This document shows, in pieces, positions 1-40,352 of a stretch of DNA of 40,352 nucleotides. The position numbers and the translations under genes are program-made. The number at the start of each line of letters is the position of its first letter. Within the stretch, counting starts at the first letter, position 1. Under the pieces are notes generated by a model. The model worked only from the letters and a program-made list of their open reading frames with translations. It was not told where the DNA came from and did no database searches. Source of the stretch: Methanobacteriota archaeon (GTDB taxonomy: Archaea > Thermoplasmatota > Poseidoniia > Poseidoniales > Thalassarchaeaceae). The stretch covers positions 1 to 40,352 of the forward strand of contig PBMO01000016.1 of the NCBI GenBank assembly GCA_002722595.1, given 5' to 3'.

Positions 1-357
1 AGATCTTCCTGCACTTTCTACATAGGAAAGGTCAGGCTTAAGATCGTGCGAAACAGGAGTTGGAACCGTGACGATTAGCACGTCGCATTCTGCTGTTGCT
101 TCTGCAGTACTTCGAGTAATGTGCCAGCGATCTGAATCAGGTGAAGGAATCATGTTGTCCAAATCAGGATCTCCTAGAGGGTTCCGACCTTCATGCAGAG
201 CAGTAACAATGCGTTCGGAAAGGTCGACTCCCCAGACATTGAATCCAGCATCACGGAAACCTATGGCTGTTGGAAGTCCAACGTAACCAAGTCCAATGAT
301 TCCAACGTTCAATTCGCCAGAATCGGCTCGAGAGGCAAACGAAGCATCCCATCCCAT
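1..357 (-). CDS. Nucleotide-sugar dehydrogenase (UDP-glucose/UDP-ManNAc dehydrogenase family), N-terminal part, truncated by window start
   Basis: Reverse-strand translation from ATG at 357: MGWDASFASRADSGELNVGIIGLGYVGLPTAIGFRDAGFNVWGVDLSERIVTALHEGRNPLGDPDL...; GxGYVGLP Rossmann motif typical of the family. Open to the window edge. Alternative in-frame start at 384. Confidence 0.85.
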   Translation of the reverse strand, partial: MGWDASFASRADSGELNVGIIGLGYVGLPTAIGFRDAGFNVWGVDLSERIVTALHEGRNPLGDPDLDNMIPSPDSDRWHITRSTAEATAECDVLIVTVPTPVSHDLKPDLSYVESAGRS

Positions 358-436
358 GTTTTTGGCGCCTAACTCTTGCTTCATGAAGCCCTCGGTTGAC
401 CAAATGCATCAAAGAACGCCACCCGTAGGGTGGCAT

Positions 437-1369
437 ATGCGAGTTTTCGTGACAGGAGGTTCTGGCTTCATCGGCTCGCATGTTTGCGAAACGCTACTCG
501 CTCAGGGAATCGAAGTGATTTCATTTGACAACCATTCTAGTGGGAAGAATCGAATTTCGGGAATAACACACATTGAAGGCGACATCTGCAATTTACAGCG
601 GCTAGAAAAAGCAATGCATGGGTGCACACACATAGCCCATCTTGCTGCACTTGCATCTGTTCCAGCATCAGTTGCAGATCCTGAACTTTCCGAATCGATA
701 AATCTCCATGGTACATTGAATGTTATAGAAGCGGCAAAAGCAAACGGAATCAAGCGTATTGTGTTCTCAAGCACTGCAGCAGTATACGGAAACACGTCCG
801 AATATCCTGTTACGGAATCTACGGCCACAAGTTGTCTTTCACCCTATGCTGAAGATAAGTTGGCGGCTGAAGCTGCTCTATTGTCATCCGGCCTTGAAGT
901 CATACTACTCAGATATTTCAATGTCCATGGGCCTAGGCAGGATCCAAAAGGCGCATATGCAGCGGTTATTCCTTCCTTCATTGATTCTTTAATGAATCAC
1001 AAATCTCCTCGAATATTCGGGACCGGAGAAGCGACAAGAGATTATGTCAGGGTCCAAGATGTTGCTGAAATCAATCTCCTTGCACTAACAGCAGAAAACA
1101 ATGATGCAGTTTCTCAAGTCTATAACGTGGCTTCCGGTTCAACAGTTTCTGTGCTCGAACTATTCGAAACAATCAGGGATTTACTCTCTGAGAAGGATGA
1201 ATCAATATCTGCAATTGCTGCAGATTTTTCCCCCCCAAGAGATGGCGATATTCTTCATTCATCGGCTTCAATCGATAAGGCTCGAGAACTGCTTAAGTTC
1301 AATCCTGAGACTGATCATCGGCTTGCCCTGCAAGCGACGGTGGAGGCGTATTGGGATCAGCGCGTGTAG
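437..1369 (+). CDS. NAD-dependent epimerase/dehydratase (UDP-glucose 4-epimerase-like, extended SDR)
   Basis: MRVFVTGGSGFIGSHVCETLL, later SSTAAVYG and SPYAEDKLAAE (YxxxK), LRYFNVHGPRQDP. Start placed at 437 rather than the ORF start at 296. Confidence 0.92.
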   Translation: MRVFVTGGSGFIGSHVCETLLAQGIEVISFDNHSSGKNRISGITHIEGDICNLQRLEKAMHGCTHIAHLAALASVPASVADPELSESINLHGTLNVIEAAKANGIKRIVFSSTAAVYGNTSEYPVTESTATSCLSPYAEDKLAAEAALLSSGLEVILLRYFNVHGPRQDPKGAYAAVIPSFIDSLMNHKSPRIFGTGEATRDYVRVQDVAEINLLALTAENNDAVSQVYNVASGSTVSVLELFETIRDLLSEKDESISAIAADFSPPRDGDILHSSASIDKARELLKFNPETDHRLALQATVEAYWDQRV

Positions 1370-2150
1370 GCGCAACCGGGAAATCCTCATCCTGTCCATT
1401 TTCTGTGAAGTGTCCTTTACTGACAAGGTCGCCCAATTTACTCACTCCAGCCTCAATCAAATCGGGATCGGAACTCTCTGCCCTTTCCCATGCTTCTTGT
1501 GCTTTGACATCCTTTGCAATATTTGCTTCTTCCACCAATTGTTCAGCGGCTGTTAAATCATCTTCTAAGCCTTCGAATTCTGGACGCGCAGTCATTGCAT
1601 CTACGCGAGGCATACTGGAATCAATTGTATCTGCCCCAGAACCTTCTGCAGGTCCTTTTGGATCCCTCCCTCTTGTTTTGTATACAACACGTCCCCATTT
1701 GTCCTTCTCCTTGGCCATTGCCCCGCCTTTCTCGGGGCGCATGACGACATCGAGGATGTCAGTGCCCCCTGGTATGCCCAATACTCGGGCTGCAACACCC
1801 TTCCCCTCTTGTTCTAGAAGAGGCGCAATATCTAGGCCATCCATCATTGCATTCTGGATTTGGCTGTAGCGTTGATTTCCTGAGACGCGACCAAACACTA
1901 CTCCAATAATTAGTGTGAAAGCCAGAGTAAGTATTGCTTCAGGTTCTGACAAATCTCGCTCAAAGAAATAGAGCAAAGAAAGTGCAATAAGAAAACCAAG
2001 TGGGACCCAAATTACAGTCCGTTGAGTGATGAGGTCTTGGCGCAACCTTTCCATCTCTTTTGCACCGAGTGGAGCCGCTCCGACCCAGTCCAAGTCTTCG
2101 TCTGACACGGGAGTCCCTATGCGGCAACAGGATTGAAGGCTTCTATCCAA
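1299..2150 (-). CDS. Hypothetical membrane protein (two predicted TM segments, acidic C-terminus)
   Basis: 283-aa ORF with hydrophobic segments VIWVPLGFLIALSLLYFF and AILTLAFTLIIGVVFG; the true start is probably internal. The 3' end overlaps the epimerase gene convergently. Confidence 0.65.
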   Translation of the reverse strand: MDRSLQSCCRIGTPVSDEDLDWVGAAPLGAKEMERLRQDLITQRTVIWVPLGFLIALSLLYFFERDLSEPEAILTLAFTLIIGVVFGRVSGNQRYSQIQNAMMDGLDIAPLLEQEGKGVAARVLGIPGGTDILDVVMRPEKGGAMAKEKDKWGRVVYKTRGRDPKGPAEGSGADTIDSSMPRVDAMTARPEFEGLEDDLTAAEQLVEEANIAKDVKAQEAWERAESSDPDLIEAGVSKLGDLVSKGHFTENGQDEDFPVAPTRADPNTPPPSLAGQADDQSQD

Positions 2151-2938
2151 TTATCATCTTCGATATTGTTTATTGCCCTAGCCTTTAGATGCAAATCAGG
2201 TATTGCAGGCGTTGTTCTTTCAGTCCTTTCAGAGATAGTTGGTAGGTTGATACTATGTTCTAAATTATCAGATCCACTAACCAAAACGGAATCTTGAACG
2301 GATACGTTTGAAGTGCGAGGTTCTAAGGCCAATCGATGCAACAAATCAGACATGGTTCTCTGCATTTCACGACTCTGTTCAGCAAAGGCTTCTGTAAGCC
2401 TTCCGCTTTCGTCCGCAAGTTTACGTTGTGCTAGATGGGCTTGAGTTGATTGTGAACCAATTACATGTTGCATTGTTTGCATCATTTCCTCCCACCTGTG
2501 GTTGACATCTCCAATTCGATTTTCAAATTGCGACAACACTCTTTCCTGTGATTCAATCAATCTCTGCGCCTCCTTCATTGCACGTGCTTGTGCCTGGAGA
2601 GTTTCGCGTTGGCTCTCGATTAGTTTACGCGCTTCAGGTGCACCAACAGAGTCGCGCCTTTGCAACTCGGCAAGAACACTGCTCAATTCCTGACTTTGTA
2701 TGTTGACTTCATACTCAAGCCGGCCAATTTGTCCACTTGCTTCTTTCAGCTTGACATATTGACTACTGATAACACGCCTTAATTTGCGTTTATCTGCACT
2801 ATGCCTTGGCAATTCAAAAAACAACATTACGTACGTACCAATAATGGCACCTATCGTCACTTCCCCCAAAATTATTGTTAGCCAAATACCCGTTGCGAGC
2901 CCGGCTAAGATAGATACTAGTCTCGACATCCCAATCAA
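2117..2938 (-). CDS. Hypothetical membrane-anchored coiled-coil protein
   Basis: 273-aa ORF; N-terminal hydrophobic region then long Gln/Glu/Arg-rich heptad-like region. Confidence 0.7.
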   Translation of the reverse strand: MIGMSRLVSILAGLATGIWLTIILGEVTIGAIIGTYVMLFFELPRHSADKRKLRRVISSQYVKLKEASGQIGRLEYEVNIQSQELSSVLAELQRRDSVGAPEARKLIESQRETLQAQARAMKEAQRLIESQERVLSQFENRIGDVNHRWEEMMQTMQHVIGSQSTQAHLAQRKLADESGRLTEAFAEQSREMQRTMSDLLHRLALEPRTSNVSVQDSVLVSGSDNLEHSINLPTISERTERTTPAIPDLHLKARAINNIEDDNWIEAFNPVAA

Positions 2939-2999
2939 TTAATTGTGAGTCGAGTACCATATAGAAAGAAGCGTGGGGGGTCCCGGGGGCCCAATACAC

Positions 3000-3692
3000 T
3001 TAACCGAGTGCGAACTCATTCTCTTCAACTTCAATTATGATGCCTTGTTCTAGTAACCACTCGATTGCTTCTACTAAGTCTTCAGAGTCGATTCCCCTAG
3101 GGGTCAATGCAATCCCCAAATTTTCTAGAGACACAAATGCATCTCCTGTTGCAAGTTCGTTCTCCAAGTGGAGTAGTACCGCTTGGGCACAAATTGCTAG
3201 GAGTGGGTCATCGCCAGAATCATCTTGCAGATAGGTTAGATGAGCGTATGCTGGGTGCGGCTCCCAAGAGTCATAATCGTCCTGGATTTCAGTTGGAACA
3301 CCTCCAGTTTCGAACATGTCGAATAAATTACTCTGCCGAGTTCCCTTTCGATCCAACTCAATATCATTACCGATTCGATTAGATAGCGCTTCCAATCGAG
3401 ATATTCTCTGTTCTAGGCGCATTTTCTCACGTCCCAAGTTAGCTTCAATTAGTCGCATTTCTTCAGTTGCCCTTTCGATAAGCCAGTCATTCATACTCCA
3501 ATCCGGGTCTAGTCTGAGCATTGTATCCCAGAGGCGCTGTATTTCCTCGGGTAGATTCGCCGCGTCTAGGCGAGGCGGCTCATCACCATCCGAGGATTTT
3601 CCCGACATCCCAATGAACTCTCTCGTGACGGTTCTTGAAGAGTTCGCTCTAGCGCTGACTTTTCTCTGAAGGCTCAGAATGCGCTCATTCAT
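3000..3692 (-). CDS. Hypothetical coiled-coil protein
   Basis: 230-aa ORF, same strand and spacing as the neighbouring genes; coiled-coil-like segment ATEEMRLIEANLGREKMRLEQRISRLEAL. Confidence 0.65.
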   Translation of the reverse strand: MNERILSLQRKVSARANSSRTVTREFIGMSGKSSDGDEPPRLDAANLPEEIQRLWDTMLRLDPDWSMNDWLIERATEEMRLIEANLGREKMRLEQRISRLEALSNRIGNDIELDRKGTRQSNLFDMFETGGVPTEIQDDYDSWEPHPAYAHLTYLQDDSGDDPLLAICAQAVLLHLENELATGDAFVSLENLGIALTPRGIDSEDLVEAIEWLLEQGIIIEVEENEFALG

Positions 3693-3717
3693 GTAGGGGT
3701 AGCGATTGGCGGGTGCA

Positions 3718-4908
3718 ATGACGTCCTACACACTGGCTCTACTTCCCGGCGATGGTATTGGCCGCGACGTCATGTTAGAGGCCGAAAAAATCATTTCCGT
3801 AGTTGAAAACAATACTCCTCTTTCATTCCAAATCAACAAAATTCCATGTGGAGGCAAGCATTACCTCGAAACAGGTGAAGAATGGCCTGAAGGAAGTTTC
3901 GAGTTTTGCAGAGATGAGGCGGATGCAATTTTGTTGGGTGCTATTGGTTGGCCAGGTGCTAAAACTGAAAGTGGAGATTTGGCTGGAGGCTCAGTGATTC
4001 TCGGTTTGCGAAGCGGTTTGGATCTATATGCAAATGTTCGCCCTATTCGATTATACGACGGTGTAAACCACAAAATTCATGGAAATTTCCAGCAAGTATG
4101 GAAGCCAGGGATGGTTGATATGGTCATTATTAGAGAAAACACAGAAGGGTTGTACCATTCTCTATTGCGTCGTTGCGCTGACGCCGCACAAGGGCGTGAA
4201 ACATGGGAACCCGGGGAAATGGATTTCCCAGGACTGGACGGAGAAGTCGCATGGGACCCTCGCCCTATATCTCGTCATGGCAGCGAGCGAGTAATCAGAT
4301 ATGCGTTTGAGATTGCAAGAAGGCGAAATGGAGCTCCAGTAGATGGCAAGACGCGTGTGACTTGTGTTGACAAGTCAAATGTAACTAGAGGTTGTCAACT
4401 ATTCAACAAAATCTACCACGAAATTGCAGAAGAATATCCCGATACAGAAACCGATCATGCATACATCGATGCATTCTCAATGTGGCTGGTCCGTCAACCA
4501 GAGTGGTTTGATGTGGTCGTCACCCCCAACATGTTTGGAGATATTAGTACCGATTTAGCCAGTGTTTTGCAAGGTGGAATGGGAATTGCTGCTAGCGCAA
4601 ATCTAGGCGATTCTCATGGGATGTTTGAGCCAGTACACGGTTCTGCACCAAAATATGCAGGCAAGAATACAACCAACCCAATAGCGATGATTAGTAGCGT
4701 ATCCTTGATGTTTGATTGGCTTGGGACAAAAAATAATGATCCAACATGCACTGCAATTTCGGATTCAATTGAGCAGGCAGTAAATCAGGTTCTTAGTGGC
4801 GATAAATTGACTTATGATTTAGGTGGCTCTGCAGGAACAAGTGAGGTGGGCGACTTGGTTTGCCAAATACTTGAGGAAAATCTTCGAAAGCACATCCCCA
4901 TCGCTTGA
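3718..4908 (+). CDS. Isocitrate/isopropylmalate dehydrogenase family protein
   Basis: MTSYTLALLPGDGIGRDVMLEAEKI; VTCVDKSNVTRGCQLF; VVVTPNMFGDISTDLASVLQGGMGIAASANLGD; FEPVHGSAPKYAGKNTTNPIAMISS. Confidence 0.93.
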   Translation: MTSYTLALLPGDGIGRDVMLEAEKIISVVENNTPLSFQINKIPCGGKHYLETGEEWPEGSFEFCRDEADAILLGAIGWPGAKTESGDLAGGSVILGLRSGLDLYANVRPIRLYDGVNHKIHGNFQQVWKPGMVDMVIIRENTEGLYHSLLRRCADAAQGRETWEPGEMDFPGLDGEVAWDPRPISRHGSERVIRYAFEIARRRNGAPVDGKTRVTCVDKSNVTRGCQLFNKIYHEIAEEYPDTETDHAYIDAFSMWLVRQPEWFDVVVTPNMFGDISTDLASVLQGGMGIAASANLGDSHGMFEPVHGSAPKYAGKNTTNPIAMISSVSLMFDWLGTKNNDPTCTAISDSIEQAVNQVLSGDKLTYDLGGSAGTSEVGDLVCQILEENLRKHIPIA

Positions 4909-4916
4909 TTTGAAAA

Positions 4917-5555
4917 TCATTGATTTTTCGCCCGCTCTTTCCGCAAGGCGTCCTCGAACTCATCCCAGAGTTCTTTCTCTACTTCTGCTCGAATCTGTGG
5001 CACCATTTCTGCAATAACCTGCTGGCGGATTTGGTCACGAATGGCTACAGCAACCTCTCCTACAATTTCTTGTTCTATTTCAGCTCGCAAACCTTCCCGA
5101 ATTTCTTCTATGTCGGTCAAAGGTCCTATTCCTTCATCTAACCCCTCAGCTTGACGTTTCAACAAACGAGCCCTTTCATTGGCCATATTCTCAATATGTT
5201 GTTCTAGTCGTTGAACAATTTCATTGCTCCATTCTGAGTGTGGATCAGGTAATCGACCCTGGCTGATTAATTGCTGTGATATTTGCACACTACGAATTCG
5301 TACAGCATCCCCTGATAGATAATCATTCGTTCCAGTAACAAAGGATAACATTGCTTCTACAAATTCACCCTCTGGAATATCGTTTCCACAACCTGGGCAA
5401 CCAGTTACAGGCCCTTCTTCGTTGGGACTTTCACTCTCGGATACTTTCCTTTGCTTCCGGCGAACAGGTTTACGCGGCTCATCAATATCAAAGGAGACTT
5501 GCGATGTGAGAAACCCATCCCCCTCACTAAGCAGCCTATCCTGTTCCTCTGACAC
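4917..5555 (-). CDS. Hypothetical protein with short CPGC zinc-ribbon-like motif and long charged helical region
   Basis: 212-aa ORF with CPGCGNDIPEGEFVEAML and an extended Glu/Arg/Gln-rich C-terminus. Confidence 0.65.
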   Translation of the reverse strand: MSEEQDRLLSEGDGFLTSQVSFDIDEPRKPVRRKQRKVSESESPNEEGPVTGCPGCGNDIPEGEFVEAMLSFVTGTNDYLSGDAVRIRSVQISQQLISQGRLPDPHSEWSNEIVQRLEQHIENMANERARLLKRQAEGLDEGIGPLTDIEEIREGLRAEIEQEIVGEVAVAIRDQIRQQVIAEMVPQIRAEVEKELWDEFEDALRKERAKNQ

Positions 5556-5630
5556 TCTAATCAGAAGTATCTAGAATCCCTTAATGGAAAAGAGTTCTGC
5601 TTAATTTGACACCACCAAAAGGAAATTGCG

Positions 5631-6398
5631 TTACTTCTGGAGATCCCGCAGCATTTCAGCCAACCCATCACTCAAATTTCCTCGGTTGTCCCATGATTCG
5701 TTGATTTGAGAACCCCCATCCTTCAGATATTTTAGGAGTATAGGGACGCATCTTGTTAACTGATCAACGATAGCAATCGTCGATGTCATAGCGGTCCTTG
5801 ATAGAGGGTTCAAATCGATGACGCATACAGTTTTACCCATTTCCACAAGGGCTTCACACCGGTCCCCATCCTCCAAAGGAACTAGGATTACATCTGATGA
5901 AAAAATCCCATTAGTATGACAATTAGCCCGAGGCCCCTCAAGCCCGGGAATCTTCGTATCAGGTTCCCTGCCTAGAAATTCGACACATTGAATATTTTCA
6001 GCCAACTCTGGATATTTCTCACACGCAGCAATTTTTTGTTCCTCTAAAGCACCCAGCAAAGCAGACATTCTCTCAGGGGTACGATAGTAGATATTGACTT
6101 CAATAGGACATTCGATTACTGCTGCACACGCGATTAAATCAATTCCTGCTAACGCCACGGTGTTTCCATTTACCGAAATCACTGGTTGGTTTGCAGCAAG
6201 AAGTTGTGAAGCGGTTTCCATGATTGCAGACTTTGCACTCTCAGTGGTTTTTTCACCCAATAGATAATCGAAAGCTTCCCCTCTCCCATGTGCAATTAAC
6301 GCGGAGTCTGCTAACAATCCAGCAGCAGCAGCATCAGTCATTTTTTTGCGAGCCATAAGGGATTCATATCTAGGATGAGATTCAGGGATCTCGCCCAT
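5631..6398 (-). CDS. 4-phosphopantoate--beta-alanine ligase (archaeal phosphopantothenate synthetase)
   Basis: IPESHPRYESLMARKKM, LIAHGRGEAFDYLLGEKTT, PVISVNGNTVAL, AKIPGLE-like TKIPGLEGPR, VILVPLEDGDRCEALVEMGKTVCVIDLNPLSRTA: recognised archaeal PPS signature. Confidence 0.92.
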   Translation of the reverse strand: MGEIPESHPRYESLMARKKMTDAAAAGLLADSALIAHGRGEAFDYLLGEKTTESAKSAIMETASQLLAANQPVISVNGNTVALAGIDLIACAAVIECPIEVNIYYRTPERMSALLGALEEQKIAACEKYPELAENIQCVEFLGREPDTKIPGLEGPRANCHTNGIFSSDVILVPLEDGDRCEALVEMGKTVCVIDLNPLSRTAMTSTIAIVDQLTRCVPILLKYLKDGGSQINESWDNRGNLSDGLAEMLRDLQK

Positions 6399-6400
6399 GA

Positions 6401-7453
6401 TTATGCCCCTTCAAAGATGCAAGTCAAATCGAGGGGTGGAGCTGCTCTGTGAAGCGAAGAAGTTGAGATAACATCGACCTTTGCCCCCTGCCAAGAATCT
6501 AATTCTTCGAAGATGATGTTTCCACTCGCTTCCAGAGTAACATATTCTCGTAAGCCACGAGTTTCTACATCCAAGGCAGCATCGCGCGACAATTCTGGAC
6601 CCATATTATCCAACATCACGTTTAATCGCCTTCCATCATCGTGTTCTAGCATCCTTTCAGCCCAAACTTCTGCTGCAGCGAGTGCTTCATCCAGCGTACG
6701 CACTTCGATTGTGACAAATGCCCCAACAGATTCAACGGGAATATCCCACAATGCATCCTTAATTCTGTGGATTTCATCCGAATTTTCCTCAACTAATGTT
6801 GCAAGGTCATTTTCTTTGAGCATTAATGCATCTGTTCGATTCAATCGATGGGTCAAGCCCCCTCCAACGGCTACAGCCGCCTTATCTAGGACTCCCCAAG
6901 CAGTTTTTCGCGTAGCTGCGATTGGAATTTGTGATTCCTTCACCCAACGGGAAGTATTCGTAGCAATCCCACTTAATCGGCCAAGTATGTTTAGTATTAT
7001 TCGCTCACAGACTAGGATTTGGTGCCGACATGCTTCGATTGTCAATAGGCACATACCATTCTCAACCTTCGCACCATCTCCAATGGTCCAAGTATATCTC
7101 GCCTCAGGCATCCATTCGCGAATCAACACATCTGCAGCATATACGCCTGCTAAAACCCCCTCTTGTTTACTCCTTATTTCTGCGCGTATTCTCTTATTAC
7201 TGGGTTGAATAGGCTCAAAAACACCTTCATCAGCAAGCAGAGTTGCAACCCACCTACGAGCACTATTGAGCAGGAAATCGGAGGCCCCATCGTCTCCAAA
7301 CAAGGCCCTCTTTCGATCATGTGGTAGGACTTTCCTCTCCACCCTCTCAACGGTCTCGGCTAGCACATCGCTTACATCACTCGCCGCATCTTGCGGCGGC
7401 ATATCTTCGGTGGACACCAGTTCGCCGAGAAGGGAGGGGGTTTTCACCCTCAC
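6401..7453 (-). CDS. nadC: Nicotinate-nucleotide pyrophosphorylase (carboxylating), quinolinate phosphoribosyltransferase
   Basis: AATRKTAWGVLDKAAVAVGGGLTHRLNRTDALMLKENDL; IEVRTLDEALAA; LDNMGPE; LEASGNI. N-terminus may start internally. Confidence 0.92.
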   Translation of the reverse strand: MRVKTPSLLGELVSTEDMPPQDAASDVSDVLAETVERVERKVLPHDRKRALFGDDGASDFLLNSARRWVATLLADEGVFEPIQPSNKRIRAEIRSKQEGVLAGVYAADVLIREWMPEARYTWTIGDGAKVENGMCLLTIEACRHQILVCERIILNILGRLSGIATNTSRWVKESQIPIAATRKTAWGVLDKAAVAVGGGLTHRLNRTDALMLKENDLATLVEENSDEIHRIKDALWDIPVESVGAFVTIEVRTLDEALAAAEVWAERMLEHDDGRRLNVMLDNMGPELSRDAALDVETRGLREYVTLEASGNIIFEELDSWQGAKVDVISTSSLHRAAPPLDLTCIFEGA

Positions 7454-7519
7454 GGATACACAATACTGACAAATTCACCATCAAGCGGCCTTTTGACTGA
7501 CGACCTATTCGGTTATTCC

Positions 7520-8599
7520 ATGCGACGGGTGGGCATTGTAGGCGATGGCCTTGCAGGACTCATTGCAGCCCGTTCAGCAGCACAAAGTGGTGCCGAAGTG
7601 TTGATTTTTGCTCGCTCAGAACCTATAGGAGGTTTAGCAGCTCCAGTACATGCAGATGCTGAGTGGTTATTCGATAGGATTCCATTGAACTGGAACAGAA
7701 CCAGTTATCTTGCAACGCTATTGAAAAGCATGGGTGTTGGAATCCATTCACGTAGAATGATACATACCCGTATGGCCTTCATTCTCGATGAAAAACGGCA
7801 CACATTGCCAGGAAACAAAGGACTGTTTTGGAAGAGCAATAGAAATGACGCACTTGAAGCCGATTGGTTGTCAGTAGTCAAGGCGACCAAGGCAAAGGAT
7901 CTGAGTAATCTAGAGGGTGCTGCAAAACACATGGCTACCTTATTATCTGTACTTTGGTCATTCAACACAACGCCAAACCTCGAAGCTTTGGAGCATCATA
8001 CTGTACGGAATTTTGGTCGTATACCAACAGATGGTTGGGCTGGTGTAAGTGGAAGATTGATTGCTGCATGTTCCCAATGGGATGTGACCTTCCATACTGA
8101 AGGACCAGTTCTCGGGTTTCGCCGAGATAAGAATGGAAACGTGGACGGAATCAAACGTAAAGGACGAATCATGCCTGTTGATGCCGTGATTCAAGCTCAC
8201 AACCGCTCAGATTCCACAATTTATGGCAGATATATTGGGACCTATGGAAATTTCATGTTACCTCATGTCGCCCTTTGGGATGTAGATAGAGAAGTACTGC
8301 TGGTAGATCTCGGGAGATTCGTAACAGATAGAATACCGAAAGAACACCGTAACAAGGTCACAATGTTCCATTGTTTTGCTTTCGGAGATCAGAATGATGC
8401 AGCGGAGAGAGTAGAGACCGTCCTAGACTCACAATGTTCGGGTTGGAGAAAGGGCATAATCCAAGATTTTCAGATAGAAGATTTACGCTTGCCAATAATT
8501 CCAGAACATGAATATGAGGACGGGATATACTATGCACACGTCGAAAATGCGGAATTAATTGGCAAAATGGCAGCTAATTCTCTATTGCCTGAAGGCTAA
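7520..8599 (+). CDS. FAD/NAD(P)-dependent oxidoreductase-like protein
   Basis: MRRVGIVGDGLAGLIAARSAAQSGAEVLIFARSEPIGGLA: dinucleotide-binding motif. Start chosen at 7520. Confidence 0.8.
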   Translation: MRRVGIVGDGLAGLIAARSAAQSGAEVLIFARSEPIGGLAAPVHADAEWLFDRIPLNWNRTSYLATLLKSMGVGIHSRRMIHTRMAFILDEKRHTLPGNKGLFWKSNRNDALEADWLSVVKATKAKDLSNLEGAAKHMATLLSVLWSFNTTPNLEALEHHTVRNFGRIPTDGWAGVSGRLIAACSQWDVTFHTEGPVLGFRRDKNGNVDGIKRKGRIMPVDAVIQAHNRSDSTIYGRYIGTYGNFMLPHVALWDVDREVLLVDLGRFVTDRIPKEHRNKVTMFHCFAFGDQNDAAERVETVLDSQCSGWRKGIIQDFQIEDLRLPIIPEHEYEDGIYYAHVENAELIGKMAANSLLPEG

Positions 8600-8813
8600 C
8601 TTCAGCCGCAGAGATACAGGCGAGAATATCGTCCATAATCGATTGCATTGATGCGATATCATCACACTCGACTCTGATGACAATTTCTCCCACACCGTTT
8701 CCATGATCGATAATACTGCAATCGAATAAATCAGGATCGTCTGCATCAATCGCTGCAAGTAACATTTGGGCTTTTGACAAGTCCCCTTTCCACCTTGCCT
8801 CACTCGTCGCCAC
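8574..8813 (-). CDS. KEOPS subunit Pcc1-like small protein
   Basis: 79 aa; pattern GEIVIRVECDDIASMQSIMDDILACISAAEVSL resembles the CTAG/Pcc1 family (beta-rich half then DxxSLRaslNdllrwl-like helix). Confidence 0.55.
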   Translation of the reverse strand: MATSEARWKGDLSKAQMLLAAIDADDPDLFDCSIIDHGNGVGEIVIRVECDDIASMQSIMDDILACISAAEVSLQAIEN

Positions 8814-8887
8814 GACAATGCGAACCCCTCCTCCCTCAAGTTTTCATCGGTCGGAATTGCCATCACCCTCTTCTCTCTCGGATAATC

Positions 8888-9832
8888 ATGGGAGGGCTTC
8901 TGAATTGGTATGATGAAAACGCCCGCCCCTTACCTTGGCGCATTCAAGAAGTGTCTCCATGGGAGACATTACTGGCTGAAATCATAATGCAGCAGACAAG
9001 GATGGAAACCGGTTTACCATATTGGGAACGTATTAGAAAAGCATATCCAAACCCCCAATCACTTGCAAATGATAGTGAAGAAAATCTGATGCTACTTTGG
9101 CAGGGCTGTGGATATTATGCCCGTGCTCGAAATTTATACAAGTTGGCAGTTACACTAGGCGAGGAAGATTTACCAACGGAATATGATGAGTTATTGAAAC
9201 TACCAGGAATTGGTCCTTATACAGCAGCAGCAATTTCTTCAATATGTCATAATCAACCAGTGGCTTGTGTAGATGGTAACATAAGGAGGGTTTTATCTCG
9301 TATTCACGCCATGGATTTGACGCCATCACAACTCAATTCAAAGGCGACTGAAAGACTCGATATCAGCCGACCAGGTGATTGGAATCAAGCTATGATGGAA
9401 CTAGGGTCACAAGTATGCACCCCGAGAAACCCAAGTTGTTCTGAATGTCCAGTAAATTCTACTTGTGGTGGCATGGCTTCAGGAAATCCAGAAAGTTGGC
9501 CTATCAAGAAAAAGAAAAAGCAGGTATCAATGTCCTTAGTGGCTCTAGTCATTCACAATCTGGAGGGAGTCCATTTAATTGAGCGGACCGGCAAAACACT
9601 TGGGGGCCTTTGGGGAATACCACTTGCTGAAGTGGGGACAGAATCCGATGATTTACTTCAGAATCGAGATGTGAAACACATTGGTACAATAAAGCACGAC
9701 TTCACTCACCGGAAATTGTTTGTTGATGTATACACAACAAATCCTAGAACAGGGGAAATGGTCACCAATCCTGATAACGCACCTCTCTCTTCCCTAGATC
9801 GAAAGATACTGTCATTGGTTGATGCTGTATAG
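8888..9832 (+). CDS. mutY: A/G-specific adenine glycosylase (HhH-GPD, FeS cluster)
   Basis: LLNWYDENARPLPWR; EIIMQQTRMETGLPYWERI; LPGIGPYTAAAISSI; VDGNIRRVLSR; FeS motif CTPRNPSCSECPVNSTC (C-x6-C-x2-C-x5-C); C-terminal NUDIX-like region. Confidence 0.93.
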   Translation: MGGLLNWYDENARPLPWRIQEVSPWETLLAEIIMQQTRMETGLPYWERIRKAYPNPQSLANDSEENLMLLWQGCGYYARARNLYKLAVTLGEEDLPTEYDELLKLPGIGPYTAAAISSICHNQPVACVDGNIRRVLSRIHAMDLTPSQLNSKATERLDISRPGDWNQAMMELGSQVCTPRNPSCSECPVNSTCGGMASGNPESWPIKKKKKQVSMSLVALVIHNLEGVHLIERTGKTLGGLWGIPLAEVGTESDDLLQNRDVKHIGTIKHDFTHRKLFVDVYTTNPRTGEMVTNPDNAPLSSLDRKILSLVDAV

Positions 9833-9852
9833 GCAACAATCTTGAGTGGTGG

Positions 9853-10695
9853 ATGAAACGGAGGCCTGTGAGCGATGAGGAAGTTCTTCAGAGTTTACCG
9901 CCAGAAGAGGGTGTAATCTTTCGCAACTCCACCACCACTCTCCAAGTCCCTTCTGATTTACCACTACCTCGGCGTGCAATGCTCGCTGCACTTTTAGCCA
10001 TCCTTGCAGCATTTGCTGGCCTCAATGTTGGCCTAGACTACCTTGATGGAGATACAGGGATGTACACCCATCGGCAATTGATATTCGCTCAAACAGAAGG
10101 GGCTCCTGACGAATCTTCTATTCTCACCGGCGTTCTAGTAGATGCTTCTGGAAACCCACTAGTGAATTATTCATTGGAAGGGCACCTAGCAAATCGAGCA
10201 AATGTCAAGGCAGTAACTGACGGCAGTGGTAATTTCCAGATGGATTTACTCGATCCTGGGCAAATGACACTTGATGCACAATCTCCAGACGGCGATATTT
10301 TCACCAATTTGGTTTTACTAAATTCTCCTGCTGGATTTGAGCCAATAGGCTTCACACACATCGTGATTCAATGGCCAACCGAATCTGAATATGCCAATGG
10401 AACCGTTCTCTCAAATGGTGGGATGTGGATAGATCTCAGTCAATCTCAGAGAGAAAATAGTACACAATTATACGACCAAAACGCTGCTGCGATGTATGAT
10501 ATGTTTGGGACAGGTTTCTTGGGCCTATCAATCATCACTGCGTTCCTAATTATCACAGGAATCCGAACTAAGAACAGTGGATTGATTCGTATTGGATCGG
10601 TAACGGCATTCTTTTCTATGGGCCATTTCTACATATCATGTGGCTTTGGTCTCATCGCATTTTTGTTGACAGTATCATTAATACGCCAAGATTAA
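9853..10695 (+). CDS. Membrane protein with carboxypeptidase-regulatory-like beta-sandwich domain
   Basis: LTGVLVDASGNPLVNYSLEGHLANRANVKAVTDGSGNFQMDLLDPGQMTLDA; N-terminal and C-terminal TM segments. Confidence 0.75.
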   Translation: MKRRPVSDEEVLQSLPPEEGVIFRNSTTTLQVPSDLPLPRRAMLAALLAILAAFAGLNVGLDYLDGDTGMYTHRQLIFAQTEGAPDESSILTGVLVDASGNPLVNYSLEGHLANRANVKAVTDGSGNFQMDLLDPGQMTLDAQSPDGDIFTNLVLLNSPAGFEPIGFTHIVIQWPTESEYANGTVLSNGGMWIDLSQSQRENSTQLYDQNAAAMYDMFGTGFLGLSIITAFLIITGIRTKNSGLIRIGSVTAFFSMGHFYISCGFGLIAFLLTVSLIRQD

Positions 10696-10698
10696 ATT

Positions 10699-12030
10699 TC
10701 ATTCAGCAGCATCAGCATACCCATAATACCACTCGGAATTGTATTCCCAATCCCCCTCCATACTACCAATAGTAACCTTCACGGCTATTTCACACCCTCC
10801 ATTATCGCCGGAGCATATGTTAGTGACACTATCTTCGTAAATTATCAAACTTTCACCAGCCTCCCAGTATCCATTCATGTTCGTGTCCAATTCATCAAAT
10901 TCACAACCGGTATTTCGGTCCAATTGCCACCAATAGCAAGTATAGGATTCTCCAGTCTCGGCTACGATATTTAGTGATATGAATTCCCAATGTTTCTCAT
11001 AATCTCTAGTCGACTCAATCATATCAACAACTACCAATGCATCACTCGCATTTTCACTCATTACATGCCCGTCTGAAGAATCCCAAGCATCTCTAACATC
11101 AAAGACAAAATTGACACTATCGCCTGATGAATCTGCCATTACAGGATTCTTCAAAGCATTGAATACCATGAATGTGACCCCACTACCCAAGAGTAACAAA
11201 ATCACACTAATTACAACTATCGCTTTGATTGACTTATCTCCACTTGAAGCCGTCTGAGAGACAAATTCACCATCTTCAGAAGGTTCAAACTTCACACCAG
11301 ATTTTGCGCGCATAACCAACGACATTAAACCAATGATGACAAATCCAATAATGCTGCAATATCCTGCAAACATCGAATCTTGCGAGAACATAGATTCATC
11401 TGATATTGCATCGCAATCTGAATAGATTTCAGGATCACAAGTCGCACTGTATGCATTGTAGGAGCTAGCCATGTAAAATGCAGTCCCTGCGAATATAACT
11501 GTTAGGAAGATTGTTGCCGCAGGCAGCCACCACCAACTGGTTTTGTTCATTATATTCATAACAGAAACAACAATGATTCCCACGACAATGGCGACCGATA
11601 AATAAGTCAAAATCTGAATTGTTTTGAGGGCATTTACGAAATCATCAGCATCGTCTTCATCAGAAAACATTTCGATATTATCTGCATTTGCTTGAGTAAC
11701 AAAACCAAACAAGAACATCAATAGAACAACCGACATGAGTATTCCGATGGACCCTGAAAGGATGCGCATTACCTTAGGCAAACTACTTTCATTTCCAGTA
11801 CCAGATGCAGAGTCAGAAGCCATTGGTAAAGGTGGAGGGAATGAAAGATCACCGGATTCATTGGACAGTTCTAGAGAATGGTGATTGTTATTTTCCACCA
11901 CAATCTCTTCACTAGTTACTGGCAACTCATCATTTTGGGCCCTAGGCATAACTTGATTGGGAGATTCTACAGGGTCCCAGGAAGTTCCATTCCAAACCCA
12001 ATTTCCATCTTCTGATATTTCGCCGACCAT
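10699..12030 (-). CDS. Hypothetical multi-pass membrane protein with N-terminal W-x-W-N-G-x-x-W motif
   Basis: NWVWNGTSWDPV at the N-terminus (DUF2510-like), several TM segments, extracellular Asp/Glu-rich C-terminal domain. Confidence 0.75.
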   Translation of the reverse strand: MVGEISEDGNWVWNGTSWDPVESPNQVMPRAQNDELPVTSEEIVVENNNHHSLELSNESGDLSFPPPLPMASDSASGTGNESSLPKVMRILSGSIGILMSVVLLMFLFGFVTQANADNIEMFSDEDDADDFVNALKTIQILTYLSVAIVVGIIVVSVMNIMNKTSWWWLPAATIFLTVIFAGTAFYMASSYNAYSATCDPEIYSDCDAISDESMFSQDSMFAGYCSIIGFVIIGLMSLVMRAKSGVKFEPSEDGEFVSQTASSGDKSIKAIVVISVILLLLGSGVTFMVFNALKNPVMADSSGDSVNFVFDVRDAWDSSDGHVMSENASDALVVVDMIESTRDYEKHWEFISLNIVAETGESYTCYWWQLDRNTGCEFDELDTNMNGYWEAGESLIIYEDSVTNICSGDNGGCEIAVKVTIGSMEGDWEYNSEWYYGYADAAE

Positions 12031-12066
12031 TGAGCCTTCGTAGAAAACCCGTCCATTTCAAATTAC

Positions 12067-12822
12067 TCATCGCTGTATGAATGCCTCGACGCGTTGATAC
12101 CATTCAATTCCGTCAACGTGGTCTTCAAGTTTTTTGAATTGTGGAAACGGTGAAATCGATCTCATGTAACCAAATGCGGCGAGATCTACCATGTTAGGTT
12201 CAGTACCTCCAAAGTACGGCTCTCCATTGAAAGAATCAGTAAACTCAGTTAGCAAGTCATGCCACAATTGCTTTGGTTTTCTCCCATCTTTTTTCACCCG
12301 ACTTCTTGCAATAATCCCCCACATGATTGGGAATCCAGCCCATGCATACAATCGTTTTGAGATAAAACCAAATTTCTCGAGTTTTGAAACACGGGTAGTA
12401 GTCTGCAAGGCCGAGAATAACCCACCGTAAAGAATTGGCACAGTTGCTTTTGACATCTTGGTATCGACCCATTCCATCCATTTATCTCTGCGGGCGATAT
12501 CATCCACTTTCCACAATTTACCATCATTGTACGTAGAATCAATATGTTTCATGATTGGAGTTGAGTCAACGACAACCTGTCCATCACTTTCCGTCCAAAC
12601 AGGAACCTTGTTCCAGCCATCTGTAAATTTCAATTCTTTCTTTGTTTTCATTGCATTGATTTGAACATTTTCGTAATCAATATTGAGAAGTTCGGCAATG
12701 CCTCTTACTTTCCAGCAAAAGGGGCAAGTATGTAGCATATGCATCTTAGGTTTAGAGGCCACTAAATCTCCCATGCCCTCTCCCCGCAGCATTCTTTTCT
12801 GAAGGTAACGATTCATCAACAT
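12067..12822 (-). CDS. Glutathione S-transferase-like protein (thioredoxin-fold N-terminal domain)
   Basis: KMHMLHTCPFCWKVRGIAELLNIDYENVQINAMKTKKELKFTDGWNKVPVWTESDGQVVVDSTPIMKHID. Confidence 0.8.
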   Translation of the reverse strand: MLMNRYLQKRMLRGEGMGDLVASKPKMHMLHTCPFCWKVRGIAELLNIDYENVQINAMKTKKELKFTDGWNKVPVWTESDGQVVVDSTPIMKHIDSTYNDGKLWKVDDIARRDKWMEWVDTKMSKATVPILYGGLFSALQTTTRVSKLEKFGFISKRLYAWAGFPIMWGIIARSRVKKDGRKPKQLWHDLLTEFTDSFNGEPYFGGTEPNMVDLAAFGYMRSISPFPQFKKLEDHVDGIEWYQRVEAFIQR

Positions 12823-12881
12823 CGTTTTTTGCCTATGGATGTAAACAGCCTATTTAGTATAGAACCATATTCACAACGTCC

Positions 12882-13004
12882 ATGCAATTTGGATTATTCG
12901 CCCCAATTCTTGCGATTTCAGTATTATTTGGCACTGCAGTATTTCTTCGCATTGAATCGTTGCGGGTGTACCCTATCCTTCCTAGAATACCAAGAAAAAT
13001 TTGA
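12882..13004 (+). CDS. Possible 40-aa single-TM small protein
   Basis: MQFGLFAPILAISVLFGTAVFLRIESLRVYPILPRIPRKI*, preceded by an AT-rich stretch (tatttagtatagaaccatatt). Below the ORF-track length cut-off. Confidence 0.35.
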   Translation: MQFGLFAPILAISVLFGTAVFLRIESLRVYPILPRIPRKI

Positions 13005-13057
13005 TTGATTCAACGGACCCTCGTCTTCACAGACCTCCTTCTCTGGCGGGGGTCCTA

Positions 13058-14929
13058 TCAATCATCAATACACTGCGGATATTCTTCTTGCATTGGGGGC
13101 AAGAACAAGTCATCACATGTTCGAGTCACAGTAGACAGTGAAAGTGTGCTTCGATCATCGAGGAAGACAGTTACAGGGAATGTACTCACAGTACTTGGAA
13201 CATAGTCCTCACCTGTTTGAGTTATTACAAGGACTAAACTATCTCCAGCTTCAATCACAACATCCATTGCAAAGAACTCCATCTTCGCCAAAACGGTTTC
13301 TCCTGGAATCAATACTTTCCCATCTTTGCCACCATCAGAATATCGCAAATCCATCACTGCATGTCCAAGATGTGCTCCATCACTCCCTCGCTGCATCTCG
13401 ACGAAGAGATGCCCGCTGGTTGCGAGTGGAGATATTCTTGCACCCATGTGTATTGTAGGCATTCCAATGATTCGGAAATCCTCCTCCATTGTCCCACAAT
13501 TTAGAATAGTTTGACTGGTTGAAGTTACGGTTTCACCACCTTCTAAAATTTCACATTGGTCTAGAGTAGTAACGTTCCATTCGGTGTCTAATGGTGGATA
13601 AGTATCCTCGACCCTCCATCCTCCGAGGTCATCTTGGATTTCTGCGATTAAGCGAGGTTGGGGCCCAGTATCTCGCAGATAGAAATCAAACCATTCAAGC
13701 AAGTCATCAGCCCAATCCCAACGCAGTGACCATGGGAAACCAATTCCACCATCGTGACCATCGGGCCTGTCAGGGTAATCATGTGTCCATTGGCCATACA
13801 ATCCTTTGACTTCGAACCCATTGTCTATTGCAATTTGATGTGTGGGGAAAGCCATGTGTGGATCAACGTTCCAATCCTGCATTCCATGGATGATATAGAT
13901 CGAGCCGTTGTATAATTCCATAGCTCGGTCAAGGAAATATCTCTCAGTCCAATAATCGCTCTTCATCCACGATAGATCATCTCCGGTGGCATAAGCGAGA
14001 GGGCCAGCATAGTAACCTTCCATGTAACCCTCACAACCATTTTGCGCATCTTCAAGATCCCCATCTAATCCAAATGAACCATACACACCATTGTGCATGA
14101 TTGCTCCACGCGCTTCCATACTTCCATTCCGCCACATCAATTCGTGAACACCAATCAACCCTGACATCGGCACAATCGTCGCGAGATGCTCAGAGCCCGA
14201 GGCTGCAGCATTCCAAGGAGTGGAACCATCGTAGGACTTTCCAATTGCCCCCACATTTCCATTTGACCAAGGTTGTTGTCCCAACCAATCCACAGCCGCT
14301 TTGATTCCTGCCTGTTCATCTAAGCCCATGAGGTCCATGCAATGATTTGATTCACCGGTCCCGAATACCGAGACTTGAGCAACACCAAATCCGTGTGGGA
14401 CGAAATTCTCAATCAAGAAACGGCCCAAACGGTTTGCTGGTGTTAATGCATCAACATCCCCGTCGTCATAGTAAGGACCGATTTCAGCAATTACGGGGAC
14501 TTTACACTCGTCGCTAATATTTCCTGAATAATCACATCCTTCGATTACCGGTAGCCAGAGTCCAAGGTGAACTTCGGCATCGCCAGTTGTACCAGCGCCT
14601 CCATCTTTCAGAGTAATTGCTGGAACTTCCACAAAGATAGATTGAACTTCACCAATTCCGTGGCTACCATTCCACGATACTCGGCTGAATACATCGGAAT
14701 CATCGTAATTCTTACCGGATCTTTCTTCCACTGGTGGAAGCCAATGCGAATTTCTTCCATCCTGTGAACCAATTAGATCACTTGGAATACCTACGGTAGC
14801 AGCCAAGATGAGGAATAAGACCACAATCGCCAACGTTGCACCCAATGCACCATTGAGTTGGTTTTTCTCACGGCGCTCATCAACACCTTCGTCTTTGAGG
14901 ATTTCAGCCTCAAACACCTCTTCTGCCAC
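13058..14929 (-). CDS. CocE/NonD-type hydrolase, X-Pro dipeptidyl-peptidase (S15) family, membrane anchored
   Basis: N-terminal TM; GAIGKSYDGSTPWNAAASG nucleophile elbow (GxSxxG); MQDWNVDPHMAFP; GQWTHDYPDRPDG. Confidence 0.88.
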   Translation of the reverse strand: MAEEVFEAEILKDEGVDERREKNQLNGALGATLAIVVLFLILAATVGIPSDLIGSQDGRNSHWLPPVEERSGKNYDDSDVFSRVSWNGSHGIGEVQSIFVEVPAITLKDGGAGTTGDAEVHLGLWLPVIEGCDYSGNISDECKVPVIAEIGPYYDDGDVDALTPANRLGRFLIENFVPHGFGVAQVSVFGTGESNHCMDLMGLDEQAGIKAAVDWLGQQPWSNGNVGAIGKSYDGSTPWNAAASGSEHLATIVPMSGLIGVHELMWRNGSMEARGAIMHNGVYGSFGLDGDLEDAQNGCEGYMEGYYAGPLAYATGDDLSWMKSDYWTERYFLDRAMELYNGSIYIIHGMQDWNVDPHMAFPTHQIAIDNGFEVKGLYGQWTHDYPDRPDGHDGGIGFPWSLRWDWADDLLEWFDFYLRDTGPQPRLIAEIQDDLGGWRVEDTYPPLDTEWNVTTLDQCEILEGGETVTSTSQTILNCGTMEEDFRIIGMPTIHMGARISPLATSGHLFVEMQRGSDGAHLGHAVMDLRYSDGGKDGKVLIPGETVLAKMEFFAMDVVIEAGDSLVLVITQTGEDYVPSTVSTFPVTVFLDDRSTLSLSTVTRTCDDLFLPPMQEEYPQCIDD

Positions 14930-14959
14930 GTTACTGGCCGCGTGACCTCTAACTTCAAA

Positions 14960-16849
14960 TTATTCACTGGCTGAACATCTTTCATGCATGCACATTGGAG
15001 GTGAAAAGTAGAGTCTTTCCTCGGGGTTGAATGTGTCCAATTGCAAAGTCGATCCGGCCCCTTCGTGAATGGTCACAATTGTAGAGGTGGATGCTGGAAG
15101 GTAGTCTTCACCTGTTGAATATAGGGAAACACGAATCGTATTTCCCGCACTCACTTCTACATCCATTGGCATGAATTCCATTTTTGCCACAATCGTCTCA
15201 AACACAGGAGTCCAAGATTGAATTTGATCCCCTCCTTCATGATATCTTAGATCCATGATTGCATGTCCAAGATGGATACAGTTACCAGAAGTGTCACATT
15301 CTTCCATAAGGGCATATAATTGCCCTCCAACCGTGGTGGTTGAAACCTCTACATGGATTCGTGGGATGCCTGCAATGAACAAGTCATTCTCAAGTGGACT
15401 ACTTTCCCACGTGGGTCCAGTCGATGCATCGGGGAGGACCGTCAAACCCCCATCAATCAGCTCCATCTCTTCACCAAGTGCCCAGGAGACGACCTCAATA
15501 TCTGAAGGAGGATACCGTTCTTCAATTCTCCAAGAGCCTTGATTAGATTGAATCTCAATCCATTGTCCTGGTTGCTCACCATTATCGCGCAGGTAATAAT
15601 CAAACCATTCCAACATATCTTGCATCCAATCATATCGAACCATTTCTGGGAACGCCTCCCCTCCTCGACCCCCCAATTCCGAACGATCATCAAGATAGGT
15701 GGGCCTGTCTGGGTAGTCATGATCCCATTGGCCAAACAAACCTCTTGCCTCAATTCCATGATCAATCAGTAAATTGATGGTTGGAACAGCCATGTGTGGA
15801 TCAACGTTCCAATCATGCATTCCTTGGATCAAATACACACTCCCTTGATAATTTTCAAGAACACGATCTAGGAAGAATCGCTCTTCCCAATAGGTTCCTG
15901 CAACTTCAGAGCCAAAGATGTAAGCAGACATTCCAGTACCGGGCCCTATGAGATAATCGGGACAGATATTTTGGTAGTCTTCTTCATTTCCATCAATGCC
16001 ATAACTGCCGTATACACCATTGTGCATAATTGGAGCACGCGCTTCCGAAGACCCATTCCTCCACATTAATTCCTTGACACCAATGAGTCCTGAAATTGGA
16101 ACTATGGTTTTGAGGTAATCATGTTCGGAGCCAAACATTGCTGCTTGCCATGGCGTGCTACCGTCATACGATTTGCCAATAAGGCCAACGGCTCCATTAC
16201 TCCATTCTTGCTCACCGAGCCAACGAACTGCAGCATCATTTCCTAATTGTTCGGCATTCCCCATGAGATCCATGCAGTGATTTGAACGCCCAGTTCCTGA
16301 TACAGAAATTTGTGCGAATGCAAAACCATGGGGCAATATCTGGTCAATAATCATCTGGCCTAGCCATGACCCTGGGACCTCGATAGTTGGTGTATTAACA
16401 CTGGGTTCTTGGAAATAGGGCCCACTTTCTGCAATGACTGGAACTTTGACACCTTCGGGGACATTTGGTAACCAAATAGCTAGACTGATTAAGCCATTAG
16501 GGGCGGCCCCACCTTCTTCAATGGGCAAATCATATTCGACGAAATGATGCGTTGAACTCCACTCATTTTCTGTTGGCAATAATTCATAAGATCCAAATTC
16601 CATGACAGTTCCATTTTCGCCGATTGTCTGGTAATCATACAGATTTCTTTCCCAAACGGGTACACGTTGATATCCGGATGATTCTTCTTCTGAACCCGCA
16701 ATAATACCAAAAAAGACTCCTGACCAACTAGCAAAAATCAAAATCAAAATCAGACAAACAACACCGATACCAGCATAGATGGTAACGCGACTTCTTAATC
16801 GCGAGAGACCAAAATCAAGTAATTCAGCCTCGAAAACTTCGTCTGCCAC
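14960..16849 (-). CDS. CocE/NonD-type hydrolase, S15 family, tandem paralog of the previous gene
   Basis: GLIGKSYDGSTPWQAAMFG; MHDWNVDPHMAVP; GQWDHDYPDRPTY; N-terminal TM segment. Confidence 0.88.
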   Translation of the reverse strand: MADEVFEAELLDFGLSRLRSRVTIYAGIGVVCLILILIFASWSGVFFGIIAGSEEESSGYQRVPVWERNLYDYQTIGENGTVMEFGSYELLPTENEWSSTHHFVEYDLPIEEGGAAPNGLISLAIWLPNVPEGVKVPVIAESGPYFQEPSVNTPTIEVPGSWLGQMIIDQILPHGFAFAQISVSGTGRSNHCMDLMGNAEQLGNDAAVRWLGEQEWSNGAVGLIGKSYDGSTPWQAAMFGSEHDYLKTIVPISGLIGVKELMWRNGSSEARAPIMHNGVYGSYGIDGNEEDYQNICPDYLIGPGTGMSAYIFGSEVAGTYWEERFFLDRVLENYQGSVYLIQGMHDWNVDPHMAVPTINLLIDHGIEARGLFGQWDHDYPDRPTYLDDRSELGGRGGEAFPEMVRYDWMQDMLEWFDYYLRDNGEQPGQWIEIQSNQGSWRIEERYPPSDIEVVSWALGEEMELIDGGLTVLPDASTGPTWESSPLENDLFIAGIPRIHVEVSTTTVGGQLYALMEECDTSGNCIHLGHAIMDLRYHEGGDQIQSWTPVFETIVAKMEFMPMDVEVSAGNTIRVSLYSTGEDYLPASTSTIVTIHEGAGSTLQLDTFNPEERLYFSPPMCMHERCSASE

Positions 16850-16927
16850 GGCCTATGGCCGTGCGCAACTTATCTTCAAGGTTCGGTGGTTCTGCACATT
16901 GCCAAAAAACAGAGTCATGCCAGAATT

Positions 16928-17863
16928 TTAGTTGTCTGTTGGGTTTGCTGCTTTCTTGACAATGTTTTGGAAAATAACCATCACTCCGAAAATCACCGCA
17001 GAAACAACCGCAATCATTGAACCACTACCCGTGTCCAACTCTGCAGAGAAGTAAAGCCCACCCAATACCGCCATCACACCAAATATTTGGGTCCATATCA
17101 TGCACGATCTAAAACTACGACCAACCAGTTGTGCAGTCGCCGCAGGGGTAACCAGCAAAGCGGTCACCAGTAGTGCGCCGATGACTTTCACCATGCTGAC
17201 AACAACGCAAGCAGAAATAATGCTGAACAAAAGACCTATTCCTCTGACAGGAAGCCCCTGGACTCTCGCAGAAATCGGGTCGATTGTAATCGCTAGTAAT
17301 CCAGAACGGAGTAAACCGAGAAAGATCATTGAGATGAACGAGAGTGTGACAATGAAGTCCATTTCATCGTCGGTGATGAGCAGTAAATTTCCAAAGAGAT
17401 AACTTTCAACTTCTGCAGTCAATCCAATCTTCCAGATTCGTAAAACTACGAGGCCAAATCCAAGCATACCAGTCAAGAAAATTGCAATCGAAGCATCCCC
17501 GGTGAGAATCCCCCTCGATTGTAATTCATAAATTGAAATCGCGGCAACTATGCTGAATATCAATGCATACCACAATGGTGAAGCGGCTCCAAGAACAATA
17601 CCAATTGCAACCCCACCAAACGAAACGTGAGCGAGACCATCTCCAATCAATGCTAAATTTTGGACCAAAAGGAACGTACCTAGGAATCCAGCAACTACGG
17701 CGATGACAAGTGACGTAATCAGTGCACGCTGTAATGACTCCACCGGGTAACCATTGAGTTCTGCTCCGAAGAAATACGGAAAAACATCTCCAGGGATTAA
17801 AGGCAAAAACAATTTAAAAACTGGAATTGTAATATCCATTAGAATTACACCAAGCCCCATCAC
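16928..17863 (-). CDS. znuB: Zinc/manganese ABC transporter permease
   Basis: Multi-TM ABC-3 family: LIGDGLAHVSFGGVAIGIVLG, GLLFSIISACVVVSMVKVIGALLVTALLVTPAATAQLV. Position in the cluster. Confidence 0.9.
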   Translation of the reverse strand: MMGLGVILMDITIPVFKLFLPLIPGDVFPYFFGAELNGYPVESLQRALITSLVIAVVAGFLGTFLLVQNLALIGDGLAHVSFGGVAIGIVLGAASPLWYALIFSIVAAISIYELQSRGILTGDASIAIFLTGMLGFGLVVLRIWKIGLTAEVESYLFGNLLLITDDEMDFIVTLSFISMIFLGLLRSGLLAITIDPISARVQGLPVRGIGLLFSIISACVVVSMVKVIGALLVTALLVTPAATAQLVGRSFRSCMIWTQIFGVMAVLGGLYFSAELDTGSGSMIAVVSAVIFGVMVIFQNIVKKAANPTDN

Positions 17864-18642
17864 TCTTCCTCCTCTGAATCATCTTCAATGCAACAACTCT
17901 GTTCATGAACAGGCTCAATTCCCCGCAAATCGGCAAGTTTGTCCAAATCGGGGAAATTCTCAGTTGGCCCATCGAATCGGATGGTCTCTTCCAAGAAGAT
18001 CATCCTGTGCGCGGTTTGCCGCATTGCAGTCAAATCATGAGAAACCATCAGAATTGTTTTGTTTTCATCATGACAGAGTTGATCTAACAATTTCAGCAAT
18101 GACTTCCGCGCCTCACGATCAATACCCACCAATGGTTCATCAAGCAGGATAAATTCCGACTCTGAAGCCAACGCTCGAGCTATTACAGCACGCTGTCGCT
18201 GTCCCCCGGAGAGTCGAGAAACATCGACATCTATCGCTTCTTGTAGACCTACCATTTCGATAGCCTTCTTCACACTTGCCCGACGTTTTTGATTCTCAAA
18301 AGAGAAGATATTTTTAGCATTCAATGTGCCCAACTCAACTAATTCACGAACCGTAATTCGAACATGCTTTGGCAGATTTGAGGCAGCCTGAGAAACCCAA
18401 CCAATTCGTCCGAATAGTTCCCTAGATTGGGGTGGTGCGCCATAGATTGCAACCTTCCCAGTTGCTGGTTTCAGCAAACCGAGAATGGTGAGGAGAAGTG
18501 TGGACTTCCCACTTCCATTCGGCCCCACTATACCAACGAAATCACCGCGATTAATGGTAAAATCAATGTCTTTGATGACAATCTTCCCTGAGCGTTTGAC
18601 AGATAAATTCTCAATCTTCAACGGGATATCAACCGCGTCCAT
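17860..18642 (-). CDS. znuC: Zinc/manganese ABC transporter ATP-binding protein
   Basis: Walker A GPNGSGKST, signature LSGGQRQR, Walker B FILLDEPLVGID. Confidence 0.93.
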   Translation of the reverse strand: MDAVDIPLKIENLSVKRSGKIVIKDIDFTINRGDFVGIVGPNGSGKSTLLLTILGLLKPATGKVAIYGAPPQSRELFGRIGWVSQAASNLPKHVRITVRELVELGTLNAKNIFSFENQKRRASVKKAIEMVGLQEAIDVDVSRLSGGQRQRAVIARALASESEFILLDEPLVGIDREARKSLLKLLDQLCHDENKTILMVSHDLTAMRQTAHRMIFLEETIRFDGPTENFPDLDKLADLRGIEPVHEQSCCIEDDSEEEE

Positions 18643-18676
18643 ATTGAAACCCCCTGGTCAATTGTAGAGTATCCAA

Positions 18677-21415
18677 TCAGCATCCAAGACCTGATTCAAG
18701 GTTGGCGAGATTCTTGCTCATCAACGACATGTAGTCATCGTTGCTGTCAATTGGTGCCATTTCCATAGTGTACAGATATTCGATAGTCACACCTGTATCT
18801 TGCACGATGCTACCTACCGATGCCGCATCAGTGTATTCTTCAACGAACAATACTGTCACCCCTTCTTCGTTGATATGTTCAACGACATTGGCAATATCTT
18901 CTGGTGAAGGTTCGCCTTCAGGATCCAAACCGTGAACAGTTACGAATTGGATATCGTAACGGACTGCAATGTAAGAGTAAGCGTTGTGGTTTGCAACCAC
19001 AGTCTTTTCCTGGCCAGCAACAGCACAGGTTCCATTTTCTCCAAATGCAGCCTCAAAGGAATCATCCAGCGCATCTAGCTCAGCACCAAATGATTCGGCA
19101 TTGGCTCTGAAATCATCTTCAGCACTTGGGAATGCAGCGATTAAACCATCCATGACGATATTCATTTGCACCTTGAATGCAACAGGGTCAAGCCAACTGT
19201 GCGGGTCATAATTCAACGTCTCCTCATCAGCGTGGTCGTCATGGCCATCCTCATCGTCATGATCACCATCTCCACCAGGTCCGCTGTTTGCAGCAGTCCA
19301 CATGTATCCTGCAGCTTCACAGTCGTCCTCAGTAGTGATTGTACTGTCAACAGTGTGCGTACTCATGTCATAGCAGACCATGTCCTCCTCATCACCATGG
19401 TCATCGTGATCATCATGGTCGTCGTGATCATCATGGTCGTCGTGACCACCCTCTCCCATGAGAACATAGAATTCAACATCATGAGGCAGAGCAAATCCGT
19501 ATTCGCCTTCAGCTTCAATATGGATTTTCACATGTCCAGCGTGCTCTTCTCCCATATCCATCAGCATGTCAAGTTCTGAAGCGTCAATGAATCCATTCAT
19601 GTTCACATCCAATATATCGAACATAGGATTACAATTTGCATCCACACAGTCTTCACATTGATTACTGTCGGAATCCAAGCAAACAAAGGCACAAGAAGCC
19701 ATAACACATTCACAGTAACCGGTAAAATTGTCTAAATCACTAATGTCACATTCCATGTGATGTTCATCATCACCGTGGTCGTCATGGTCATCGTCCATGG
19801 CTGCAATCATACTGACAAATTCACTCATGGACAACTTCCCATCCCCATCCTCATCAAAGGCCGAGATCAGGATTTCAGTTGTAAGTGACCCCAACTCATC
19901 ATCCATATCTTCGATGGACTCAATGAAGTTCTCAAGTTCAGCTAGACTCAATAGAGTATCAGAATCTGCATCAGATTCATTGAACATAGTCATCAACATG
20001 TCCATCAGATATTCCTCCATTGCTTCTTCGATGGGGTTGTGATCATCGTGGTCATCATGGTGCCCAGGTTCTTCTAGAAGAGACATGTTCGCAGTGGATG
20101 CAGCCCATGCAAGGTGGTCGTTATCATCATGTGTCATCATGACAGAATCGATTCCAACACCGCTCTCTTCCCATGCTTCACTGGCCCCATTCCAAATCTG
20201 CAGGGACCACCACCATGAGTAATCACTTGGTGCATCAACACCATTAATGCCGTGAACTTGGTTGCCGTATACCTCATGCACAGATGAGTTCAGGGAGATG
20301 TTGTTCTCCTGCATTGTGATGCTGGTTAAGTCCCATCCTGTTGCATTATCTGGCAACATATCATGGTCCAATTCAAACATTGCAGTTGTGTTATCTGGAT
20401 ACAGTACGGACACTGAATGAGAGTGTTCATCATGGTCATCATCACCGTGACCGTCGTGATCATCCTCATCCTCATTCATCCACACTGTCCAGAATTCATT
20501 CCAGGAAATTTTCCCATCATTGTCTTGATCAGCCTCAGCTAGGGCTTGTTCAGGAGTCATTTCCTCATCATGGTCGTCACCGTGGTCATCACCATGTCCA
20601 TGGTGGTCGTGGTGAGCGTGGCCGCCACCCATCTTCAGAACAGCCATGTTGAACTCGTGCAAGTCTTCGGCCTCTTCGAAATCAAGGATGTATTCACCCT
20701 CTTCCATGTGGAAGATTGAGATGACAGTTTCAGATGGACAATCAGCAGGGTCTTCGATGATTTCTTCCGGACTCGCGTGACCGTGATCTGCGTGATCATG
20801 CTCATCGTGACCATCTTCCCCGTGTTCATCGTGGTCTTCTTCCCCATGTTCATCGTGGTCTTCTTCCCCATGTTCATCGTGGTCTTCTTCCATTTCAGGG
20901 AAAGAGAGCGTGTGCGCGACGTACTCTGCATGGATTTCAGATGCATCATCTTCATCCATCGAGAGGGTTGTGGATTCATAGGGCCCAGCCGTGAGGAGTT
21001 CACAGAGTTCCGTAACCAACATCCCCTCGTAATCGAGAGTTACTTCTTCGCCTGGCATGGCGTGCGTCTCGATTGCAGTGGGTGCCGCTGCGCCCATGGA
21101 TTCAATAGTTGAATCAACCCATGGTTCTAGACCCAAACCGTGGTAAAAGAATACATCAGCACCTTGGAGACGAACAATGTCTTGGGCCGATGGTTCGTAG
21201 TCATGAACAGGAATATTATCCTGACTCATATATTCCAATGTAACACGATCGCCCGCTACAGCTTTCACAAGCTCACCAACGTGGTATGTGGACACCATTA
21301 CGGTACCTACAGAACCTTCGTCTACGACCTCTTCATCACCTTCTAAACACCCAGCGAGGCTGGAGAAAATCATCAGCAGGCTTACCAAAATCACTCGATA
21401 TGAATTACTCTTCAT
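18677..21415 (-). CDS. znuA: ZnuA-type metal-binding lipoprotein with His/Asp-rich, EF-hand and Cys-rich insertions (912 aa)
   Basis: Lipobox SSLAGC; VSTYHVGELVKAVAGDRVTLEYM; DPHSWLDPVAFKVQMNIV; TVVANHNAYSYIAVRYDIQFVTVHGLDPEGEPSPEDIANVVEHI: solute-binding A9 family. Insertions described under findings. Confidence 0.92.
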   Translation of the reverse strand: MKSNSYRVILVSLLMIFSSLAGCLEGDEEVVDEGSVGTVMVSTYHVGELVKAVAGDRVTLEYMSQDNIPVHDYEPSAQDIVRLQGADVFFYHGLGLEPWVDSTIESMGAAAPTAIETHAMPGEEVTLDYEGMLVTELCELLTAGPYESTTLSMDEDDASEIHAEYVAHTLSFPEMEEDHDEHGEEDHDEHGEEDHDEHGEDGHDEHDHADHGHASPEEIIEDPADCPSETVISIFHMEEGEYILDFEEAEDLHEFNMAVLKMGGGHAHHDHHGHGDDHGDDHDEEMTPEQALAEADQDNDGKISWNEFWTVWMNEDEDDHDGHGDDDHDEHSHSVSVLYPDNTTAMFELDHDMLPDNATGWDLTSITMQENNISLNSSVHEVYGNQVHGINGVDAPSDYSWWWSLQIWNGASEAWEESGVGIDSVMMTHDDNDHLAWAASTANMSLLEEPGHHDDHDDHNPIEEAMEEYLMDMLMTMFNESDADSDTLLSLAELENFIESIEDMDDELGSLTTEILISAFDEDGDGKLSMSEFVSMIAAMDDDHDDHGDDEHHMECDISDLDNFTGYCECVMASCAFVCLDSDSNQCEDCVDANCNPMFDILDVNMNGFIDASELDMLMDMGEEHAGHVKIHIEAEGEYGFALPHDVEFYVLMGEGGHDDHDDHDDHDDHDDHGDEEDMVCYDMSTHTVDSTITTEDDCEAAGYMWTAANSGPGGDGDHDDEDGHDDHADEETLNYDPHSWLDPVAFKVQMNIVMDGLIAAFPSAEDDFRANAESFGAELDALDDSFEAAFGENGTCAVAGQEKTVVANHNAYSYIAVRYDIQFVTVHGLDPEGEPSPEDIANVVEHINEEGVTVLFVEEYTDAASVGSIVQDTGVTIEYLYTMEMAPIDSNDDYMSLMSKNLANLESGLGC
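19390..19450 (-). repeat. Short tandem repeat encoding (DHD)n His/Asp-rich tract
   Basis: Repetition of catcatggtcgtcgtgat-type units; encodes DDHDDHDDHDDHDDHDDHG. Confidence 0.8.
20819..20890 (-). repeat. 24-nt tandem repeat (3 copies) encoding EEDHDEHG
   Basis: tgttcatcgtggtcttcttcccca repeated three times almost perfectly; encodes HGEEDHDEHGEEDHDEHGEEDHDEHGE. Confidence 0.85.
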
Positions 21416-21436
21416 GAACTTGCGGCTAACTATTAA

Positions 21437-21461
21437 CTATTTAATCAGAACTAATAAATAG
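21437..21461. promoter_or_regulatory. Candidate operator in the znuA/regulator divergent promoter region
   Basis: Inverted repeat CTATTTA-N11-TAAATAG in the AT-rich 88-bp gap between divergent znuA and the RHH regulator. Confidence 0.4.
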
Positions 21462-21503
21462 GGATTTGATAATTATTATTAGCATAGCCTACCTCAGCGT
21501 ATT

Positions 21504-21929
21504 ATGAGCCAAATAATTACATTCAGCGTCGATAAGGAGTTTGCCAGTAGGCTGGATGATTTTATCCAGAAAACTGGATACAAGAATAGAAGCATGTTTC
21601 TTCGCGATGCGAGTCTTCACTTTGCGGACGCCTCATTGAGAGGAGATATTGATTCCATGGATGCAAAACAGGAAATTGAAGGAACAGCAGTGGTATATTT
21701 TCAACATCATGTTGAAAACAAATTGGCTGATTTACGGCATTCAAGTTTGTTCAAAATCACATCATATCATCACAACTGCCTCGCAACCAGCCATACGTGT
21801 GTAGATACAATGCAAGTAAGTGGTAAGGCTGGGGCAATAAGAGAAATGATCAACGGTCTAAGAAATACAAAGGACGTCGATCGAGTGGAATTTATTTCAG
21901 CTCCATTCCGAGAAGATGGATGTTGCTAG
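21504..21929 (+). CDS. NikR/CopG-family ribbon-helix-helix metal-responsive regulator
   Basis: RHH: IITFSVDKEFASRLDDFIQKTGYKNRSMFLRDAS; C-terminal domain with GTAVVYFQHHVENKLADLRHSS...SYHHNCLATSHTCVDTMQVSGKAGAIREMINGLRN resembling the NikR ACT-like metal-binding domain. Confidence 0.85.
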   Translation: MSQIITFSVDKEFASRLDDFIQKTGYKNRSMFLRDASLHFADASLRGDIDSMDAKQEIEGTAVVYFQHHVENKLADLRHSSLFKITSYHHNCLATSHTCVDTMQVSGKAGAIREMINGLRNTKDVDRVEFISAPFREDGCC

Positions 21930-21932
21930 GTA

Positions 21933-22694
21933 TTAGCCGATTTCATCATCATATTCAATGAGTACAGATTGGTTCACATTGATGTAATCTTGGCCAGAAT
22001 CATAGTTGATTCTTAGTTCATGAACTAGGAATGTGTTGAAATGAATGGTTTCCCACACGACAGACTCTCCGTCATGGACAAGCCCACTTCGAGTTTGACA
22101 TGCATCTTCTGCACTATCGACCAAACTCCAAGTAATTTCAACTTCACGACCACTAGAAACATCCTCAATTAATTCGGGATTTTCAACTCTGGAATCGATA
22201 ATTATCGAGCTGGGGGAAGTTCCTCCATTTGTCGGAATCGGATTGATTGTCATAGGCTGGGGTTCATATGTGCTGTATTCCATCCAATCAATCCGCATTT
22301 CAATTATAATGTAGATTGGCATATTCTGGGTCTGATTGCGTTCATCAGTTGCAAAGGCAATTATTTCGTACATCCCATGATTTGAAAAGTCGATTGAAAT
22401 AGTCGAATCAGTTTTTGCATCGACTACCGTTGGAGCCGCTCCATCCAAGAGGTCTATGCCAAACGACATCAATTCTCTATCTGAGTATGTTTCCGAAAAA
22501 TCAAAAATCATGGTCACATTATTTGTAGAAACAAGTTCTCCATCGGTGAAAGATTGCACGACAGTACCATTTGTTTGTCCAGTGTTGACAATCAATACTA
22601 TTTCCTCATCACCATTTTCAAAATCAGATAAGCAGCCTGCTAATGTTATTGACAATAACATAAATGCGAGCAAAACAGGCTCCATTAGCCGCAT
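21933..22694 (-). CDS. Predicted lipoprotein, beta-rich secreted domain
   Basis: MRLMEPVLLAFMLLSITLAGCLSDFENGDEE: signal peptide with lipobox. Start chosen internally. Confidence 0.7.
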   Translation of the reverse strand: MRLMEPVLLAFMLLSITLAGCLSDFENGDEEIVLIVNTGQTNGTVVQSFTDGELVSTNNVTMIFDFSETYSDRELMSFGIDLLDGAAPTVVDAKTDSTISIDFSNHGMYEIIAFATDERNQTQNMPIYIIIEMRIDWMEYSTYEPQPMTINPIPTNGGTSPSSIIIDSRVENPELIEDVSSGREVEITWSLVDSAEDACQTRSGLVHDGESVVWETIHFNTFLVHELRINYDSGQDYINVNQSVLIEYDDEIG

Positions 22695-22811
22695 ATATTT
22701 CTCAAAGAGAAATTGAATATAAGCAAACTGGTCTGATGTGAGTAGTGACAATTTATGAAAAGACAATTTATCATCGGTGACTTTGAGGCTTAGACCTGTT
22801 CACGAGCAAAT

Positions 22812-24323
22812 ATGGGCGAAGCATATGGGCAACTGATGTCAAAGATGAAAGAGATAGAAACTGTAGGCCAAATACAGGGACTTCTAGGTTGGGACCAAGA
22901 GGTTATGATGCCTCCAAAAGCCGGACCACTACGTGCAGAACAATTGGCCTGGCTTTCACGCACTAGTCACTCGATGATGGTTGAAACAGAGATGGGTGAG
23001 GTATTGTCAGCAGCGGAAGAAGAAGGAGCGGATGATGAAATCACCGCAGCGAATCTTCGCTTAATCAGAGATGCATATGACAAGGCCACAAAGAAACCAG
23101 CAGATTTCGTAGAACGCTTCGCTCGCCATAAATCAAAATCAATTAGGTCTTGGGCAGAGGCACGAGAAAAGGATGATTTCTCAATTTTTAGAGATGACCT
23201 TGCAGAGATGATAGACCTTAATCGAGAGCTTGCAGAATATCTTGGATACGATGACAATCCATATGATGCGCTGTTGGATATTTATGAATCAGGGCTATGT
23301 GTTGCTCAAGTAGATCCTCTATTCCAGGGCCTTCGAGAATCCCTAGTGCCGTTGATTGCCGCAGTGGGAGAATGTGAATCCCCTGACATGTCATGGGTTG
23401 AAGCGAGTAATTGGGGTGAAGATGCTCAAGCCCAACTATCACATGGGATTTCGGCAGCAGTGGGTTTTGATTTCGATGCGGGGCGACGTGACAAATCCAC
23501 CCACCCATTTTGCGGCGGAGCAAATCCTGATGATGTTCGGTGGACTACTCGGTATGATGAAAACGAACCCTTCGGTTCCCTTTATGGTTCACTTCATGAA
23601 ACGGGTCATGGTTTGTATGAACAAGGCCGGCCTCGCCAACTAGATTTCCAACCATCAGGTCATGCCAATGGATTGGGTGTGCATGAATCTCAAAGTAGAC
23701 TTTGGGAAAATCAAGTTGGGCGTTCCCTTGCATTCAGTGAGTGGGCAATTCCACATTGGTCCAAACACTTCCCTGAAAATATGGAAGGAGTTACTGGAGA
23801 AATGTTGTGGCGTAGTGTTAACCTCATCGAGCCGAGTTTGATACGTGTTGAGGCCGACGAGGCGACCTACAACATACACATCATGATTCGCTACGAGATT
23901 GAGAAACAACTCATCAATGGGGAGTTAGAGATTGATGATTTACCTGATGCTTGGGATGACATGTATGAACAATACCTCGGCGTACGTTCGCCTGATCGGA
24001 AGCAAGGAGTATTGCAAGATATCCATTGGTCAATGGGTGCTTTTGGATACTTCCCCACATACACACTTGGAAATTTGTATAGTGCCCAATTGCTCGCAGC
24101 AGCAAGATCGGATTTAGAGAGCGAACAAACTCTAGAAGAGATGTGGGCCGTTGGGAATTTTGCACCTCTTTTAGATTGGATGCGAAGCAATGTCCACGAA
24201 CGCGGTAGTATTTCGACACCAGCTGATTTGATCAAAGAAGCAACGGGCCAACCACCATCACCTCAACCTTTTATCGATTATTTACGAAATAAGGTTGAAC
24301 GCCTTTACAACGTCACTGTTTGA
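22812..24323 (+). CDS. Metallocarboxypeptidase, M32 (Taq) family
   Basis: HETGH zinc motif in GSLHETGHGLYEQG; LGWDQEVMMPPKAGPLRAEQLAWLS; GVHESQSRLWENQVGRS; IRVEADEATYNIHIMIRYEIEKQLI. Confidence 0.94.
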   Translation: MGEAYGQLMSKMKEIETVGQIQGLLGWDQEVMMPPKAGPLRAEQLAWLSRTSHSMMVETEMGEVLSAAEEEGADDEITAANLRLIRDAYDKATKKPADFVERFARHKSKSIRSWAEAREKDDFSIFRDDLAEMIDLNRELAEYLGYDDNPYDALLDIYESGLCVAQVDPLFQGLRESLVPLIAAVGECESPDMSWVEASNWGEDAQAQLSHGISAAVGFDFDAGRRDKSTHPFCGGANPDDVRWTTRYDENEPFGSLYGSLHETGHGLYEQGRPRQLDFQPSGHANGLGVHESQSRLWENQVGRSLAFSEWAIPHWSKHFPENMEGVTGEMLWRSVNLIEPSLIRVEADEATYNIHIMIRYEIEKQLINGELEIDDLPDAWDDMYEQYLGVRSPDRKQGVLQDIHWSMGAFGYFPTYTLGNLYSAQLLAAARSDLESEQTLEEMWAVGNFAPLLDWMRSNVHERGSISTPADLIKEATGQPPSPQPFIDYLRNKVERLYNVTV

Positions 24324-24362
24324 ACCGAAGTCCAATATGTGACCTTGTGACCAGCACTAGGT

Positions 24363-25520
24363 ATGGAGGGCCAACCATTTCGAGATTTACGCGAAATGGC
24401 TTGGTTTGAAAGACAAATAGATGCTAATATCAGTTGCATACACTTAGATGGAGAACGTTTGATTGTGGGCGATTGGGATGGTGGCATTCATTGTTGGGAT
24501 CTCAATGGGGAAAACCTTTGGTCCACAAAAACGAGTAATAGAGTCGGTAATCTTAGTCTTTCCAAGAACATGGTTTACGCTGTTTGTGGACGTGATTTGA
24601 CTGCTATTGAATTGTCTACAGGGGCAATACAATGGAATAGTGAGTTAGAGGGCAGTAGTGATTTAGTAGCCAGCACACAAGATGGAAGCACAATTATTGC
24701 AACATCATCAATATTCGATTTAGAAATGAACGATTTTTTAGAGTCTACGATTTGGAGATTTAATCAGGATGGAGATTTGTTATTCAAAGAATCCATCGAC
24801 GAGCGCCCATGGTCTATTGAGATGCGTGGAGATGGAACAGCCTTCCTTGCATTGGGACGGCCTCGATGTGGCATGATTAGAATAAATGAAGAAGGCGCAC
24901 GTCATATGACATTACCAACAAATTCGCCAGCAACGTGTGGACGTGTTGGTCCAAAATATTCGATTATTGGCCATGCAGATGGCACACTTACAGGACTAGA
25001 CACAGGCCTAGTTTTGGATGATGATGATTTCACAAATCAGCCTGGGCCAATCGAAGCCATATCAAGTGCAGAGATTGGTTATATGGTCGCATCATCCATT
25101 GAAGATAATTCAGGGATATCTGATTCTAATACAGTTCGAGGTATTGCGCGTTCTTATGATGCCAAAGGGAAATTAGTTTGGCAGATTGAAACCATAGGCG
25201 GTTGCATTATTGAACATGTAGAGCATGGGCCCGAGTTTGACAGCAGTGCAACAGCTTGGGTTGTTTCTTGGGACAAGATAGACTCTACAATAATCGTCAA
25301 TTCTGCAACACAAGATAGGCAATATGCTATTTTCAGCGAACCTTCACGTGTTAATGCAATACAGGCATACGAAGATTTCATTGCAATAGGGTTTGATAAT
25401 GGTAGATTGATTCTGCTCCAGGGAGAACTTCTTCACAGGAGACTATCCCAAAAAAGCGAGGATCATTCTGACGAAAGGCGCAACAAATTGGCTGAAAAAT
25501 TGCGACGTCTCAGGTCCTAA
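24363..25520 (+). CDS. PQQ/WD40-like beta-propeller protein
   Basis: Repeated beta-strand pattern: LIVGDWDGGIHCWDLNGENLWSTKT, LTAIELSTGAIQWNSE, IIGHADGTLTGLDTG, ARSYDAKGKLVWQIE, IAIGFDNGRLILLQ. Confidence 0.8.
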   Translation: MEGQPFRDLREMAWFERQIDANISCIHLDGERLIVGDWDGGIHCWDLNGENLWSTKTSNRVGNLSLSKNMVYAVCGRDLTAIELSTGAIQWNSELEGSSDLVASTQDGSTIIATSSIFDLEMNDFLESTIWRFNQDGDLLFKESIDERPWSIEMRGDGTAFLALGRPRCGMIRINEEGARHMTLPTNSPATCGRVGPKYSIIGHADGTLTGLDTGLVLDDDDFTNQPGPIEAISSAEIGYMVASSIEDNSGISDSNTVRGIARSYDAKGKLVWQIETIGGCIIEHVEHGPEFDSSATAWVVSWDKIDSTIIVNSATQDRQYAIFSEPSRVNAIQAYEDFIAIGFDNGRLILLQGELLHRRLSQKSEDHSDERRNKLAEKLRRLRS

Positions 25521-25599
25521 AAAATATCAATTCTGGAATCGCCCTTCCATCGGAAACAGGGGTCGGGTTGCCTGATTTCTGGTGGAAAGATGCATATTT

Positions 25600-26290
25600 C
25601 TCACAAAGGTTTATGGCCCTCCGCTTCACACGTGACTTTCGCCGCTCCCGAGGAGTGGTGTCGGAGTGCCCAGTACTACCGGCAGGCCCCAAGCCCACAA
25701 GGGACCCAATTCGGGAACGGCGGTGGGCCACTATTCCGAGTTAAATCGGAGTTGGTGGGGTGTACGGCCAGCAGTAATGTTGGATTCGTAGACCTACAGG
25801 AGAGAAAGCGTACATTTCGGTGTACAATGGATACTTCTGTGAACAGTGCATTAGAGTTGGGCTCTAGTGCATACAGACACATTGTGTCTGAAATCACAGG
25901 AGATGTCTGCTCGTAAGAGCAGGGATCATTCGGAAGGAACTAGCAACATATACACCTTGCGAAAATCTCAATCAAAGGGAAACAATGGAAGCCGAAAGGT
26001 GACCTCAGGGACCTAAAGAAAGAGGTAATTGCATAACAGTTGAGTTGTGAAAAGTCGGCTGGAAAAATCCCTCAACGCACAATCCTGTGCTGGCATCTGA
26101 AGGCTCTGCCTGAAGACCGCCGGGGACGAGAAGGCTGCAGCTAGATCGTTCCAGGAAGGGTTGCAGCAATGCATACCTGACCAAAGGGGGGAACAGGGTG
26201 ATAGCAATATCAAATCCTGCTCCTTGGTTGATTGAAATCGTAAGATGGATATTGCCAAGGAGAGACGTTTTCCGCAAGGAATCGTCTCTC
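25600..26290 (+). ncRNA. Candidate structured RNA region, 5' part (multi-hairpin; pseudoknot-compatible block at its 3' end)
   Basis: No credible ORF. Hairpins on + strand: CCGCTCC-CGA-GGAGTGG (25642-25658); GCCCAC/GTGGGC (25693-25698/25723-25728); GTACAT-TTCG-GTGTAC (25810-25825); GTGCATTAGAG-TTGGG-CTCTAGTGCAT (25846-25872); CAGACAC-ATT-GTGTCTG (25874-25890); CTGCTC-GTAA-GAGCAG (25907-25922); GCACA-ATCC-TGTGC (26077-26090); pseudoknot pairs CAATATC/GATATTG and CTCCTTGG/CCAAGGAG (26205-26262); GAGACG...TTCC-GCAA-GGAA...CGTCTC (26262-26288). Confidence 0.6.
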
Positions 26291-26542
26291 TCAGGGACGC
26301 CGGATTAGAGAAATCTGATTCGGGAACTGGTGGAGAGAAAGCAGTTTTCGGACTGTGGACAACACATCGGGAAGTGAGGTAGGTAACTACCTCAGGCGTC
26401 TGAGGATAGCTCGATGCGCTTGCGCATCGGGCTACCCGACCGAGATTTGGAAAACGTCTTCGGACGAAGGAAGGATTTCGGATGCGGAGGCTGGCTGGCG
26501 GGGAAAGATCTACTCGATTCGAACCTGCCAGTCAGTACTCCC
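26291..26542 (+). ncRNA. Structured RNA unit, copy 1
   Basis: CCGGATTAGA-GAAA-TCTGATTCGG (26300-26323); CAGTT-TTCG-GACTG (26342-26355); TGAGGTAG-GTAA-CTACCTCA (26375-26394); 12-bp variable hairpin 26407-26434; CCGAGAT/ATTTCGG (26440-26446/26475-26481) enclosing CGTC-TTCG-GACG; long stem 26486-26502/26524-26541 with 21-nt loop. Confidence 0.72.
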
Positions 26543-26619
26543 AATTCCCACTCCAGGCTGATTTCTTCGCAAGAAGAGAGCAGTTAGGAGGTGCATGCAG
26601 ACTGCAAGGAATGCGTGTG

Positions 26620-26867
26620 CCGGGCGCCGGATTAGAGAAATCTGATTCGGGAACTGGTGGAGAGAAAGCAGTTTTCGGACTGTGGACAACACATCGGGAA
26701 GTGAGGTAGGAAACTACCACAGGCGTCTGAGGTAAGGAAGATGTGCAAGCATTTTCTGCACCGGCCGAGATTTGGAAAACGTCTCCGGACGAAGGAAGGA
26801 TTTCGGATGTGGAGGCTGGCTGGCGGGGAAAGATCTACTCGATTCGAACCCGCCAGCCAGCACTCCC
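26620..26867 (+). ncRNA. Structured RNA unit, copy 2 (paralog of copy 1)
   Basis: 86 nt identical to copy 1 (26298-26383 vs 26625-26710) and a second block with only 5 differences in about 104 nt (26440-26543 vs 26765-26868); the intervening hairpin is completely different in sequence but still forms a hairpin. Confidence 0.72.
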
Positions 26868-26978
26868 AACTTCCTCTTGGAGGAATAGGGGCCATCCTAA
26901 TCATTCACCTTTTCATGTTTGCGAAAGCAATCCACCCACAGAGGTCGTTTTCCTCGTGATTACACATATCGGAATATC

Positions 26979-28577
26979 TCATAGCCTGGGGCCAATCATA
27001 TTCTCCGGTCTGACCCACTCATCGAATTGATCATTTGTCAGTAGGTTGAGTTGTAGCGCAGATTCTCTGAGCGTAATCGATTTCTCATGAGCATTTTTAG
27101 CTATTTTTGCAGCATTATCGTACCCAATATGGTTATTTAATGCAGTAACTAGCATGAGAGAATTTTCCAAATGTGATTGTATTGCATCGTGGTTTGCTTC
27201 AAGGCCAGTGATACATTTGTCTGTGAATGCATGGCATGTATCTGCAAGTAACCTTGTGCTGTGTAATAGGTTATGGATCATCATCGGTTTGTAGACATTC
27301 AATTCGAAATTGCCTTGGCTGCCGCCGATTGAAATTGCAGTATTGTTGCCCATTACTTGACAGCAAACCATTGTCATCGCTTCAGCTTGGGTGGGGTTTA
27401 CTTTCCCAGGCATTATACTCGAGCCCGGCTCGTTTGCAGGTAGTGAAAGTTCCCCAAAACCACACCTTGGTCCAGAACCCAGCCACCGGATGTCATTTGC
27501 AATTTTCATCAGGCTAGCTGCAAGTGTGTTTAGTGCACCACTTGCTGATACAATTGCGTCATGTGCAGCAAGTTGTGCAAATTTGTTTTCAGCACTGATG
27601 AACGGTAAACCCGTTTTTTCAGCAATATGGCCTGCTACCGTTTCAGCAAAATCAGGATGCGTATTCAATCCAGTGCCTACAGCGGTTCCTCCGAGTGCAA
27701 GTTCAAACAGGTCCTCGAGTGCAAACTCAATTCTTCGTATATCTGAATCAAGCATTGACACGTAGCCACTGAATTCTTGTCCTAGTGTCAGTGGAACTGC
27801 ATCCATGAGATGGGTCCGACCAATCTTGACAACGCTGTCAAACTCTTTTCCCTTATTTGCAAGAGCATCCCTCATTTTACGAATGGCGGGAATCAATTGG
27901 TGGTGAAATGATTCAGCACTTGAAATGTGCATTGCAGTAGGAAAAGTGTCGTTTGATGATTGTGCTTTATTTACATGGTCATTTGGGTGCACAGGTTCCT
28001 TCGAACCAAGGACACCACCTGCCAATTCAATTGCTCTATTTGCAATCACCTCATTTGCATTCATGTTGGTCTGTGTACCTGATCCAGTTTGCCAAACTCT
28101 TAGGGGAAAGTGACCATCCAATGAGCCATCAATAACCTCTTCACACGCTGATATAATCAATTCACCAACAACAGGGTCGAGCATGCTCAACTCACAATTC
28201 GTCATTGCAGCTGCCTGTTTTAAGATCCCAAATGCACGAATAACTCCTCGAGGCATTGTATCGTCACCTATGTCGAAATTAATCAGCGAACGCGCAGTTT
28301 GGCAGCCATAGTATTTGTCAGCAGGGACTTCTAATTCACCCATGGTGTCAATTTCAATCCTTACATCACCTGGTTTTGATGAGGCCTTTCGCTCTTCAAC
28401 TGCTGCTTGAAGTGGTGCAGCGTTTTGTCCATCGAGGGCTTCTTCAATCATCCTCGAAATAGTAGCACTTCTTCCTTCATTTCTTCCTCTTCCGACTCTC
28501 CGATCCAGTCTTTTTGCAATGTTCTCTGGTATGCTTATACTCATGATTCTGCGGTCGCCGGCTCTATGCTTCGCCAT
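26979..28577 (-). CDS. fumC: Class II fumarate hydratase with N-terminal ribbon-helix-helix domain
   Basis: Fumarase: [73 protein letters not shown]; signature [12 protein letters not shown]-terminal ~75 aa RHH-like: [40 protein letters not shown]. Confidence 0.93.
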
Positions 28578-28593
28578 GCTTGGCCGAATATTA

Positions 28594-28616
28594 TTTAGTT
28601 ATTAATTATAACTAAA
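28594..28616. promoter_or_regulatory. Palindrome upstream of the RHH-fumarase (candidate operator)
   Basis: TTTAGTTAT-TAATT-ATAACTAAA, perfect 9-bp arms, 17 bp upstream of the fumC start (minus strand). Confidence 0.5.
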
Positions 28617-28625
28617 ATAGAAACA

Positions 28626-29135
28626 TCAAACCCGACTGATACTGATTATTTTCACGGGCTCGCGGGGTCGGTCTTGGAATCCTGTGGGCGTTGTCTCAAT
28701 TGCTGTTACAACATCCATTCCAGACACCACTTTTCCGAACACTGGGTGCGCACTCGGAGTTCGGGTATCCCACCAATCGAGGAATTGATTGTGTACAGTA
28801 TTGATGAAAAACTGTGATCCACCACTATTAGGTCCCGCGTTAGCCATACTTAGTGTACCAACTTCATTGGAAAACTTTGCACTAAGAAGGTGCTCATCTG
28901 CAATTTTGTACCCAGGGTCGCCGGTACCACATCTGGGGCTATTTGGGTCGCGACTGTGTGGACATCCTCCTTGGAGCATGAACCCTTTTATGACTCGATG
29001 AAAATGCAAGCCATTGTAATATCCATCATCGACTAATTTCAGAAAATTCCCAGCAGTTATCGGCATCGTGTCTGTAAATAGTTCAATGGCGACATCTCCT
29101 TTGCTTGTACTCATCATTACCTGTGTTCCAGTCAT
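28626..29135 (-). CDS. Cyclophilin-type peptidyl-prolyl cis-trans isomerase
   Basis: GDVAIELFTDTMPITAGNFLKLVDDGYYNGLHFHRVIKGFMLQGGCP; GTLSMANAGPNSGGSQFFI; HPVFGKVVSGMDVV. Confidence 0.95.
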   Translation of the reverse strand: MTGTQVMMSTSKGDVAIELFTDTMPITAGNFLKLVDDGYYNGLHFHRVIKGFMLQGGCPHSRDPNSPRCGTGDPGYKIADEHLLSAKFSNEVGTLSMANAGPNSGGSQFFINTVHNQFLDWWDTRTPSAHPVFGKVVSGMDVVTAIETTPTGFQDRPREPVKIISISRV

Positions 29136-29214
29136 AACCGGTCGCGAGTGTATGAGGTTCTTGACTATGTGTGGTAGTGATTCACAAAATCAATTTAGAA
29201 AAATACCTGTGTTA

Positions 29215-29802
29215 CTATGCGTAATCAGCAAGTGTAGTTAGGGGTATAAGTGGGATTCCAGCTGCAGAAAATGCATCTTGTCCACCTTCTTCTCGATCCA
29301 CGATAGTAATGCATGCGACTACTTGGCAACCCATATCTTGTAGTCTCGCGCACGCTTTCAGAGCAGAACCACCAGTGGTTGTCACATCTTCTAGAATTAC
29401 TACTCGGTCGCCCGCTTGAATTGTACTTCCTTCAATACCGGGTGGATTTCCTGTTTTTCTCCCACCTCTTCCCTTAGGCTCTTTTCTCATTATGAATCCA
29501 CGTAATGAACTACCCACGCCAGCTTTGGCAATAGCAATCCCAGTGAGGGGGACTGCACCTAATTCTAGTCCACCAACAACATCGACGCCTCCTTCAATAT
29601 TGTCGATTCTATCATGAATCAAAACCCCGAGCAAATGAGCGGATTCTGGATCACACATAACTGGCTTGGTATCAAAGAAATGTTTGCTTGTACGACCAGA
29701 AGCCAACGTAAACTCTTCAGTATCTGCACAAAGGTATGCGAGATTTCGAACCTTTTCGATTAATCGCGTACGAGCATCGTCTATTGTAGTACTCTCAGCC
29801 AT
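29215..29802 (-). CDS. pyrE: Orotate phosphoribosyltransferase
   Basis: FTLASGRTSKHFFDTKPVMCDPE; GGLELGAVPL; RVVILEDVTTTGGSALKA (PRPP loop). Start chosen at 29802. Confidence 0.93.
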   Translation of the reverse strand: MAESTTIDDARTRLIEKVRNLAYLCADTEEFTLASGRTSKHFFDTKPVMCDPESAHLLGVLIHDRIDNIEGGVDVVGGLELGAVPLTGIAIAKAGVGSSLRGFIMRKEPKGRGGRKTGNPPGIEGSTIQAGDRVVILEDVTTTGGSALKACARLQDMGCQVVACITIVDREEGGQDAFSAAGIPLIPLTTLADYA

Positions 29803-29944
29803 ATTCTCCCCGTTATTCGTCGTTGTCGGCCTCCCATGAACCTTCGCCGAGATAGTCCACACTTGGTTGTGAAGTGTTTCGTACAACACCCAATGCTTTT
29901 GGAGGACCGTCATTCCTAGGGGAATGTTCGCACGGTGTGATGGT

Positions 29945-32900
29945 ATGACAGAGGAGGTTGGAGTTCGGCTATTCGCCCCACTCGACGTCCAAAGATTAGA
30001 GGATGAGATGGATAACTATCACAATCTTTTGGATCAACAGTGTGAAGAAATTTATCAACTTGCAGCTGAAGCACGTTCGAAGGGTTATGACCTTAGTGCC
30101 GAGGTCGAGATACCTAGAGCCATTGATCTAGCAGACCGTGCTGAAAAGTTGCTGCAAGAATATCTGAAACCATCTGCAGACGAAGACCCAATTCCAATTC
30201 AGGAAGAAATCCGAAAAAAACTGGGAGAGACAGATAGAGAATCCGCTTCGATTGAAATGGGAGTTTTTGTTGCAAAGAAGATGTATGATGCTACTGCTGA
30301 CTATCAAAAGAGTGTAGACGCAGGCTTGCGTGTTGGGTTGGCAGTTCTCACTGAAGCCATTCTTGTGGCACCACTAGAAGGAATTGGAGATGTTAGGATT
30401 CTCAATAATGTAGACGGTACACGATTCGTCTCAATTGATTTCTGTGGTCCGATTCGAGCAGCAGGTGGCACTGCCCAAGCACTAGCAGTTCTAATCGCAG
30501 ACATGATTCGTATTGAGTTGGGACTTGCAAAATATGAACCAACCACTCCAGAGGTGGAGCGTGTTAAGGAAGAGTTCGGTTTGTATAGAGGTGGTTTGCA
30601 ATACAAACCCCCTCCTGAAGAAATTGAAATGATTGTACGCGCCTGTCCTATTATGGTTAATGGGGAAGAGACTGAGAGTATCGAATGCGCAGGATACTCA
30701 GAGGTTCGTAATATCACAGGAAAAAGAATCCGTGGAGGTGTTCTGTTGGTTATTGGAGAGGGCCTTTGTCTTAAGGCTAATAAAATCCAGAAACACACTG
30801 AGCGATTGGAGGTCCAAGGATGGGATTTCATCTCAAAATTTGCTGCAAAAAGCTCCAAGGAAACTAATGGAAATCTGGTTAAACGAAGGACGATAAAAAC
30901 TGATTCGCGTTTTATGAGGGATATAATCGCAGGGCGGCCAATTTTTGGAGAGCCGAATACTGCTGGTGGTTTTCGATTAAGATATGGCCGTCCTAGAACG
31001 TCTGGTCTTGCAGCAGCAGGAGTGAACCCCACATCTATGCATGCGATGGGCGATTTTCTTTCCGTAGGCACGCAGATGAAAATTGAGCGACCTGGAAAAG
31101 CATGTGCTGTTGTGCCATGCGAAGAAATAGAGGGTCCAACCGTTCTTCTGAAAAGTGGCCGTTATGGCAGAATACAATCAACCGCCAGTTGGATGAAGGT
31201 TTCTGACGAGGTTTTGTCAATATGGGACAACGGCGAAATCATGATTGGTTATGGTGAATTTTCTGAAAATAACAAGCCATTGGTACCTTCAGGATACGTT
31301 TCTGATTGGTTTGCTAGCGATTTGATTGAAGCATTAGATAGTGAAGAAAAAGTCCAGCAGTTCGCAGACATTTTGGGTGCACCACGCCGTCGTTTACCAG
31401 ACGGGATCCCCTCATCAGGGTCACTTGAATCAGGGACCTCTGCTCTTGACAATCTTCAGCGGAAAAGGGCATGGCATCGCCGTTTGAGGAAAATGACATT
31501 GGACTGGGAATCAGTAACAAAAATATCGAAGACTTTCCTTACTGCGATCCCTCCACCTTGGAATCTATGGTGGAATGATTTACCTCTAGAATTTGCTGAA
31601 TATCTCATAAATGCAATAATCTCATCAACAATTGAATCGGCTCAAAACTTGAAAGATGGAGTAGTCACTGAACCATTACCAGACAGGCATTGGATGAGGT
31701 TGCCAGGTGCTGCAGAGGGCTGGATACCAATCGACCACACTCCAACTGAGTTTACAGGTGATTCAACAAATCACCAGTCAAAAAAATCTGAAAAATCCAT
31801 AGCGCCAGAAAAAATGCCTGGTTCAATTGATTCGATAACCCCCTCATCTCTTGGAGATTGGCCAAGGAATATTCAGCATGAAGAACATGGCGTGGTTAAG
31901 TCCTCTCTGATGATTCTTGGCCTTCCCCACATCCATGACGGCAATGACATCCTGATTATTCATGGTTGGCAATCACTTGTGGAAGGTCTTGGCATTCATC
32001 TTGAAGCAAAAGTTTCTGCTAAACCTTCAGTCATTGTCGATGCGAAATCACATATCGAATCGAGAATATCTGATTTGATAGTTGCAAAGCAGATAGTTGG
32101 TGATGAGGAAAAAAGAGTCAAAGATTTGGAACACCAAAGATCAATTCTGAGAATAGAAGCAGAAACAGCAGCAAGACAGAGAGGGGAAACTATCGAAGCC
32201 ACCGAAAAAGAAGGAAGGAAAGCCGCAGATAAGATTCCTGACCCCGGTCCAGAGAATGCTTCAGAGTTGGAACGTTCTCTCAAACTTCTTGATGACCATG
32301 AAGTGGACGGCTCTCTTTGGTTGGTTAGAAAGTGCAGTGATTTACGCTGGGTTGCAGCAGCACCTTGCAGAATTGGGTGCAGAATGGGCCGGCCAGAAAA
32401 GGCGGCACCTAGAGAAATGAAAGGGAAGCCCCACAGTATTTTCCCAATTGGAAATGATGGTGGACCACAACGCTTGATTACACAGGCAGCAAATAAGGGC
32501 AGCATTCTTGCAACTATGGGTGTTAGGGAGTGCATATCATGTGGCCGACGAACTCCATACACAATTTGCCATCACCGAAACATTCCAGAAGAACCGATTG
32601 AATGTGGCGGTAAGACAAAACCTGTAGAGGATATGAAAAACAACAATTCTCGTCGTAAAGGAATTAATCAGTCCGTGAATATACCCTCTATTCTTGAAGT
32701 GAAGAGAATTAAAATGGGTTTAGACAGAATTCCAAAGAAGTTCAAAGGAGTCAAGGGATTGACATCAAAAGAACGCTACCCTGAACCTTTGGAAAAAGGA
32801 ATACTTAGGGCTAAACATCAACTTCCATCTTTCAAAGCTGGAACGATAAGATATGACATGATTGATGTACCGGTGACTCATTTCAGACCCAAGGATATTG

Positions 32901-34078
32901 GGACTCCATTTGAGAGATTAGTTGAGTTGGGATATTCGACTGACATTGACGGTAAACCATTGTCTTCTGAGAATCAGATTTTGGAGTTGTATCCACAGGA
33001 TTTCATACCAAGTACCAAAGCCGAAGATTATCTGTTGAGGACATGTGCTTACGTAGATGAATTGCTTATGAGATTCTATGGTATGGACCCATTCTACAAT
33101 GTAAACAAAGGGGAAGATCTAGTAGGCCATCTATTTGTTGGACTTGCCCCTCACACATCAGGAGGAGTATTGACTCGGATTATTGGTTGGTCTACTGCGA
33201 GTGCGGGCTATGGGCACACATTGTATCATGCTGCAAAGAGACGGAATTGCGATGGTGACGAAGATGCGATTATTCTGCTCTTAGATTGCTTATTGAATTT
33301 CAGCCGTGATTTACTTCCTAGTAATCGAGGTGGCCGCATGGATGCACCGCTAACACTCACTACGCGATTGAATCCCACAGAATTGGATAAAGAGGCATTG
33401 AATGTAGACACATCTTGGTGGTACAATCGCGATTTTTACGAATCTACTCAGGAGCAACCAACTCCTTACGAGATAAGCGATAAGATGGATACCGTTGAGA
33501 AACGAATTGGTACCATTGGAGCAGTTCGTGGTTATGGATTCACACATGATACAACATCGATTGACAGTGGCCCAGAAAACTCATCATACAAAACTCTTGA
33601 AACAATGATTGACAAGATGAATGCACAATTATTGTTGGGTCAAAAACTCAGGGGCGTTGATGTTCGAAAAGTCGCGAGTCAAGTGGTTGAATCACATTTT
33701 CTTCCAGACTTACGCGGTAACCTTGTCGCATTTACCCGACAAAAGTTTAGGTGCGTTCGTTGTGGTGAATCGTACCGTAGAATGCCTCTTGCTGGACAAT
33801 GTATCAAGTCTTCCGATAAATCCCAGAATTCCGGAGGCCTTCGCAGAGGAATGGATTTCACTCAAGGTGAGCAACACCTATGTGGTGGAAATTTAGCATT
33901 AACTGTGAGTGAGGGAGCCGTTAGAAAATACATCAAAGTCATTCAGCATGTTATTGATCATTATGACGTAAATTTGTATACTCGACAACGAGTTCAAGGC
34001 CTTGTTGACAGTACCGATTCCTTGTTCAAAAATGACCGTGTCAAGGTATTCACTCTTGATGATTTTATCAGTGGATAA
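29945..34078 (+). CDS. polC: DNA polymerase D (PolII) large subunit DP2
   Basis: Long ORF with VDGTRFVSIDFCGPIRAAGGTAQALAVLIADMIRIELG, EEIEMIVRACPIMVNGEETE, ECISCGRRTPYTIC zinc motif, GLAPHTSGGVLTRIIGWS, FRCVRCGESYRRMPLAGQC. No intein-like interruption seen. Confidence 0.96.
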   Translation: MTEEVGVRLFAPLDVQRLEDEMDNYHNLLDQQCEEIYQLAAEARSKGYDLSAEVEIPRAIDLADRAEKLLQEYLKPSADEDPIPIQEEIRKKLGETDRESASIEMGVFVAKKMYDATADYQKSVDAGLRVGLAVLTEAILVAPLEGIGDVRILNNVDGTRFVSIDFCGPIRAAGGTAQALAVLIADMIRIELGLAKYEPTTPEVERVKEEFGLYRGGLQYKPPPEEIEMIVRACPIMVNGEETESIECAGYSEVRNITGKRIRGGVLLVIGEGLCLKANKIQKHTERLEVQGWDFISKFAAKSSKETNGNLVKRRTIKTDSRFMRDIIAGRPIFGEPNTAGGFRLRYGRPRTSGLAAAGVNPTSMHAMGDFLSVGTQMKIERPGKACAVVPCEEIEGPTVLLKSGRYGRIQSTASWMKVSDEVLSIWDNGEIMIGYGEFSENNKPLVPSGYVSDWFASDLIEALDSEEKVQQFADILGAPRRRLPDGIPSSGSLESGTSALDNLQRKRAWHRRLRKMTLDWESVTKISKTFLTAIPPPWNLWWNDLPLEFAEYLINAIISSTIESAQNLKDGVVTEPLPDRHWMRLPGAAEGWIPIDHTPTEFTGDSTNHQSKKSEKSIAPEKMPGSIDSITPSSLGDWPRNIQHEEHGVVKSSLMILGLPHIHDGNDILIIHGWQSLVEGLGIHLEAKVSAKPSVIVDAKSHIESRISDLIVAKQIVGDEEKRVKDLEHQRSILRIEAETAARQRGETIEATEKEGRKAADKIPDPGPENASELERSLKLLDDHEVDGSLWLVRKCSDLRWVAAAPCRIGCRMGRPEKAAPREMKGKPHSIFPIGNDGGPQRLITQAANKGSILATMGVRECISCGRRTPYTICHHRNIPEEPIECGGKTKPVEDMKNNNSRRKGINQSVNIPSILEVKRIKMGLDRIPKKFKGVKGLTSKERYPEPLEKGILRAKHQLPSFKAGTIRYDMIDVPVTHFRPKDIGTPFERLVELGYSTDIDGKPLSSENQILELYPQDFIPSTKAEDYLLRTCAYVDELLMRFYGMDPFYNVNKGEDLVGHLFVGLAPHTSGGVLTRIIGWSTASAGYGHTLYHAAKRRNCDGDEDAIILLLDCLLNFSRDLLPSNRGGRMDAPLTLTTRLNPTELDKEALNVDTSWWYNRDFYESTQEQPTPYEISDKMDTVEKRIGTIGAVRGYGFTHDTTSIDSGPENSSYKTLETMIDKMNAQLLLGQKLRGVDVRKVASQVVESHFLPDLRGNLVAFTRQKFRCVRCGESYRRMPLAGQCIKSSDKSQNSGGLRRGMDFTQGEQHLCGGNLALTVSEGAVRKYIKVIQHVIDHYDVNLYTRQRVQGLVDSTDSLFKNDRVKVFTLDDFISG

Positions 34079-35086
34079 TCACTTCTCATTTCCGCTCAAA
34101 CGTCGCCACAAGTCGCCAACAGTTCGTATATTCCGGTCTTCTTCGACCTTTCCAGTCAAGCCCTCTGTTGTACCCTTACCAAGTTCTTCCTCAAGTTCAT
34201 CCAGTGTTTCATCGACAAACTCCTCTGTATCTCCATCCGCCTCAGCGGCCTGTGCAGCAAATCTCTCCCTCATATTCTTCCGTTGCAATTCCATACTCAG
34301 ATCAGTCTCACTAGTTTGAAACCCTATCAAATCGTTGACCTCAGCTGCATTTCCTCCAGACATCGAAGTCATGACTTGTTCCCATTCCTCTTTTTGTCTA
34401 CGTTTATGCAATGGCATATTGCGGACGATGGCCGCATTCCTTCTCTTCATAATTTGTCTAATTGTCCTATCTGCAATTCCTAAGAACAACCCAAGAAGAT
34501 TAGCTGCGATAAACCCCTCTACTCGGAAAGGCTCCCATATGTGGATACCCAAATCCATTTCAGCACTTAAATTTCTAGAGGGATAGACATCAGCAGAACC
34601 ATCCTCAAGAATCACAGTTGTATAGAAATTATATTTTCCAGGATATAATTGAAGTTGCATATCAGGACATACTTGGTCAGATTCTCCTTCCCAAAGCAGT
34701 TCTTTTGCCGCATCACCTGAACCAGATTCATGATACTGCAATCGAACAGTAACGACTGAAGCGGTTTCATTGATGGGTTTGAAATCACAGTTCAAGTCAA
34801 CATTTGTTTCTCGATCCATTTTCAACATATCAGGTATGGTTAACACATAGTTCCCATTCAGTACCCTTCCATGTTCATTGACCTCATTCACAGCAACTGC
34901 ATGAGATGCTTGCAGCCATATCAAGTTGAGCAGGATCCAAGTAATCAAAGTCGCGAAAAAACGTACGCGGCCATTTTTCGGATTCTTCCCAGATTTCTTG
35001 TCATCTACGTTGGTTTCACGAGCCATCGCCTCTTGGACTAGATTCAGAACTTCACCCCCAACAAATCGAGGATTCGTTTCATCCAC
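34079..35086 (-). CDS. Hypothetical membrane protein (probable start 35026)
   Basis: 335-aa ORF; TM segments RFFATLITWILLNLIWLQASHAVAVN and VEGFIAANLLGLFLGIAD; acidic C-terminus. Confidence 0.7.
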   Translation of the reverse strand: MDETNPRFVGGEVLNLVQEAMARETNVDDKKSGKNPKNGRVRFFATLITWILLNLIWLQASHAVAVNEVNEHGRVLNGNYVLTIPDMLKMDRETNVDLNCDFKPINETASVVTVRLQYHESGSGDAAKELLWEGESDQVCPDMQLQLYPGKYNFYTTVILEDGSADVYPSRNLSAEMDLGIHIWEPFRVEGFIAANLLGLFLGIADRTIRQIMKRRNAAIVRNMPLHKRRQKEEWEQVMTSMSGGNAAEVNDLIGFQTSETDLSMELQRKNMRERFAAQAAEADGDTEEFVDETLDELEEELGKGTTEGLTGKVEEDRNIRTVGDLWRRLSGNEK

Positions 35087-35781
35087 TCAAGTTTACGCAT
35101 CTTTCGTTCAGGATTTGTTGACCCTGTCCATCTACCAATGACGTCAGTGCTAAAGCCACGAAGAATCAAATTTTCAGGTCCAGCCCCAATTGAAATTGCG
35201 AAACACACCGCCCTATCACCATCGGTAAAACCACCTGGATTGTGCATTCCAGATATAGGTAAAGGAGTTTGGTGTGTAAGAACAATTGGATTCTTGTATA
35301 GTGCCAGAGCTTCTAACAAATATCTCCACTGTTCATGGTTATCACCATGGGCGTGTATGACAAAGGGCACACCCTTTTCTGCCGCCAGTAGTAGATGCGA
35401 CATATCCCCGTCCCCATCTGTAACCACACAAATCAACGAATCCCATGCATCTTCAGGTCGAGTTGATTCAGTAAGCACTCCTACAGCACCATCCGCTGCA
35501 ATAATTGCTTCATTATTGCGGACAGCCGAATCCACATCAATAGCTTCAGCCGCGGCTCCAAGCACTGTTATACTACCCCGCACGATTTTTTTTTGCAAGG
35601 CTCTCCGAGTTTTTTCACGATTTTCTTCATTCCATATTTCGTCTGTAATTGATATGCGACTGCACTCAGAAAGTAGGCGATTTGCGGAATCAATATCTCT
35701 TTCGAGACTCCATTCAAAATAGGCTCGAATGTCGTCTTGAATTCGAATCAAATCAGTGCCCATAGGGGGTTCCACACCCAC
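35044..35781 (-). CDS. 6-hydroxymethyl-7,8-dihydropterin pyrophosphokinase, MptE-like (DUF115)
   Basis: AIIAADGAVGVL, CVVTDGDGDMSHLLLAAEKGVPFVIHAHGDNHEQW, NPGGFTDGDRAVCFAISIGA, ILRGFSTDVIGRWTG. Confidence 0.85.
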   Translation of the reverse strand: MGVEPPMGTDLIRIQDDIRAYFEWSLERDIDSANRLLSECSRISITDEIWNEENREKTRRALQKKIVRGSITVLGAAAEAIDVDSAVRNNEAIIAADGAVGVLTESTRPEDAWDSLICVVTDGDGDMSHLLLAAEKGVPFVIHAHGDNHEQWRYLLEALALYKNPIVLTHQTPLPISGMHNPGGFTDGDRAVCFAISIGAGPENLILRGFSTDVIGRWTGSTNPERKMRKLEWMKRILDLLGVKF

Positions 35782-35831
35782 CGTGAGGAATAGAGAGCCT
35801 CAAGAACCCTCGTTAACACGGTGGAGAGTCC

Positions 35832-36986
35832 ATGCCGATGCCATTGGAACCTCCCGCCTTCGATGACCAGGTCATCACAGCGCGTTATCCATTCCTCCCA
35901 CAGGCAAAATCAGCCATCCGTTCACACATGGAAATGAACAACATAGAATTTGATGCATTGGTTGAAATGGATTGGCTCGAGGCCGTTCGTGTAAGGGCCC
36001 GAGTGCGATTGGTAGAGTCTATTGTGAATAAGGAAATTGACTCAACCCAGTCAATCGATATACACACACCATATGGGCAGATGATTGAATGTCTTTCATT
36101 TCTCTATGCGATGGTTACAGTCTGTGCATCATTTGATGAGAGATTACTCGCAAGGTGGGCAGAAGGAGAATCCAGTCGTGCAGATCAACTATGGGGCACC
36201 ATAGAAACAAGCACATCTTTTGAGAACCTTGCCAGAACGTATATCGCAGATATTCGTCTCAATAATAGTGGTCACTGGGAAATACCAATGATTGACTTCA
36301 TTGAAATTTGTCCAAAGATTAGCGGTTCCTACTGGCGTCTTCCAAACCGTCCAGTTAGTAATGGCTGGGTCACCCTGTCGCCAAGTAAGAGTGAGAATAG
36401 TCAGGAACGATTATCTCGACTGATTAAGGAGAGGATTCGCGAACAACTCATCACTGATTGTCGACAAAGGATGGAAATTATGGACGAGGAGTTTGCTGGT
36501 AAAATGGCAGAAGAAGTCGGCAGAATCCTTGGTCTATTACAACATCAAGCAAGTAGTGAAGTGTCATTCACATCTGCAGATGAAGAAGATTGGCCACCTT
36601 GTATGCGCGAGATCACAACTCAATTAGCTCAATCGGTTAACGTCAATCATGTAGGGCGCGTATTCCTTGCAAGCATATCCAGAGTCATCGGTTTATCAGT
36701 AGAGGAAGCTCAATCTTTCTTCGCTAGTGCACCAGATTATTCTGCTGAAACAACATTGTATCAACTGAACCATGTCTATGAACACGAATACACTCCTGCT
36801 GGTTGTCCTAAATTACAGATAAATGCTTGCTGTCCAGTATCAAGAGGAGATGTTCATTCTTCACTTTGTAATCAAGAGTGGATGGATCATCCACTGAAGT
36901 ATCTGAGGGCAAGACAGAGGTCGAAACATCGCGAGGAGCAAGAGAAGAAATCAACTGCTGTTGACAGTAATCAGACACCCCAATAA
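35832..36986 (+). CDS. priL: DNA primase large subunit
   Basis: GRVFLASISRVIGLSVEEAQSFFASAPDYSAETTLYQLNHVYE; C-terminal FeS region YTPAGCPKLQINACCPVSRGDVHSSLCNQEWMDHPLKYLRAR. Confidence 0.9.
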   Translation: MPMPLEPPAFDDQVITARYPFLPQAKSAIRSHMEMNNIEFDALVEMDWLEAVRVRARVRLVESIVNKEIDSTQSIDIHTPYGQMIECLSFLYAMVTVCASFDERLLARWAEGESSRADQLWGTIETSTSFENLARTYIADIRLNNSGHWEIPMIDFIEICPKISGSYWRLPNRPVSNGWVTLSPSKSENSQERLSRLIKERIREQLITDCRQRMEIMDEEFAGKMAEEVGRILGLLQHQASSEVSFTSADEEDWPPCMREITTQLAQSVNVNHVGRVFLASISRVIGLSVEEAQSFFASAPDYSAETTLYQLNHVYEHEYTPAGCPKLQINACCPVSRGDVHSSLCNQEWMDHPLKYLRARQRSKHREEQEKKSTAVDSNQTPQ

Positions 36987-38113
36987 CGGCCAGTGTCCTG
37001 CTTCGATTCCCACGAATGAACCACTGTTCTGACTGCCCAAAAGAGGAATATCGCCAATAGTGTTTGACCCCAATCATCCATTATTGTTGGGACATCATAC
37101 TCATATCCGACACCTTCTGTAATTCTTATGGCCACTTCAAGTGCGGATTTCGAGATAGTCCACAAAACAGCCCCGAATGTAACTACAATGATCGACCGGC
37201 CAGTAAATTTGCCCTTCTTCAACCGCAATACAATCAGTGACAATGCAAATGAAAGCGCAGCTAACACAATCCAATTCAATGACATTTGTAATACTGTCAG
37301 TGCGATGGTGATATCGCTCCCAACCCGCTCAGGAACAGTTCCCTGAAATTCGCCATATGTCGAAAAACCTTCGACGATTGCTAACAACACAGCGACACCG
37401 GTAACCGCCCACAACAGTGAGGAAAGAATTGCAGCATCTGCGGATTCTCGCATATCTCGCATTAGTCTCTCTAATCTATCCTCGGCACCAAGTCCCTTGA
37501 ATAGAAGATAAATCCCGAGTAGAAGTGGCATTGCCCCAATTAGCACACCACCATTCGGTAATATCATTCCCAGACCAAGAATCATCATTGTAATGGCTAG
37601 AGGAACTAGTAATCGTGCCCTCCATCGAGGATCTTCAATTGCTTTGACAATGTAGTAGTATGTACCTTCGATACCTTTGGATTGTCTAACGATTATTTTC
37701 TCGACATGATCGATTGATAGACGACTAGTCAAAATTGGTAAAACCGATTCATCTTCCATACCATCAGTTACAAGGATACCCCTATCTGGTTGAAATTCGG
37801 AGATAACATCCTCGAATTGTTGAGCAATATTCCTATCTGATTTTACCCCAACTCGTTCATCACCAGTTAGAATAACAATTTCAACCTCATCTTTTGGCTC
37901 TAAATTTTCTGCCAATAAATCATGTTGATGTAAGGCACCAAGGATTGCATTGGTGTCACTTTCCTCTGGATCAGCAATGCCTAAACGCAGTGCTGCGGTC
38001 AATACGTTGCGTCTCCCAACAACACTGCCTCTGATTCCAGCCTTGACTCCCAAGTCATTGTCACGATCGACCGTAATAACCAGAGTTCGGACCACTTTCA
38101 ACACCTCCCGCAA
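36971..38113 (-). CDS. DUF373 family membrane protein
   Basis: TLVITVDRDNDLGVKAGIRGSVVGRRNVLTAALRLGIADPEESDTNAILGAL; GDERVGVKSDRNIAQQF; several C-terminal TM segments. Confidence 0.9.
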   Translation of the reverse strand: MREVLKVVRTLVITVDRDNDLGVKAGIRGSVVGRRNVLTAALRLGIADPEESDTNAILGALHQHDLLAENLEPKDEVEIVILTGDERVGVKSDRNIAQQFEDVISEFQPDRGILVTDGMEDESVLPILTSRLSIDHVEKIIVRQSKGIEGTYYYIVKAIEDPRWRARLLVPLAITMMILGLGMILPNGGVLIGAMPLLLGIYLLFKGLGAEDRLERLMRDMRESADAAILSSLLWAVTGVAVLLAIVEGFSTYGEFQGTVPERVGSDITIALTVLQMSLNWIVLAALSFALSLIVLRLKKGKFTGRSIIVVTFGAVLWTISKSALEVAIRITEGVGYEYDVPTIMDDWGQTLLAIFLFWAVRTVVHSWESKQDTGRYWGV

Positions 38114-38163
38114 CAGTAAGCGGGGTGCAACATTGATTTCAATGATTGGACAAATTGCCCTAA

Positions 38164-38562
38164 TTACGCCTCAAAAGTAGTTTCAGCCATACAACTTGGA
38201 CATGTAACCTTGATTGGGCGCACTGACGGTATCCCAAGTGCGGAATGACACATTGGACACATTACAGCCTGTTCAATCTGTGATTGGCGCGCCCTCCCTT
38301 CTCTACTGGGGTCGTAAGACGGACGGTATCTTGATGCATCTTGGATATAATCAGCCTTCGCAGTACTCGCAATAGATTGACTTGTTTGAGTTTGAACGGA
38401 TTGGCCTGCTGGCGCACCAGCTTTCCAAGCATTGAATTGAGATTCGACTTCTGCTGCTGTCATACGGTAATCACTACCAATCCGGCCAAAAGCCAACATA
38501 CGGTCGTAATCATCCATTGAATCGAGTTTCTCAAGCACATCAATCGGCAGCATCTCACTCAA
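38164..38562 (-). CDS. Small zinc-ribbon protein
   Basis: CPMCHSALGIPSVRPIKVTCPSCMAETTFEA (CxxC...CxxC). Confidence 0.7.
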   Translation of the reverse strand: MSEMLPIDVLEKLDSMDDYDRMLAFGRIGSDYRMTAAEVESQFNAWKAGAPAGQSVQTQTSQSIASTAKADYIQDASRYRPSYDPSREGRARQSQIEQAVMCPMCHSALGIPSVRPIKVTCPSCMAETTFEA

Positions 38563-38594
38563 CCCGTTGGTATCAACCCTTCACTTAGAAATTT

Positions 38595-40253
38595 TCACTG
38601 CTTGTTTGTAGACAATTGTTCTGAAAGAACTTGAGAAATTGCATTAATCAATTGGTCACCATTTCTGTTGATGCCCTCTGAAAAACGAACAGTAATCGAT
38701 GTTTTAGCTTCTGTTCCAGAATTACGAACGGCAATAGTAATTGGTAAATTTTCCAAACACCCTTCGAGGAAAAGTAGTGATGTTTCACCCGCTATTTCGA
38801 CTCTATTTAGTTCACATCCACACCAATCTTGAGCAATATTTTGCACCATTTGTGATAATTGATTCTTACCATCCCAAAGACTCCGATTACTCGGTTTAAT
38901 TGAGGTTCTATTTTTCCATCCCGATGAAAAATTTGAATCAGAATCAACATTATCCAACAATTGTTTAGCAAGTAGATAGGCAATCATTGTAGCCGCACCA
39001 TCTCCAACCAGCCCCCAAGTATTTTCATCACCAGGAACTCTCATTGGAAGTATAATGTGGCCGGAATCTTCAGTTCCGATTAACGCTGGAAAAGAACTGG
39101 ACTTTGTCAATTCCATGCCACCATTGTTGCATAATGCCGCAGACAACCATCGATCTCCAACAGCCGTTGTCATGCCAACATGGGGGCCATTAGGCAGGTG
39201 CTCTAGATTGTTGAATAAGCCTAGGTCACTCTCAATACTCGCAGCAATTTTCCAATGCTTTTGTGTAGAAATGATACCAGCACGTAAGATGACATCTGAG
39301 ATATGGTCACCATCGACAACATGTACACCTTCTTTATCTGCCATCAGGAAGAGGCATCTGTCTCCATCTCCATCAAGTGCTGCAGCGATAATTTCTCCAT
39401 CGGACCAAGGTATATCGCCTCCAAAATCTCTGAGATAATTGCATATTGCATCAATGACCCTATGTTCGGATTCTAACATGGTCAACTCATCCCATGTCCA
39501 TTTGTCAAGTGGCGATAATTCACCCGCACCACAATTGTGGTTTATTGGTTCAAAAGAACTGCTAACTTCTATTGTTGATAGCCCCCATTCATCCATATCT
39601 CTAGCCAACCATTGACTTGCCGAACCACCTGAAGAATCGAGAATTAAATTCATACCTAAATCACTCAATTTTGTGTTGAATAACATTTCAAAATTTTCCA
39701 TTCGATCTCGCAAATTTGTTCTGTATAATTCCAACCCATTGATTGTCTCTAAACGCTCTCCAGACATTTCAGGTGTGGCGATACTACCATCTGCTAAATC
39801 CCAGGCCAATTGAGAAATTTTGTCTTCATCATTTGGCATCGATTTGAATCCATCCCCGTCGAATAGTTTGACCCCCGAATCATGTGCAGGGTTGTGACTG
39901 GCAGTGATCATCATCCCTGCGTCAGCAGCACTGGCCAATATCGTATAGTGCAATCCAGGTGTGGGCAACTCTCCAACACGTATAGTGCGACATCCAGATG
40001 CATTCAAACCAGATTCTAATGAGTCAACTAGAGTTGCATTCCCATCCCTTCGGTCCCATCCAATTGTGACTAAGGGTTGTTCTCCAACCTTGTCATTTAG
40101 ATATATTCCAGTTGCTTCTCCAATTATCCGCATCGACCTTGGACTCAAAATTCGGTCAGTTACTAGGGCGATTAATGCCGCTTCGTCATCCCCTTCAAAA
40201 TTCGAGATTCGTCCACGGATTCCATCCGTACCATGTAATCTCGAACGATTCAT
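38595..40253 (-). CDS. Phosphoglucosamine mutase / phosphomannomutase family protein
   Basis: HGTDGIRG; MITASHNPAHDSGVKLFDGDGFK; ALDGDGDRCLFL; SVRNSGTEAKTS-like AVRNSGTEAKTSITVR. Confidence 0.93.
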   Translation of the reverse strand: MNRSRLHGTDGIRGRISNFEGDDEAALIALVTDRILSPRSMRIIGEATGIYLNDKVGEQPLVTIGWDRRDGNATLVDSLESGLNASGCRTIRVGELPTPGLHYTILASAADAGMMITASHNPAHDSGVKLFDGDGFKSMPNDEDKISQLAWDLADGSIATPEMSGERLETINGLELYRTNLRDRMENFEMLFNTKLSDLGMNLILDSSGGSASQWLARDMDEWGLSTIEVSSSFEPINHNCGAGELSPLDKWTWDELTMLESEHRVIDAICNYLRDFGGDIPWSDGEIIAAALDGDGDRCLFLMADKEGVHVVDGDHISDVILRAGIISTQKHWKIAASIESDLGLFNNLEHLPNGPHVGMTTAVGDRWLSAALCNNGGMELTKSSSFPALIGTEDSGHIILPMRVPGDENTWGLVGDGAATMIAYLLAKQLLDNVDSDSNFSSGWKNRTSIKPSNRSLWDGKNQLSQMVQNIAQDWCGCELNRVEIAGETSLLFLEGCLENLPITIAVRNSGTEAKTSITVRFSEGINRNGDQLINAISQVLSEQLSTNKQ

Positions 40254-40256
40254 GGC

Positions 40257-40352
40257 TTAACCCCTAAGTGTACTTTCGTTTTCATGCCCGCCACTGACAG
40301 TTACATTTGGCCATACATGACAATTTTTCCCAAGGATAGTACCTGGGTTACA
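40257..40352 (-). CDS. C-terminus of a left-handed beta-helix nucleotidyl/acyltransferase (GlmU-like), truncated by window end
   Basis: Reverse-strand frame open to the window edge: CNPGTILGKNCHVWPNVTVSGGHENESTLRG*; hexapeptide-repeat pattern. Confidence 0.65.
   Translation of the reverse strand, partial: CNPGTILGKNCHVWPNVTVSGGHENESTLRG

Follow-up and report, generated by a model that had tools for sequence, protein, structure and literature searches.

What, if anything, is encoded by a 1458-bp gap (25521-26978) lying between a beta-propeller gene on the + strand and a convergent fumarase gene on the − strand is the question raised by this locus, found in the genome of a member of the Poseidoniales (Marine Group II), which are among the most abundant planktonic archaea. 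The window analysed here, i.e. the whole stretch of 40,352 nucleotides, had been the subject of an initial annotation made from the sequence alone, which drew attention to the gap as ORF-poor and far longer than the others; the gap is real, with the upstream + strand ORF stopping at 25520 and the fumarase gene occupying 26979-28577, and the contrast with the rest of the window stands, the remaining intergenic gaps reaching ~240 bp instead of the ~200 bp or less then given. The upstream neighbour (24363-25520, + strand) is a PQQ/beta-propeller protein (Pfam PF13360), whose relatives in the genus are recorded under names like Candidatus Thalassarchaeaceae and Marine Group II, and its gene is preceded by that of an M32 carboxypeptidase (22812-24323; PF02074); the convergent neighbour is a class II fumarase (PF00206/PF10415). 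Separately, we observed that the fumarase carries an N-terminal extension of ~65 residues (28390-28577, − strand) resembling a ribbon-helix-helix DNA-binding domain, with a weak match to RHH_1 (PF01402) below the cut-off (E 0.0014), and that this extension is apparently absent in some relatives (genus g7 and several sister-family genera). A NikR-like nickel regulator (NikR_C, E 3e-8) is encoded a few genes upstream at 21504-21929 (+ strand). Annotations show the gap itself as empty or filled with spurious ORFs, which is why the locus has escaped notice.

DNA matches to the locus were found in 16 of the 17 other genomes of the genus (E down to 1e-247, over up to 1.3 kb), mostly at 71-77% identity, and the adjacent protein shows 53-59% amino-acid identity in most members; within this genus the RNA locus is thus better conserved than its protein-coding neighbour. 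All 11 genera of the family have a non-coding stretch of 0.6-1.45 kb between the propeller gene and fumarase, its G+C content is above that of the upstream gene in most of them, and a conserved 5′ region is present in 118 of 129 family loci. The fumarase gene has moved away in several genomes with the peptidase-propeller-RNA order retained, and the propeller gene is the most faithful neighbour, staying adjacent even where fumarase has relocated. In the sister family at least three genera are clear (g12, g14 and g22; E 1e-10 to 1e-16), and there too the neighbours are fumarase and the propeller gene, as far as the contigs reveal them. The RNA was not detected in the well-sampled sister genera g9, g10, g11 and g13, which include a one-contig genome, suggesting either loss or divergence there, and the 23 genomes from the rest of the class, i.e. 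outside the order, were likewise negative. It is usually present as a single copy per genome. Model R1 was weak on sister-family sequences and on those of g4 and g7, and model R2 was mostly silent on the core-family genera, since it models the long form of the 3′ hairpin. From this distribution the RNA has apparently been carried since the ancestor of the Poseidoniales, and it would not be universally essential given that several sister-family genera seemingly do without it.

Conserved structure was assessed with our own implementation or with tools other than R-scape. Folded as a single sequence, 25641-26872 had an energy of -539 against -408 ± 9 in dinucleotide shuffles (z about -12 for a 980-nt piece), and contained 17 GNRA/UNCG loops compared with 0.8 ± 1.0 (maximum 4) in the shuffles; the reverse complement had none. 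The genus consensus comprises 34 hairpins, 22 of which are capped by GNRA/UNCG tetraloops in most sequences. The tetraloops listed in the initial annotation (25816 UUCG, 25913 GUAA, 26274 GCAA, 26310 GAAA, 26347 UUCG, 26383 GUAA, 26459 UUCG, 26674 UUCG, 26710 GAAA and 26784 UCCG, all on the + strand) are loops of consensus hairpins at just these positions and nearly all are kept in relatives, whilst the loop at 26458-26463 swaps between UNCG and GNRA, the UUCG at 26459 being GNRA in 10 of 15 relatives, as expected of a structural hairpin. For 13 full-length genus sequences the RNAalifold consensus energy was -824, against -430 ± 27 in null alignments generated by simulating the same substitutions along the tree; 123 pairs had changed on both sides versus 51-69 in this null, and non-standard cells numbered 217 versus ~600-660. 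The reverse strand of the genus alignment gave only -683 and, together with the restriction of GNRA/UNCG loops to the + strand, this bears out the transcription sense proposed earlier.

The middle of the RNA cannot be aligned between genera, so family-wide MAFFT alignments mixing all genera yield few alifold pairs, and the structure was therefore analysed by genus and by terminal domain. The 5′ region had a family-wide consensus energy of -70 versus -4 ± 2, and among seven core genera -101 versus -28 ± 4 with 9 of 53 pairs significant. The 3′ hairpin GCGGAG...CUCCCA was 97.7% paired over 22 sequences of both families, with double changes at 9 of its 16 pairs, slid controls at 31-54%, and none of 500 shuffles as good. 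Covariation among homologs is hence present, dispersed over many helices and not significant pair by pair: the strictest test, over all column pairs in the genus (18 sequences, 1.1 million pairs), returned one significant pair and had power for one pair only. The RNA structure is under selection along its whole length, and we regard it as virtually certain that the locus encodes a structured non-coding RNA.

The predicted RNA covers about 25641-26893 on the + strand (~1.25 kb, from the consensus structure and covariance model match), so that the earlier proposal of a structured ncRNA of ~1.3 kb is upheld for the RNA but not for the whole gap. Its predicted 5′ end lies at GCCGCUCC, and a 5′-domain covariance model built without the window's genus begins its match exactly at 25641. 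The 5′ domain (25641-25683) consists of two hairpins (25641-25648/25652-25659 and 25660-25669/25673-25683) with 100% of cells paired in the genus, and the 5′ hairpin is order-wide. It is followed by the 5′ strand (25685-25690) of a probable closing helix, GGCCCC/GGGGCC, whose 3′ strand is at 26888-26893, and we place the 3′ end of the RNA directly past this helix. The closing helix is 97% paired in the genus, and most genera of the family have an equivalent of altered sequence, at a level weakly above that of controls; it was not seen in genus g4 or in the sister family. We grade it as probably real but family-limited because its support over controls was modest overall (score 14.9 versus 13.2 ± 0.2 shuffled and 14.0 swapped). 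Within these ends are a large branched central domain (25718-26122, closed by 25718-25724/26116-26122), in which many helices have changed on both sides (e.g. 25759-25773/25778-25794 with 11/14), and a second large domain (26185-26550, closed by 26185-26190/26545-26550).

A tandem duplication of a ~255-nt 3′ module, absent from the initial annotation, occupies 26295-26552 and 26622-26877 on the + strand (93%/92% identical); it is found only in the window's genus, the module being single elsewhere. Each copy carries the signature 3′ hairpin, at 26483-26543 (model R2, E 1.9e-16) and, as the terminal copy, at 26808-26868 (E 1.3e-17; 19 bp, 100% paired in the genus), and there are two R2 matches in most genus members and one elsewhere. 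Accordingly the length to the 3′ hairpin is 1.22-1.25 kb in most of the window's genus and ~0.43-0.84 kb in other genera. The duplication (26295-26877) looks recent and is common to most of the genus, and three members (G004, G006 and G002) have a single R2 match, some perhaps through contig ends. The locus is a single RNA with an internally duplicated 3′ module, and not the cluster of separate tandem ncRNAs that had been offered as an alternative.

Ahead of the RNA, at a fixed distance, lies a conserved block, GAAAGGTTTAT, and we assign 25545-25640 to promoter DNA and not to the RNA. The block includes a BRE/TATA box at 25604-25614 on the + strand (AAAGGTTTAT; family consensus CGAAAGGTTTAT). 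Of 118 loci, 111 have a TTTA-to-CCGCT spacing of exactly 32 nt and the other 7 one of 31 nt, over spacer nucleotides that are not conserved; as fixed spacing over an unconserved spacer is the geometry of an archaeal promoter, we assigned a BRE/TATA promoter and start site here. A search with the promoter-plus-hairpin pattern matched 115 of 324 genomes of the order, versus 2 for the reversed control. The RNA very likely has its own promoter. Further upstream, an inverted repeat, GGAAA-N19/20-TTTC[C/T] (25552-25580, + strand), has its two arms at -58 and -33/-34 relative to the TATA box. Because it is invariant in sequence, fixed in its offsets family-wide and free of compensatory changes, it looks like a regulator site in DNA, and the idea that it forms a hairpin belonging to the RNA was rejected on the same grounds.

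With a probability of about 0.62, we read the locus as a stand-alone gene for a large structured RNA with a dedicated promoter, acting in trans as a housekeeping scaffold. We favour this because the RNA has its own promoter, has no same-strand gene downstream and is separable from fumarase, and because it shows steady synteny, is usually present in one copy, evolves slowly and carries many tetraloops. RNA polymerase would start at ~25641 from the BRE/TATA promoter with its conserved upstream element, transcribe ~1.25 kb towards the convergent fumarase gene and stop short of it. The transcript would fold into a multi-domain structure with >30 mostly tetraloop-capped hairpins between the conserved 5′ hairpin pair and the conserved 3′ hairpin, probably shut by the GGCCCC/GGGGCC helix, and with its GNRA loops docked into receptors it would most probably act in trans as the core of a ribonucleoprotein or as an RNA-only assembly. 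Of the parts of this reading, action in trans rather than in cis is likely, whereas a scaffold-type mechanism has in our estimate somewhat less than an even chance.

Neither a cis-acting role on the propeller mRNA nor regulation by antisense pairing fits as well as a trans-acting scaffold, though each has some probability. A regulatory role through pairing with mRNAs, such as control of the neighbouring fumarase, would account for the conserved convergent arrangement, but the predicted RNA end precedes the fumarase stop codon, the RNA lies away from fumarase in several genomes, and structural selection extends over the full length rather than being confined to one unpaired seed, which makes such a role unlikely. 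We think it similarly doubtful that the RNA is, or contains, Tan1 (Thalassoarchaea ncRNA 1), the only ncRNA of Marine Group II that we found in the literature. Tan1 was reported in 2016 as an abundant unknown ncRNA of 229 nt in these same archaea, with a complex predicted structure and homologs at 75-79% identity, in a data set where 93% of Marine Group II RNA-Seq reads came from 13 ‘mRNAs’ of intrinsically disordered proteins (PMC5069720). The group, the structure and the degree of conservation would suit our locus, but its RNA measures 430-1250 nt to the 3′ hairpin and should appear as a far longer transcript; the comparison is by description only, since the published text gives neither sequence nor locus (PMC5069720). 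With no Rfam family and no published description found, and set apart from Tan1 by description only, the RNA is probably undescribed.

Considerably less probable is that the RNA forms a structured 3′ UTR, possibly a processed one, through which the beta-propeller mRNA is controlled in cis in its stability or termination: the RNA does always follow directly after the propeller gene on the same strand, but a dedicated BRE/TATA box of fixed spacing and the inverted repeat intervene between the stop codon and the RNA, and its size and complexity far exceed those of usual 3′ UTRs.

That a known RNA (RNase P, SRP, rRNA, an intron or a guide RNA) has diverged past recognition is highly improbable, even if the usually single, housekeeping-like copy would be in keeping with it. 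A scan of the window against Rfam 15 (including OLE, ROOL, GOLLD, HEARO and IMES) gave no matches at gathering thresholds, hence no family covering the gap, and below these thresholds only chance-level scores in the locus (E 0.17 and worse); the Rfam families for group I and II introns, as well as those for C/D and H/ACA guide RNAs, were without a match at the locus. RNase P RNA and SRP RNA, neither of which had been recognised in the initial annotation any more than rRNA, intron or known guide RNA cores, are encoded elsewhere in this genome, the former at G000:C4:26971-27267 (RNaseP_arch, E 3.6e-67) and the latter as a partial match at G000:C44:17407-17510 (Archaea_SRP, E 1.3e-9), and both are also found in most relatives, SRP RNA being full-length in most of these. 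A leader or riboswitch was likewise rejected, as no same-strand gene lies downstream of the RNA, the next gene being convergent here and at the other loci that retain the fumarase neighbour.

That the locus is a decayed gene, or codes for protein in some unusual frame, can practically be dismissed even though the − strand has long runs free of stop codons in some genera. Codon phases are flat, few indels are multiples of three (only 15/103 and 30/317), and the synonymous share is 0.24-0.34 in each of the six frames, whereas the neighbouring gene, used as positive control, reaches 0.60; against decay there is also the slow evolution of the locus. The − strand ORFs, rejected as genes by these codon tests, reflect a purine-rich + strand, codon-like evolution is absent in every frame, and a Pfam search of the short ORFs found nothing, in line with the lack of recognisable domains noted before.

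A related promoter and 5′ end were observed on a viral contig, L238 (IMGVR_UViG_3300007514_000005, 72 kb; also L251), which carries terminase, portal, tail, family B DNA polymerase and chaperonin genes. At L238:1526-2030, outside long ORFs, the same promoter, GGAAGGTTTAT, occurs with exact spacing together with the 5′ hairpin, TTGCCGCTCCTGTGGAGTGGTGTG, and the ~470 nt that come next are mildly structured (z -2.2); the match to the RNA is limited to the first ~60 nt, and only one such viral contig was found. The last part of the contig (L238:2455-9394) contains short ORFs only and ~36 copies of AAATTTGTAGC, many of them arranged as the palindrome GCTACAAATTTGTAGC. It also has promoter-like CGACAGGTTCATAAGGG units and at least one further ncRNA-like stretch with an CGAAAGGTTTAA promoter at 2457. 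Looser promoter-pattern matches in viral contigs were nearly all chance matches inside ORFs and were rejected, and the pattern for the 3′ hairpin lacked the stringency to be informative there. A speculative extension, which we consider rather unlikely, is that the RNA is a chromosomal large ornate RNA forming an ordered RNA or RNA-protein particle in these abundant, uncultivated archaea, and that its promoter and 5′ end were copied by a tailed archaeal virus of magrovirus type (L238), which would exploit the host particle or compete with it.

To our knowledge, large structured RNAs without an assigned role are uncommon, and the named examples considered, OLE, ROOL and GOLLD, are from bacteria and bacterial phages. 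For the RNA described here, alignments and covariance models are now available, and its expression can be checked in marine metatranscriptomes. Like the single-copy structured RNase P RNA (RF00373) and SRP RNA (RF01857) of archaea, it is a structured archaeal RNA, but it differs from both, which have loci of their own elsewhere in this genome (for SRP RNA, a partial match). With OLE, ROOL and GOLLD, large ornate RNAs that assemble into RNA multimers (PMC12286853), it shares a length of hundreds of nucleotides, a stand-alone nature and an intricate multi-helix structure without a known catalytic role, and the large size, extensive pairing and covariation-supported structure that serve as the criterion for such RNAs are all found at this locus. 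It differs from them in being archaeal, chromosomal and vertically inherited beside core genes, and it has no sequence match to them and no Rfam hit, whilst the scaffold role that we suggest for it would parallel the proposed working of the large ornate RNAs (PMC12286853).
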